64,000 nt of DNA, taken from assembly GCA_002728755.1 (NCBI GenBank), contig PBVT01000016.1, positions 1 through 64,000 on the forward strand, in the 5' to 3' direction. The translations under genes were made by a program, and so were the position numbers. This DNA is from Myxococcales bacterium. GTDB lineage: Bacteria > Myxococcota_A > UBA9042 > UBA3505. Shown piece by piece: positions 1 through 64,000 of the stretch. The notes under the pieces were generated by a model. The model had not been told where the DNA came from. It made no database searches and was given only the letters and a program-made list of their open reading frames with translations. The first letter of the stretch is position 1. Each line of letters opens with the position of its first letter.

Positions 1-1326
1 CTCGGTGGTCGCCCCCGCCACTGTCCGCACCTTACGACTCTTCAGCTCCACCGAACGAATCGAACTGGATTCCGAGTCGGCCACATACAAAGTAGAGCCA
101 ATCACAGTGAACCCGGACGGCTGCGCAAAGGCCGACGATGGTCCGACTCCATCGAGTTTTCGCTCGCTCCCATCCCCCGCAAAGACCATCGCGCGGTCCC
201 GGTTCAGATCGGCGAACCAGAGCTGATGGCTGCCCGCGTCCGCCACCACCAGCCCGCCATCATAGGAGGAGAGGGCCCAGGGTGAATTGAATCGAAACGA
301 TCCCAGTGGATGCACTCCAGAGCGCTGGTTTCCCTGGCGCCCGTCCCCGCCGACCGTCGTCACTGCAAAGGTCTTGAGATCGACGCGGCGCAAAGCATGG
401 TTCTCGGTATCGGCCACATAGAGTTGTCCGCGATGTATCGCCAACCCCTGGGGCGCAAAAAACCGTGCTGTCTCGGCTGATCCGTCCTGTAACCCAGCCA
501 ATCCCGATCCGATGGTCTGGATATGCCGTCCCGTGGTATCGGTCACCACGATCCGGTGGTTCCCCGTATCGCTGATGTACAATCGAGAACCGTTTTTCGT
601 CGCCTGCGCCAGGACCTTACCGGGAAAGTATAGAGGCCCATCGATCTTGCCACGAGGCTCTAAGCGCAGGGGTAATCGTTTGGGAGTGGTCGCCGGACCT
701 TTGGTAGCATAGAGAGCCATCGCCTCCTGGATGAGGGTATCGAGGACGTCCCGCTGCCCTTCTCCGGACAGAACGCCGAGCACCCGCCGGTCGGGTCCGA
801 TAAGAGCAAAGCTGGGCCAGGCGTTGATCCCCATGGTTCGCCAGATTTGCATTCCTTTATCGACGACGACCGGGTGTTCCACCTCGTAACGGAGTACCGC
901 TCGACGTACCTGGTCCGGCCTCTCCTCGTTCTTGAACTTGGCGGAATGTACCCCAACCACCAGGAAGGGATCGTCTTTGTAGCGATCTTCCAGCCAGGCC
1001 AGATCGGGCAATACATGAATGCAGTTGATGCAGCAGTAGGTCCAGAAATCCAAGAGAACAAAGCGCCCTGCCAGATCCTTCGAAAGCGATAGAGGCCGGG
1101 AGGTGTTGAACCAGACCTGGTCCGCCCCGAAGTCGGGAGCCTTGATGTCTGCCATATAGATGGCCTGTAACCGTTCCCGTATGGCCTGGGCCAGATTTTC
1201 ACGGTTGGTCACGGCTTCGTTCAACTCCCGTGACACGTTGCTCTGCGCCCAACCCGGCGAAGACAGGCCCATAAGGCTCACCAGGGTGATTAGCAGATTT
1301 CGCAGCCAGATACGCGCTGTCATCAT
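1..1326 (-). CDS. Thioredoxin-like/NHL-repeat protein (NHLRC2-like), truncated by left edge of window
   Basis: Minus-strand frame open from ATG at 1326/1323 to window edge (absent from ORF track because incomplete); translation MMTARIWLRNLLITLVSLMGLSSPGWA... signal peptide, then FVLLDFWTYCCINCIHVLPDLAWLE thioredoxin-like motif, followed by NHL-like repeats. Confidence 0.85.
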   Translation of the reverse strand, partial: MMTARIWLRNLLITLVSLMGLSSPGWAQSNVSRELNEAVTNRENLAQAIRERLQAIYMADIKAPDFGADQVWFNTSRPLSLSKDLAGRFVLLDFWTYCCINCIHVLPDLAWLEDRYKDDPFLVVGVHSAKFKNEERPDQVRRAVLRYEVEHPVVVDKGMQIWRTMGINAWPSFALIGPDRRVLGVLSGEGQRDVLDTLIQEAMALYATKGPATTPKRLPLRLEPRGKIDGPLYFPGKVLAQATKNGSRLYISDTGNHRIVVTDTTGRHIQTIGSGLAGLQDGSAETARFFAPQGLAIHRGQLYVADTENHALRRVDLKTFAVTTVGGDGRQGNQRSGVHPLGSFRFNSPWALSSYDGGLVVADAGSHQLWFADLNRDRAMVFAGDGSERKLDGVGPSSAFAQPSGFTVIGSTLYVADSESSSIRSVELKSRKVRTVAGATTE

Positions 1327-1438
1327 TACTCCCTATTGGACGACGCTATGGGATATATAACGCCTTGACCCTCGCACCGCATTCCATCATCGTACCGATA
1401 CGTTCCTCTGATCCTTTTCCTACCGGTGAACTCTAGCC

Positions 1439-2038
1439 ATGAAGGCCAATCCACCCTTGATCTTAGCAAGTACCAGCAGCTATCGAAAGATGCTCCTGGA
1501 TCGATTGGGGCTAACCTTCCGCTGCGTTGCACCCAATTGTGATGAATCGGCATACGGGGGACTCAAACCCGACGACCTGGCCACCACCCTGGCGGTCGCC
1601 AAGGCCGAATCTCTGGCAGCCGAGGCGGGATTGATCATCGGCTCGGATCAGGTCGTCGATCTCGGAGGCGAAATCCTGGGTAAGCCCGGCAATCGGGAGC
1701 GGGCCATCGCCCAGCTGACAGCCATGGCTGGACGATCCCATCGATTGATCACCGCCGTAGCGGTGCACGAGTCTGCCACGGGACGTACAGAGGTAACTAC
1801 CGACGTCCATACTCTACAGATGCGCTCTCTCTCGGCGGCGACCATCGCCCGTTACGTGGATTATGAACAACCCTTCGACTGTGCTGGCTCCTATAAGTTG
1901 GAAGGCCGCGGCATCGCCCTCTTCGATCGGATCGACGCCGACCCGGAGACCGCGGACTCCAACGCTGTGATCGGACTGCCGATCACCAAGTTACTACAGC
2001 TACTTCGCCGCTTTGACTTCGAGCTCCTCGACCTCTGA
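1439..2038 (+). CDS. maf: Maf-like nucleotide pyrophosphatase
   Basis: LILASTSSYRKMLLDRLGLTFRCVAPNCDES N-terminus and IIGSDQVVDLGGEILGKPG typical of Maf/YceF. Confidence 0.9.
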   Translation: MKANPPLILASTSSYRKMLLDRLGLTFRCVAPNCDESAYGGLKPDDLATTLAVAKAESLAAEAGLIIGSDQVVDLGGEILGKPGNRERAIAQLTAMAGRSHRLITAVAVHESATGRTEVTTDVHTLQMRSLSAATIARYVDYEQPFDCAGSYKLEGRGIALFDRIDADPETADSNAVIGLPITKLLQLLRRFDFELLDL

Positions 2039-3508
2039 TCAGGGGTCGGTGGTCTCTGGAGCAGCCACTACGATATCGTCCGCCGAGCGGGGAAGAATCA
2101 TATACTTGCCGTAGGAGTAGTTCACGATCCCAACTACCTTGGAGATGGTCTCACCCACAACGAAGTTCAACTCGTTGTACATGAACTTATCGTCGATGAT
2201 GACACCATCGATCTCGTACTCACCCCATTGGTTGGGGCCTTCGGCAGGAACCAGGTCGTGAATTTCAACCAGGGCCCCTTCGTATTTCTCGATCTCTTCG
2301 GCCGAGGCGAAGGTCTCTGCCGTCACTACGCTTGGAGCCGGTGCTTCGCCCTGCCCCGTCATTGTGGCCACATCGGCGCTTACCTGCGTATTGCAGTAGA
2401 AGTCGGTAGCGCTACCCTCGACGCTTAGGAGATCACCAATCTGGAAATCCGTAGCCTCGTTCTTCGACACCACCAACTGAACGCCGGAATACATTCCACC
2501 CGCCTGATCGGCCACATAATAGCCATCCAGAGCTTTGCTCTCGTCGCCGTTGCCGTCGTACGCCACAAAGCGAGGAGAAATCACCACCACATCCGTAAGC
2601 ATGATGCCATCCGCGAGGTTTGTGAACATGGGCTCATCACCAGCTCCAGCGCCACATTCGAGGCCGGCCTGCATCTGCTGAATCTCCGCGACGGTCATGC
2701 TCTGTCCACCCACCAGCTCTACACCAACAATGTCATCGGCGCTGCGGGGGCAGATTCGGTAATTCCCGTAACTGTAGTTCACGACTCCCACGATCTCCGT
2801 GATGGTCTCGTTGAGAGGAAGGTTCAATTCGCCATACATGAAGAGGTCGTCAATGACGGCTCCACCTTCCAATTGGGTTTCCCCGTATTGTAACGCTTCC
2901 GTGGCCGTAACGTCCTGAAGGCGTACCAGGGTCCCCTCATGAACCTCTCCCCCTCCGTCGGCAAATTCTGCACTTGTTACATCGACGGGAGCGGGGACAT
3001 CCGTCTCGCCTACCTTGACCGCGATCGCGGCGCTCACCTGCGTCATACAATAGTATTCGCCCGCTTCGCCTTCGATATCGAGTAAGTCACCGATCTGAAA
3101 ATCGCTTCCCAGGTCACGGGAAATCACCATCAGCGCACCGGCCGAGGTTCCACCCGCCTGGTCGGCTACGAAATAGCCATCCAGGGCGTTGCCCTCTTCC
3201 TCTGGGGTAAAGGCGTCGAACTTGGCGCTCACCACGACGATCCCTTCCAGACTCAAACCCTCGATATGGGTAATGAATGGGGAATCTCCGCCCACACAAT
3301 TCATCGCCGCAGACAACTCCTGAATGCTTTTCAGGCTGATCTCTCCGTTGCCCGTTGTATCGGTTCCCGCGGTATCGGTTCCCGCGCTATCTGTTCCACC
3401 ATTATCCGTTCCGCTGGTGTCGGGCTGGGAGTCCGCAGCCGTACCACAGGCGCTAAAAAGGAGTGTACATATCGCGAAAATAACTTTGATTCGTGTCCAG
3501 GACGTCAT
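2039..3508 (-). CDS. Secreted lipoprotein with two tandem copies of an OB-fold-like domain
   Basis: Lipobox LLFSACG after MTSWTRIKVIFAIC; two homologous halves (FQIGDLLDIEGEAGEYYCMTQVSA / FQIGDLLSVEGSATDFYCNTQVSA). Confidence 0.75.
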   Translation of the reverse strand: MTSWTRIKVIFAICTLLFSACGTAADSQPDTSGTDNGGTDSAGTDTAGTDTTGNGEISLKSIQELSAAMNCVGGDSPFITHIEGLSLEGIVVVSAKFDAFTPEEEGNALDGYFVADQAGGTSAGALMVISRDLGSDFQIGDLLDIEGEAGEYYCMTQVSAAIAVKVGETDVPAPVDVTSAEFADGGGEVHEGTLVRLQDVTATEALQYGETQLEGGAVIDDLFMYGELNLPLNETITEIVGVVNYSYGNYRICPRSADDIVGVELVGGQSMTVAEIQQMQAGLECGAGAGDEPMFTNLADGIMLTDVVVISPRFVAYDGNGDESKALDGYYVADQAGGMYSGVQLVVSKNEATDFQIGDLLSVEGSATDFYCNTQVSADVATMTGQGEAPAPSVVTAETFASAEEIEKYEGALVEIHDLVPAEGPNQWGEYEIDGVIIDDKFMYNELNFVVGETISKVVGIVNYSYGKYMILPRSADDIVVAAPETTDP

Positions 3509-3655
3509 TGCCTCTATCCTCATATTGGGGCTTTTCGAAGGGGGGAAGATGCCCTTTTCCCTATTCCGCGTCAACGAACTAGCCAAAATCCAGAAGGATC
3601 TCAACGTACTGGCCGGGATTGAATTCCCTATCGAACGGTGTAAGGGGCTCGAATC

Positions 3656-4891
3656 TCAAGCCAGAACACGTAGCTCGTCGTCAACCCCGAGATCTCCTAA
3701 GACCTCCCCGACCAGATACAGGGAGCCCACCACCAACGTGGGCTCTGTTCGCTCCTTCAGGAGATCAATAGCCGGCCCCTCATAGACTCGGAACGCCCCG
3801 ATCTCCGGCAAGTCATCGGCCAGAGTATTCGGTGGTACCAGGAACTTCTCGCGGTCGCCCACGAGGGTCAGTCGTTCCAGGATCGGACGAAGCCCATGAA
3901 CCATCGAACGATGATCTTTGCCGGGACGCGCACCAAAGATTACGTGAAACCGGGTATCGACGTAGATCCTTTGCAGTGCGGACACCAACCATTCGATCGC
4001 GCTCGGATTATGTCCCCCATCAAGGATCAAAAGGGGTGTGTCGGCCACCCGCTGCATACGACCGGGCCAATCGGATGCCGCAGCCGCACGAACGCATCGT
4101 TCGAAATCACTTGGTGAGGGGTCCTGGTGAATCTTCAAGGTCGCGAGGGCCAGGGCCAGACTGGAATCGAACACGGGTAGATGGGGATCGGCCCCTACCA
4201 GTTCCAAACAATCGTCCCCAAGAGTAAATGTCGGTTCCGCCCCACGGGATAGCTGGAAGTCACGCCCCTCCAACAAGGCGTTTCCCGCATCTATCCAGGG
4301 CTGTGTCGTCGCCCCCAGAACGCAGGGGATCCCGTCTCGCATGATCCCCGCTTTCTCTCTGCCGATGGATGCCAGGTCGTCTCCCAGTCGATCCATATGA
4401 TCCAGATCGATACCGGTGATCACCGATACCGCCGGCTCGAAGGCGTTGGTCGCATCGAAACGACCGCCCAAACCAACTTCCAGAACCAGAATCTCGCAGG
4501 CCTGGGTTTTTGCGAGTAACCCGGCCACCAACGTCATCCACTCAAACGGGGTTAAGAGACCGGCGGAGCAGCGCCCCTCTGGGAACTTTGCCAGACAAGC
4601 GGTATGGGCATCATCCAGATCCTTCGTAGAGGTCTTTACACCATTGATACGAAAGCGTTCCTCTACATGCACAAGATGGGGCGAGGTATATAGAAACGTC
4701 TTGAATCCCAGCGCGCGGTATCCACTCTCGATACGCTTGGCGGTACTCCCCTTCCCATTCGTCCCCCCCACAAGAATGACGTCCGCGTCGAGATTGCGCA
4801 GTTCGAGTTCATCCAACGCACATTGGATACGCTCAAGGCCCGGCTGAATACCACGCCCCTCGATCTCTCCCAGAAACGAAGAAAGACTCAC
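3656..4891 (-). CDS. folC: Bifunctional folylpolyglutamate synthase/dihydrofolate synthase
   Basis: VGGTNGKGSTAKRIESGYRALGFKTFLYTSPHLVHVEERFRING and LEVGLGGRFDATN. Confidence 0.92.
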   Translation of the reverse strand: MSLSSFLGEIEGRGIQPGLERIQCALDELELRNLDADVILVGGTNGKGSTAKRIESGYRALGFKTFLYTSPHLVHVEERFRINGVKTSTKDLDDAHTACLAKFPEGRCSAGLLTPFEWMTLVAGLLAKTQACEILVLEVGLGGRFDATNAFEPAVSVITGIDLDHMDRLGDDLASIGREKAGIMRDGIPCVLGATTQPWIDAGNALLEGRDFQLSRGAEPTFTLGDDCLELVGADPHLPVFDSSLALALATLKIHQDPSPSDFERCVRAAAASDWPGRMQRVADTPLLILDGGHNPSAIEWLVSALQRIYVDTRFHVIFGARPGKDHRSMVHGLRPILERLTLVGDREKFLVPPNTLADDLPEIGAFRVYEGPAIDLLKERTEPTLVVGSLYLVGEVLGDLGVDDELRVLA

Positions 4892-5151
4892 GCAGCGCTC
4901 TTTTCGCTCTGCACCTTTTTGGCACTGAGCACGAGATACCGACGGAAATAATGGGTCGCTGATTCCACGTCATGCATGGCCAGACAAACCTCTCCAAGGG
5001 TATAGACGAGCTCTGTAGTCTCTTGCAGGCATATTGCAGCTTCGAATTCGACGCGAGCCCTTTCGAGAGCCCCTTGCCGAAAGAGGGTCTCACCACTCTT
5101 CACACGCTCCTGCCAGACTTCGAGAACCTTTCCTTTGGCTATTTTTGTCAT
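4888..5151 (-). CDS. Small TPR-like protein
   Basis: MTKIAKGKVLEVWQERVKSGETLFRQGALERARVEFEAAICLQ...; overlaps folC start (ATGA-like), start chosen at internal Met. Confidence 0.6.
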   Translation of the reverse strand: MTKIAKGKVLEVWQERVKSGETLFRQGALERARVEFEAAICLQETTELVYTLGEVCLAMHDVESATHYFRRYLVLSAKKVQSEKSAA

Positions 5152-5361
5152 GGCGGGCTCCTGTCCACTGATCTGCCTTACACCGTTTCCAATCGTCCCA
5201 TTCACCACTCACTTTAGAGGTCTTTAAATTTTCTTTTGGTTCCAACCTCAAGAGCAGCAAATCTCGGGCCGATTTATTAGATCGTGGACAAAATACGATC
5301 CCATTTTTTTGATCCGCGCACCGACCGAACGTAACCTTCAATCACCTTGAGGAGGTTCATC

Positions 5362-5667
5362 ATGCTACACGCCAAATCGGCACAACTTCGTTTCTCGACC
5401 AACGACAATCTTCCAGCAGACGTACTGGCTGTTAATGCGGGTGGAATCACCATCGACCTGCACGGAGGACGACCTACCGCCACCCATGTCTGGGTTCGCT
5501 TTGGGTTACCCGACAACTCCGGGGAATGTCTCGCCCTGGGTACCATCATTGAATCGTGCGACCAGGTCCTGCGTATTCAATTCAAGCATCTGTTTCCAGA
5601 TATGCGACAGGCCTTGGATAGAGCCCTCGCGAACTGTGATGCGGATTCGGAAATGATGGTCGCCTGA
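5362..5667 (+). CDS. PilZ-like domain protein (tentative)
   Basis: AGGAGG RBS 6 nt before ATG; short beta-rich translation MLHAKSAQLRFSTNDNLPADVLAVNAGGITID... Confidence 0.5.
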   Translation: MLHAKSAQLRFSTNDNLPADVLAVNAGGITIDLHGGRPTATHVWVRFGLPDNSGECLALGTIIESCDQVLRIQFKHLFPDMRQALDRALANCDADSEMMVA

Positions 5668-5779
5668 GCGATCGAATATCGCGCCTATAGCCTTTTCAGT
5701 GAAGTTTGCTTGCACCCGATTGGATCGAGTGCTATAAGCCCGCGCTCCGCCAACACATTTTTGTTGGCGAGACCCATCC

Positions 5780-5855
<76 letters not shown>

Positions 5856-5863
5856 CGGATAGG

Positions 5864-5893
5864 AAAAACCCGGCATTCGCCGGGTTTTTTTTT
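5864..5893 (+). terminator. Rho-independent terminator downstream of tRNA-Ala
   Basis: AAAAACCCGGC-attc-GCCGGGTTTTTTTT hairpin plus T-run. Confidence 0.9.
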
Positions 5894-5895
5894 AC

Positions 5896-6840
5896 CTACG
5901 GGATCACGCAGAAGGTGGGGAACGTAGAATCCAACCCTTCTGTATAGGGGCTATCTGGCACGCCCCAGGTATGGTTGAGCAGAAATGGATATAACCAACC
6001 GCTTACTCCCATGGGGACCGTATGGCCCATGCCGTGGTTGCATTCAATCACGAAATGCCCATCTTCGCGGAGCGACTCACTAAACGCCAGGGACGTCGAC
6101 TGAAAACTCAGGAAGCCCCCGTAGACGTCCGTATCTCCGCCCCAGGAGATCGCCACCGGAAGGTCATGTTCTGGGGTCGAATAGCTCACCGGCTGCCCGA
6201 TTCCACCACTAAAGGTCGCCGCCCCTGCCAGGTATTGCGAGCGACGAATGACCAACTCCGTGGTCCAAAGAGCGCCAGCGCTAAATCCAGCCGCGTAGAT
6301 GCGATAACCGTCGATCTTGTATTGCTCTGCTAGACAAGCCAGTAGATCATCAAAAAATACGAGATCGGGTGGAGAGGCGGACTGACTACCCGAATCCCAT
6401 CCCAGAAAGTTCTGCCCCCCCTGTGGAGCAACCACAATCGCCCCATGTAGATTTGCGGCCTGACTGGCCCCCATCCAGGCTGCAATATTGACCGCCTGAT
6501 CTCCGAGCCCATGAAATAGGAACACGACGGGGGCACCCTCTGGTTCAGCCGGTAGCGTCAAATGCACCGACCGCGTCATACCACCCGAGGGGAAGTTCTG
6601 GCTTCCCGCTCCGAGAGTTGGACAACTCCCGGCAGAATAGCTGGGAAATGGCGTGGGGGATGTTACCTGGCCTTCGTCCACAGCGACGGCTACATCTTCA
6701 CCCGGGCCCACATCGTCGGACTCACTTGTGTCAGTCAACGACATCGCATCAATCGTGTCCTCCGGATCTCCAGAACCGCACGCGACGACACATAGCATCG
6801 CCACCACACCCAAACACCACCAGAGCTTCCGAGCCATCAT
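5896..6840 (-). CDS. Lipoprotein, polyhydroxybutyrate depolymerase/feruloyl esterase-like alpha/beta hydrolase
   Basis: LCVVACGSG lipobox; APVVFLFHGLGDQ and AAGFSAGALWTTELVI nucleophile elbow. Confidence 0.8.
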   Translation of the reverse strand: MMARKLWWCLGVVAMLCVVACGSGDPEDTIDAMSLTDTSESDDVGPGEDVAVAVDEGQVTSPTPFPSYSAGSCPTLGAGSQNFPSGGMTRSVHLTLPAEPEGAPVVFLFHGLGDQAVNIAAWMGASQAANLHGAIVVAPQGGQNFLGWDSGSQSASPPDLVFFDDLLACLAEQYKIDGYRIYAAGFSAGALWTTELVIRRSQYLAGAATFSGGIGQPVSYSTPEHDLPVAISWGGDTDVYGGFLSFQSTSLAFSESLREDGHFVIECNHGMGHTVPMGVSGWLYPFLLNHTWGVPDSPYTEGLDSTFPTFCVIP

Positions 6841-6911
6841 CCACCTCTATACGCCCATGCTCGGAGTATCATGGGGAATTTCGCCCCCCACGTCCAACCG
6901 CAAAAAAAGGA

Positions 6912-6933
6912 AAGCCCGGGGCAACCCGGGCTT
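6912..6933 (-). terminator. Hairpin terminator after SHOCT protein gene
   Basis: AAGCCCGGG-gcaa-CCCGGGCTT; on minus strand followed by TTCCTTTTTTT. Confidence 0.7.
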
Positions 6934-6958
6934 CTCTATTCATCGACCTGGAATAGGA

Positions 6959-7216
6959 TCAGATCTGATCGAGCAGCTCGCTCTTCTTCTGCTCGAACTC
7001 TTCCTGCGTAATCGCCCCTGCGTCGAGCAGTTTTTTCAACTCGAAGATCTGCTCTGTTTCATTGGGTTCCGGAGCGGGTGGTTCCGGCTGGTTCCCCGGC
7101 GTCGCATCCGATTTCGGCTCCTGCGAGGCCTTCTTTTTATCCTTTCCATAAAGGAGATAATTAGCCACCGCCAATGCCAATATTATCACGAGGCCTGCAC
7201 CAATCAGACGAACCAT
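6959..7216 (-). CDS. SHOCT domain membrane protein
   Basis: N-terminal TM, C-terminal EQIFELKKLLDAGAITQEEFEQKKSELLDQI. Confidence 0.85.
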   Translation of the reverse strand: MVRLIGAGLVIILALAVANYLLYGKDKKKASQEPKSDATPGNQPEPPAPEPNETEQIFELKKLLDAGAITQEEFEQKKSELLDQI

Positions 7217-7293
7217 TCCCTACCTCATCCTCTCTGAGCTATTCCAGTCTACCATCGAATACACCGACGCCCCAGCCGTACTTAGATTTCAGC

Positions 7294-8358
7294 TTATTGG
7301 GCGGAGGGGTTCAATTCAAAGTTCTGCAGATACTTGAAGAGATCTCCGTCGGTACTCAGGACCAATCGTGTCTTCCCTCCGAGGGTTTTCTTATAAGCGT
7401 CGAGAGAGCGTACAAAGGCGTAGAACTCACGCGAGACCGCGTCGCGATCGTAGGCTTCGGCGTAGATACGTACGGCGTCACCATCCGCTTGGCCGCGGAT
7501 CTCCTGGGCCGTTTTATAGGCCTCGGAGTCAATACGGGCGAGCTCCCGCTGCATCTCACCGATGATCTCCTGCTCACGCGCAGAACCGATGGCCTCTACC
7601 GCCTTCGCGATCGCGAGACGCTCTTCACGCATTCGCTTATAGACCACGCGAATAATCTCGGCGAAGAAGTTCACATCCTTGATCTGCATATCCGCCACCG
7701 TGATGCCGAACTTCTGCTCCAGAGGTACACAGTCTTTCACACTATCCTCAGCCGTACCTCGGTCCGAGCAGACCACAAGGACCTTCTCAAGAACATTGCC
7801 GACCAGCTTCTGACGACCCAGACTGATGGGTTTTGCCAAGAGCGCACTCAGATCTTTATCCGCCACAGCGCTCTTATCGTCACTGGTTTTGATCTCCTGT
7901 CGCTCCGCATACTTGAATGTGCGCTGCTCGTTACGAACCGCCTCCATCAAGGAGACTTTCGAGACCACATTCTTCAAACTTGAATCGATACGGGCATCAA
8001 TAACCTGGTGTCCCTTATCTGGACTTCGCAGCGCTTCGTAGAACTTACGCGCATCTACGATCCGCCAACGGGCCCAGCTATTGATGACGATATCTTTCTT
8101 ATCCGAATCGATGTACGGGCTGGGTTCGCCATCCCACGACAACAGACGACGATCAAAATAGATCACATTCTGAATGAAGGGGACCTTGAAATAGAGACCA
8201 GCTTCCGCACGGGTGGCCTTCACCTTCCCGAATTCGAGTACCAGGGCGACCTGTCTTTCATCCACCACGTAGACGGACGAAAAGAGCGCTCCAACGCCAA
8301 GACCAATCAGCAGAAAGAGAACTACGATACGAAATGTTTTTTGTTCTGGGGCTGCCAT
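7294..8358 (-). CDS. hflC: HflC-like SPFH/prohibitin family protein
   Basis: VYVVDERQVALVLEFGKVKATRAEAGLYFKVPFIQNVIYFDRRLLSWDG; adjacent to hflK. Confidence 0.9.
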   Translation of the reverse strand: MAAPEQKTFRIVVLFLLIGLGVGALFSSVYVVDERQVALVLEFGKVKATRAEAGLYFKVPFIQNVIYFDRRLLSWDGEPSPYIDSDKKDIVINSWARWRIVDARKFYEALRSPDKGHQVIDARIDSSLKNVVSKVSLMEAVRNEQRTFKYAERQEIKTSDDKSAVADKDLSALLAKPISLGRQKLVGNVLEKVLVVCSDRGTAEDSVKDCVPLEQKFGITVADMQIKDVNFFAEIIRVVYKRMREERLAIAKAVEAIGSAREQEIIGEMQRELARIDSEAYKTAQEIRGQADGDAVRIYAEAYDRDAVSREFYAFVRSLDAYKKTLGGKTRLVLSTDGDLFKYLQNFELNPSAQ

Positions 8359-8360
8359 GA

Positions 8361-9347
8361 TTATTTCCCCCCCTTCTTCAAATCGAGAAGTTTCAATACT
8401 CCGTCCTCAGCTGCATCGATCACCATTACATCGGAGACCTTCGGTAAGAATTTCTCCAGGGCTTCAAAGTACAGACGCTGACGAGTTACTTCTTTGTATT
8501 TCTCGTATTCGCCCAACACCTGATTGAAGGCCTGGACCTCACCCTCGGCGCGATTGATACGTGCGTTGGCGTACCCTTTGGCCTCCTGCACCATTCGACT
8601 GGCGCGACCACCCGCTTCCTTGAGCTTCTGCTGCTTTTCACCCAGGGCTTTGTTGACCTTGGCTTCTTTCTCCTGCTCTGCCTGTTGTACTGCGTTGAAT
8701 GCATCTTGCACAGCCTCGGGGGCCGCCGACCGTTTCAACGTCACGGTCTCGATATTCACCCCGGCCTTATAGGCATCGAGCATAGCCTGCATACGGCGTC
8801 GAGCATCTCTTTGAATGTTGAGGCGGTCGAGAGTGAACACCTCATCCACAGAGCGATTACCAACCTCCTGGCGCATGACGGCCAGAGATACATCACGGAT
8901 TGTGCCGGGCACATCCTGCACCTCAAAGAGATATTCTTTGAGATCGATGATTCGATACCGAACCTCCCAGGTCACCATAACCAGATTCAAATCACCGGTT
9001 AACATGAAGGCCTCGGATACTGCGGCTGGTGTACGGCTCTCGGTCACACTGGTTTTACCCGCCGTAACCGTACGAAAACCGAACTCTTCCGCATGTTGGG
9101 TCTGTGTTCGCGCCTTATAGATGCGGTCGATATTGAAGGGAGCCTTAAAATGTAAACCGGGACCTGTGGTGGTCACGTATTTCCCAAATCGAAGCACTGC
9201 CGCTTCTTCGTCTGCATCTACCGTATAATAGGAGGTCGCCGCAGCCCAGACGCCAACCAAGAGGATGATCGCCATAATCACAATCTTTACGATCCTTTCA
9301 GGCGGCGGCATACGATCCCGCACTTCATTCCAATCAAATTCTTCCAT
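8361..9347 (-). CDS. hflK: HflK-like SPFH family protein
   Basis: YYTVDADEEAAVLRFGKYVTTTGPGLHFKAPFNIDRIYK; ALGEKQQKLKEAGGRASRMVQEAKGYANARINRAEGE. Confidence 0.9.
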   Translation of the reverse strand: MEEFDWNEVRDRMPPPERIVKIVIMAIILLVGVWAAATSYYTVDADEEAAVLRFGKYVTTTGPGLHFKAPFNIDRIYKARTQTQHAEEFGFRTVTAGKTSVTESRTPAAVSEAFMLTGDLNLVMVTWEVRYRIIDLKEYLFEVQDVPGTIRDVSLAVMRQEVGNRSVDEVFTLDRLNIQRDARRRMQAMLDAYKAGVNIETVTLKRSAAPEAVQDAFNAVQQAEQEKEAKVNKALGEKQQKLKEAGGRASRMVQEAKGYANARINRAEGEVQAFNQVLGEYEKYKEVTRQRLYFEALEKFLPKVSDVMVIDAAEDGVLKLLDLKKGGK

Positions 9348-9866
9348 TTCGCAATTTCCTTCGCTCTTTCAAAGACAAAAATGAGTACAACGCACCAGCG
9401 ATTCCCCACTGAGGAAGGCGGAGGTTAGCCCGACCAATCCCGGGACGCAAGGTATATATTTGAACCGTAATTTCGGTTATCTATGCCCGGTCGATTCCCA
9501 CGACCGGGAGTACTTCAAGCCACAAGCTATGCAAACTTTTCACATATAGAGCGCATATGCCCGGTTTTTCGTCGTTTTACTGCCCAATCCCGCCCATACA
9601 ACCAAAGACGCTGACAATTTTGTCACAGACACATAAGCTACTGTTTTTGCTGGCCTTTCACAGGTTCCACATAAAACGCACCTTGGGTAACAATAGGGAA
9701 CAAAGACCGCGGCCTGACATTTGTGTCCGGTTTTTTCGTCAAAACGACCAAAAAACTTTAGAACAAAACCTAAAACAAGCCATTTTCTGTTTATTTTCAT
9801 GCTATTACCTGAGTCGGCATGGTTCCTGCTTAGAGTATGGGTGGGATATTACTGTATGGAGTTGTT

Positions 9867-11300
9867 ATGAGTTTTGAGCCTGCTGCCGCGACTGCTTTGA
9901 AACAATCACCGGAAGAAATGCACGAGGGGGCGGTTGATGACCGTATCGAGTCCGAACCCGCCGAACGAAAAGAGCCCAAGACAGACGCGAAAGGGCTGAA
10001 GGCTCTACAGACAGCGTTATTACAGAACAATCTCCTATCGTATCTGCGTGCCATTGGCCGGATACCATTATTGGATCGAGAAGGAGAAGCTGAGCTCGCC
10101 GACCTCCTTATGGATGGTAAGTGTCTTGTGTTGGAAGCTATGAACGAAGGCAAATGGCTGAATCGCTTCTGTCGCGATTTCATCCAGGGCTTGGAGAAAG
10201 ACGAATTTCTTCCAGACCGCCTGATTTCCAATCGTGAACTCCGAGAAGACGCCCGCCTTCACGCTCGGGCGAAGTTCAAGGCTCTGGCCGTATGGACTCT
10301 TGAACACACTCCCGACATCAACAAAAAGAACATGGGTGCGGAACGTATGGCTTACCTCTCCGAGATGGTGGACCATTATCGCAGTCATATCCACGCAGAA
10401 CATTTCTGGGCCTACCTGATGCGATCCTATGCAATCGCCGTCCGCATCCGCGGCTCGAAAGCCCGCCCTCTTCGTCCGGAAGTAAAAACCCGTGCGGACC
10501 GAATCAATCCGATTCCGCAGCGTGCACGTGTTCGCGCCCGCCGCCTCTATCGACGCGGGATCGCTCGTATGGACGAGGGGAAAAACGGACTCGTTCTCTC
10601 GAATCTCCGTTTGGTTGTCGCGATCGCCAAACGATACTCCAAACGGGCCATGAGCCTCCTGGACCTGGTTCAGGAAGGAAATATGGGTCTTATGAAGGCG
10701 TCTGAAAAATTCGATCATCGACGCGGTCATAAGTTTTCTACCTACGCGACCTGGTGGATTCGTCAGTCCATTACCCGCTCTATCGCCGATGACGGCCGCA
10801 CCATTCGCGTTCCCGTACATCTGCTCGATGCCTGGCAGCGCCTGCGTCGTGCGGAAGGGGTGCTTCAATCCCAGACGGGTGAATTCCCAACAAACCAGGA
10901 GCTATCCGAAGAGACCGGCCTGGATACCAAGCTTATTCGACGCATTCGTAAACTGGTACAGCCTGTTATGAGCCTCGACGCTCCGGTTGGGGACGACGAC
11001 GCGACCGTTATGGACCTCGTCGGCGATCCCGAATGCGTTGATCCCCAGAAACCCGTTCTTCATCAGGACCTACACCGCGCCCTATCGCGGGTACTGGCGT
11101 CCCTCACCGAACGGGAGTCAAAGATCATCCGTATGCGTTTCGGACTGGGCGAACGCCGTACATACACCTTAGAGGAAGTAGGTTCCTGCTTTAATCTCAC
11201 ACGAGAACGTATCCGCCAGATCGAAGTGGCTGCCCTCCGCAAAATCGCGGGCAGTCAACGTGGAGAGTCCACTCTTCTAAGCGTGTATATGGAGGCTTAG
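9867..11300 (+). CDS. Sigma-70 family RNA polymerase sigma factor (RpoD-like architecture)
   Basis: Region 2: [54 protein letters not shown]; region 4: [48 protein letters not shown]. Confidence 0.92.
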
Positions 11301-11376
11301 GCCAGGAACATTCAGGTCCGACCGCTGTCCGATATCCCCTCCCATTGGTACAGCGTGTCGTGGCCTGGGTGCGGAG

Positions 11377-12060
11377 TTACTCCGACTCTTCGGCCTTTGT
11401 CTCCTCTTTCTCTTCCGACTCGGGTGTTTCCACCACCGGTGGAGCAGTATAGCGACCCACCACGACCTGTGCTGGTCGTAGCACTCGACCACCGTGTTTA
11501 TAGCCCGGCACAATGACCTTCAGGATTCGACCGTTCTGGGCTGAATCTTCTACGTCGTCTGTCCGTAAAGCCTCATGGCTCTCCGGATCAAAGGTGTCAC
11601 CCAGCGGTGAAAACCGCTCAAGCCCCAGATCACCAAGTTGCACCAGGAACTGGCGGTAGATCATCTTCACTCCCTCCAGAAGATCCCGCGTATGCTCTGT
11701 CACAGGGATAGAGTCCAGAGAGTGCTGAAATGTATCCAGTACATGGAGGAGTTTTTCGAGTAATTGCCCTTTTGCACGATTTACGGCCTTCGTCTGCTCT
11801 CGCTCGAGTCGGTCGCGCATGCCATCACGATCGGCTCCGATGTCCTGGAGACCACGCGCCAATTCATTGATCCGCTCGCGCCGCTTTTCCAGCTCGCCTT
11901 CCAGGCGCTCATTCTCTTCCATAAGACGACGAACGTTATCCTCGGAACAATCCAGGGCAACGGGCTCAACCTCTGGTTCGGCCGCACCACGCTTATCTAC
12001 AACACGAAACCCTTCTTCCTGAGGTTCTGTTGCAGTTTTTTCTTTTTCTGGCATTTCCAT
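11377..12060 (-). CDS. grpE: Nucleotide exchange factor GrpE
   Basis: Coiled coil followed by LLHVLDTFQHSLDSIPV...GVKMIYRQFLVQLGDLGLERFSPLGDTFDPESHEAL...VLRPAQVVVG. Confidence 0.92.
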   Translation of the reverse strand: MEMPEKEKTATEPQEEGFRVVDKRGAAEPEVEPVALDCSEDNVRRLMEENERLEGELEKRRERINELARGLQDIGADRDGMRDRLEREQTKAVNRAKGQLLEKLLHVLDTFQHSLDSIPVTEHTRDLLEGVKMIYRQFLVQLGDLGLERFSPLGDTFDPESHEALRTDDVEDSAQNGRILKVIVPGYKHGGRVLRPAQVVVGRYTAPPVVETPESEEKEETKAEESE

Positions 12061-12147
12061 CTCTACTTCCTACACACCTGTTCGACGGTCCGCTGCAAAT
12101 TAGATCACCTTGCGGAAGAATCAACCCCTCGAGACCCGTGAATACTC

Positions 12148-13002
12148 TTATTTGACCAACTCGGGATAAAAGCGCTGGCCAATACCACGAGGATCGCCAA
12201 CCCCCAGCTCAATGGCCTTCTTATAGTGGACCGCACCCCGAGCCCTATCGGACCCAGGCATCGGTGCTCCCATCATGAAGGCCAGGGCATAGTGCACTTC
12301 GCCATAGTTGGGATCGAGCTCCACGGCCTTATTATAATAAGAGATGGCCTTCGCGAACTGAAAGCCATTATCCACGGCCGCATACCCGAGAACCCGATAT
12401 ACCGCGGCTGCCTTGGGATACTTTCCCTGCAGAGATTCCAACTGCTGCGTGGCCCCCACGGGATCCCGCTGCCGACGATCCACATGAAACACCCGCCGAA
12501 ATGCGTCCTGAAAGGCGGTCCGATCGGGTCCCTCTGCGAAGATTTTCTCGACTCGAGCCAGCTCGGCAACACTACCTGGACCAGTAGGACGTAGGATCAT
12601 TCCCTGCGTTGGCGCTTTGGGAGTCGCCGCACCCGACCCTGCGACTGGAGGGTGACCCGCTGGAAGTGCTGGTCTACGTTTGGGTTGCGCCGAACCGATG
12701 GGTGGATGCCCCGCCGGTAGCCCAGTATTACGAGGAGGCGCCGCTCTTCCCCCAATGGGTGGATGACCGGCTGGAAGTTGACCCGCTCCCGGTTTCATAT
12801 GCGGATTCGCGACGGGTCCCGGTTTCGTATGGGGATTCGCGACTGATCCCGACGATGGATTGGTATTCGGTTGCTGAGTATGAGGGTTCGACTGCCCTGC
12901 GTTCGTCTGATCATCCACTGGCACCGTCTTCTCAGATGTACAGCCGAGTGAAACCAGAACCACTAGACCCAGACCAAGTAGCAACAGATTCGTAATTTTC
13001 AT
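12148..13002 (-). CDS. TPR lipoprotein with Pro/Gly/His-rich repeated linker
   Basis: Lipobox VSLGCTS; ANPHTKPG/ANPHMKPG and three LPAGHPPIG-type repeats; TPR-like ISYYNKAVELDPNYGEVHYALA. Confidence 0.75.
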   Translation of the reverse strand: MKITNLLLLGLGLVVLVSLGCTSEKTVPVDDQTNAGQSNPHTQQPNTNPSSGSVANPHTKPGPVANPHMKPGAGQLPAGHPPIGGRAAPPRNTGLPAGHPPIGSAQPKRRPALPAGHPPVAGSGAATPKAPTQGMILRPTGPGSVAELARVEKIFAEGPDRTAFQDAFRRVFHVDRRQRDPVGATQQLESLQGKYPKAAAVYRVLGYAAVDNGFQFAKAISYYNKAVELDPNYGEVHYALAFMMGAPMPGSDRARGAVHYKKAIELGVGDPRGIGQRFYPELVK

Positions 13003-13073
13003 TCGCCGCATATGTATTCTCCTATACCGCGCGGGCTATTTCACCACGCAAGATAAAGCCTATTTCGCAACCA

Positions 13074-13367
13074 TCAATGGCGCATCGTATACCTGTCCAT
13101 CCACCGGCCCACAAGAGTGGTCGCGCCTCGCAACCAATTCTGCTCCGCGACATAACTATCGCAGAACCGTATCCGTATCGAACCCTCTTTCAAATCTAGC
13201 TCGGCAGATTCTAATTCACTCCAGTCGACCGAAAACTCAGCACTTTCGGGCATAAGAAGTACGAGGCCCTGCGTGGTTCTGTACCGGAAAATAGCCAAAA
13301 CCGTCGTCGGCTGTGCCTCGTCAACCAGGGCAATACCATCAAGATCTATGCGTGGAGATGAACTCAT
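13074..13367 (-). CDS. Hypothetical protein
   Basis: 97-aa ORF with coding-like composition in own intergenic slot. Confidence 0.45.
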   Translation of the reverse strand: MSSSPRIDLDGIALVDEAQPTTVLAIFRYRTTQGLVLLMPESAEFSVDWSELESAELDLKEGSIRIRFCDSYVAEQNWLRGATTLVGRWMDRYTMRH

Positions 13368-13443
13368 AAAAATCTTTATAGAACAATCTGCACAACTTGG
13401 GTAGCACCTTCGAATACGGTTCTTTTGCGGACTGTATCACACG

Positions 13444-14703
13444 ATGTTACACCCAATTCAAGGACCGTTCTGGAGACCTCCATTGGCACCCATCGAGAAG
13501 CATCTGGACCAATTACATAATGCCACTCTATTCAACGGCTTGAGCGATGGCGACTTTTCGTTATTGCTTGGAGCTATGCGCCATATAGAGCTCCAGCCAG
13601 GTCAGATCCTTTTTGAGGAAGGTCGCGCCGGTGATTCCCTCGCGGTGGTAGCAAGCGGAAACCTTCGGGTGAGCGTGAAAAAACCCGTTGGGGCTCCCTC
13701 GTGGGTCTCGGAGATTCGAGTCGGAGATGTGGTCGGCGAAATGTCTTGTGTGGATCCAGCCCCGCGCTCGGCCACCGTAAGCGCCGTGCAGAGCGCCGAA
13801 GTCTATGAGCTCAGTCGGACAATGCTGGAAGGCCTTCATATCCATGCGCCGAAAGTCGCCATCGCGCTCGTCCGTGGAATTATCGAACAGGTCACTCTGC
13901 GCCTGCGGGACACCAATTCGCAGATTGAACAAGCTCTGTCGTCGCTGAACATAGCAACAGAAAACGCGGGACAGGGTTCTAATACCAGCTCCCCGATAAT
14001 TGCAGACCCCTCCGCCCAGGCCAATCACTACGGTGCCACTCTACACCTGGCGGAACTGCCAAGCCTGGGCTCGCTGACCACCGAAGATCTCGCGCTTCTA
14101 CAGACCGTAGCACCGCCTCAGCTCTACCCGGCCGGTGCCAACCTATGCAAAGAAGGTCAAACGGGGGCCTCGTGTTTTCTGATCGCAAAGGGGCACGTAC
14201 AAGTTATCAAGTCCATTCAATCCATAGAACGACTGCTAGCAACACTCAGCCCTGGCGCTCTTGTCGGGCAGATGTCTCTCGTAGATTCTTCGCCGCGGTC
14301 GGCTACTCTACGCTCCGCAGGGGATGTGGTCGCTCTGGAACTGGGACGAGATGTCTTTGAGAATTTGCTGCAAGCGAACAGCCCGTTGGCCGTGCGCTTC
14401 CAGGAACAGATCGCAGTCGCGGGCATCCGCCAGCTACGGCAAGCAAACCAACGGTTTGCGCAACTATCCGATAACCCGCAGGACCCCCGAACTGGCTCCA
14501 TCATGGGTGCCGTTCAACGTATGCGGAAACAACAACAAGAAGAGTCCGACGAGGCCGCGATGCATTCCGTTCTTACATATATGCATACCGCCTTGAACGA
14601 ATGGGGGCTCTCCATGAAAGACCTCGACCACATCAAGGTGGCCAAAGAAGACGGGAAGATATCCAATGCAGAAGTTTCGGCCCGAAAGCACCGCCCGAAA
14701 TGA
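13444..14703 (+). CDS. Protein with two cyclic nucleotide-binding (CNB) domains
   Basis: Two copies of LQPGQILFEEGRAGDSLAVVASGNLRV...VGEMSCVDPAPRSATVSA / LYPAGANLCKEGQTGASCFLIAKGHVQV...VGQMSLVDSSPRSATLRS. Confidence 0.88.
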   Translation: MLHPIQGPFWRPPLAPIEKHLDQLHNATLFNGLSDGDFSLLLGAMRHIELQPGQILFEEGRAGDSLAVVASGNLRVSVKKPVGAPSWVSEIRVGDVVGEMSCVDPAPRSATVSAVQSAEVYELSRTMLEGLHIHAPKVAIALVRGIIEQVTLRLRDTNSQIEQALSSLNIATENAGQGSNTSSPIIADPSAQANHYGATLHLAELPSLGSLTTEDLALLQTVAPPQLYPAGANLCKEGQTGASCFLIAKGHVQVIKSIQSIERLLATLSPGALVGQMSLVDSSPRSATLRSAGDVVALELGRDVFENLLQANSPLAVRFQEQIAVAGIRQLRQANQRFAQLSDNPQDPRTGSIMGAVQRMRKQQQEESDEAAMHSVLTYMHTALNEWGLSMKDLDHIKVAKEDGKISNAEVSARKHRPK

Positions 14704-14826
14704 AAAATCCAGCACGGATTTCACTCCAGACGTCCCCTTTCCTCTTCCCCTTGTATCACGGCTGTTGCGACCTACCCTCAGCAACGTTATAACTCTGTGC
14801 TCGTAGACTCTCGCGACGGGACCAAA

Positions 14827-16422
14827 ATGAAGTGCCGCTACTTTTCTCTTCTCTTCTTTCTTTCACTTCCGCTGGTGTTGGCCTGCGGTGGTGCCGAAAA
14901 ACAATCGGACATCTCGCTGCTCAAGGATCTGAAGAGCGCTGACTACAGCCTCTATGGTCGCCAGTGCACGGCGCAGAGCCGACAGTTTCAAGCCGATCTG
15001 AAACTACAGAAATACATTCCGCCCCGGTTGAACGTAAACATCCTGAAGGGTGTACCGTCGAAAACCGGAGAGCACGTGCTCCATGAACGGGACCTGGTGA
15101 AGAGCCTCGTCGATGGCTCGACCCGCATGGTTCTTGTTGAGTCCGCCAGTGGTCTTGGAAAAACCAAACTTATTGAAGCGATTCAGGCCCAGACCTGTAA
15201 TCAAATACCCGCGTTTCGCTTCGATCTGAAGTCCACAATTCTGCCGGCCTTAAGGGCCAAATCCAACGACGACCCCAATACAAAGAACGCCGTCTTAAGC
15301 GAAATCGCCCGGCTCACCGGCAAGGATGAATCGGCGAGTGAGATGCGACGGCTTCACGCTGGTCTTGCCAATGGACCATGGCTTCTTCTACTGGACGCCA
15401 TGGACGAAGTCGCCCATTCGGACCGCAACGAGATCGTGCGTGAGATCAACGCCTTGCGCGGTCAATACGGGACCACGATGCGTATCGTGATCTTCTCCAG
15501 ACCTCCCATCTATACCACCGTATTTGGTCTAGGTCCGGTGGATACCTGGTTACAGATCGCTCCACTCACCTGTGTTCAAACAAAGGAACGTATACAGAAA
15601 TATCTGGGACAGGACGCCAACCGCTTCTGGCTGTTCGCGGCCGCCTTTGGTCTCGACCGGACCGTTGAGAGAAATGGGAAATGCCAATACACCTACATGT
15701 CTTCATACCGAGATGTGAATGTGGCCACATCGTTGGCAAAGGCCAGCCTGTTCGACGCGAAACGTGCAGCGATGATCGATCTAACCCAGATCAATCGAGG
15801 TACGATGTATCAGCATTTCGTACGTACAGAGATCCGCGAATTAGCCAATCGGTTGAACTGGTCCTCTGAAGAGGTCCTGAAGATGATTGACCGAATCATC
15901 GTCGAGAAGAAGCCCAAACCTGGTGTGCGAAGCATCCGTTTCACCCTGGATGAATGCGCAAACGCCACACGGATACCGGATAAGAGCCAGGCAAGAAAGC
16001 TCTGTGACCAGCTGTTCCGCAGTCCGTTATTCCGCCGGTTTGGAGAAACGTTCACCACCACATTGAAGAATCAATCCGTTATTGATTATTTCGTGGCTCG
16101 TTGGCTGGACCGGGAAATCGACTGGGGCAAGGATATCAACTGCGACCGCCTGACGGAGCTGACTCCAATTTTTGAATCCAGCGAAGTGGTGAGTTTCCTG
16201 GTTGGACTCGAACATGCCAGTCACTGCGTGCCGAACGTCGTCGCGTCCCTTTGTGAAGCCGGTGTGCATGCCCAGGTCACTATCGATTATCTGGACAAAG
16301 GGCTGCCCTCGGGGATCACGCGTGTTCAGTATCTACAACAAACGGGCAAGCATGCAGACGCGGCCGTGCAAGGATGTATCGATGCAGTCCTGGCCGCGCT
16401 GAAACCCGCGGCTACACCCTGA
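14827..16422 (+). CDS. NACHT-type NTPase domain protein with lipoprotein-like signal peptide
   Basis: MKCRYFSLLFFLSLPLVLACGG; Walker A-like MVLVESASGLGKTKLIEAI, Walker B WLLLLDAMDE, sensor-like RIVIFSRPP. Confidence 0.75.
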   Translation: MKCRYFSLLFFLSLPLVLACGGAEKQSDISLLKDLKSADYSLYGRQCTAQSRQFQADLKLQKYIPPRLNVNILKGVPSKTGEHVLHERDLVKSLVDGSTRMVLVESASGLGKTKLIEAIQAQTCNQIPAFRFDLKSTILPALRAKSNDDPNTKNAVLSEIARLTGKDESASEMRRLHAGLANGPWLLLLDAMDEVAHSDRNEIVREINALRGQYGTTMRIVIFSRPPIYTTVFGLGPVDTWLQIAPLTCVQTKERIQKYLGQDANRFWLFAAAFGLDRTVERNGKCQYTYMSSYRDVNVATSLAKASLFDAKRAAMIDLTQINRGTMYQHFVRTEIRELANRLNWSSEEVLKMIDRIIVEKKPKPGVRSIRFTLDECANATRIPDKSQARKLCDQLFRSPLFRRFGETFTTTLKNQSVIDYFVARWLDREIDWGKDINCDRLTELTPIFESSEVVSFLVGLEHASHCVPNVVASLCEAGVHAQVTIDYLDKGLPSGITRVQYLQQTGKHADAAVQGCIDAVLAALKPAATP

Positions 16423-16426
16423 GCAT

Positions 16427-16978
16427 CTAATCCAGATCAGCGGCCAGAGCGACCCGCGTTTCCGGAGCCAGGTCCACCTCAATCTCCAGGCCCGGCATAT
16501 CAATGCCAATATGGGTAGGCGCTATCCCTTCACAAGGGAATTTCAGGTACTGCACGCTTGATAAGCGGTCGGTACCCACCTGCCGATCATCATAGATGGC
16601 ACGTACGATCCGATCGTCAGCACATCGCAGATAGATATGTTGGGGCAGGCCCAGCCATTTCCGTAAGACAATGTCCCGCTGCAAGGGATCATCAATCTCG
16701 ATGAGCAGCGTACAGCCCAGCTCTCCAGATGTACCCAGAAGCTCGTTGTAGGTCGTTAGTTCGTGTTGGATTCCTTCTTCATCCGCGATCTGCTCGATAC
16801 GCATCATCTCCTGAATCTGGTAGCGCATCGTAGCCGCATTCTCGAAAAGGAATGTCAGGTGGCTCCCTAGGTGCACACGCCGGACCGCTTTAATCTTCAG
16901 GATCTCCGCACGAAAGTCGGGACGTTCCTGCTCATACCGTTCATTGTTGACAATCTCTTCGCGTAGTACCAATGGCAT
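16427..16978 (-). CDS. DUF3501 family protein
   Basis: MPLVLREEIVNNERYEQERPDFRAEILKIKAVRRVHLGSHLTFLFENAATMRYQIQEMMRIEQI; neighbours are Fe-S oxidoreductase and rubrerythrin. Confidence 0.8.
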   Translation of the reverse strand: MPLVLREEIVNNERYEQERPDFRAEILKIKAVRRVHLGSHLTFLFENAATMRYQIQEMMRIEQIADEEGIQHELTTYNELLGTSGELGCTLLIEIDDPLQRDIVLRKWLGLPQHIYLRCADDRIVRAIYDDRQVGTDRLSSVQYLKFPCEGIAPTHIGIDMPGLEIEVDLAPETRVALAADLD

Positions 16979-16991
16979 GAATCTCTCCCGA

Positions 16992-18338
16992 CTAGTCCTC
17001 AGATTTGGCTGGGTTCGGAAATCCGTCCTCTTCGTAGGCCCGTGCCAGTACAGACATCGGGTGCATCGGCTTCCTACCAGCGTGTTGTTCAAATTGTAAC
17101 GCCGCAAGTGGGCAATCCGTAGCCCAGACTTCCGCCTCGTTCTCTTGTAACCCATCAAAGGATTTCTTGCCGATTCGTGCTGACGCTTCAAAGGTCTCTA
17201 CACGCATGGCGTAGGTTCCATTATGGCCACAGCACTCCATGGTCGTCGTCGGCTTTACACCGGGGATCTTGCGCATCAAATCCCGTCCCTTGAAACCCAC
17301 GCGCTGTGCTCGAAGGTGGCAGGGCGTGTGGTAGGCCACGGTCGCTCCCGGACTGCTCTTGAAGTCCGTATTGAATCGCTCTTCCTTTCGCAAGGACCAG
17401 AGATATTCCGACGGATCGGAGACCGCCTCTGCCAATCGCTGCGCTCGCTCTGCGTCCTCCGCATCGACCAGTTCTGGCCATTCGCGTCGCATCATCATGG
17501 AACATGTTGGATTGATGACGACTACGCGTGCCCCCTTTTCAACAAAGGGCATCAATTGATCGAGGTTCGCACGAGCGTTGGCTCGTAATGTTTCCAGATC
17601 GCCGTTCTCCCAGGCGGGCATGCCACAACAATGTAGACCCCGTGTACAGCGAACATCGACCTGGCTTTTTCCCAGCACCTGGACAGTGTCCTTACCGATC
17701 GCTGGTTCGTTATTTTGCACATAACAAGTCTGGAAAAGTACCACCTCACCACCGGGTTCCTCACGAATAAGCCCTTCAGAGTCGGCCCATTTCTCGAAAG
17801 ATGTCGCGGCGAAGTCCGGTAGATTTTTGTCTCGATGGATTCCAAGTATTTTTTCCAGAAACCACCGATGGACACGGCTTCGATTCAAGGTATTGGCCAA
17901 ACCGAGGCTCTTTCGGGCCATGCCCGCCGCCCCATCGGGATTTCCCAAAAACCGTTGTCGACGAGTCAGCCCTTCTTTGCGTACCCGTTGGGCCATGACG
18001 CGATGAACCAGCTTCGGAAAGTCGAGCTGAAATTCATGGTTATCGCTCGGAGTATACGGACATTCCACTTCGCAGAGCTTGCATTGAAAACAAGACTGCA
18101 TGACCGACCCGGTCTCCTCGTCGGTCAACCCCTGCACACGCCCGTCGTATTTGTTGTCGATCAGATCGAAGAGCATCGGGAAGGTGTCGCAGTACTTGAA
18201 GCACATACGACAGCCATGGCAGACCTCAAAAACGCGGGTAACCTCTCCCTTTAAGGCAGCCTTATCCCAATAGATCTCGTCCCCTGGATGGTAGGACAAG
18301 CCATCAGTTGGCAGATACGAAATACGCTCCTCGGCCAT
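16992..18338 (-). CDS. Fe-S oxidoreductase, heterodisulfide reductase (CCG domain)-related
   Basis: CHGCRMCFKYCDTFP and CFQCKLCEVECPY 4Fe-4S motifs; CCG-type HCCGMPAWENG and ECCGHNGTY. Confidence 0.88.
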   Translation of the reverse strand: MAEERISYLPTDGLSYHPGDEIYWDKAALKGEVTRVFEVCHGCRMCFKYCDTFPMLFDLIDNKYDGRVQGLTDEETGSVMQSCFQCKLCEVECPYTPSDNHEFQLDFPKLVHRVMAQRVRKEGLTRRQRFLGNPDGAAGMARKSLGLANTLNRSRVHRWFLEKILGIHRDKNLPDFAATSFEKWADSEGLIREEPGGEVVLFQTCYVQNNEPAIGKDTVQVLGKSQVDVRCTRGLHCCGMPAWENGDLETLRANARANLDQLMPFVEKGARVVVINPTCSMMMRREWPELVDAEDAERAQRLAEAVSDPSEYLWSLRKEERFNTDFKSSPGATVAYHTPCHLRAQRVGFKGRDLMRKIPGVKPTTTMECCGHNGTYAMRVETFEASARIGKKSFDGLQENEAEVWATDCPLAALQFEQHAGRKPMHPMSVLARAYEEDGFPNPAKSED

Positions 18339-18382
18339 TCGTCTGGGTTCCTTTCCGTGCTAAATAAGAGCAAAAACGCAAA

Positions 18383-18407
18383 GGTCCGCAGTCATAGACC
18401 CCGGACC
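18383..18407 (-). terminator. Possible weak terminator/attenuator between rubrerythrin and Fe-S oxidoreductase genes
   Basis: Minus-strand GGTCCG-N13-CGGACC followed by TTTGCGTTTTT. Confidence 0.35.
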
Positions 18408-18436
18408 CTCGCATTATGCAATAAACGATTTCTTTC

Positions 18437-18856
18437 TTAGAAAGACTCGTCCAATAGCTGCTGGAATCGACCAGCGTGAGATTTTTCAGCTTTCGCGAGA
18501 GTCTCAAACCAATCCGCGATCTCGCCAAAGCCCTCTTCACGAGCAGCCCGCGCCATACCTGGATACATATCCGTGTACTCGTGGGTCTCGCCAGCTACGG
18601 CTGCGGCCAGATTCTCTTCTGTGCTACCGATGGGTAGTCCAGTCGCAGGGTCGCCAACCTTGGAAAGGTAGGCCAGATGACCATGGGCATGTCCGGTCTC
18701 GCCTTCCGCTGTCTGACGGAAATTACCTGCGATGTCGGGATATCCTTCTACATCCGCCTGCTTGGCGAAATAGAGATAACGGCGGTTCGCCTGGGATTCG
18801 CCAGCAAACGCGGCCTTCAAATTATCGTGGGTTCGTGTGCCATTCAAATCAGACAT
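18437..18856 (-). CDS. Rubrerythrin (ferritin-like diiron domain only)
   Basis: [39 protein letters not shown]...[22 protein letters not shown]...[12 protein letters not shown]. Confidence 0.9.
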
Positions 18857-19058
18857 GTTCCTAAACTCCTAGATACGTCCAGCATTCGGGTAAATACGGT
18901 GATGTCAGTGGTACCAGGTTTTCCCCGGTATCGTTACTCATCAGGCGGACCACATTATGTATAAATACCGATTGGGTCAACTCGAAAACCGCGCTTGCCA
19001 GTAACCACTCAGGAAGGTAACCAGAGTACATATCGTCTGGCCTCCAACGGAGTGAATT

Positions 19059-19655
19059 ATGGCACGAACACCTTCCACAATGCTGCTTCCCCTTGGGAGC
19101 AAGGCCCCTGACTTCCAACTGCTTGATGTTATAGACAATTCTCAGTGTTCCCTGGTGGACTTCTCCGACCGGCATGCGCTGCTTATCATGTTCATCTGCA
19201 ACCATTGCCCCTTCGTGATTCATGTACGGGAGGAATTCAGCCGACTCGGACGTGACTATGGAGATACAGGTCTTGGCATTATCGCCATCAATTCCAACGA
19301 TGTGGCCAATTACCCAGATGACAGCCCCGATAAGATGCGTGAACTTGCCGTCGAGGAAGGCTGGAACTTCCCCTATCTCTTCGATGAAGACCAGTCCGTA
19401 GCCAAGGCCTACCAGGCGGCATGTACGCCTGACTTTTTCCTCTTCGATGGAGACCAGCAACTGGTATACCGTGGCCAGCTGGACGGTAGTCGCCCAGGAA
19501 ACGACGTTCCGGTGGACGGAACGGATTTACGAGCCGCGATCGACGCGGTACTGAGCGGAGCATCAATTCCAGATCCGCAGGTGCCAAGCCTTGGCTGTAA
19601 TATCAAGTGGAAACCAGGCAATGAGCCCGACTTCTGGACCCAGTCCTTGTCCTGA
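19059..19655 (+). CDS. Thioredoxin family (AhpC/TSA-Redoxin-like) protein
   Basis: GSKAPDFQLLDV...LLIMFICNHCPFVIHV...YQAACTPDFFLFD. Confidence 0.85.
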   Translation: MARTPSTMLLPLGSKAPDFQLLDVIDNSQCSLVDFSDRHALLIMFICNHCPFVIHVREEFSRLGRDYGDTGLGIIAINSNDVANYPDDSPDKMRELAVEEGWNFPYLFDEDQSVAKAYQAACTPDFFLFDGDQQLVYRGQLDGSRPGNDVPVDGTDLRAAIDAVLSGASIPDPQVPSLGCNIKWKPGNEPDFWTQSLS

Positions 19656-19760
19656 CATCGCGGCGTACCAACCACGGAAACATACGCCACTCGCCAGAAT
19701 GTGAGAGCAACGGTACACTGACGAATACGGGAGACCAAATTTGGGTCAGGAGGATGTACC

Positions 19761-21368
19761 ATGAAACAAGTTGCCATTGGTTCCTGGGATGCTTTGGAAG
19801 ACCGCGTCCCAACGTATGCGCTGGTATCCAACGTAGATCTTGTTGTCATCCGCTGGGATGATCAGATCTCTGTTCTCTATGGGCGCTGCCATCATCGAGG
19901 GGCCCTCTTAGCCGACGGTACCATCGAGGGCGAGAACCTGCTCTGCGGTGTTCACGGATGGGACTATCGCTACCAGACAGGGATCAGCGAGTATAATAAC
20001 GACGAAGCGCTGGACCGATTTCATGCCTGGGTTGAAGACGGTACCGTCTATGTCGACGCAGACGAGATCGCAGCCTGGGAGACGGACCATCCACAACCCT
20101 ACCATCGGGATGAATATCTGGGCACATATGCCGATGTACACGGCGCCGAGGAAGAGCCGCATACCAAGGTTATCCATGAGCTCGCGGCCCATGGGCTGTC
20201 TCGAACCGGACATCACGGGCCGAGCGCCGCGATGGGTATCCCTGCTCCAGAGCTACCACGCTGGGATGACATTCAGTTCGTGACCGGCCAGCTCGCAACC
20301 CTTCCCCTGCTAGAAGACGAACCCGTCGACACAAAGCTTGTGATCGGAAAGAACGCCAAACGCCCCCTCGTGCTGGAGATCCCACTCTTTGTCTCCGATA
20401 TGAGTTTTGGTTCCCTCTCCTACGAGTCGAAAGTGGCTCTGGCTCTGGGCGCCGAGCGTGCAGGCACGGGGATCTGTTCTGGTGAAGGCGGCATGTTGCC
20501 CGATGAGCAGGAGGCTTGTAGTCGCTATTTCTACGAACTGGCGTCGGGCCGGTTCGGATTCTCCATGGACAAATTATCCAAAGTACAGGCTTTCCACTTC
20601 AAGGGTGGGCAGGGAGCCAAGACCGGTACAGGCGGACACCTACCCGGACATAAGGTTACCCCGGAGATCGCTGCCGTCCGTGGTCTTAATGTAGGACAGA
20701 CAGCCATCTCCCCTCCACGCTTTCCCGATTGGGACAGCCTGGAACCCTACCGTGAATTTACACAGGCGGTTCGGGAGGCTACGGGCGGTATCCCCGTCGG
20801 ATTCAAGTTGTCTGCCCAGCATATAGAGAAAGACATCGACGCAGCCATCGACATCGGCGCCGACTACATCATCCTCGACGGACGAGGCGGTGGCACCGGA
20901 TCGGCCCCCCTGCTCTTCCGTAACCATATCTCCGTTCCTACGATACCGGCTCTGGCTCGAGCGCGCCGACATCTGGACGCCTGTGGGCAGGATGGAATTA
21001 CCCTGATCATTACCGGGGGATTACGTAGCGCAGCGGACTTTGCCAAAGCCATGGCACTCGGCGCAGACGGTGTCGCCATCGCCAACTCGGCCATCCAGGC
21101 CATCGGTTGTCTCGCTATGCGCGCCTGCCACACTAATAATTGCCCGGTGGGGATCGCGACCCAGAAAGAGCATCTACGCAAACGACTCGACATTGAACTC
21201 TCTGCACAACGCCTGGAGCGGTATCTTACCTCAACTGTCGAGCTGATGACTGTCATGGCCCGCTCCTGCGGCCATACAAAGTTGAGCGACTTCACCGAGA
21301 CCGACCTGGTGACCTGGCGACGCGATATGTCGGACCTGTCCGGTGTGCGATACGTCGGTGTCGGCTGA
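19761..21368 (+). CDS. Rieske [2Fe-2S] domain fused to FMN-binding glutamate synthase-type domain
   Basis: Rieske CHHRGALLADGTIEGENLLCGVHGWDY; glutamate synthase GGQGAKTGTGGHLPGHKVTPEIA; C-x5-C-x4-C motif CLAMRACHTNNCPVGIATQ. Confidence 0.88.
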   Translation: MKQVAIGSWDALEDRVPTYALVSNVDLVVIRWDDQISVLYGRCHHRGALLADGTIEGENLLCGVHGWDYRYQTGISEYNNDEALDRFHAWVEDGTVYVDADEIAAWETDHPQPYHRDEYLGTYADVHGAEEEPHTKVIHELAAHGLSRTGHHGPSAAMGIPAPELPRWDDIQFVTGQLATLPLLEDEPVDTKLVIGKNAKRPLVLEIPLFVSDMSFGSLSYESKVALALGAERAGTGICSGEGGMLPDEQEACSRYFYELASGRFGFSMDKLSKVQAFHFKGGQGAKTGTGGHLPGHKVTPEIAAVRGLNVGQTAISPPRFPDWDSLEPYREFTQAVREATGGIPVGFKLSAQHIEKDIDAAIDIGADYIILDGRGGGTGSAPLLFRNHISVPTIPALARARRHLDACGQDGITLIITGGLRSAADFAKAMALGADGVAIANSAIQAIGCLAMRACHTNNCPVGIATQKEHLRKRLDIELSAQRLERYLTSTVELMTVMARSCGHTKLSDFTETDLVTWRRDMSDLSGVRYVGVG

Positions 21369-21395
21369 ACCTCTTCCCCATATAAGGAATACAGC

Positions 21396-24080
21396 ATGAA
21401 CAGAATGGTCTGGCGCACCGCCCGATTCATACTCCCCATTGGGCTCGTAGTTCTTCTCCTCTGCGGTCCCTTCACTTCGACGTCTACCTACGCGCTTGTG
21501 CTTGGTGAAACCAACGCATCGGATGACAGGATCGCGTTTACAGAAAATCGAAATCAATGGGCGGACAAAAGCCATTTCAAGTTCTGGGATCATCATCAGA
21601 CAGTCTCCCTCCTCTCCGATCGGCTTCTATTCCATAGCTTCCGTTCGAAAACCGAAACACCAGTCGTAGGTCTACATTTCGAAGATGCCACCCAACACAC
21701 CACCGTGCATGGATTGGAACGTCGCCCGGAGGCTTTCCACTTTCTGATTGGAAACGATCCGGACCGCTGGCAACGACACGTTCCTCGTTTTGACGTGGTC
21801 CAATACCGCGAGGTTGGCCCCGGCATCGACATCTTCGTGCATGAACGAGACCAACAACTGGCCTACGACTTACGGGTTCGCGATCTGTCGAGCCTGTCTG
21901 ACTTCTCGATTCGCTGCCAGGGAACAAGCCACATAGAGCTCGACGCAGACGGTGGTATGCTGCTGCGCACCTCGATAGGGACTCTTCGCCAGACAGCCCC
22001 ACGGGCCTGGCAGATCGACCGAGACGGCACCCGGCTTCCTGTCCAGGCTCGCTTCGTGCTCCACGATGAACTGCGATTCGGCTTTGAAGTGGTGAACGCA
22101 CAACCGGATCTGGAGCTCATCATCGATCCGACCCTCTACTGGACAACCTTTGTGGGTGGAAGTGGCATCGACATCAGCCATGACATCGCGTTCACAGACG
22201 ACGGCAGCAACGATCTGATTATCGTGGGTGAAACCGCATTGGCGGGCGAATTACCCGGCGACTTCCCTGGTACGGGGAGCGTCTACCAGAGCACCCCCGG
22301 CGGCACGACCGACGCCTTCATCGCTCGCCTCGCTGGCAACGGTCAGAGCCTCGTCTATGCCACCTTTCTTGGAGGAACGGGGATCGACAAAGCGACAGAG
22401 GTAGACATCCTCTCTACTGGAACAACCCGCATCGCCGTCGCGGGAACAACCGAAAAAGTAGCGGACGCTAGCAACGATTTCCCCACTTCATCGACAGCAT
22501 TTCAGAGCCAATTCAGCCAGGGTAGCCCAAACGATGGATTTGTGGCCGAACTCTCCATCGATGGAACACAGCTGTATTACGGCACCTTTTTCGGTGGAAA
22601 TGGTGACGACATCATCTATGGGATGGAGTATGCAGCGGACGAGAGTGGCGATATTCTCATCGCAGGAATGACGCGCCGCCTATTCGGCCCTATGCCATCG
22701 TTTCCCACCACCGAAAACGCGTACCAGGCGCAGCATAACGCGGGGGCGGTTCGCGATGGATTCATCGCGCGTATCAAGACCTCCGAATCGGGCTTGGCGT
22801 TTTCCACCTATTTCGGGGGTAATGGTGACGATATTATCTACGCCATGACCCAGGCCCTCGACGGTTCGGGTGATATCTACGTCGGGGGTGAGACCGGTTT
22901 GATCCTTACAGCCCCGAGCTCCTTTCCCATAACGGAAGGGGCCGTTCAGCCCACCTTCAGCGGTGACAGCGGCACCGACGGTTTCGTAGCTCGACTCGTA
23001 CCCGACGGAAGCGACATCGTCTTTTCCACCTTTCTGGGAGGTAACGACGACGACCGTGTTCTCGATCTGGCCGCCGTCGATGATGGGACAGGGGCCGTCG
23101 TCGTCACCGGTAACGCCGGATTTGTGGTGGGCACTACAACCGCATTTCCTACCACGGAGGACGTCTATTCCAACACCTCCAGTGGAGGGCCCAACGACAT
23201 CTTCCTTCTCCGTTTAACCCATGACGGAACCATCCTCGTATTTTCCACTTTCATTGGTGGCAGTGGGCCAGAAGGACGCACCAATCTGGAGTTGGCCATC
23301 GGGCCCAGCGGAAAGATCCTTCTGACGGGTGATTCTTCATCCGCAGACTTTCCTACCACCGAAGACGCCTGGTTTACGGGGGCGATCTCTGGCCTTTGCC
23401 CGGATCCTACCGGTGCGGTCAACCCCTGCTCCGACGCCTTCGTGCTCGTGATGGATCCGGTCGGCTCGAATCTACTCTTCAGCTCTTTATTAGGGGGCGC
23501 ATCGGGTTCGTACGATGTCGGCCGTTCCATTCGGGTGCATGGTGAAGAAGCCGTTGTCGTAGGAACAACCGCGGCTGCCGATTTCCTGGCAGAAACGACA
23601 ACGCCACAGATTGGACCGACCGCGTCGTTTGATGGATTTATTCTCAGCTTCAATCTGGGCGATGTTCCCCTGCCCGAAGAGGACCTGGGCGGTGGGGACG
23701 ATGACGCTGGTTTGTCGGATACGGGCACACCAGATTCGGGGACCACCGATGAGGGCAGCACCGATGTCCCAGTCGCGGATGAAGGACCAGGCGAGGACAG
23801 CATACCCGGGGATGAAACGTCGACGCCGGACACCACACCAACCGATGACTTTGGTGGTGAAGGAACGAGCGACGCATCGACGGAAACAACAACCGCGCCC
23901 GACACCAGTTCAGACACGGCAAGCGATAGCGGCCCGGTAGATAGCCCCCCCGAAACGGATTCCGGAGGCTGCGGTTGTCAGCTCCATAAAACCGAGACAA
24001 TACCACCTTCGATCCTCTGGATTCTGGGGTTGGTCAGTCTGTGGTTTTTCGTCCGCCGACGGGACACTCCAATGGCGTAA
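21396..24080 (+). CDS. Secreted SBBP-repeat beta-propeller protein with MYXO-CTERM-like C-terminus
   Basis: Repeated ...STFLGGNGDDIIYGM...FPTTEGAYQ... modules; T/D/S-rich linker then GGCGCQLHKTETIPPSILWILGLVSLWFFVRRR. Confidence 0.85.
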   Translation: MNRMVWRTARFILPIGLVVLLLCGPFTSTSTYALVLGETNASDDRIAFTENRNQWADKSHFKFWDHHQTVSLLSDRLLFHSFRSKTETPVVGLHFEDATQHTTVHGLERRPEAFHFLIGNDPDRWQRHVPRFDVVQYREVGPGIDIFVHERDQQLAYDLRVRDLSSLSDFSIRCQGTSHIELDADGGMLLRTSIGTLRQTAPRAWQIDRDGTRLPVQARFVLHDELRFGFEVVNAQPDLELIIDPTLYWTTFVGGSGIDISHDIAFTDDGSNDLIIVGETALAGELPGDFPGTGSVYQSTPGGTTDAFIARLAGNGQSLVYATFLGGTGIDKATEVDILSTGTTRIAVAGTTEKVADASNDFPTSSTAFQSQFSQGSPNDGFVAELSIDGTQLYYGTFFGGNGDDIIYGMEYAADESGDILIAGMTRRLFGPMPSFPTTENAYQAQHNAGAVRDGFIARIKTSESGLAFSTYFGGNGDDIIYAMTQALDGSGDIYVGGETGLILTAPSSFPITEGAVQPTFSGDSGTDGFVARLVPDGSDIVFSTFLGGNDDDRVLDLAAVDDGTGAVVVTGNAGFVVGTTTAFPTTEDVYSNTSSGGPNDIFLLRLTHDGTILVFSTFIGGSGPEGRTNLELAIGPSGKILLTGDSSSADFPTTEDAWFTGAISGLCPDPTGAVNPCSDAFVLVMDPVGSNLLFSSLLGGASGSYDVGRSIRVHGEEAVVVGTTAAADFLAETTTPQIGPTASFDGFILSFNLGDVPLPEEDLGGGDDDAGLSDTGTPDSGTTDEGSTDVPVADEGPGEDSIPGDETSTPDTTPTDDFGGEGTSDASTETTTAPDTSSDTASDSGPVDSPPETDSGGCGCQLHKTETIPPSILWILGLVSLWFFVRRRDTPMA

Positions 24081-24109
24081 TATCCAGAACGTAGTATTCA
24101 CGCCATAAA

Positions 24110-27100
24110 ATGCATCGTCGGACATCGTTTTTTTCGCTCCCCGGTTTCTGTACTTTCACCCCATGGAAATGCATACTGAGTAAGCATTTGAACGGGAGTC
24201 GAATCACCTTGAATCACAAGGGGTTAACGGTAACCCTCACGCTGTTTCTATTACTGATCATCGGAGCCTGCTCCGGCGGTGATGGTACCAGTGCGGGTGA
24301 TGTTTTGGGTAAAACCGATGCAGGGGTCCCCGATACCCCCTCCCAATCCGACGCCGACGGCATAGGAAATCCCGTCGACAGCGGCCCAGATACAAAGACC
24401 AATTCGGACAGTCAGACAGACGTTCCGAGTACAGCCGATATCGACGTCTCGGATACACAGGGGGACTGCCCCCCCGGAGCGGGTTGCTTTGGCCAATCCT
24501 GTGAATCGACAGGAGATTGTCAGTCCGGTCTCTGTGTTCCCTTCCTGGGGGATACTGTCTGTAGTGATTTTTGTGATGGTACCTGCCCAGAAGGTTGGGC
24601 CTGTAGTCCCATCGAGACGGGTGGCTCCGATGTCATCTTCGCGTGCGTATCGCGCTTTACCCATTTATGCCTGCCATGCACGACCTCTTCGGATTGCTCT
24701 ACCGGTGATAATGAAAACGTCTGCATCCCCTACGCAGACAAGGGCTCCTTCTGCGGCGCGTCCTGTTCCGAGGAGATCCCCTGTCTGGACGGCTATATGT
24801 GTGAAGAGATCGCCGACGTGGATGGGAATATCAGTTCACAATGTGTCGCCATCGGCAGTGAGTGCTCTTGCGCGACCAAGGCGGTTGAGTTGGGCCTGTC
24901 CACCGTCTGCTACATCAATAATGTGCATGGAACCTGTTCGGGACAGCGCGTTTGCTCTCCATCTGGGTTGACCGAATGCGATGCGAAGGTTCCCGCTGCT
25001 GAAATCTGCAATCTCGAGGACGACAACTGCGACGGAGAGATCGACAACAACATCTGTGACGACGAGAACGAATGTACGGAGGATATCTGCGACCCCTCGG
25101 CGGGCTGTCAGTATATTCCGCTCGATGGCACCCCTTGCGATGACGGAAACGCCTGCAGCTTTGGAGATCAATGTGTCGAGGGGGCCTGCTCCGGCTTTGA
25201 GACCTTCTGTAACGATGACAACCCCTGCACCGAGGATATCTGCAGTGAAAACCAGGGCTGTATCTACGAACCCCTGGATGGATTCTGCGAGGATGGCGAC
25301 GATTGTACCCTCGGTGATCATTGCGAGGGTGGGACCTGTATCAGCGGCATAAGCATCACGTGCGACGATCATAACGAGTGCACGGACGACCTCTGTGACC
25401 CACAGTCTGGCTGTTCCTATGTGCCTATCGAGAGCCTCTGCGACGATGGTAATGCCTGCACGGAGGGCGATCGCTGCCTATTCGGTCAATGCACCCCCCT
25501 GGGGCTCGCGAACTGTGATGACGAAAACGCCTGCACGGACGATAGCTGTGATTCTCTGATCGGCTGCCAACATATAAGCAACAATCTCCCTTGTAACGAC
25601 GGTAACCTCTGCACCCTGGGTGATTATTGCGTAGAGGGCAGCTGTACACCGGCCAACACCTTGATCTGCAATGACTCGAACCCCTGCACAGACGACAGCT
25701 GCTCGCCACAGACCGGTTGTCTTTTCAGCCCAAACACCACGACTTGTAACGACTCCAACGCCTGTACGCTCCATGACAGCTGCGAGAGTGGCATCTGCAT
25801 CTCGTCGGTCGTGGAGAACTGTGATGATTCAAACCCCTGTACCACCGATTGGTGCGACCCGGTTGCCGGCTGCCAACACGCCCCCAATAGCGCGGCCTGT
25901 GACGACGGAAACACGTGCACCATCGGCGATATCTGTTCCGATTCTCTATGTGCCTCGGGTACGACACAGTTGCTATGTAGTGATGGAAACCCCTGCACCG
26001 ATGACATCTGCGATCCCATCGTTGGCTGTACCCATGCAAATAATATTCAGCCCTGTAACGATGGCAACGCCTGTACGACCGGCGACATCTGTTACCAGGG
26101 GGAATGCGGCGGCGCGGGGAACTTGTCCTGCGACGACGGAAACCCCTGCACCCTGGACACCTGCGGCCCCACCACGGGCTGTCTCCACCAGCACGCGCCG
26201 GGCGCGTGCAGTGATGGGAACGCCTGTACGACGGGAGACTCCTGCACAGCCGGAGCCTGCATCACCGACGGTATGCTCGATTGCGACGACGGCAACCCCT
26301 GCACCGACGACTACTGTGATCCGGCAGCGGGCTGTATGCATATAAACAATACGATCCCCTGCAACGATATGAATATATGCACCCTGGGTGATCGCTGTAC
26401 GGATGGTCTCTGTGTCGGTCCGGACCCGCAGGTATGCGACGACGACAACCCCTGTACCGACGACAGCTGTGACGCGGATGACGGGTGTGTCTACGCGGAC
26501 AATACGGATCCCTGCGACGATCTTAATTCCTGTACGACCGACGACATATGCACCGATGGAGACTGTCGCGGAGCCGGCTCCCTGAGCTGCGACGATGACA
26601 ACCCCTGCACTCTCGACATCTGCACTCCCGATGGCGGCTGCGCCCATGAGAATGTAGATACGGCCTGTAGTGACGGAGACCCTTGCACCATCAACGACAG
26701 CTGTGTCGCTGGCGCCTGCACGTCGGGTCTCCAATTGGATTGTAGCGATGGAAACGAATGCACATTGGATAGCTGTGATGCCAGCGGGACCTGTTTGTAC
26801 ACACCCACCGAAGGCTCCTGCGACGACGGCAACCCATGTACCGTCGACGAAGTATGTTCCGACGGCGCCTGTGTACAGACCGATGTACTCGATTGCGACG
26901 ACGACAACAGCTGCACGACCGATTTCTGCTCACCCCTGACCGGGTGTCAGTACACCTTCAACACGTCCCCATGTAGCGACGAGAACGCCTGTACCATCGG
27001 TGACACCTGCTCCGAGGGGAGCTGTGTTACCGACCAGGCCCTGGCCTGCGACGACGGCAACCCGTGTACCGACGACGGTTGCAGCCCCGAGACTGGCTGT

Positions 27101-30100
27101 TTTCATATCAACAACACGATCCCATGCAACGACGGAAACGCCTGCACTACCGTAGATATGTGTACCGACGGAACCTGCCAGGGCTCCGTCGCGCCAACCT
27201 GCGATGACGAAAACATCTGCACGGACGACATCTGTGATCCCTCTGTAGGCTGTACCCATAAGGTCAATGATGTTCCCTGTACGGATGGAAACGCGTGCAC
27301 CCTCGGTGACGTCTGTGCCGGTGGGTCGTGCCAGCCGGGAGCGGTCACGGCCTGTGATGATCTGAACCTCTGTACGACAGACAGTTGTGACCCGAGCTCG
27401 GGCTGCCGGTATGTCGCCAACTCTGTCCCCTGCGATGACGGAAGCGCCTGCACCATTGGCGATATCTGTAGTGACGGTACATGCCTGTCGGGCACAACAA
27501 CTCTTTCCTGTGACGATGGCAACCTGTGCACGGATGATGTCTGTTCGGCCGTTACGGGCTGCTCCAACACTCACAACACGGTCCCATGTGACGATGGCAG
27601 CAGTTGTACGGTGAACGACGTCTGCGCAGCGGGTGCGTGTACACCGGGCCCCGCGGTCAACTGCGACGACAGCAACCCCTGCACCGACGACAGCTGCTCC
27701 CCTGGTAGCGGCTGCCAACATACAAATAACAGCGTTCTCTGCGACGATAACAACGCGTGCACCCTTGGCGACCAATGCATAAATGGCAGCTGCTCGTTCA
27801 CCTCGGTTCCGGATTGCGACGATGGAAACCTCTGTACCACGGACAGCTGCGACAGCGTGGCGGGCTGTCAGCACCCACAGAACACGGTGGCCTGTAGTGA
27901 CGGAGATGTATGTACCACCTCCGATGCCTGTGTCGCAGGAAGCTGTTCGGGTGGCCCGCTTATGAGCTGCGACGATGACAACCCATGCACCACCGACAGC
28001 TGTGATCCCACCCTGGGTTGTATCCATGAGGCCAACACCCTGCCCTGTGACGATGGCAACCATTGCACGACCAACGACGTCTGCTCGGGTGGGACCTGTG
28101 GCAGCAGCACCTTCCCGGACTGCAACGACGGCAACGCTTGTACTACAGACTGGTGTGAGCCCGACGACGGCTGTACCTATGCCAACAACAGCCTCCCATG
28201 CAGTGACGACGACGCCTGTACATTAGAAGACGCTTGTTTGAACGGTACCTGCATCGCTGGTTCCACCGTCGACTGTGATGATGGAAACCCCTGTACCGAC
28301 GACACCTGCGACCCGGATGTGGGCTGTGTTCATACCGCCAACACGGCCTCCTGTGATGACGGGAACGCCTGTACGCTCGATGATGTCTGCTTGAATAAAG
28401 GATGCGTCGCGGGAGACACCGTAAAAGACTGCGACGACAGCAACGGCTGCACCGACGACACCTGCGACCCAGCCCTGGGCTGTGTCCAGACCGACAATAC
28501 CATCGCCTGTAGTGACGGCGACCCCTGCACAATGGGTGACACCTGTTCGGGGGGCGTATGCAGCCATACCAGCACCCAGAATTGTGACGACGGGAACCCC
28601 TGTACCGACGACACCTGCGATCCGGTCGATGGCTGCACGTATACGAAGAATACGGTCGCCTGCGACGATCAGAACGAATGCACCCTCGACGACATATGTG
28701 ACGATGGGAATTGCGCCGGTTCCACCATGCGTGATTGTGACGACGACAACATCTGCACGACCGATGCGTGCGATCCCCTATCCGGTTGTACCAACGTCTT
28801 CAACACCATCCCCTGCTCCGATGCAGACGCCTGTACTACGGGCGACAGCTGCTCCGGAGGCTCCTGCACAACAAGCGGGGTTCTGGATTGTGACGACAGC
28901 AACCCATGCACCGACGACTCCTGCGATCCCGATGTGGGCTGTATCCATGTGTTCAACACAAACGCCTGTAACGACAACAACGACTGCACCAGCGGGGATG
29001 TCTGCTCCGAAGGCACATGCCTGGGGGCTGGCTCTCTGGATTGTGACGACGGAAACGACTGTACCCTGGACATCTGCGATATAGACGGTGGATGCAGCCA
29101 TGAAGATTTGACCGGCCCCTGCAGTGATGACGATCCATGCACCTTGAACGACACCTGTGTCGATGGCCTCTGCGTCTCCGGAGAAGAGCCGGATTGCGAC
29201 GATGGGAACGAATGCACGGCGGACTCCTGCAATAGCGATGGTATCTGCGAGCATACGGCGATCACGGGTAGTTGTGACGACGACGACGCCTGTACAGAGA
29301 ACGATGTCTGCACGGGAACCGTCTGTGGTGGAACGACCGTCGATTGCGACGACGATGAGGTCTGCACCACCGACTATTGTCTGCCTGCGTCCGGCTGCCA
29401 ATATGTACAAAACTCGATCGTCTGTGACGACGGTGATGCCTGTACCAGCGGTGATATCTGCTCAGCCGGTGTGTGCGCCGGTCCCGACACCGTAGACTGC
29501 AACGACGACAACCTATGCACGACCGATAGCTGTGATTCGGGTTCGGGCTGTAGCAATATACATAACAGCCTCCCCTGCGACGATGGAAACGCCTGTACGG
29601 AAAACGATAGCTGCGCCAATGGGGCCTGTAGTGACACCACCAGCGTCGATTGTAACGACGATAATGGCTGCACCACCGACACCTGCGATAGCGTCACGGG
29701 CTGCGCCAATACAAATAACGAATCGCCATGCGATGACGGTGATCTATGTACCCAGGATGACGTCTGCAGCGACGGAGCCTGTGCCGGTGCATCGAGTATG
29801 ACCTGCGTCGACGACAACCTATGCACTAACGACAGCTGTGATCCATTGGTCGGCTGCCAATATCTAGCCAACACCCTCGACTGTGACGACGGCAGTATGT
29901 GTACCGAGAACGATGTATGCTCTGGTGGTGACTGTACGGCCGGCTCAACCGTGAACTGTGACGATGGCGACATCTGCACTGTGGACAGCTGCGATCCGTT
30001 GGAGGGTTGCTCAAACATCGCCTCCTCTCCCTGTTGTGGTAACGAAACGGTCGAAGCGACCGAAGACTGTGACGACGGCAACACCATCGATGGCGATGGT

Positions 30101-30583
30101 TGTAGTTCCAGCTGTGAATCCGAGATCGTGCTTGTGCCTGGCTTCGTCGGAGAGACCGGTCCCGCCTTCTTTGGTTGGACCCAATGCGAAGGCTATTTCG
30201 ACACGACCGCTGCGTCGGAGCTTCCCAGCGAGTGGGGCGACGACTGTACGGGAGAGGAATACAATATGTTACGCCTGGTATGCGGCTCCGACAGCGATAA
30301 TTACGACTATATCGATATCGATAAAAACGTATTCCGCGAAGGACTCACTGGTTTCAGCGAGCTAGGCCTGGTGGATGACGCCAGCTTCTCCGGATGGACC
30401 AATGTGGTACAAGCGGATGGGGGCCATCCCCATAACGGACTGAGCAAATGGGGTGGCACCTGGGACTGCGGTGCAGGGAACCCCAATCTGGCCATTAAGA
30501 ATTTCTGCACCTACGAAGTCGCCAATTGCTTCGGCCAGGGATTAAGCTCAAGTCGGTACCTATGGGTGTATGTCGCACCGTAA
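24110..30583 (+). CDS. Giant Cys-rich repeat lipoprotein (paralog 1)
   Basis: Lipobox LLLIIGACSGG (a TTG start at 24209 with upstream GGGAG is plausible); MopE-like ICNLEDDNCDGEID; about 33 CDDGNPCTDDSCDPxxGC...CDDGNACTxGDxCxxGxC units; Myxococcus Cys-rich cap CDDGNTIDGDGCSSSC; unique C-terminal domain. Confidence 0.9.
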   Translation: MHRRTSFFSLPGFCTFTPWKCILSKHLNGSRITLNHKGLTVTLTLFLLLIIGACSGGDGTSAGDVLGKTDAGVPDTPSQSDADGIGNPVDSGPDTKTNSDSQTDVPSTADIDVSDTQGDCPPGAGCFGQSCESTGDCQSGLCVPFLGDTVCSDFCDGTCPEGWACSPIETGGSDVIFACVSRFTHLCLPCTTSSDCSTGDNENVCIPYADKGSFCGASCSEEIPCLDGYMCEEIADVDGNISSQCVAIGSECSCATKAVELGLSTVCYINNVHGTCSGQRVCSPSGLTECDAKVPAAEICNLEDDNCDGEIDNNICDDENECTEDICDPSAGCQYIPLDGTPCDDGNACSFGDQCVEGACSGFETFCNDDNPCTEDICSENQGCIYEPLDGFCEDGDDCTLGDHCEGGTCISGISITCDDHNECTDDLCDPQSGCSYVPIESLCDDGNACTEGDRCLFGQCTPLGLANCDDENACTDDSCDSLIGCQHISNNLPCNDGNLCTLGDYCVEGSCTPANTLICNDSNPCTDDSCSPQTGCLFSPNTTTCNDSNACTLHDSCESGICISSVVENCDDSNPCTTDWCDPVAGCQHAPNSAACDDGNTCTIGDICSDSLCASGTTQLLCSDGNPCTDDICDPIVGCTHANNIQPCNDGNACTTGDICYQGECGGAGNLSCDDGNPCTLDTCGPTTGCLHQHAPGACSDGNACTTGDSCTAGACITDGMLDCDDGNPCTDDYCDPAAGCMHINNTIPCNDMNICTLGDRCTDGLCVGPDPQVCDDDNPCTDDSCDADDGCVYADNTDPCDDLNSCTTDDICTDGDCRGAGSLSCDDDNPCTLDICTPDGGCAHENVDTACSDGDPCTINDSCVAGACTSGLQLDCSDGNECTLDSCDASGTCLYTPTEGSCDDGNPCTVDEVCSDGACVQTDVLDCDDDNSCTTDFCSPLTGCQYTFNTSPCSDENACTIGDTCSEGSCVTDQALACDDGNPCTDDGCSPETGCFHINNTIPCNDGNACTTVDMCTDGTCQGSVAPTCDDENICTDDICDPSVGCTHKVNDVPCTDGNACTLGDVCAGGSCQPGAVTACDDLNLCTTDSCDPSSGCRYVANSVPCDDGSACTIGDICSDGTCLSGTTTLSCDDGNLCTDDVCSAVTGCSNTHNTVPCDDGSSCTVNDVCAAGACTPGPAVNCDDSNPCTDDSCSPGSGCQHTNNSVLCDDNNACTLGDQCINGSCSFTSVPDCDDGNLCTTDSCDSVAGCQHPQNTVACSDGDVCTTSDACVAGSCSGGPLMSCDDDNPCTTDSCDPTLGCIHEANTLPCDDGNHCTTNDVCSGGTCGSSTFPDCNDGNACTTDWCEPDDGCTYANNSLPCSDDDACTLEDACLNGTCIAGSTVDCDDGNPCTDDTCDPDVGCVHTANTASCDDGNACTLDDVCLNKGCVAGDTVKDCDDSNGCTDDTCDPALGCVQTDNTIACSDGDPCTMGDTCSGGVCSHTSTQNCDDGNPCTDDTCDPVDGCTYTKNTVACDDQNECTLDDICDDGNCAGSTMRDCDDDNICTTDACDPLSGCTNVFNTIPCSDADACTTGDSCSGGSCTTSGVLDCDDSNPCTDDSCDPDVGCIHVFNTNACNDNNDCTSGDVCSEGTCLGAGSLDCDDGNDCTLDICDIDGGCSHEDLTGPCSDDDPCTLNDTCVDGLCVSGEEPDCDDGNECTADSCNSDGICEHTAITGSCDDDDACTENDVCTGTVCGGTTVDCDDDEVCTTDYCLPASGCQYVQNSIVCDDGDACTSGDICSAGVCAGPDTVDCNDDNLCTTDSCDSGSGCSNIHNSLPCDDGNACTENDSCANGACSDTTSVDCNDDNGCTTDTCDSVTGCANTNNESPCDDGDLCTQDDVCSDGACAGASSMTCVDDNLCTNDSCDPLVGCQYLANTLDCDDGSMCTENDVCSGGDCTAGSTVNCDDGDICTVDSCDPLEGCSNIASSPCCGNETVEATEDCDDGNTIDGDGCSSSCESEIVLVPGFVGETGPAFFGWTQCEGYFDTTAASELPSEWGDDCTGEEYNMLRLVCGSDSDNYDYIDIDKNVFREGLTGFSELGLVDDASFSGWTNVVQADGGHPHNGLSKWGGTWDCGAGNPNLAIKNFCTYEVANCFGQGLSSSRYLWVYVAP
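25048..30122 (+). repeat. Coding tandem repeat, ~51 aa (~153 bp) period, 8 Cys per unit, ~33 units (paralog 1)
   Basis: Units counted by eye in the translation; e.g. LDCDDGNPCTDDYCDPAAGCMHINNTIPCNDMNICTLGDRCTDGLCVGPDP = 51 aa. Confidence 0.88.
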
Positions 30584-30665
30584 AGCAGTAGAAACCCAAG
30601 CCAACTACACTTCCAAAACCTCGAAAGCCACGAACTTGCAAAACAAACCTCATATACTCGTCTGC

Positions 30666-33600
30666 ATGACCCTTGCCGGTCTTGTATTCCTATGGGCCGG
30701 CTGCGGAGGTGATGGTACCAAACCGACGAGTGATCCGGGTGTAGATAGCCAGACCTCCGAGACCTCCCCCACCGACATACAATCGGACGAGACCTCAAGC
30801 CCCACGGAGGTCACCCCGAGCGATATACAAACCGACATCACCGATGCGACCGAAGACGCCAACGCCGAGGTGTTCAGCCTGCAAGACGCCGAAATAACGG
30901 TCACATTCCCCTGTGAATCGGGCGAAGGTTGCTTCGGAGATCTCTGCGAGACGTGGAGCGATTGTGAATCGAGTATCTGTTTGTTTGATCGAGGTGACCG
31001 TCGTTGTTCGGGGACCTGCATTGAGAGCTGCCCGTCTGGCTTCTCTTGCCGTCAGGTGGAGCTGGCGGTGGGCGGCTTCGCGTTCGCCTGTGTGTCCGAT
31101 TTCAGTCATCTCTGCATGCCATGCACGCAGAACTCAGACTGTTCGACGGACTACACACAAAATAGCTGCGCTATCTACGGAACCCAGGGTTATTTCTGCG
31201 GCTCGTCCTGCCAGGACACCACGGAATGTCCCGAGGGCTTTGTCTGCGAACAGATTGAAACGGTCGGTGGGACTTTCGGTGGTCAATGCGTATCCATGAC
31301 CGGGGACTGTGCTTGCTCGGAAACCTCCATTCAACTCGGCTTGAGTACAATCTGCACGGTAAACGGTCCCGATGGACAATGCTCCGCTCCACGCACCTGC
31401 GGCCCCGATGGCATGAACGAATGCCCGGCTCTGACGCCCTCCGATGAGATCTGTAACGGCGTCGACGATAATTGTGATGGGGAAATCGACGAAGGTACCT
31501 GCGACGATGGCAACCCCTGTACAGTGGACACCTGCCTCGGAGCGGGTGGTTGTACACATACCGCAAACGTCGGGCCCTGCTCCGACGGGGATGCCTGCAC
31601 AGACGCCGACATCTGTATAAACGGTGCATGCGTGGGAGAAGCCGTCGTCTGCCAGGATAGCAACCCGTGTACGGATGACAGCTGCGATCCCACCCAGGGC
31701 TGCCTCTTCTCATATAATGGGATTCCCTGTGACGATGAAGACGACTGTACCTTCGGCGATCATTGCGCAGAAGGCGCGTGCCAGGCGGGCAGCACCATCG
31801 TCTGTAACGACAACAACCCCTGTACAGACGATATCTGCGACCCTCTTATCGGCTGTCGCTTCGAGCCCAACGAGGCACCCTGTGATGATAATGACATCTG
31901 CACGGACAGCTCGTATTGCAGCGATAATCGCTGTGTTGGTGCCAGCGTTATTGACTGTAGTGATGGGAATATTTGCACCACAGACAGCTGCGATCCAGTG
32001 GAAGGTTGTAGCCATAGTTTCAATAGCCAACCCTGTGACGATGGCGACCTCTGCACTTTGGGAGATGCCTGCTCCGAAGGTGGTTGTTCATCCGGGTATC
32101 TTGTCTCCTGCAATGACGGAAACTCCTGCACCGACGACAGCTGCGACCCCCTGAACGGCTGCATCTACGATTTCAACGATAGCGACTGTTCCGACGGTAG
32201 TCTTTGCGGCGTCCTGGACCAATGTGTGGAAGGGATCTGTACCGCTCTGGCCCCATTAAATTGCAACGACAACAACCCCTGCACCACCGATTGGTGCGAG
32301 CCCTTGGTTGGCTGCCTCCACGAATTCAACACCGATCCCTGTAACGATGGGAACGCCTGCACACTTGGAGACATCTGTTCGGAAGGGATCTGTACACCAT
32401 CGCCGGTCTTCGACGACTGTAACGACGCTAACCCCTGTACAACCGACAGTTGTGATCCAATCACCGGCTGTAAAAACGAGCCCAATGACAACGCCTGCAC
32501 GGACGGGAACGCCTGCACAACCTTTGATCATTGTGAGGACTCCGCCTGTGTCAGCTCTGGAGCATTGAACTGCAACGACCAGAACGCCTGTACCGACGAT
32601 TCCTGTGATCCCGTCCAGGGCTGCGTGTACACGGCCAACTCGGCATCTTGTAACGATCAGAACGCCTGTACCAGCGGTGACCAATGTGTCGAGGGCATCT
32701 GCGTAAGCACCGGAAATCTCGCCTGTGACGACGGAAACGCCTGCACCAATGACAGTTGTGATCCGACCGAAGGCTGCCAACATCTCCCCAACACGGTCCC
32801 CTGTAGTGATGGCAACCCATGTACCGTGGGCGACGCGTGTATCGCCGGTACTTGTAATTCGGGTCCCGGCCTACTCTGCGACGACGGCAACCCCTGTACC
32901 GACGACAGCTGCACCCCGGCGACGGGCTGCCAGCATACGAACAACACCGACCCCTGTGATGATCATAGCACCTGCACCAGCGACGACACCTGCGTCGAAG
33001 GGGCCTGCATCGGCCAGGGTAGCCTCTTATGCGATGACGGCAACAGCTGCACTCTGGACATCTGTACTGCAGACGGTGGTTGTTCTCACGAAGATATCGA
33101 AGGGAGCTGTAGCGACGGCGACCCCTGCACCGTCAACGACACCTGCGATGCCGGAGTGTGCCAGGCGGGGATTCCCATGGATTGCGACGATAATAACGTC
33201 TGCACGGAAGATCTCTGTACGGCCGAAGGCTCCTGTAGCCACCTTGCAGTCGAGGGAGATTGCGAAGATGGCAACCTCTGCACTACCGGCGATCAATGCG
33301 TCGACGGCCTCTGCATCTCCAACGACGTCAACCCATGCGATGATGGAAATAGCTGCACGACAGACTCGTGCACACCCGAGGGTGGTTGCCAGCATCTCGA
33401 CAACGAGCTCCCCTGCAACGATGGAGACGCCTGCACGATCGGAGACACCTGTAGTGATGGTGTCTGTACTGGCCCTACCCCATTGCTCTGCGACACAGGA
33501 AATAACTGCGTCCTGGCGGGCTGCGATCCGGCCACAGGGTGCACGCAGACGAACCTCTCGGGAGCGTGCGACGACAGCAACCCCTGTACCGTCGACGACA

Positions 33601-36600
33601 AATGTGTCGATGGCTTCTGTATCTCTGGCACGACCGACCTGGACTGTGACGATGGCAACCCCTGTACCGAAGACAGCTGTGATCCGAGCACTGGTTGCGT
33701 CAACACCAATGTGAACAGCTCCTGTGACGATGGCAACGAATGTACGAGTGGGGACGTCTGTTCCGCCGGTATCTGCCAATCGGGAGCCCCCGTCACATGC
33801 AACGACGATGAGCTGTGCACCACCGATTGGTGTGAGCCCGCCGTGGGTTGTATTCACGCGAACAATGTCGTGGCCTGCGACGACGGAAACGCCTGCACCG
33901 TAGGCGACACCTGTCTCGGAGGCTCCTGTGGCACAGGTTCAAGCCTCCTGGACTGTGACGATGGAAATCTATGCACCACCGACAGCTGCGACCCCGATAC
34001 GGGTTGTACCTATGCCTTCAACACCAACCCCTGTGATGACGAGAACATCTGTACCAACAACGACGTCTGTTCCCTTGGTACCTGCCGCCCGGGACCGGAG
34101 ACGGATTGCGACGACTCGAATGTCTGCACCCTCGACTGGTGCGATCCTGTGGACGGCTGTAACCACACCAACACCCCTGGCTCCTGCGACGATGGCAACA
34201 CCTGCACCGTGGGTGACAGCTGTGAGGGTGGCAGCTGTAAAGCGGGTACCAACGAGCTCAACTGCCACGACGGGAAGGTCTGCACTGACGACACCTGTGA
34301 TCAGATCATCGGCTGCGTATTTGTCCCGAATACGGCTCCCTGCACAGATAATGATATTTGCACCGTGGACGATGCATGCGTCGCTGGAAGCTGCGTCTCG
34401 GGGGCGGTCCTGGATTGCGACGACTCGAACAGCTGTACGGACGACACCTGCGACGCCGACATCGGCTGTATCCACACAGATAATACGGCCAGCTGTGACG
34501 ACAACAACCCATGCACCACGTCAGAGACGTGCAGCGATGGCATCTGTACAGGAACCGCGGATGTAGACTGTGACGACGCGAATGCTTGCACTACAGACTC
34601 CTGCCACCCGGTCAGCGGATGTACCCATACCGATAATAGCCTGGCCTGCTCCGACGGCGACGCGTGCACCGTAGGTGACACCTGCACCGATGGGGTTTGC
34701 CAATCCACCGGCAGTTTGAACTGTGACGATGGAAACCCGTGCACAAACGACGTATGCCTGACAGATACGGGCTGTTCCTTTGTGCATAACAGTGAAAGCT
34801 GCGACGACGGAAACGCCTGTACGACTGGCGACATCTGTTCGGCTGGAGCGTGTACCGGACCGAACCCACTGGACTGTGACGACGGCAAGCTCTGTACAAC
34901 CGACTCCTGCGACCTGGATCTCGGTTGCCAACATACGGACAATGATAACCCTTGTACCGATGACAATGTCTGCACCCTGGACGACGTCTGTACGGCCGGC
35001 AGTTGCGAACCGGGAAGCGACAAGGACTGTGATGATTCGAACCCCTGTACCGACGATTCCTGTGATCCGATCTCCGGCTGCATCTATAGTCACAACGCAT
35101 TGGACTGCGATGACGGAAACGCCTGCACCAGTGGAGACGTTTGTGCCGCGGGCACCTGTCAGGCCGGCTCCACAACCCTGGACTGTGATGACGACAACAT
35201 CTGCACAGATGATTCCTGCGATGTAGAGACGGGCTGCAGCCACACCGCAAACACCATCGACTGCACCGACACCGATGTGTGTACCACGGGTGATGTTTGC
35301 CAGGACAAGGTCTGCGCGTCCACGGGCGTACTGGATTGTGATGACTCCAACCCCTGTACAGACGACACCTGTGACCCAGAGATCGGTTGTATTCACACCG
35401 ACAACACCGCGAGCTGTGACGACCAGAATGAGTGCACAACAGGGGATGTTTGTAGTGACGGGTTGTGTACCGCGCCGACAACTCTCGATTGCGACGATGC
35501 CGACGCCTGTACCAGTGACACCTGCGACCCCGACCTGGGCTGCCAGAACGCTGCAAACAACGCACCTTGTAGCGATGACAACGTTTGTACCACGGGCGAT
35601 ATCTGTGCGGCCGGTGTCTGTACCGTCAGTGGTAGCCTCGACTGCGACGACGAAAACGAATGTACAGACGACATCTGCGATCCGGTCCTGGGTTGTATTC
35701 ATACGGACAACACCAACGCCTGCAACGACCAGAACGACTGTACAAGCAACGATGTCTGCAGCGCTGGCCTATGCCAGGGCGATGGAACACTCGATTGCGA
35801 CGACGGTAATATATGTACGATCGACAGCTGTGATATCGACGGCGGTTGTAGCCATACCGCTCGCGAAGGAAGCTGCAGCGACGGAGACCCCTGCACCGTC
35901 GATGACACCTGTGTAGACACGGTCTGCGTCGCAGGGACTGACCGGGATTGTGACGACAGTAACGTCTGCACAACGGACAGTTGCGGAACAGACGGTGAGT
36001 GTATCCATACGGCCAACGCTCTCGTCTGCGATGACGGCAACGCCTGCACCATCGGCGACCATTGCTCCGACTCGGAGTGCGTTGGCACCGGCGCCGCCGA
36101 ATGCGACGACGACGACGTCTGCACCACGGATTCCTGTGATCTGGAGCTGGGTTGTCAGCACAGCGACAACACCCTCTCCTGCAATGACGACAACGTCTGC
36201 ACGACCACAGACACCTGTTCGGGTGGAGCCTGCGTCGGTTCGGGCAGTCTGGCCTGTGACGACTCCAATATATGCACGACGGACACCTGCAACACCGATA
36301 CGGGCTGCGTTCATACAGCCAACAGCTCCCTCTGCAACGATAACGACGCGTGTACGCCCTCCGATATGTGTGTAGACCGGGTCTGTGTCGGCTCGGGCAC
36401 TATCTTATGTGACGATGGGGACGACTGTACGACCGACACCTGTGACTCCACGGATGGTTGCACCTATACCGATAACACCGCGTCCTGCGACGATGGCGAC
36501 GAATGTACCACGGGTGATGTCTGTTCTGGCGGGGATTGTTTATCCGGTACCGCAGATAGTTGCGACGACGGAAACGACTGTACGACCGACACCTGTAACG

Positions 36601-37190
36601 AGACCACGGGCTGTGTGAACGTAAATAACGTTCTCGCCTGTGACGATGGCAACCCATGTACCGATGACGACACCTGTACCGCGGGGGCCTGCCTTGGGCT
36701 CACCCTCAAAGATTGCGATGATGGCAATAGCTGCACCGATGACATCTGCGATCCGGTGACCGATTGCGAGCATGTACATAATAGCGCGCCCTGTGATGAC
36801 GGAAATATCTGTACCATCAACGACCAATGTCTATCGGGAACCTGTTTCGGACTCGCTCCCCTGATCTGTATCGACAACAACAGCTGCACCCACGACAGCT
36901 GCGACCCGACAACGGGCTGTGTCTTCAGCCCCAATGTAAGCACATGTGACGATCAAAACGCCTGTACGACGACTGATGTTTGCGCCGACGGCATCTGTAC
37001 TGGTTCGGGAACCCTGGAGTGCGACGACGACGATATATGCACCTCAGACAGCTGTGATCCGAGCAGTGGATGTTCCTTCACGACCATTACCCTCTGCTGT
37101 GGTAACGGAATAGTCGAAGGCGATGAAGAATGCGACGACGACAACCACACCAGTGGAGATGGTTGTAGTAGCCTCTGCCAATCCGAGTAG
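30666..37190 (+). CDS. Giant Cys-rich repeat lipoprotein (paralog 2)
   Basis: MTLAGLVFLWAGCGGDG lipoprotein signal; ICNGVDDNCDGEIDE motif; about 37 repeat units; ends at CDDDNHTSGDGCSSLCQSE. Confidence 0.9.
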   Translation: MTLAGLVFLWAGCGGDGTKPTSDPGVDSQTSETSPTDIQSDETSSPTEVTPSDIQTDITDATEDANAEVFSLQDAEITVTFPCESGEGCFGDLCETWSDCESSICLFDRGDRRCSGTCIESCPSGFSCRQVELAVGGFAFACVSDFSHLCMPCTQNSDCSTDYTQNSCAIYGTQGYFCGSSCQDTTECPEGFVCEQIETVGGTFGGQCVSMTGDCACSETSIQLGLSTICTVNGPDGQCSAPRTCGPDGMNECPALTPSDEICNGVDDNCDGEIDEGTCDDGNPCTVDTCLGAGGCTHTANVGPCSDGDACTDADICINGACVGEAVVCQDSNPCTDDSCDPTQGCLFSYNGIPCDDEDDCTFGDHCAEGACQAGSTIVCNDNNPCTDDICDPLIGCRFEPNEAPCDDNDICTDSSYCSDNRCVGASVIDCSDGNICTTDSCDPVEGCSHSFNSQPCDDGDLCTLGDACSEGGCSSGYLVSCNDGNSCTDDSCDPLNGCIYDFNDSDCSDGSLCGVLDQCVEGICTALAPLNCNDNNPCTTDWCEPLVGCLHEFNTDPCNDGNACTLGDICSEGICTPSPVFDDCNDANPCTTDSCDPITGCKNEPNDNACTDGNACTTFDHCEDSACVSSGALNCNDQNACTDDSCDPVQGCVYTANSASCNDQNACTSGDQCVEGICVSTGNLACDDGNACTNDSCDPTEGCQHLPNTVPCSDGNPCTVGDACIAGTCNSGPGLLCDDGNPCTDDSCTPATGCQHTNNTDPCDDHSTCTSDDTCVEGACIGQGSLLCDDGNSCTLDICTADGGCSHEDIEGSCSDGDPCTVNDTCDAGVCQAGIPMDCDDNNVCTEDLCTAEGSCSHLAVEGDCEDGNLCTTGDQCVDGLCISNDVNPCDDGNSCTTDSCTPEGGCQHLDNELPCNDGDACTIGDTCSDGVCTGPTPLLCDTGNNCVLAGCDPATGCTQTNLSGACDDSNPCTVDDKCVDGFCISGTTDLDCDDGNPCTEDSCDPSTGCVNTNVNSSCDDGNECTSGDVCSAGICQSGAPVTCNDDELCTTDWCEPAVGCIHANNVVACDDGNACTVGDTCLGGSCGTGSSLLDCDDGNLCTTDSCDPDTGCTYAFNTNPCDDENICTNNDVCSLGTCRPGPETDCDDSNVCTLDWCDPVDGCNHTNTPGSCDDGNTCTVGDSCEGGSCKAGTNELNCHDGKVCTDDTCDQIIGCVFVPNTAPCTDNDICTVDDACVAGSCVSGAVLDCDDSNSCTDDTCDADIGCIHTDNTASCDDNNPCTTSETCSDGICTGTADVDCDDANACTTDSCHPVSGCTHTDNSLACSDGDACTVGDTCTDGVCQSTGSLNCDDGNPCTNDVCLTDTGCSFVHNSESCDDGNACTTGDICSAGACTGPNPLDCDDGKLCTTDSCDLDLGCQHTDNDNPCTDDNVCTLDDVCTAGSCEPGSDKDCDDSNPCTDDSCDPISGCIYSHNALDCDDGNACTSGDVCAAGTCQAGSTTLDCDDDNICTDDSCDVETGCSHTANTIDCTDTDVCTTGDVCQDKVCASTGVLDCDDSNPCTDDTCDPEIGCIHTDNTASCDDQNECTTGDVCSDGLCTAPTTLDCDDADACTSDTCDPDLGCQNAANNAPCSDDNVCTTGDICAAGVCTVSGSLDCDDENECTDDICDPVLGCIHTDNTNACNDQNDCTSNDVCSAGLCQGDGTLDCDDGNICTIDSCDIDGGCSHTAREGSCSDGDPCTVDDTCVDTVCVAGTDRDCDDSNVCTTDSCGTDGECIHTANALVCDDGNACTIGDHCSDSECVGTGAAECDDDDVCTTDSCDLELGCQHSDNTLSCNDDNVCTTTDTCSGGACVGSGSLACDDSNICTTDTCNTDTGCVHTANSSLCNDNDACTPSDMCVDRVCVGSGTILCDDGDDCTTDTCDSTDGCTYTDNTASCDDGDECTTGDVCSGGDCLSGTADSCDDGNDCTTDTCNETTGCVNVNNVLACDDGNPCTDDDTCTAGACLGLTLKDCDDGNSCTDDICDPVTDCEHVHNSAPCDDGNICTINDQCLSGTCFGLAPLICIDNNSCTHDSCDPTTGCVFSPNVSTCDDQNACTTTDVCADGICTGSGTLECDDDDICTSDSCDPSSGCSFTTITLCCGNGIVEGDEECDDDNHTSGDGCSSLCQSE
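31494..37187 (+). repeat. Coding tandem repeat, ~51 aa period, ~37 units (paralog 2)
   Basis: Units counted by eye in the translation; same 8-Cys consensus as paralog 1. Confidence 0.88.
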
Positions 37191-37199
37191 GAAAAGAGA

Positions 37200-40118
37200 T
37201 CAGGGGCAGAAACCCAACGTTTGTGCTTGTTCTACGCACATGGTTACCCAGGGCTCTTCACAGCAGCCATCCTCCGTGGCACAGACCGTGTCCGCAATAT
37301 GGGGATCCTGGCAACCAGGTGTGGCATTGGCCACACAGCAGTCTCCCGGACAGGCGAGCATTGTGAGCCCGTCGAGAACAGCCGTAATCAGGTTCGAGCT
37401 ATTGGTGTTCAGCTGGACGACAAAGCCAACTCCTAGCTGATCGACCAGGTTTTCATAGATGCCCATCTTGGAGCCGGTCACCGCAAAGATTGGGATAACA
37501 CCAGCCGCCAGAATCTTCTCTTTTACCATATTTACGGATGGATAATCTTCGCCCGTTCCCGCCGGGGATCCGTCGAGGACTGCATCTCCATTATTCGGAC
37601 CAGCCGACGCGTGATGCCCTGCCATATGGTAGCTGGCGTCCGTCGTCAGAACCACTACACGCATCGCTCCCGGTCGGAAACCGACTTCATCCGCCCGCAA
37701 TGCAACCTGCATCAAAGCCTCGATCTGGGATTCGGGCTCATCCGAACCACCGCTCGCATCCAGACTATGAACAGCGGCGACAAGAGCCGAACCGGAATCC
37801 GTCAGACTCAGTTCATGACGAAAGACATAGTCGCTCCAGCCACCAAAGGGCGATGTGGGTTTATCAATGAACGAGCCAAGGCCAAAATATGGGTCTACAA
37901 ATCCACCGTCCACGATGGCGTCAACCAGGAACGGCACCACCGTGTTCATGATATTTACGTCGTCATCGAAAGAGCCCGAGAGGTCCTGCAAGATATATAG
38001 ATCCAGCGGATATTCGGCCACCTCTTCCCCCGGAATATTCTCACAGCCATCTTCGAGGCACTCGTCATAGGTGCAACCATCGCCATCGTAACAGAGCGTA
38101 TTGTCCGGTATGCTGCTACAGCCAAATTCGGGGACACAATCATCGATGGTGCAGTCTACCCCATCGTCACAGATCTTATCCGGCCCCGATATACAGACGC
38201 CCTCGTCGCAATAATCGTCGATGGTACAGAGATCGGCGTTATCGCAGGTCTCCCCATCCGGTTTATAGATATCGCATAAGCCCGTAGCCAGATTACAGAC
38301 CGGCTCCACACAGGGGTCTACACCAACACAATCTACGACCTCGCCAGCCGTACACATCCCTTCCTGGCAGGTCTCCGTTCCGTCACAGAGGTTGTTGTTT
38401 GGGCACGGGGTGCCATCTTCTTTCGGAAGATCACAGTCGCCTGTGGCGTCATTGCAGAGAGGTTGTAGACAGGGCATGTCCACCCAGCTGCAATCGATCG
38501 GAAGCGCGTCAGTGCAGACACCGACCTTGCAATACTCCGTACCATCGCAGAGGTCATTATCTGGGCAGAGGGTCCCATCGGGCTTGGGCATATCACAGAG
38601 TCCCGAGTCTGGATTACAAAGATGCTCCAGGCAGGGATCTTCGACCATATTACAGTTCACGGGTAGACCGGAGAGGCATACGCCCCCTTCACAATATTCC
38701 TCCCCATCGCAGAGGTCTTTATCGGCACAAGACGTCCCATCGGGTTTCGGTATTCCGCATTCCCCCGTTTCCGCATCACAGAGTGGTTCGAGGCAGGGAT
38801 TGGTGATGGTACTGCAATCGGGTGGTGTACCGTCTACACAAACCCCACTCATACAGATTTCCGAGCCATCGCAGAGGTTGGCGTCTGGACAGGGCATCCC
38901 GTCAGGAACGGGCAGATCGCATATCCCACTCTCTGGATTACAGGTGTTTCCCGCACAGGGATTGGGGCTATTCGAACAATCCAATGGTTCTCCAAGACAC
39001 TCACCATCGGGCTGACATAGGTCATCATGGGTGCACAGATCTCCGTCATCACATCCACCCGCGAGGGCGATATGCACGCAATCCCCCGTAACCATATCGC
39101 AGGAATCCATGGTGCAGTCTTTGCCATCGTCACATAATTTATCGACGGTTCCCACGCACTCATGGTCAGCCGAACAAATTGACTCAATGCTACAGAGGTC
39201 CTGATCTTCACAGGCGGCACCTTCGGGAAGCCAGGAGACTACGCAGCCCTCACCCGGAACACAGGATGCCGCTCCTGCACATACATCGGGGAGTTCACAT
39301 TCGACCGTCTCACTACCTACACAGGTACCGAGGAAGCAATGGTCTCCCATTGTGCATTCGTTTCCGTCATCACATTGCCCTTCCAGCACCGGCTCATGAA
39401 CCACATCGCCCTTCACGCAAGAGTCCAGGGTACACGGGTTGCCATCGTCCAGGCTCAAGACGACCCCGGGCTGACAGAGTCCGGCCACGCAGTGATCACC
39501 CTCGGTACATAGGTTCTCGCTATACACGCATTGGGTCCCATCCGGCCACGCCTCCGATAGACAGACGGGCTCTTCATCCAGACAGGCACAACTGTTCTGT
39601 GTGCAGTTGTTTTCGTCTTCGCAGTCGTAGTCAAACCCCTGGCATGACACACCGGCTTCATTACAACCCGCCTCCAGGGGATTACAGGCCATACACATAT
39701 CGCTCGAAGTGCAACAGTCGTCATCGTTGCACAGAGTCCCCACCGGCTTGGTTTCACAAGTCAAACCTGTGGCAGGATCACAGACACATACACGGCAGGA
39801 GTCCGTCATAACCGTCATGGGAACGCCGGCTCCACAGCTACCGTCGGAGAGACAGACCTCATCCTGGGTGCACAGATTATGATCATCACAAGGTGCACCG
39901 ATGGAAGCCACACTTACACAGATACCGGCCTCACACTCGTCCTGGGTACAGTCGTTTCCGTCGTCACATAACAACTCTTCGTCACACGGACCGCCCGGCG
40001 GTGATGTCTTCACATCTTCGACCAGTCCCCCACCCATCGTAGAATCACCACATGCCAAAACCATACAAAGAAGGCATAGGCTTATAAGAGTCTTGCTATA
40101 TGAAACCAGTCGAGCCAT
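37200..40118 (-). CDS. Cys-rich lipoprotein with integrin beta I-like (VWA) domain
   Basis: LCMVLACGDS lipobox; Cys-rich modules (PCLEPLCDAETGECGIPKPDGTSCADKDLCDGEEYC...); YPLDLYILQDLSGSFDDDVN...FGLGSFIDKP...RVVVLTTDASYHMAGHH...IPIFAVTGSK...NTNSSNLITAVLDGL. Confidence 0.88.
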   Translation of the reverse strand: MARLVSYSKTLISLCLLCMVLACGDSTMGGGLVEDVKTSPPGGPCDEELLCDDGNDCTQDECEAGICVSVASIGAPCDDHNLCTQDEVCLSDGSCGAGVPMTVMTDSCRVCVCDPATGLTCETKPVGTLCNDDDCCTSSDMCMACNPLEAGCNEAGVSCQGFDYDCEDENNCTQNSCACLDEEPVCLSEAWPDGTQCVYSENLCTEGDHCVAGLCQPGVVLSLDDGNPCTLDSCVKGDVVHEPVLEGQCDDGNECTMGDHCFLGTCVGSETVECELPDVCAGAASCVPGEGCVVSWLPEGAACEDQDLCSIESICSADHECVGTVDKLCDDGKDCTMDSCDMVTGDCVHIALAGGCDDGDLCTHDDLCQPDGECLGEPLDCSNSPNPCAGNTCNPESGICDLPVPDGMPCPDANLCDGSEICMSGVCVDGTPPDCSTITNPCLEPLCDAETGECGIPKPDGTSCADKDLCDGEEYCEGGVCLSGLPVNCNMVEDPCLEHLCNPDSGLCDMPKPDGTLCPDNDLCDGTEYCKVGVCTDALPIDCSWVDMPCLQPLCNDATGDCDLPKEDGTPCPNNNLCDGTETCQEGMCTAGEVVDCVGVDPCVEPVCNLATGLCDIYKPDGETCDNADLCTIDDYCDEGVCISGPDKICDDGVDCTIDDCVPEFGCSSIPDNTLCYDGDGCTYDECLEDGCENIPGEEVAEYPLDLYILQDLSGSFDDDVNIMNTVVPFLVDAIVDGGFVDPYFGLGSFIDKPTSPFGGWSDYVFRHELSLTDSGSALVAAVHSLDASGGSDEPESQIEALMQVALRADEVGFRPGAMRVVVLTTDASYHMAGHHASAGPNNGDAVLDGSPAGTGEDYPSVNMVKEKILAAGVIPIFAVTGSKMGIYENLVDQLGVGFVVQLNTNSSNLITAVLDGLTMLACPGDCCVANATPGCQDPHIADTVCATEDGCCEEPWVTMCVEQAQTLGFCP

Positions 40119-40252
40119 CGGATTTCGTTATAGTAGAGCGAACGGAAAAGAAGCGAAGGAAGGCAAAGTGTACCGGATACCGAGGGTAAAGGTCGAATCT
40201 GTTTTTTGTGCGCGCGATAGAATAGCACACGAAGAATACGAAAATTGATAAA

Positions 40253-41671
40253 CTAACCTGCAATTCGTTGATGCACACCACAACGCTTCGCAAGTCTTCG
40301 AAAGTTGCTTCGGTCCATCTGGGAGAGACGAGCTGCGCTAGAAAGACTACCGCCTGCTTGCTCCATACGATGGCGAACATAAAGGCGTTCAAACTGTTCA
40401 AGGAAACCCGCCCGTGCATCTCCATAGGGCAGATCGAGGAGGTCCTGGTACATGGCTGGTGTCGTCGCAGACGCCTCCCGTTTGACACCATCCGGGAAGT
40501 CCGCAGCTTCAATGATGTCATCCGAGCTCACCGCGACCACGTATTGGATTGCATTACGCAACTCACGGATATTCCCTGGCCAATGATAGGACCGCATAAG
40601 CTCAAGGGCGTCCTCAGCAAAGCTTTTACTGCCATGGGCGTATTCATCCAGAAAAGCCCGTGCTACGACGATCACATCGTCACCTCGAGCCCGCAATGGC
40701 GGCAAGGGGATCTGGAACACGTTGATACGATAGAAGAGGTCTTCTCGGAAACGTCGCTCTGCTACGGCACGCTCCAGGTCCTGGTTTGTCGCGCCGACGA
40801 CACGCACATCCACATTACGGGAAGATACGCCTCCGACTCGCCGCACCTCGCCATTCTCCAGGGCCCGTAACAACTTCGCCTGCAGGGGAGCGCTCATTTC
40901 ACCGATCTCATCTAGGAATAATGTCCCTCCATCGGCGGCCTCCAATAGACCCGCATGATCGGACGTAGCGCCCGTAAACGCACCGCGCACATAACCAAAT
41001 AGTTCACTCTCCAATAGGGATTCCTGCAAGGCGGCACAGTTCACAGCGACAAAAGGACGCCGCGCACGACGGGAACGATTATGGATAGCTCGTGCTATCA
41101 GCTCCTTTCCCGTTCCACTCTCACCCAACACCAAAACCGGGGCATCAGAACCGGCGATATTTTCCACCAATCGGAATACGCGCTGCATTCCAGGTGAAGA
41201 ACCCACCATGCCCTCAAACCGATCCGCACCTTCTCGATCTTCGACCAGAGCTTCGATACGACGGGCCATCTGGTGGCGCTCTGTCGCACGACAGACGGTT
41301 TGCACTAATAATTCAAGGGGATCGACGGGCTTCAGCAAAAAGTGAAACGCCCCCTCCTGCAAGGCCTGAACAGCCGCCTCTACGGTTCCATGACCGGTAA
41401 TTACGATGACCTCGATATCGGGGCGCGTTGTTTTGATCGCTCGCAACAGGTCGAGGCCGGACATTCCCGGCATACGCAGGTCGGTAACGACGACATGTGG
41501 GTCGAAAGCCTCCAGCTTGGCAAGAGCCTCCTCCCCTCGTTCGGCCTCGGCGACCTCAAAGCCCTCCATGCTAAGGAGCCGGCGGGACGCGACCCGCAAG
41601 GCCGGTTCATCATCCACAACGAGGACGCGACAACCGGACAGATCCGGAGCCTGGATTTCCATCGTAGACAT
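40253..41671 (-). CDS. Sigma-54-dependent response regulator (NtrC family)
   Basis: Receiver [11 protein letters not shown]...[19 protein letters not shown]+ [32 protein letters not shown]-terminal HTH. Confidence 0.93.
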
Positions 41672-41680
41672 TTTCCCTCC

Positions 41681-43261
41681 TTAGCGACAGGGGAGGTACA
41701 TTCGAAATTCCGCACCGCCCCCGCGTACATTCGTGGCATCGAGATGCCCTTCATGCTCACTCATAATCCGATAACAGATACTGAGACCCAGCCCTGTCCC
41801 CTTTCCTACGGGTTTGGTTGTAAAGAAGGGGTCGAATACACGGGCTAGCTTTTCTTTGGGTATACCCGGACCGCTATCACGGATCCGTAACACCACCGCA
41901 CGACGCCCAGCTAAACTTCCGCCGGAAATGCGCACTGCCAGAGTACGTTCTCCTTCGACTTCTTCCATCGCCTGCACCGCATTCGTTACAAGATTGAGTA
42001 TCACCTGCTGGATCTGATCCGGATACCCACGAGTCTCTGGAAGGTCTTCGGCCGTTTCGACAGAAACCTTTACATCGGCTTGTCGAATTTGTGCGGCTAC
42101 AAACTCAAAAGTCCGTTCGGACAACTCACGAAGATCGATGGGCTCCAGATCTCCAGGCTGCGACGGACGTGAAAACGAGAGAAGATTTCGAATAATACTC
42201 TTACAGCGCCGCGCGCTGCCCATGATCTCTTCTAGAAACTCTTTGAGATCCGGATCCTGCTCGACCACTTCTTGCCGTAAGGCAAGGTGGCTGAACGATA
42301 GGATGATACCCACCGGGTTGTTCACCTCATGGGCGATCTCTCCCGATAGCTGTCCAAGAGCGACCATCTTCTCCGATTGCAGAAGTTGCCGCTCCAGGAG
42401 ACGACGCTCCGTGATATCCTGGTACATCACTACATAGCTCGGGTCATCATCATCCCCTTCATTGAAGCGATAGCCGCTGACCTCAAATAAACGGTCGCTA
42501 CGAGCGTCGTCTACTTCTCCCAATCCGTGGGGTTTACCAGTCCGCAGTTCGACTAGAGGGCAGTTCTCACAGGGCTCCGATCGACCAAACATAATCTCAT
42601 GGCAGGTAGAGCCGGGGACATCTCGAATATCGCTCCCCGTGACACGGGCGTAGGCAACATTGGCTCGTTGTGTGCGGTGGCCATCCGTTACAATCTGTAG
42701 AGGATGATCGAAAACATCAAAGGTCCTCTCCCATTCCCGTTTGGCTCGCTCCAACAACGCGGTGCGATCGGCGACAAGCGCCTCCTGCTGCGCGCTACGC
42801 TCCTCTAATTCCACAATCAGGCCATCGCGCTCCTCACGTAGAAACACCTGTTCACGAGCGGAACCTACGGCCGTCACAAAAGCCTCTACCTCCCAGGGCT
42901 TGGCCAAGAAGCGATGCACGGTCCCATCGTTCACTGCTTCCTGCAACAGATCCAGGTCGGCAAATGCGCTCACCATAATCCGGTGCACATTCGGAAACCG
43001 CTCGGCTATTTCACGCAGCAGGGTCAGCCCGTCGGTACCTGGCATACGATAATCGGTCACCACGATATCGGGGACCTTCCCATCGTTCAACAAGCCGAGA
43101 GCTTCGTCCCCACTTAATGCCGTTGTTATGTCGTAGGGCTGGTTACGAAGGCTCTGTTTCATCGCCTTCAAGTGGGCGGGCTCATCCTCCACTAGAAGGA
43201 TTTGTATTCTACGAGCACTCGATTCCGCCATCGTTTCTCCTGGAATTCGAAACCACGCCAC
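41681..43261 (-). CDS. Receiver-PAS-histidine kinase hybrid
   Basis: ILLVEDEPAHLKAM...VVTDYRMPGTDG receiver; PAS segment with CHEIMFGRSEPCENCPL; H-box SGEIAHEVNNPVGIIL; HATPase GTGLGLSICYRIM. Confidence 0.92.
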   Translation of the reverse strand: MAWFRIPGETMAESSARRIQILLVEDEPAHLKAMKQSLRNQPYDITTALSGDEALGLLNDGKVPDIVVTDYRMPGTDGLTLLREIAERFPNVHRIMVSAFADLDLLQEAVNDGTVHRFLAKPWEVEAFVTAVGSAREQVFLREERDGLIVELEERSAQQEALVADRTALLERAKREWERTFDVFDHPLQIVTDGHRTQRANVAYARVTGSDIRDVPGSTCHEIMFGRSEPCENCPLVELRTGKPHGLGEVDDARSDRLFEVSGYRFNEGDDDDPSYVVMYQDITERRLLERQLLQSEKMVALGQLSGEIAHEVNNPVGIILSFSHLALRQEVVEQDPDLKEFLEEIMGSARRCKSIIRNLLSFSRPSQPGDLEPIDLRELSERTFEFVAAQIRQADVKVSVETAEDLPETRGYPDQIQQVILNLVTNAVQAMEEVEGERTLAVRISGGSLAGRRAVVLRIRDSGPGIPKEKLARVFDPFFTTKPVGKGTGLGLSICYRIMSEHEGHLDATNVRGGGAEFRMYLPCR

Positions 43262-43337
43262 AATGTTTCATAAGTCGACAGATCGACGCAACCAAAGCCC
43301 TCTTTCCCGGCTTCCATGAGTGTGGTAGGCACTGGCC

Positions 43338-44636
43338 ATGCGATTGATGTCTACAAGACTAGCGCTCGCGCTCCTACTTCTCACGGGTCTTCTGGCACTC
43401 CTATCGTTCGTGATGCCACCCAGCATCAGCGATCTCAACCGAGCACGTATTGAAGCGCGCTTCGTCTTGAGCGACGTCTTTCTAGCAGAGGCCTATGCCG
43501 GCTTCTCCGACTGTGGCGACCCTCTCGGCCGCGCCGTCCCGGAGGGTTCGAAGACCTGTCTGACCAACAACGCACAGCGCTTGTTTGAGAAGCTGGATGA
43601 ACTGGAAGAGAACCTTCTTCAAGCTGTATACAATGATCCGAAACAACACCTCTCAGGCAAAGGCCCCCGCCACTTCTTTCTGCCCGAGGTCTCCTGGATT
43701 CACCTGGTTCGAAGCCTATATGAGCCAGGCTACAACCCCACACCCAAAGGGGAAGCACCGGCATGGATTCTGGAGCGAGTGCACGCGAAGCAGGCCGGGA
43801 TCGATATTTTATCCGGGCGAAAGAAGACCTATCGGCGGAGTCTAAGCCTGTCTGGCCTTACATTGGTTGTGCTCCTGCTCTGTATCGCCGGGGCCATATT
43901 CTGGTTGCGCTTCAAAACGCTCCTGGCAAAGCAATCCAATACCCTGGACCCCATCCCTATCGAACCTATCGATGTCTTCGGTCTTATCGGGTTCTGGCTG
44001 ATCTTCCGTGTCATATGGGGCGGGTTTGTTCCCCTATTGGCCCAGGGACAGGCAACAGCGACCCTCGTTTATGACTATATCCCTCATACCATCGTCGGCC
44101 TCTCTCTTATCGTCTGGGCGTTTCGACGCACAGCGACGAGGTTTATCGATATCGGCCTACAGAACGCCCCCAACCTTCGTGGTGTAGGACATTGGCTGGT
44201 CTTTTCACTGATCGGTCTCTGCCTCGCGCTTCCCGTCATGATCCTGATGCAGGTTCTGGTGGGTATGGTTGTGGAGGCCCCCGACCCCAATATTATCCTG
44301 ACGATGCAGGTACTGGACGAAGGGAACGGCATCATACTGATGCTGATCACCCTTGGGATTGCTCCCATCTTTGAAGAAGTACTCTTTCGCGGCGTACTTT
44401 TTTCCTCCCTGAAGGGAAAGATCACGACCAACGCGAGTAACATAATTCAAGCGAGCACCTTCGCTGCCCTGCACTTCAACCCGCAGGGGGCATTATCCCT
44501 CTTCATCCTTGGCTGGATCCTCGGGCGTATCCGGGAACGTACCGGCTCCCTGATACCGGTGATCCTGATCCACGCAGGCTGGAATATGCTGGTACTACTC
44601 TTTTTCAGTTTCCGGCTTGGCATCTCTCTGGGATAA
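43338..44636 (+). CDS. CPBP family intramembrane metalloprotease
   Basis: APIFEEVLFRGVLFSSL (EExxxR), STFAALHF, IPVILIHAGWNMLVL; multiple TM segments. Confidence 0.88.
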   Translation: MRLMSTRLALALLLLTGLLALLSFVMPPSISDLNRARIEARFVLSDVFLAEAYAGFSDCGDPLGRAVPEGSKTCLTNNAQRLFEKLDELEENLLQAVYNDPKQHLSGKGPRHFFLPEVSWIHLVRSLYEPGYNPTPKGEAPAWILERVHAKQAGIDILSGRKKTYRRSLSLSGLTLVVLLLCIAGAIFWLRFKTLLAKQSNTLDPIPIEPIDVFGLIGFWLIFRVIWGGFVPLLAQGQATATLVYDYIPHTIVGLSLIVWAFRRTATRFIDIGLQNAPNLRGVGHWLVFSLIGLCLALPVMILMQVLVGMVVEAPDPNIILTMQVLDEGNGIILMLITLGIAPIFEEVLFRGVLFSSLKGKITTNASNIIQASTFAALHFNPQGALSLFILGWILGRIRERTGSLIPVILIHAGWNMLVLLFFSFRLGISLG

Positions 44637-44642
44637 GAGAGA

Positions 44643-45227
44643 TCAATACCCACCCATGGGACGCATCGGTTGACGCTGCGCCCGTCCAGGACTGCTATCC
44701 TCCGAATAGTCGATAGGAGGGGCCGCTCGTCCCGCACGAGGATCGCGGGCCATATCTGGCAATATCGCGTCGGGCGGAAGTAGCAGTACTCTCCAGCCAG
44801 CACGGGTCAAAACAAGGTTCAAGCTCCTGGTCACGCCACCTTCGTAGACCAGCTCGACCTCTTTTGTGTCTGTACCCGCTTTCGCGCGGATCTCCGTAGG
44901 CTCGCCCTCTGGCAAAAGGGGGCGAATCAACCGAGTGATATTCTTCGGACCCGCACCACCCTTGTCATCCTCGGCCGCTTGCCAGGCTGCTGCGGCACGT
45001 AGATCAAGGAAATGCCAGCAATCGGAACCATTCCCCTGTCGTACCGCCCGAAGAAAACTATCGGTGGTCTGCACCGTGGCCGGCCGCATATCCATGCTAT
45101 GGCCGTTTTTCTCCAGATGGGTACGTACTTCCGACGGATCGTTCGCCACCGGCACCAATGAACGGGCCGATACGCACGAGCACAAAAGCCCGAAGAACAA
45201 TACGAAAAGCGAAGTGCCCTGCGGCAT
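44643..45227 (-). CDS. Hypothetical lipoprotein
   Basis: MPQGTSLFVLFFGLLCSCVSARS signal peptide/lipobox-like. Confidence 0.55.
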   Translation of the reverse strand: MPQGTSLFVLFFGLLCSCVSARSLVPVANDPSEVRTHLEKNGHSMDMRPATVQTTDSFLRAVRQGNGSDCWHFLDLRAAAAWQAAEDDKGGAGPKNITRLIRPLLPEGEPTEIRAKAGTDTKEVELVYEGGVTRSLNLVLTRAGWRVLLLPPDAILPDMARDPRAGRAAPPIDYSEDSSPGRAQRQPMRPMGGY

Positions 45228-45252
45228 AGTTATCTAACCTCGAATGGAAGCC

Positions 45253-47151
45253 CTATTCGGGAACTTCACACTTATTCTTACGCCGGTTGGTCGCTTCCTT
45301 GCGTGCTTCCTCGTATTCCTTGAAAAGCTCGGCATCAAGCTTCACCTCGTCGATGGTCATCTCGTATTCGGCCATCGTACGGAAGTTGTTGCGCTGAAGG
45401 ATCTCGATCATCAAGGAGCTATAATCTTCTGAGGTATCGTCGATCCCCTCTTTGTCGATCATGCAGTACTTGTCGAGCAGGACCGCTTTGATGTCTGGAA
45501 GGGCCTTCTTGGCGGTTTTACGAAGCGCAATACCACCTTCAATGGTGATGGTCTTCGTGTCCATACCAGCGATCTGCTTCCACTTCGGCGCCTCAAATTT
45601 ATCACTCTCCAGAAGCGAACGGACCTGCGACGGCACTTTATCCGCTTCCAGGTATTCATCCTCTGGGATCAGATAGAAATAATGCGGGTGATAGTCGGGA
45701 TGCCGAACCGTGATGAAATAGCGATAGGTGGCGATATTGATATCACCAATCTTCGCTTCTTTATCATCCACCGCACAGTCGCTGACCGTACATACCCGGG
45801 GGAGTGGCGGTCGAATACAGGTAGATCCACCGTTCTTGGTGTTGCATTTCGGATCATTGGCCCGCCAGCGCGTACCGGCCGGATGTATCTGACCCATCGT
45901 GATCGCGGAGCGAATGAGAGCTTTGGCCTCCCAGGTATATTCACCCTGGGGTACCGCTTCACCATAATCATCCTGTAGGTTCCAGTTGATCACGATATCA
46001 CCAGCTTCCTGGGTCCCGCGTTCGACTACACGCACCACCTGCCCTGCCTTGCTCTTGATCGTCACCGTGACCGTCTTGGCAGATTTCGTAAGGTTGAATT
46101 TGATATCCAGCGTGTCCTGGCCCTTATGCTCACCGGAACCATCAAAGGTCTTAATGACCTCTTTCATATTTTCCGGCGGAACCGCTGGGCTATCGGTCTT
46201 ATACCGAGCGAGGGGCGCTCCCACGGTCGAACAAAGCTGTACACATTCGGGTACCGTGTAGACCTTTGGCTCCGTTGGCTTCTTCGCCGGTTCTTCTTCT
46301 TCTTCGTCCCCCTCGGGGCGTTTCGGATAGATGATGAATTCTGGCTTCACGCTCTTACGTTCCGAACAGGTCATACCCGAATAACAGGTACTGTCATCAC
46401 TACAGAGTGTGTTCGCCGGCCCACGGGTCATCGTCGTTCCATCGTCCCCATACAGTTTCTCACGGATGGGGAGCGTTAACGGAATGACTTCGATCGTCTC
46501 ACCCGCTTCTGTAACCAGATGCAAGGAGTCATTATCCACCGGGAAGACCTTCGGGCTGTTCATGGTGCGGCTATCTCGCCCACCACGGCTGCGCCGAAGG
46601 AACTCGCCAGCGGTCTCAATGTACTTATGGACTTCAATCTTGACCTGCGCATCGGCTGGCACATAGGCGAGATTGAACTTTCCGTGGATGCTCTGCATCC
46701 GCGTGTCCTTATCGCGTAGAGCCGTATCAACCTTCAGCGCGTTCCTCTCCTTGAAATCGACATAGGTGCCGCCGAAGAACGCTCCCATAACCTTGGGCGC
46801 AAAGAGAATGATACCGAGCACCATGGCGATACTGGCAACACCAGCAATCACCATACTCAAAGTAGAGATATTGACTCGCCGCTTTGGTGCGTCAACGTCA
46901 TCAAGCGCACCGCGTAATCCGGACAGGTCTTCGGACGCTGCGCGGATCATGGCAGAAAGTTCGGGGTCGTCTTTCTCGATAATAACACCAAGCCGATTTC
47001 GAAGATCCGATTCTTCGGCGGTGGTGGCCTCCGCCACTTCCGCGTCTTCCGTCTTCGACGCAGGCGGCTCGGGTGGCAGACCGGGAGGAGTCGCGTCGTC
47101 TCCGCTCGAGTCACCGTTTTCTGGATTGTCAGGACGTTCTTCGTCAGACAT
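45253..47151 (-). CDS. Membrane-anchored protein with FlgD Ig-like domain
   Basis: Acidic N-terminus, TM LSMVIAGVASIAMVLGIILF, then VTIKSKAGQVVRVVERGTQEAGDIVINWNLQDDYGEAVPQGEYTWEAKA. Confidence 0.7.
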   Translation of the reverse strand: MSDEERPDNPENGDSSGDDATPPGLPPEPPASKTEDAEVAEATTAEESDLRNRLGVIIEKDDPELSAMIRAASEDLSGLRGALDDVDAPKRRVNISTLSMVIAGVASIAMVLGIILFAPKVMGAFFGGTYVDFKERNALKVDTALRDKDTRMQSIHGKFNLAYVPADAQVKIEVHKYIETAGEFLRRSRGGRDSRTMNSPKVFPVDNDSLHLVTEAGETIEVIPLTLPIREKLYGDDGTTMTRGPANTLCSDDSTCYSGMTCSERKSVKPEFIIYPKRPEGDEEEEEPAKKPTEPKVYTVPECVQLCSTVGAPLARYKTDSPAVPPENMKEVIKTFDGSGEHKGQDTLDIKFNLTKSAKTVTVTIKSKAGQVVRVVERGTQEAGDIVINWNLQDDYGEAVPQGEYTWEAKALIRSAITMGQIHPAGTRWRANDPKCNTKNGGSTCIRPPLPRVCTVSDCAVDDKEAKIGDINIATYRYFITVRHPDYHPHYFYLIPEDEYLEADKVPSQVRSLLESDKFEAPKWKQIAGMDTKTITIEGGIALRKTAKKALPDIKAVLLDKYCMIDKEGIDDTSEDYSSLMIEILQRNNFRTMAEYEMTIDEVKLDAELFKEYEEARKEATNRRKNKCEVPE

Positions 47152-47425
47152 TAGGCATGCTCCGTATAGACAAGTGGCGGGAATCTAACATTCGATGCGC
47201 CTACGCGCAAACGGTTTTACAACTTATTTTCCTGCGCGAGGGCTTCAATGACTTTCAGCATCGGGCACAAGGTCAACCTGGACGGGGGATACAACCTTGT
47301 CGATGGCAGCAGCATAGTAGACCCAGGTGGCGTTTGAGTGCTAAGAATAGGCGGGCTTGAATACGCTCCCGGGACGGGAAGGTTGGTCTGTCGTAACAGA
47401 CCTTTAGCAAACTGGAGGCCATCGG

Positions 47426-49222
47426 TTGAATAAGCCCTGGATTCCATCCAAAAATGAACTCACGGGCATCGGTCTTGCCGTGTTGATGGGCTTGCTTGCC
47501 TTCGGGCTTGGTTCCGCCATCAAACCCCATACGGCCTATGTGTCCGATGTGATCATCGCCATCTTTCTGGGCATCCTTGTTCTGAATACGCCCCTGAGTC
47601 GCTGGATTGGTCTTGGCGCACGAACCGATCGCGATATGGACTATTATGAACGAGGCTTGCGGTATACCGGCAAGTGGGTCCTCCGCCTGGCCATCATATT
47701 GATGGGGTTGAAGATTCAGACAGATCTCTTCGACGCCGAACAGGCGCAGATGGTGCTGACCATTCTGCTATTTGCTTTACCCTGTGCATTTTTCCTCACC
47801 CATGTGGCGTCCCATAGACTCGGGCTTCGACGGGAATTGGGCGACCTTCTGAGTATTGGATCCATGATATGTGGTGCCTCCGCCATCAACGCGCTCTCAC
47901 CCGTCATCTACGCTCGCCGCCGCGATCAAGGCCTGGCCATAACGGCCGTCTTTCTATTCAGCATACTGGCTCTGGCGAGCTTCTACCCAGCGGCCCAGGC
48001 GTTAGGTCTATCCGACGAATATGGCGGACTATGGGCCGGACTGGCCGTCAATGACCTGTCGAGCAGCATCGCCGTTGGATCCCAGTTCAGCGAAGAAGGT
48101 GCGATCATCGCGACCGCAGCCAAATCTGTGCGGATCATGTTGCTCGGACCGCTATTGATTATGTTCAGCTTGCTCCGCCCCACCCGCCGAGGCCGTGATC
48201 CCGACCAGAAGAGCCCCTCCCTGCTCTCCCACTTTCCAAAGTTCATCCTGGGCTATTTTCTGCTCTTCGGTGTGCGGGCATGGGGTGATGCGACCTTCGG
48301 TGATATGGCAGAGTGGCAGGCCGTGTTGGACGCCAACAGCGTGCTCGTTAAATTATTGATCCTCGCCGTATGTGCCGGGATAGGCCTACAGATACATATC
48401 GACACGATCATCGAGCTGGGCTGGAAAGCGGTGGTTGCCGGTGGCATGGCTGCCCTCGGCGTGGCCGGCTTGTCCCTTATTATGTTGGTGGGATTCGCAC
48501 ACGACGCGCCCACAACCAGTGTACTGGCGGGAAGCTCTGGCTTGCTTATGTCCTATCTTCTATATCGGGTCACCGCGTCGGGTAAAGCCGCCCACCGTCC
48601 TCTATTGAAACGACTCAAGGAGGGAGCGCCACTCTCTATACGCGAAGCCGTCACTCTGCTCGAATACCACGACGAACAGGACTCTCTAAAACCAGCGACA
48701 TATACCGCCATTTTGCGACAACTCTATCCCGCGATTGGTGAGCTACAGCCTCTGCGTGAAGGAGAGCTGCTGCCACCCATACGGTACCGCCGATTGATCT
48801 ATTGGGAGTCACAGTCCAACAACGGCTCCCTCGTGGGTGTTCTATGGGCGCCGGGAGCGCAAGCCCATATCCATTCCCACGGTCATAACGGGCTCGGTAA
48901 ATTGATCGAAGGCCGGATCGAAATGATCGGGTTCGAGCGCACCGATGAACAACAGCTCACCGTTAAACGACGCGAGCAAATTGATCCGGGCACATTGATG
49001 GAATTTACAGCGGGAGACACGATCCACGCGGTCCATAATGTGTCAGAATCCGACGCCATCGACGTGCACTACTATGGCCCTGAGGACAAATCCAAAGGGT
49101 TACGTTACGACTGGAATGAGCATTGCCGTCTCGATGAGCTCGCGATGGGTGAATGCGTGGATGTCCGAGTTTCACAGGATGTACTGCCCGAAACCCGACT
49201 TGAGGACCAGGAATCCGACTAG
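47426..49222 (+). CDS. YeiH/UPF0324 putative sulfate exporter fused to cysteine dioxygenase-like cupin
   Basis: TTG start; multi-TM N-terminus with YTGKWVLRLAIILMGLKIQ, GASAINALSPVI, WAGLAVNDLSSSIAVGSQFSEEG; C-terminus APGAQAHIHSHGHNGLGKLIEGRIEMIGF...HAVHN. Confidence 0.85.
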   Translation: MNKPWIPSKNELTGIGLAVLMGLLAFGLGSAIKPHTAYVSDVIIAIFLGILVLNTPLSRWIGLGARTDRDMDYYERGLRYTGKWVLRLAIILMGLKIQTDLFDAEQAQMVLTILLFALPCAFFLTHVASHRLGLRRELGDLLSIGSMICGASAINALSPVIYARRRDQGLAITAVFLFSILALASFYPAAQALGLSDEYGGLWAGLAVNDLSSSIAVGSQFSEEGAIIATAAKSVRIMLLGPLLIMFSLLRPTRRGRDPDQKSPSLLSHFPKFILGYFLLFGVRAWGDATFGDMAEWQAVLDANSVLVKLLILAVCAGIGLQIHIDTIIELGWKAVVAGGMAALGVAGLSLIMLVGFAHDAPTTSVLAGSSGLLMSYLLYRVTASGKAAHRPLLKRLKEGAPLSIREAVTLLEYHDEQDSLKPATYTAILRQLYPAIGELQPLREGELLPPIRYRRLIYWESQSNNGSLVGVLWAPGAQAHIHSHGHNGLGKLIEGRIEMIGFERTDEQQLTVKRREQIDPGTLMEFTAGDTIHAVHNVSESDAIDVHYYGPEDKSKGLRYDWNEHCRLDELAMGECVDVRVSQDVLPETRLEDQESD

Positions 49223-49257
49223 GGTGCCCTACCCTTCAACAGTTCTGCGTCCGGTCC

Positions 49258-51228
49258 TTATCGTACGACCGTATATTCCCACCGGTCCGTAAGGCTGTCG
49301 AAGATTGGATCGGAGGATTCCGTGCTGGCCGTGATTGTGAACAGCTCTATAGGATTGTCACCGTCCAGCCCCAACATGAAGACCTGTTGCGGGACGTTGT
49401 AGTTTTCGGGGGTGAAAACCAATTCGGCCGGCTCAACCGTCGCCGCCGTATCCGTTGATACGCTGACCGTCACATTGTCCGTCGGTTGGTATGCGAAGGA
49501 GACCGACAAGCCCGCCCCGTCTGTCGTCGTGACCGATGTACTATCCGGCGAATCGGGGATCACTTTAAAACCGGGAGCGGAGCCGCTGAGATGCATAAGA
49601 TTCCAGGCCGTCTCGTATCCGATTTTATGTGCCATCCACGAGCGCCATTCGTTGGAGTCCTGGTTTGCGGGCTCCGCATCCAGGGCACAATGACCCGTGA
49701 GCAATGTAAACATAAAGGCGCCGATGGCCTTATTCAGATCGCCGTTCATATGCCAGCCATCACTATATCCCGATTGCCCTGGGATCGCGTCTTGCATCTG
49801 GACCAGCAGTGTCCGTACGGGGATAGCCCGCGCGTAGGGTAGCTCGAGATCGCGTGCCATCTTGCGAGCGACGCCGAGATCCGTGCCATTCTCTATGCCA
49901 TCGCGCCGCTTATCCAGACCGTATAGAAGGGTCGTATTCCCATGGTTCGAATGGTCCTGCATGGGAAAGCCGAGGGAATGGTCAAATTGCGCGGGATCAA
50001 TCTTGTACCGTTTATGGGCTTCAAACTCGGTATTGGCGCGACCATAGTTGAAATTGATCGGAGGGTCTCCGCCCGACTCCAATTTCACATTTGCCTTGCC
50101 CAGGACCCAGTTCAGACCACCACGGATACCATTCTCTGAGCTGGAGCCCGTGTGATTATAATTCAAGACTCGGTCGGTAATATCACAGCTCTTAAAAGGC
50201 GAGACGAATGTGCGCGCCCCCGTATAATGCATCTGACCTGCTTCACTGAGCACTGTCGATAGCGCCGCTTCTGCCAGCTCATCATCGTATTGGTAGCTCG
50301 ACGAGGACGCGCTCCTACCCACCATATGCGCATAGATGGAGGCCGCTGCCAGATACGCCCCATTCGGTGTCGGGTGGGCCCCTGCGATGTCCTTCTTCTG
50401 GGCGGCAAGATCACCCCAGGCGCGACCGGCCGGAATGACCGGTAGGCCGACCTTCGCCCCATCACTGGTGCGGTAGGTGAACTCTGAGAAATGATCGATA
50501 GCCGCCCCGTCGGCATTCTCCGGCCACAACATAAGCAGGTGCGGCTGCGCGTTTCCCTCGGCGACCTTAGCGGCCACCTTATTTGCACCGAGAGAATAAT
50601 AACCCGGAACCGTGGACACGATATTGGGATCTCCTCCGATTACGACATGATCCCAATCGACACCACCTTGTCCCGCCAGATTTGATAACCGCGCCTCGCG
50701 CCCCTCGGGCCAATAATAATACTGGGTGAGGGAATGGCAGTAATAGGTCCAGCTGTATTCGTCGCCACCCTGGCCGTAACCCGTAACGTGCTGCTTACTC
50801 CGATAGAGATCCTCGGCGACCACATTCACAGCCAGGGGAAGTGTCGTGTCGCCCGATAGGATGCTTTGCAACTCGGAGACAATCAGGTGGGGTGAGAAGG
50901 CGGCGGCGCCATCCCGGATCGAGTAGATCGTGCCGATCACCAGGATATCCAAAGTCCCGTCACCATTTCGGTCGAGCTCGAAGGGGGGAGGTGTCGTCAC
51001 GTCCGGTTCGGTACCCCCATCGACCGGGACTCCGTCATCGACCGGGACGTCCGGTGCCGTATCTTCCCCGATGTCCGTTCCAGTGCTTTCGCTAAGGTCT
51101 GCACCAACATCGCTCCCAAGGTCCGATCCGGGTTCTTCGCTCGAACCGGAACAACCGAGCGCCAAAAGAAGCGCGGTCGCAAGTATCACGATACTACGCA
51201 CCTGTAGGGAATTCTGTTCACGGATCAT
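49258..51228 (-). CDS. Large secreted lipoprotein of unknown function
   Basis: MIREQNSLQVRSIVILATALLLALGCSGSSEEPG; DRNGDGTLDILVIGTIYSIRDGAAAF; C-terminal beta-rich TTDGAGLSVSFAYQPTDNVTVSVSTD. Confidence 0.7.
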   Translation of the reverse strand: MIREQNSLQVRSIVILATALLLALGCSGSSEEPGSDLGSDVGADLSESTGTDIGEDTAPDVPVDDGVPVDGGTEPDVTTPPPFELDRNGDGTLDILVIGTIYSIRDGAAAFSPHLIVSELQSILSGDTTLPLAVNVVAEDLYRSKQHVTGYGQGGDEYSWTYYCHSLTQYYYWPEGREARLSNLAGQGGVDWDHVVIGGDPNIVSTVPGYYSLGANKVAAKVAEGNAQPHLLMLWPENADGAAIDHFSEFTYRTSDGAKVGLPVIPAGRAWGDLAAQKKDIAGAHPTPNGAYLAAASIYAHMVGRSASSSSYQYDDELAEAALSTVLSEAGQMHYTGARTFVSPFKSCDITDRVLNYNHTGSSSENGIRGGLNWVLGKANVKLESGGDPPINFNYGRANTEFEAHKRYKIDPAQFDHSLGFPMQDHSNHGNTTLLYGLDKRRDGIENGTDLGVARKMARDLELPYARAIPVRTLLVQMQDAIPGQSGYSDGWHMNGDLNKAIGAFMFTLLTGHCALDAEPANQDSNEWRSWMAHKIGYETAWNLMHLSGSAPGFKVIPDSPDSTSVTTTDGAGLSVSFAYQPTDNVTVSVSTDTAATVEPAELVFTPENYNVPQQVFMLGLDGDNPIELFTITASTESSDPIFDSLTDRWEYTVVR

Positions 51229-51505
51229 ACTGGTTCCTTTTGCATATTGAAGACTCAATACTCTTCGCAAAGCGTAGCTCTATCGCCTCTTTAACACCAA
51301 TCGAATACGACAGCATTCGGAGTTCAACACGGTCAACGACATTCCTGCAAGTCACCTCGCCCAGTCGGGGATTGGGCAAAGCCAGGGTAAACAGCGGATG
51401 GCACCCCAGGCATCTACTGCCATTTGTCGTTGGCAATCTATGCAAGAAAACCGTGTCGTGGAGATTGACCCCTGTCCGCACGGTTGCTAGGGTTCGCACC
51501 CCAGA

Positions 51506-52399
51506 TTGGAGACAGTAGTTTTGAATTTCCAAGAAGTCATTTTAGCCCTTCAAAAATACTGGGCCGATGAAGGCTGCCTTATCGTCCAACCCTACGATGT
51601 AGAAAAGGGTGCAGGTACCTTCAATCCATCCACATTCCTACGGGCCCTGGGTCCCGAGCCATGGAATGCAGCCTACGTAGAGCCTTCCCGGCGACCAACC
51701 GACGGCCGGTACGGTGAAAACCCCAACCGTTTGCAACATTACTATCAGTTCCAAACGGTCATGAAACCAGCCCCCGCAGACATTCAGGGCATGTATCTTC
51801 GTTCCCTCGAGGCTATCGGGCTCAAGCTGGAGAACCACGATATACGCTTTGTTGAAGACGACTGGGAATCACCGACACTCGGCGCCTGGGGACTCGGCTG
51901 GGAGGTCTGGATCGACGGAATGGAGGCGACCCAGTTCACCTACTTCCAGCAGGTCGGTGGTATCGATCTCGATCCCATCATGGTCGAAATCACCTACGGC
52001 ATTGAACGCATCTGTATGTTCCTGCAAGACGTAGAGAATGTATACGATCTGGAATGGAGCCAGGGCATCAGTTACGGCGACGTTCATCACCAGGATGAGG
52101 TTCAATTCAGTCGTTACAACTTTGAAGAGGCCAACACTGAGCTCTACTTTGATCTCTTCAAGAATCTCTCTGAGGAATGTATTCGCCTGGTGGAGGGAGG
52201 CCTCGTCCTACCCGCCTACGACTACTGCATGCGCGCATCCCATGTGTTCAATCTACTCGATGCCCGCAGCGCCATCAGCGTAACAGAGCGCCAGGCCTAT
52301 ATCGGACGGATTCGTGGCCTGTCGCGACGGGTTGCGGAAGGTTATATCGAACTACGCACCAATCTCGGACATCCCCTTACCAAACAGGTTTCGGTATGA
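51506..52399 (+). CDS. glyQ: Glycyl-tRNA synthetase alpha subunit
   Basis: [76 protein letters not shown]. Confidence 0.97.
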
Positions 52400-54477
52400 G
52401 TGTGGGCGAAACCAACAGCCAACTGCTTCTTGAGGTCGGAGTTGAAGAGCTCCCCCCCGGAACCATTTCTTCCGTCGTAAAGGCGTTCGACGATCGTGTT
52501 AAGGCGGCTCTGGAGTCCTGGGGCCTTCAGGCTGGATCCTCCACCACGTACGCTACACCGCGACGGATTGCTGTACAGGTATCTGGGGTACAGACACAAC
52601 AGCCCGACCGCTCCGAGATGGTACTTGGACCGCCGGTATCCATCGCTTATGACGACGAGGGCAACCCCTCTCCTGCGGCCGCCGGCTTTGCTCGTAAGGT
52701 TGGCGTCGAGGTCGACAAGATGTCGGTCCAACCGGGAAAGCGCGGCGATGTCCTGGCTGCAGAAGTACATATTGTGGGGCAATCCGCGGTAACCCTGCTG
52801 GCCGATGCACTGCCGGAGATCATAGGGGGCCTACCCTTCCCCAAGAAGATGCGCTGGGAAGCCTCGGGGCTGGCATTCTCAAGACCCATCCGCTGGGTCC
52901 TGGCCGTTCTGGGAGACCAGACGATCCCGTTTACAGTCGGCGACGTTCAGTCCTCGAACCAGACCGAAGGCCATCGATTCCTGGCACCTGGAACCTTCGT
53001 CTTGGAATCTCCCGACAGCTACCAGGAGGCGCTTCGAAGCCGCTACGTGCTGGCCGATATGGGAGAGCGTAAATCCCGTATTGAAGAGGGCCTGGCCGCG
53101 CTGGAGACCAACGATATCAAGGTAGTCCCGGACCCAGCCCTGGTGGATACAGTGACCAATCTGGTGGAATGGCCGGAGACCGCCCTCGGGTCGTTCCCAT
53201 CAAGCTACCTGGCCCTGCCTCGTGAAGTGTTGATCACTGAGCTGCGGCAACATCAAAAAATCTTCGCCATTGAAGACGCAAACGGCTCTCTCGTACCCCA
53301 TTTCGCCGTGGTTATGGGCACCCAGCCCGCCGACGTAGAAGGTGTACTTCGAGGCAACGCTCGCGTGATTCGAGCCCGGCTCGAAGATGGTCAATTCTTC
53401 TACGACGAAGATCGAAAGACCCGTCTAGAAGATCGAATCGATGCACTGGATAAGGTCCTCTATCTCAAGGGGCTCGGTTCCGTAAAAGAGCGAACGGAAA
53501 GACTCGTGGGTTTGAGTCGAGCCATCGCGGAACAAGTGCTTCCCGATAGCGTCGACGATTGCGCTCGTACCGCACATCTCGCGAAGGCTGATCTGGTCAC
53601 ATTGATGGTCAACGAATTTGCCGAGCTTCAGGGCATTATGGGGCGGTATTATGCTCTCCATGACGGCGAATCCGAAACCGTAGCCCAGGCGATCGAAGAA
53701 CATTATCGACCACGGTTCTCCGGTGATGCCATACCAGGATCCACCGTCGGTGCAGTGGTCGCACTGGCCGATAAGGTCGACGCCATCGCCGGTTGTTTCG
53801 CGGTCGGTCTCATTCCCAAAGGAAGCCAGGACCCCTATGCTCTACGACGAGCCGCGATCGGTATCCTTCGTATTCTCGAAGATACCCGCCTGAACATTGG
53901 CTTCCGCGGGCTCCTTACCATGGCTTTCCAACAGCTTGAGGCGCAGGGTGTCGACATAACAGCCGGCATGCAAACTGGAGCCAGTGAATTTGTGGAAGCC
54001 CGGGTACGAGTCCTCTATTCGGAACGCTATACCCACGATCTGGTCGATGCCGTCCTCGCTGTGGGCTGTGAACAGCCACATGAGCTGATGGCACGTATTG
54101 AGGCCCTCCAGTTGGCGCGAACCGAAGGTTGGTTCGACGAAGCAGCCGTGGCATTCAAACGTATCCAGAACATTAGCCGTGACCACTCCCAGAGTGCCTA
54201 CGACACAGACCAACTCGTCGATCCGGCGGAGAAAGCGCTGGACACGGCGTTTCGCCAGGCCCAGACGAGCCTGCAAGATGCTCTCTCCATGAGCGACCAT
54301 AAGCTGGCTATCTCCATCCTTGGCGACCTTCGACCATCCGTAGACACCTTCTTCGACGAGGTGCTCGTGATGGCAGACGATCCAGGGGTGCGAAATAACC
54401 GACTTTCCCTTCTCAGAGCCTTGGCGAATGACTTCAGTCGAGTAGCCGACTTCACCCGGATACGGGCAGACAAATAG
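52396..54477 (+). CDS. glyS: Glycyl-tRNA synthetase beta subunit
   Basis: ATGA overlap with gly[29 protein letters not shown]-like and anticodon-binding C-terminus. Confidence 0.95.
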
Positions 54478-54485
54478 GTACACAA

Positions 54486-57212
54486 ATGACTACACAAAAC
54501 ATCTATTTCTTTGGCGACGATAACACCGAAGGCGACAGCTCAATGAAGAGCCTCCTTGGAGGCAAGGGAGCAAACCTCGCAGAGATGGCACGTATTGATC
54601 TGCCGGTGCCTCCCGGGTTTACGATTACCACAGACGTCTGTACCCGTTTCCAGGAGGTCGGTGGCCTACCAGACGGTTTGATGGACGACGTGCGCGCCTC
54701 GATCGCGCGCCTCGAAAAAACCACGGGGAAAACCTTCGGCGGTGGCAGCCACCCGCTCCTGGTATCCGTCCGTAGTGGTGCACCAATCTCCATGCCCGGC
54801 ATGATGGACACCGTGCTGAACCTGGGACTCAACTCCGCCGTGCGGGACTCCATGGAAGAGCTCTCCGGCTCCGGACGCTTTGTTCGTGATAGCCATCGTC
54901 GCTTCATTCAGATGTTCGGTAACGTCGTAAAAGGTCTCGATGGAGAAGCGTTTGAGCATGAGCTCTCGGCTGTGAAGAAAGACCGTGGTGTAGAAAATGA
55001 CTACGATCTCAGCGCGGAAGATCTGGACGAGGTGATTCGCCGTTACATGGCGGTCTACGAAGGCCAGGCCGGCGAGAGCTTCCCCGAAGATCCCTGGGAT
55101 CAGCTCGAAGCTGCAATCCACGCGGTCTTCCAATCCTGGGGTAACCCCCGTGCGATCACCTACCGACGCCTGAATCGTATCTCGGACGATCTTGGTACGG
55201 CCGTAAATGTGCAGGCGATGGCCTATGGCAATCTGGGTAACGACTGTGGAACCGGCGTAGGCTTCACCCGAGACCCATCGAATGGAACCCGGGAATTCTA
55301 CGGCGAGTACCTTGTTAACGCACAGGGCGAAGATGTCGTAGCCGGTATTCGAACTCCCCTCCCCGTCCGAGCCGAGCGAGCGGCCGAACTGGATCTGGCT
55401 GGTCAGTCTCTGCAGGAGACCTTCCCGGCCGTATTCGACCAGCTTATGGGCCTCGCAGCACAGCTCGAAAAGCATTATAAAGATGTCCAGGACATCGAGT
55501 TCACCATCGAGCACGAACGGCTCTATTTGCTGCAGACCCGTACCGCGAAACGAACAGGCCATGCCTGGTTGATTTCGCAGACCGCCATGGTAGACGAAGG
55601 CCTGATCGAGAAGTCCGATGCCGTAACGCGCGTTCCGGCCGATGCGTTGACCCAGATCCTGGCGCCGACGTTGAACCCGAGCGAGGCCAACCGAGCACGA
55701 CACGACGGACGCCTCCTCGCGATTGGCCTCAACGCGGGACCAGGGGCCGCACAGGGTACCATCGCCTTTACGGCCGACGACGCCGCGGAGCGAACAAACC
55801 AAGGCCAGAAAGTGATTCTGGTTCGCGAAGAGACCACACCCGAGGACATCCACGGAATGGACGCAGCGCAGGGTATTCTTACCGCACGCGGCGGCCTCAC
55901 ATCCCACGCCGCTGTTGTCGCCCGTGGTATGGGAAAACCCTGCGTGGTGGGTTGCAGCAGTATCCGGATTGATTCGGAGCGAAACGTGTTGATCGCCGAT
56001 GGGCGGGAATTCAGCGCCGACGATCTCATCACAATCGATGGAACGACCGGCGAAGTATTCGCGGGTACAATCGATATCTCGGCCTCCGAAGTTCTCCAGG
56101 TACATATTGAAAAAACCCGATCGGCCGATGATTCCGATATCTGTCAGGCCTTTGACCAGATCCTGAACTGGGCAGATGATATCCGAACCATGGGTATTCG
56201 GACCAACGCGGACACCCCGAAGGACAGCGAAGTCGCCATCGCCCTGGGCGCGGAAGGTATTGGTCTATGTCGTACCGAACATATGTTCTTCGACACGGAT
56301 CGTATTCGAGCCATGCGCCAGATGATTCTGTCGCGTACGCCGGAAGAGCGTGAAGCCGCCTTGCGCCAGATTGAACCCATGCAGGCCGAAGACTTCCGCG
56401 GGATCTTCCGCGCCATGGGTTCGCGACCGGTTACCATTCGAACTCTGGATCCGCCGCTGCACGAGTTCCTGCCCCACGGCGGGCCCGAGGTCGAGGAATT
56501 GGCCCAGTCCCTGGGTATGTCGGCCGCTGCGATTCATACCCGTATTGATGAGCTACGCGAGATGAACCCCATGTTGGGTCACCGTGGCTGTCGACTCGGC
56601 TTGATGTATCCACAGATCACACGTATGCAGGCGCGCGCCATCATTACGGCCGCTCTCGACGTAGCCGCCGAAGGCATCGATGTACACCCCGAGATCATGA
56701 TCCCGCTAGTAGGTAATGTACAAGAGCTTTCCCTTCAGAAAGAAGAGGTAATCCGCGAAGCCGAAGCTCTATTCGAAGAGCGTGGCCAGACCGTCGATTA
56801 TATGCTCGGCACCATGATTGAGGTCCCACGTGCTGCCCTGACCGCCGACGAGGTCGCAGCCGAAGCGACGTTCTTCTCCTTCGGGACCAACGACCTCACC
56901 CAGATGACTCTGGGCGTGTCCCGTGACGACGCCGGTTCCTTCCTTCCGGATTATGTGCAGTACGGTATCTATCCGGCCGACCCCTTTGCCAGCATCGACA
57001 CTTCGGGTGTGGGGATCCTGATGCAGATGGCCGTAGATAAGGGACGACAGGCCCGACCAGACATCAAGCTGGGGATCTGTGGTGAACACGGTGGAGACCC
57101 CTCGTCTATCCAATTCTGTGCCAAGCTCGGCCTTCACTACGTGTCTTGTTCTCCCTACCGCGTACCTATCGCGCGATTGGCAGCAGCACAGGCGGCGCTT
57201 GCATCCAAATGA
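54486..57212 (+). CDS. ppdK: Pyruvate, phosphate dikinase
   Basis: LLGGKGANLAEMARIDLPVPPGFTITTDVC; GGLTSHAAVVARGMGKPCVVGC; SFGTNDLTQMTLGVSRDDAG. Confidence 0.97.
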   Translation: MTTQNIYFFGDDNTEGDSSMKSLLGGKGANLAEMARIDLPVPPGFTITTDVCTRFQEVGGLPDGLMDDVRASIARLEKTTGKTFGGGSHPLLVSVRSGAPISMPGMMDTVLNLGLNSAVRDSMEELSGSGRFVRDSHRRFIQMFGNVVKGLDGEAFEHELSAVKKDRGVENDYDLSAEDLDEVIRRYMAVYEGQAGESFPEDPWDQLEAAIHAVFQSWGNPRAITYRRLNRISDDLGTAVNVQAMAYGNLGNDCGTGVGFTRDPSNGTREFYGEYLVNAQGEDVVAGIRTPLPVRAERAAELDLAGQSLQETFPAVFDQLMGLAAQLEKHYKDVQDIEFTIEHERLYLLQTRTAKRTGHAWLISQTAMVDEGLIEKSDAVTRVPADALTQILAPTLNPSEANRARHDGRLLAIGLNAGPGAAQGTIAFTADDAAERTNQGQKVILVREETTPEDIHGMDAAQGILTARGGLTSHAAVVARGMGKPCVVGCSSIRIDSERNVLIADGREFSADDLITIDGTTGEVFAGTIDISASEVLQVHIEKTRSADDSDICQAFDQILNWADDIRTMGIRTNADTPKDSEVAIALGAEGIGLCRTEHMFFDTDRIRAMRQMILSRTPEEREAALRQIEPMQAEDFRGIFRAMGSRPVTIRTLDPPLHEFLPHGGPEVEELAQSLGMSAAAIHTRIDELREMNPMLGHRGCRLGLMYPQITRMQARAIITAALDVAAEGIDVHPEIMIPLVGNVQELSLQKEEVIREAEALFEERGQTVDYMLGTMIEVPRAALTADEVAAEATFFSFGTNDLTQMTLGVSRDDAGSFLPDYVQYGIYPADPFASIDTSGVGILMQMAVDKGRQARPDIKLGICGEHGGDPSSIQFCAKLGLHYVSCSPYRVPIARLAAAQAALASK

Positions 57213-58462
57213 TAGCCTCTGTCTCCAAAACACAACGCTTCCTTGCAGTGAGCCTGGTCCTCTTTGGGTTGGGATGTGCCGAAAGCCAGATTGGCTTTCC
57301 TCATCCGGCCGAGTTGATCCGTTGGCCTACATCCATGCTGGTGGACAGTGATGGCCGCTACGCCTACGTAGTGAACAGCAACTTCGATCAGCTCTATAAG
57401 AGTGGGACCATCGCGGTGATCGACCTGGTCGAAGAGCGGGTTCTTCCCGACACTACCGTCCAGATCACACCCTTCGGTGGGATCATGCGAGGCCTGGTGG
57501 ATCCAGACTCAGGCCAGGTGGAGACCTTGCTGATTCCCTCACGACAATCCGACTCGATCTTCCGAATCGATGTACAACGGGACTCCGAGGATAGTCCTCC
57601 GGTCCTCGATTGTGGTGGGCCGGCCGATGGCGACACGGGCACATGTAACGAGGATCACGAGTATACCAGTGATGAAGGGTTATCCCCCGGTGAAGAGCCC
57701 TATGCGTCTCTTATTCTTCACGAGCTGGGACCATCCCATCGCATCTTTATCAGCGCAGGTCTTGTCGATGGCACCCTCAATTTCTTCTGGATCCAGGACG
57801 ATGGCGCGCTCGGAAAATTAGCAGAGACGACCACCAATTCTGGTGTCCAGTCGATGGTCTACCACCCCGGCACGGGCACCCTGGTGTTGGCGCATAAATC
57901 CAAAACCTTTCTCACGGTCATAGACCTGGACTTTGGGCTCGTAGACGACACACCGGTGGTCAATCTCGGTGACCCCATATTCCTGCAGCTTCCCGCCCTG
58001 GTAAAAACCACCGTAGGCCTTGATTTTGGACGCGAGCTATCCCTATTGCCCGACGGGCACAGGATCGCATTGGTATGGCGCCAACCGGATAGTCTGTACA
58101 TCCTTGAGCCAGACGCCACCCAGGCCAGCCGGTTTCGACTTGTGCACGAGATCGCCGTTGGCGATGGAGCATCGCGCGTTGTATTCGCACCTTTTGGCGT
58201 CGATGGGTCCTGGCGGGCTTTTGTGAGCAGCTTCAAAGAAGACAAGATCTACGTGGTGGACTACGAGGCGGGTCTGGTCACAAACTATGTACCCGTGGGT
58301 CGTGGCCCCTATGAGCTCGCCGTCGTCCATCAGGAGGATCGTAAATGGATCGTAACAGCCGACTTCGAGGATGGTACGCTGACCATCGTCGACGGTGATC
58401 CAGAGAGCGCGACCCACCTACAGGTAATTACAGCGGTCAAGGGCATCGAGGTAGAGGAATGA
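57209..58462 (+). CDS. YncE-like beta-propeller lipoprotein
   Basis: ATGA overlap with ppdK; VLFGLGCAES lipobox; YAYVVNSNFDQLYKSGTIAVIDL and later IYVVDYEAGLVTNYVPVGRGPYELAVV. Confidence 0.75.
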   Translation: MIASVSKTQRFLAVSLVLFGLGCAESQIGFPHPAELIRWPTSMLVDSDGRYAYVVNSNFDQLYKSGTIAVIDLVEERVLPDTTVQITPFGGIMRGLVDPDSGQVETLLIPSRQSDSIFRIDVQRDSEDSPPVLDCGGPADGDTGTCNEDHEYTSDEGLSPGEEPYASLILHELGPSHRIFISAGLVDGTLNFFWIQDDGALGKLAETTTNSGVQSMVYHPGTGTLVLAHKSKTFLTVIDLDFGLVDDTPVVNLGDPIFLQLPALVKTTVGLDFGRELSLLPDGHRIALVWRQPDSLYILEPDATQASRFRLVHEIAVGDGASRVVFAPFGVDGSWRAFVSSFKEDKIYVVDYEAGLVTNYVPVGRGPYELAVVHQEDRKWIVTADFEDGTLTIVDGDPESATHLQVITAVKGIEVEE

Positions 58463-61257
58463 TACGCCGCCTGGCAACGCTTGTTGCCCTCCTTCTCCTG
58501 GCCACGAACTGTACAGACGCGACGGTGATCAACACCACCAATCTGGCGTCATTACGTACAGCGGTCTTAACCTGTACTGTCGACGGAGAAGGGGCAGATC
58601 CAGCCCAATGTGTCGAGGCCGAAGAGGGGCTGAAACTGTATGTTCTCCAGGGTTTTCGTAGCACGCTGATGGTCTATGATTTCGACACCCAGGGGTTCCT
58701 TGATTTCGAGGTGCAGACACCGGGTTCCAATGGGATTCGCCTTCCAGGGCAGGTCTACGATGCGCGCCGAGGGCCCCATCATAAGACCGTATTGGCCACC
58801 AGTTTCCCCGATGGCCTGGTGCGTGTCTCCTTGCCAGACCACGCCATTACAAGCCACGAATTACCCTTCGTTGCGGATAGGGTTCGAATCGTATCTCTGG
58901 ACTCTGGCGACTTCGCCTATTTGTTGAGTGCCGACGGAACAGCCGCCGTTCGATGGGAGATTCTGGCCGATGACGTTCTAGCGGACGAACCCGAAGCCAT
59001 TACCCTGCCCCCCGAGCCGGTCTCCGATCTTCGTGTCCATCACGCGGAGAACAAGTTGGTGACCGTATCGACGGACGGTAAGCGCCTCTGGGTGGCAGAC
59101 CTCGAGGAGTTTAGCTGGACAGCTATCTCCCTGAGCCAGGCCTGTAACGACGGTCTCGACAACGACGACGATGGATTCGTAGACGGTGTGGATCCGGACT
59201 GCACCTCCCGTTTGGATGGTGACGAAGCCACCGATGACACCCTTTTTGAATGTGGGGATGGCATCGACAACGACGACGATGGGCTCACCGACCTGGAAGA
59301 TGGCGGCTGTGTACGTGCCGGCGACAATTCGGAACATAGTGAGAATTCCGTGTGTAGCGACGGACTGGACAACGACGGCGATGGAACGATCGACCCAACC
59401 ACTGGCCATTGCCCCGATAATGGATTGGCCTTTGAGAGCCACCCCTGCTCCGACGGACTCGACAACGATGGGGACGGGCTCGTGGACGATGAAGACGAAG
59501 ATTGCGTCGGCGATGAACCCAATGAGCACTCTCTGGCCGCTCCATGCGGCAATGGAACCGACGAGAACGGCAATGGGGTCTTCGACGCACCGGGTGATCC
59601 CACCTGCGCGGATCCCACCCATACGAGCGAAGCTCTGCCTCGATGTTCCGATGGGTTGGATAACGATGGGGATGGTCAGACCGATACAGACGACATCAAT
59701 TGTTACGGCGCCATGGACAATGACGAATCGGACGAGGCCTCAATGGGCAGCCCGGTACTCGCCGTTCATCCGCAACAGTCCGTAGTATATGTGCTTCGAC
59801 CATCGCAGCGTGATGTGCTCGCCATCGATCTTGAAGCCGGTGCGGTCCTCACAGCCCACGAAGACAACGCCTATTGGACACAACGACAGCTGCAAGACGC
59901 TCCCCTGGGTGCCTTGCCGGTCGATCTTGTATTCCATGAAATTCCTGCCGATGACGACGGGGAAAGCCAATTGGTCGCCTATCTTGCTCTGCAAAATGGC
60001 CAGCTCCTTCCCTTCGATCCGGTGCTACATATCTTTTCTCCCCCAGACACATCCTCCTCCAGTGACCCAACCCTCTCCTCTGTACGCGTTGCGGTCCCAT
60101 CGTTTACGCTCGATGACGAGACACAGGATCTGAGTTTTGTCCTACCTGCGGACATCCCTCACTTCGGCTCGGTGGGCACCCAGACCGTCACACAAACCAT
60201 CGACGATGAAGAAATTACCCGGGTGACCTATACAGGTGTCGAACTGCAGACCACCGATCATGAGACCCCCACAGAGCGTTGGACCGTTACATCGGGTGGG
60301 ATTATTCCTGCGACAGAACGCTTCACTGGCATCCTACGACAGGCGAATCGGGAATTTCATGATCCGGGTGCCCGTTTTTGCGACGCCGGCGTGCAACCCG
60401 GCGACATCCTCGAAATCATTGTGAACCAGGATCTCTCCTGCGGCGCCTTACGAGGGGACACATTTGAAGTCGTGATCGAGTCCGTCGCGGGCGACACCCT
60501 CACATTCAATGAAAACACCCTGGGCCAGAATCTCATCATGCGGCAGACCGGTGATGATCCCCAGGCGGCCAAGATGCCAGCGCTCTTCGACGGAGGCTGT
60601 ATCGACCCGGAAGATCCGAATGTGAACTACGTAGGACTCAACGAAGACGAATGTGCTCTGGTCGATTTTGGTTGTGCCCCCGGCCAAATCTATTTTGGAG
60701 AACCTGCCTGTGGCTGCGGCTGTATCGATGGCGGTCTAACCCCGCAATGTCTGGCCGGCCCTCTCCACTACCGGATCCGGGTACCGGACGACACCTTCCT
60801 GGTAGTTGGCAGCCGCTCGGGCATGCTGCACCCCTTGCGTGAAGGGGCGGGCGGTTGTGAAACGGATGCCGGACTGGTCGACGCCCATTGGAATTCCCGG
60901 GCCTATGTGGGAGAGGTTACCGATACCGAGATGGGAATCTGCCCCCTCTCCTCGGATTCGGGTGGCTTTGACACGATCCCCTTCGAAAACCCGGTCTTCT
61001 CCTTCGCGCTGGTTCCGGCCTGCAGTATCGCTGGAGGAACGGTCAGTTATGTGGAACCAATCCGAGACGTCGCCTATACCGTAGATGTCTTCGGTGGCAA
61101 CACGCCGCAGGTGAGTTTCACGGCCTTTGGCTGCTCCCATATCGAAGGGCTGCCCAGCGAGGGCTTCCTATACTTCGTCGACGATGTCGATCATCGAATC
61201 TACACCCTGGACCCGGCAAACGGGCAACGGGCCACGAGCGCAGCGGTCATCGAATAG
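58459..61257 (+). CDS. Lipoprotein with propeller-like N-terminus and six CxDGxDNDxDGxxD (MopE-like) repeats
   Basis: ATGA overlap with upstream gene; LLLATNCTDA lipobox; CNDGLDNDDDGFVDGVDPDC...CSDGLDNDGDGQTDTDDINC. Confidence 0.78.
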   Translation: MIRRLATLVALLLLATNCTDATVINTTNLASLRTAVLTCTVDGEGADPAQCVEAEEGLKLYVLQGFRSTLMVYDFDTQGFLDFEVQTPGSNGIRLPGQVYDARRGPHHKTVLATSFPDGLVRVSLPDHAITSHELPFVADRVRIVSLDSGDFAYLLSADGTAAVRWEILADDVLADEPEAITLPPEPVSDLRVHHAENKLVTVSTDGKRLWVADLEEFSWTAISLSQACNDGLDNDDDGFVDGVDPDCTSRLDGDEATDDTLFECGDGIDNDDDGLTDLEDGGCVRAGDNSEHSENSVCSDGLDNDGDGTIDPTTGHCPDNGLAFESHPCSDGLDNDGDGLVDDEDEDCVGDEPNEHSLAAPCGNGTDENGNGVFDAPGDPTCADPTHTSEALPRCSDGLDNDGDGQTDTDDINCYGAMDNDESDEASMGSPVLAVHPQQSVVYVLRPSQRDVLAIDLEAGAVLTAHEDNAYWTQRQLQDAPLGALPVDLVFHEIPADDDGESQLVAYLALQNGQLLPFDPVLHIFSPPDTSSSSDPTLSSVRVAVPSFTLDDETQDLSFVLPADIPHFGSVGTQTVTQTIDDEEITRVTYTGVELQTTDHETPTERWTVTSGGIIPATERFTGILRQANREFHDPGARFCDAGVQPGDILEIIVNQDLSCGALRGDTFEVVIESVAGDTLTFNENTLGQNLIMRQTGDDPQAAKMPALFDGGCIDPEDPNVNYVGLNEDECALVDFGCAPGQIYFGEPACGCGCIDGGLTPQCLAGPLHYRIRVPDDTFLVVGSRSGMLHPLREGAGGCETDAGLVDAHWNSRAYVGEVTDTEMGICPLSSDSGGFDTIPFENPVFSFALVPACSIAGGTVSYVEPIRDVAYTVDVFGGNTPQVSFTAFGCSHIEGLPSEGFLYFVDDVDHRIYTLDPANGQRATSAAVIE
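59141..59703 (+). repeat. Six MopE/thrombospondin-3-like CxDGxDNDGDG repeats within CDS
   Basis: Six successive modules read from translation, each bounded by Cys. Confidence 0.8.
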
Positions 61258-61260
61258 TAC

Positions 61261-61584
61261 TCAGGGTACACCCGGAAACGACGTCACGTATTCGATCGTA
61301 AAGTCTGGAAACGAGTCCACCAGCTCGATGGTAAAGTCCGGGAACGAGGTGACGATTTCCCATTTGCCGCATTTATCGGCAAAGCTACTCACCTTCTCTA
61401 CCTTGAGATCTGGAAACGAGGTGACAACCTTGACCTTGAAGTCTGGGAAAGACTTCACGATCTTTACCTTGCCCTGCAGCTTTTTCCCGTTGAATTTGCA
61501 ATCCGACCCGACCTTTCCTCCCGCCCATGCGTGGGAGAAGAAAGCCAAAGACAAGATAATAGCGAGTGTAGCTATACGGCTCAT
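61261..61584 (-). CDS. Small secreted repeat protein resembling 7(1) septoil knot domain proteins
   Basis: MSRIATLAIILSLAFFSHAWAGG signal peptide then KIVKSFPDFKVKVVTSFPDLKVEKVSSFADKCGKWEIVTSFPDFTIELVDSFPDFTIEYVTSFPG. Confidence 0.65.
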   Translation of the reverse strand: MSRIATLAIILSLAFFSHAWAGGKVGSDCKFNGKKLQGKVKIVKSFPDFKVKVVTSFPDLKVEKVSSFADKCGKWEIVTSFPDFTIELVDSFPDFTIEYVTSFPGVP

Positions 61585-61672
61585 AGAGACCCTCCATAGA
61601 TGCGGTCCGTGATTATGCCAGACGATTCGTCGAACAGCCACCTGCACGTCTCACCCTCCCAAAGAACGTGCT

Positions 61673-62740
61673 GTGAAGGCAAAAGGGCTTGTGATGCGTG
61701 TAGAAATACGGCATTGGAGAGGCATGGTCCGAAACAACGACATACGACCGGTCCAGGATCCCTATGGAAACCGCCCCCATCGAAAGCTACGCATTTCGGT
61801 AACCGATCGCTGTAACTTTCGCTGCAGCTATTGTGTACCCGACGACGCGACAGACTTTGGGGAACGAGAAAACCTGCTGAGCTTTGAAGAGATCAGCCGC
61901 TTCGTCGCCGAAGCCGCCGTTCCTCTCGGCATATCAAATCTGCGGATTACGGGAGGAGAGCCCCTCCTACGACGCAACCTGGACCAACTGGTCGGAATGC
62001 TTCGCGCCATCGACGGCGTACAATCCATTGGCCTGACGACCAACGCGAGTCGCCTTGGAGATTGCGCGAAAACTCTCGCCACGGCGGGTGTGGACCGTAT
62101 CAATATCAGCCTCGACACTCTCGACCGAGAGACTATGAAAAAGCTGACTGCCGTCGACCAGCTGGATTCGGTACGCTACGGAATTGAGCAGGCGGCCCTC
62201 GCTCCCTTTGCGAGCCGAAAACTAAATGCGGTGGTCATCCGTGGAATCAACGACCACGAGTTGGCAGACCTTATCCGATTCGCCCAGAGCCATTCCTTTG
62301 AGATGCGCTTTATCGAATTCATGCCCTTCGGGAGCCAGTGGAGCCCCGATAGTGTCGTGGCGACCTCGGAGATCGTCGAGAGCCTGCGCGCTGTGCTCGG
62401 GCCCATTCAGGAAGAGGCCCATAAGCTGGGCGAGACGGCTCGACGCTACACCCTGGCCGATGGTACCCACTTTGGCATCATCCCCACCCTCTCGCAGCCA
62501 TTTTGTAACCATTGCAACCGCGTCCGAATCACAGCCAGCGGGACCATTCTTCCCTGCCTATTTGCAGAAGAGGGACCCAATGTTCGGGCTCTACTGCGGG
62601 CAAATACCGATCCCATGGCCCTTCGTGAGGCGGTCAAGGAATCCCTCGGAACCAAAGGGGCCGGCTTCTTACAAGAGATGGCCGACCGGAACCTCCCAAC
62701 CAACCTCAAAGAACGCGATATGCGGGGTATTGGCGGATGA
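61673..62740 (+). CDS. moaA: GTP 3',8-cyclase MoaA (radical SAM)
   Basis: LRISVTDRCNFRCSYCVPDD; LRITGGEPLLRRNL; C-terminal FCNHCNRVRITASGTILPCLF. Confidence 0.95.
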   Translation: MKAKGLVMRVEIRHWRGMVRNNDIRPVQDPYGNRPHRKLRISVTDRCNFRCSYCVPDDATDFGERENLLSFEEISRFVAEAAVPLGISNLRITGGEPLLRRNLDQLVGMLRAIDGVQSIGLTTNASRLGDCAKTLATAGVDRINISLDTLDRETMKKLTAVDQLDSVRYGIEQAALAPFASRKLNAVVIRGINDHELADLIRFAQSHSFEMRFIEFMPFGSQWSPDSVVATSEIVESLRAVLGPIQEEAHKLGETARRYTLADGTHFGIIPTLSQPFCNHCNRVRITASGTILPCLFAEEGPNVRALLRANTDPMALREAVKESLGTKGAGFLQEMADRNLPTNLKERDMRGIGG

Positions 62741-63183
62741 CAGACAAACGCGTCGGTTTAATCGACATCACAGCGAAGAATAAGACCCAGCGGCGGGCCG
62801 TAGCCGAAGTCTATATCGTGGGCCAGGAATCCACCCTGGACCGTATCGACGCCGGGGACACCCCCAAGGGTGAGGTCTACCCTGTAGCGCGCGCCGCGGG
62901 CTTAATGGCGGCCAAGACCACACATCTGGTCCTACCCCACTGTCATCCACTGGCTGTCACAGATGCGCGCGTAGGTTTTGAGCGCCAGGTCGGACGTCTA
63001 CATATCACCGTCGAGATCACGGCTCTGGACCGCACTGGTGTAGAGATGGAGGCCCTATACGCCGCCTCGGTGGTCGCCCTGACGATCTACGATATGTTGA
63101 AGTTCACAGACGATGAGCTCCGCATGGATGGGCTCCGTCTACTCGAAAAGACCGGTGGAAAGCGGGATTATCGGGCGAGCTGA
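62737..63183 (+). CDS. moaC: Cyclic pyranopterin monophosphate synthase MoaC
   Basis: ATGA overlap with moaA; MAAKTTHLVLPHCHPLAVTDARV...TALDRTGVEMEALYAASVVALTIYDM. Confidence 0.94.
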   Translation: MTDKRVGLIDITAKNKTQRRAVAEVYIVGQESTLDRIDAGDTPKGEVYPVARAAGLMAAKTTHLVLPHCHPLAVTDARVGFERQVGRLHITVEITALDRTGVEMEALYAASVVALTIYDMLKFTDDELRMDGLRLLEKTGGKRDYRAS

Positions 63184-63258
63184 ACTCGTTTGTACCTGCG
63201 GCTGGCCAGCATAGAGCGGGCACGCTATTCTTCTACACTCTCTTAAGGCGGGGCCGGA

Positions 63259-63813
63259 ATGGTTCGTTTCCTGGTTATTCTTGGTTTGGTATTACCGGTC
63301 TGGGTTCAGCCCGCAGAGGCGAAAGGGCCCCGAGAGATCCAACGTGCCTCGGAAGCGACCGTCCCCCCGACCATCTACATGAACCTGCTGAAGTCCATCT
63401 CGGCAGTGAACTACCATGTAAACGATCGCCACAAAAAGGGTTACGAGGCCAAGACCATCTGCCCCAACCCCAGCGCACGTAAGGGCTTCGTCGATAGTCG
63501 CGTTTGTAAGGGATTGCAGCGCTCCTACCACGCGTCGATAGTGAAAGACTCGAAAGATCGCCAGGGACAGACCGTGGTCCAGAATCTATGGCTCTGGGAG
63601 TATAGCAACGCCCGAGCGGCCAAAAGAGCGCGCAAGCATATGGATGATATGACCTTCCAGAAGCGGATATATGAAGTCCTCTTCGTGGGTCCGCACCTTA
63701 TTATTGTAGAAGGCCGGTGGCGCTTCCGAACGGAATTCAAGCGTCTGGTCAAACATGTGAAAGGCTTCTTGCAATCGGCGTCTTCAAAGCCCGCTGAAAA
63801 GCCAAACCCCTGA
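63259..63813 (+). CDS. Secreted hypothetical protein
   Basis: MVRFLVILGLVLPVWVQPAEAKG signal peptide; uncharacterised remainder. Confidence 0.6.
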   Translation: MVRFLVILGLVLPVWVQPAEAKGPREIQRASEATVPPTIYMNLLKSISAVNYHVNDRHKKGYEAKTICPNPSARKGFVDSRVCKGLQRSYHASIVKDSKDRQGQTVVQNLWLWEYSNARAAKRARKHMDDMTFQKRIYEVLFVGPHLIIVEGRWRFRTEFKRLVKHVKGFLQSASSKPAEKPNP

Positions 63814-63831
63814 GTGGATGGAACAACTCCT

Positions 63832-64000
63832 ATGGGAAAACCCAGCTATTCGTTTTTTGCTCTAATCGGGTGTCTGATCATGGGCTGCTCCAGCCACGTA
63901 CAACTCCAGAAGTCGACCGATTCGGCCCCACCCCATAACGTCATTCTCATCACCATGGATGGGTTGCGCTGGCAGGAGCTCTTCACCGGCATGGACGATA
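63832..64000 (+). CDS. Lipoprotein, alkaline phosphatase/phosphodiesterase superfamily-like, truncated by right edge
   Basis: MGKPSYSFFALIGCLIMGCSSH lipobox; HNVILITMDGLRWQELFTGMDD typical N-terminus of AP-superfamily enzymes. Confidence 0.7.
   Translation, partial: MGKPSYSFFALIGCLIMGCSSHVQLQKSTDSAPPHNVILITMDGLRWQELFTGMDD

Follow-up and report, generated by a model that had tools for sequence, protein, structure and literature searches.

An integrin beta-I-like head on a cysteine-rich CTDC stalk in a predicted surface lipoprotein of a Myxococcales bacterium

Introduction

Integrin-beta-like proteins have been noted in cyanobacteria (PMC2651865), and a Trichodesmium erythraeum sequence was described as matching over 450 residues of integrin beta (PMC3192720). 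The literature searched gave no bacterial beta-I domains beyond these two cyanobacterial reports. The SIB proteins of Dictyostelium combine a VWA-type head with a Cys-rich part (PMC9453864).

The window analysed here, a 64,000-nucleotide stretch from a Myxococcales bacterium, encodes a Cys-rich lipoprotein with a beta-I-like domain. As such domains are already known in cyanobacteria, the protein is novel in its arrangement and not in its kind. What is new is the occurrence in this phylum, as a lipoprotein and on a Cys-rich CTDC stalk, in an architecture of lipobox, ~650-residue stalk, head and Cys cap. The whole is best explained, with a probability of about 0.6, as an outer-membrane-type lipoprotein bearing a metal-dependent beta-I head on a CTDC stalk, the head having been captured onto a stalk native to the lineage.

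Architecture of the lipoprotein

The gene occupies positions 37200..40118 on the minus strand, as do all of its parts given below, and its product of 972 aa, 111 of them Cys, runs from lipobox through Cys-rich stalk and beta-I-like head to a Cys-rich cap. Both the ORF list and the translation agree with an earlier note on this DNA, including the peptide quoted there. The signal peptide with its VLAC lipobox, MARLVSYSKTLISLCLLCMVLAC, covers aa 1-23 (40050..40118), and the lipobox claimed in that note can be read directly in the sequence. With regard to the criteria for an outer-membrane lipoprotein, the VLAC lipobox is present, and a lipobox alone is no proof of exposure; the protein is predicted to be lipidated and would probably be surface exposed. 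For the same reason a periplasm-facing lipoprotein, in which the domain would have a periplasmic protein-protein role, has to be considered. This is quite unlikely, as a disulfide-rich stalk of ~650 residues better suits an extracellular rod and domains related to the head occur in secreted proteins of RTX type.

The stalk (38043..39986, ~aa 45-692) was recognised by four stretches matching Dicty_CTDC (PF00526, 30.9 bits), all upstream of aa 701, which bears out the claim that Cys-rich modules precede the domain. Cys makes up 14.7% of the first 695 aa, and the stalk found no match among solved structures. The integrin beta-I-like domain follows at 37377..38018 (aa 701-914), as delimited by PF00362 and supported by phmmer against the PDB and by Foldseek. 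The earlier note had placed it at the C-terminus; it does lie late in the protein, but a Cys-rich tail of 51 aa (37203..37355; ACPGDCCVANATPGC...LGFCP) still follows. This cap has no second strong copy across the genome and no confident fold in the structure model. The head is likewise single-copy in its own genome. NCBIfam and PADLOC gave zero matches.

Assignment to the integrin beta family

The domain had been proposed to be much closer to integrin beta than to a generic VWA domain, and the profile scores agree. Integrin_beta (PF00362) matched with 126.7 bits (E 1.7e-36, cut-off 24.8) over profile positions 2-237 of 248, against 15.5 bits for generic VWA (PF00092), which is under its 23.8-bit cut-off. 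As a control, the other VWA-type matches in 284 genomes of the same phylum, with the window genome and one further genome carrying a strong match left out, reached at most ~42 bits on PF00362. In the phmmer search against the PDB, all of the 60 matches listed were integrin beta or integrin-beta-like chains (best E 4.8e-25). A structure model of the domain, built from seven bacterial sequences, retrieved integrin beta chains as all of its best 50 Foldseek matches in the PDB, with E from 3.2e-18. Confidence of this model is high over most of the domain and low in the loop after MIDAS strand C, in the second-insertion loop (pLDDT < 50) and in the C-terminal tail. Residues 701-914 are therefore a member of the integrin beta-I-like family and not a generic VWA domain. 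Membership of the Dictyostelium SIB group was also considered, and was ruled out by the SIB VWA model PF24909, which scored 16.6 bits with the whole protein and 19.8 with the domain alone, below its cut-off of 27.

Metal sites and insertions

Residues were mapped onto beta3 by alignment, in which the beta2 and beta7 sequences came from database output and those of beta1 and beta3 are taken to be correct. The loop DLSGSFDDD (37959..37985, aa 712-720; aligned to beta2, beta3 and beta7) carries the MIDAS and ADMIDAS motifs. The claim of an intact DxSxS and following DD was borne out, since the MIDAS side chains (D712, S714, S716, E796, D827) and the ADMIDAS side chains (D719, D720) are all present. 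The DEPE motif (37731..37742, aa 793-796) supplies D793 and P795 of the SyMBS and the E796 common to MIDAS and SyMBS. The synergistic site suggested earlier from DxPE is only partly kept: D752, D793 and E796 account for three of the four SyMBS side chains of beta3 (D158, N215, D217, E220) and P795 is also retained, but the N215 position is Gly, as it is in nearly all of the bacterial members aligned.

Beta-I is distinguished from other VWA domains by two insertions, the first of which is the SDL disulfide loop. The expectation of beta-I-specific insertions and metal sites holds for the second insertion (PNNGDAVLDG...GEDYPS), which is present in shortened form, and for MIDAS and ADMIDAS; it does not hold for the SDL, and the SyMBS is partial. 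The SDL loop (C177-C184 in beta3) is absent from the window domain and from every bacterial relative aligned. In integrins, an Arg/Lys of the second insertion reaches into the alpha propeller, and the window domain has Ala at this alpha-contact position. Given the missing SDL and this Ala, the domain looks able to work without an alpha subunit. Such a compact, SDL-less and predicted alpha-independent beta-I would be a natural system for the roles of the beta-I metal sites outside and before integrins. In the cyanobacterial L058, L060 and L061, the second insertion reads NNGDGVIDPNEDYP, which resembles a degenerate EF-hand calcium loop.

Comparison with integrins and SIB proteins

Like a metazoan integrin beta subunit, the protein has a beta-I domain with MIDAS, ADMIDAS and most of the SyMBS, and a Cys-rich stalk between membrane and head. 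It differs in lacking the SDL, the alpha-contact Arg/Lys, the hybrid, PSI, I-EGF and beta-tail domains, the transmembrane helix and the cytoplasmic NPxY tail, and its anchor is at the N-terminus, the opposite end of the chain. No Pfam match to PSI, I-EGF or beta-tail domains was obtained in the 972 aa. In the search for a hybrid domain, the beta3 match was restricted to the beta-I part (fragment residues 20-264) and the flanks are Cys-rich modules; the translation ends in the Cys-rich cap without a hydrophobic C-terminal segment. The protein is thus not an integrin beta subunit, as it lacks not only the SDL and the Arg/Lys for alpha contact but also the hybrid, PSI, EGF and membrane-tail parts. 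A VWA-type head together with a Cys-rich part is common to the window protein and the Dictyostelium SIB proteins, whereas the C-terminal membrane anchor and the talin-binding tail of the latter are absent.

Distribution and origin of the head

The beta-I-like domain is a scattered bacterial family. One scan of bacterial and archaeal genomes recovered eight loci in cyanobacteria, alphaproteobacteria, a deltaproteobacterium and acidobacteria, the acidobacterial matches being weak. Strong matches occurred in 12 of 339 cyanobacterial genomes, 3 of 385 alphaproteobacterial genomes and 2 of 284 genomes of the window's phylum, so that this little-studied family is widened beyond cyanobacteria. Closer to the host, the head was present in one of 52 genomes of the same class; in the draw of relatives behind this count, none of the 52 other genomes (51 of the same class) had it. 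Three scans of viral contigs gave no match, nor did phages, while plasmids yielded two weak ones.

Domains related to the head are found in RTX-repeat, PEP-CTERM-like and other proteins of secreted type. The comparison with cyanobacteria rests on other cyanobacterial relatives, the Trichodesmium protein being known by its description (PMC3192720). Like the window domain, these relatives have no SDL, retain the second insertion and in most cases carry Gly at the N215 position. Several of them differ in having hybrid-like flanks, RTX, Calx-beta-like or PEP-CTERM-like contexts and few Cys, where the window protein has a lipobox and CTDC stalk. The flanks were indicated by a flanked bacterial profile that aligned with residues 2-338 of the 350-residue beta3 fragment, a score dominated by the beta-I part. 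Within the window's phylum there is one further strong member, L035 (aa 96-306; coinciding with L002); its MIDAS is partly lost, with E in place of D and G in place of S, and its protein ends in a PEP-CTERM-like sorting tail.

Clear homology to integrin beta raises the question of whether an animal or protist was the donor of the domain, which would then mimic integrin to bind eukaryotic matrix ligands. In the trees, a test proposed in the earlier note, human chains form their own long and well-supported branch, but inner branches are short or unsupported and, with long branches, the window sequence remained unplaced. A clade of window and human sequences was not rejected (p-AU 0.5), which speaks for such an acquisition. 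Against it stand the separate human branch, the lower identity of the window domain to human domains (33-37%) than to bacterial, namely cyanobacterial, ones (up to 54%), and the absence of the SDL and the N215-to-Gly change common to window and bacterial members. These two shared changes tie the window domain to the bacterial members despite the trees, and an animal or protist origin is very unlikely.

Eukaryotic contamination was also rejected. It is unlikely because the GC content of the domain (0.544) fits those of the gene (0.548) and the window (0.56), the ORF 37200-40118 has no introns and the contig consists of 120.9 kb of bacterial genes; the relatives of the domain are bacterial as well.

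In the acidobacterial L037:6504-10055:+, L038 and L065, an FG-GAP propeller lies N-terminal to a domain intermediate between beta-I and VWA in one chain, resembling a fusion of alpha-like and beta-like heads; the AlphaFold model of this arrangement had a pLDDT of 31.

The resident CTDC stalk

CTDC repeats were detected in 23 of 23 sampled relatives, own genome counted, and on many contigs of the own genome, and the CTDC stalk is native to the host lineage as a genome-wide resident module. Twenty CTDC regions were read. Of the 24 Cys-rich ORFs in them, most combine a lipobox that can be read in the sequence with a CTDC stalk and a C-terminal part poor in Cys. About 20 other proteins of the genome carry the stalk with varied C-terminal parts. 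The window protein shares with these residents the N-terminal lipobox (in most), the CTDC stalk and a C-terminal part behind it, and differs as the only one with a beta-I head, the others ending, for example, in FG-GAP_2 or EGF-like domains. L077 has EGF-like repeats as its C-terminal part (Pfam), and the lipoproteins L091 (890-5332:-) and L092 (2076-6383:+) end in FG-GAP_2 propellers with 624.8 and 533.4 bits (Pfam). The lipoproteins of this genome thereby form a 'one stalk, many heads' system, testable as a whole.

In the remaining bacterial proteins with a strong match to beta-I, the stretch that was read contains 0-6 Cys. Since Cys is scarce in these proteins and the stalk is common in relatives and genome, the beta-I head looks foreign on a resident stalk. 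Judged from this distribution, capture of the head onto the native stalk is the most likely course, suggesting that the beta-I domain moves onto unrelated, lineage-specific stalks.

FG-GAP is the repeat type of integrin alpha heads. Pairing of the CTDC-stalked L091 and L092 with the CTDC-stalked beta-I lipoprotein as an integrin-like two-chain receptor of the same cell is extremely unlikely. The FG-GAP proteins of the genome are encoded on contigs other than that of the window.

Proposed function

The protein may serve as a cell-surface, metal-dependent adhesin, the role first suggested for it from its sequence. The lipid anchor would hold a disulfide-rich CTDC rod with the beta-I-like head displayed at its end, where the divalent metal of the MIDAS could take an acidic residue of the ligand, and ADMIDAS and the reduced SyMBS might tune MIDAS binding as in integrins. 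Ligand binding would proceed without an alpha subunit, and matrix, a neighbouring cell, prey or another surface protein are candidate ligands. The head itself would be a beta-I-like domain of bacterial descent, related to those of cyanobacteria and alphaproteobacteria and captured onto the lineage-native stalk.

In a different reading, the head is a metal-dependent assembly module that docks on partners of its own cell surface, such as scaffold or matrix, and not an adhesin for foreign targets. VWA domains often mediate assembly, the relatives of the head are embedded in varied repeat proteins with no common adhesive context, and the many CTDC lipoproteins of the genome are possible partners. 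A single-copy head on a long stalk is, however, how a distal binding tip is usually built, and no conserved partner gene was found, so that an assembly role is a tentative alternative and the less probable of the two. The adhesin remains the preferred reading.

Genomic setting

The two genes directly upstream of the beta-I gene share its strand and encode a sigma-54-type response regulator (40253-41671) and a hybrid histidine kinase (41681-43261). A regulatory link between this pair and the beta-I gene is possible. As the neighbouring gene encodes a sigma-54 activator, a sigma-54 promoter was sought in the intergenic gap before the beta-I gene; none was found there, and window-wide matches were at chance level. 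On the other side, two giant adjacent lipoprotein genes (24110-30583 and 30570-37190) are convergent with the beta-I gene, and their products of 2157 and 2206 aa consist nearly entirely of Dicty_CTDC repeats (407.5 and 429.6 bits).
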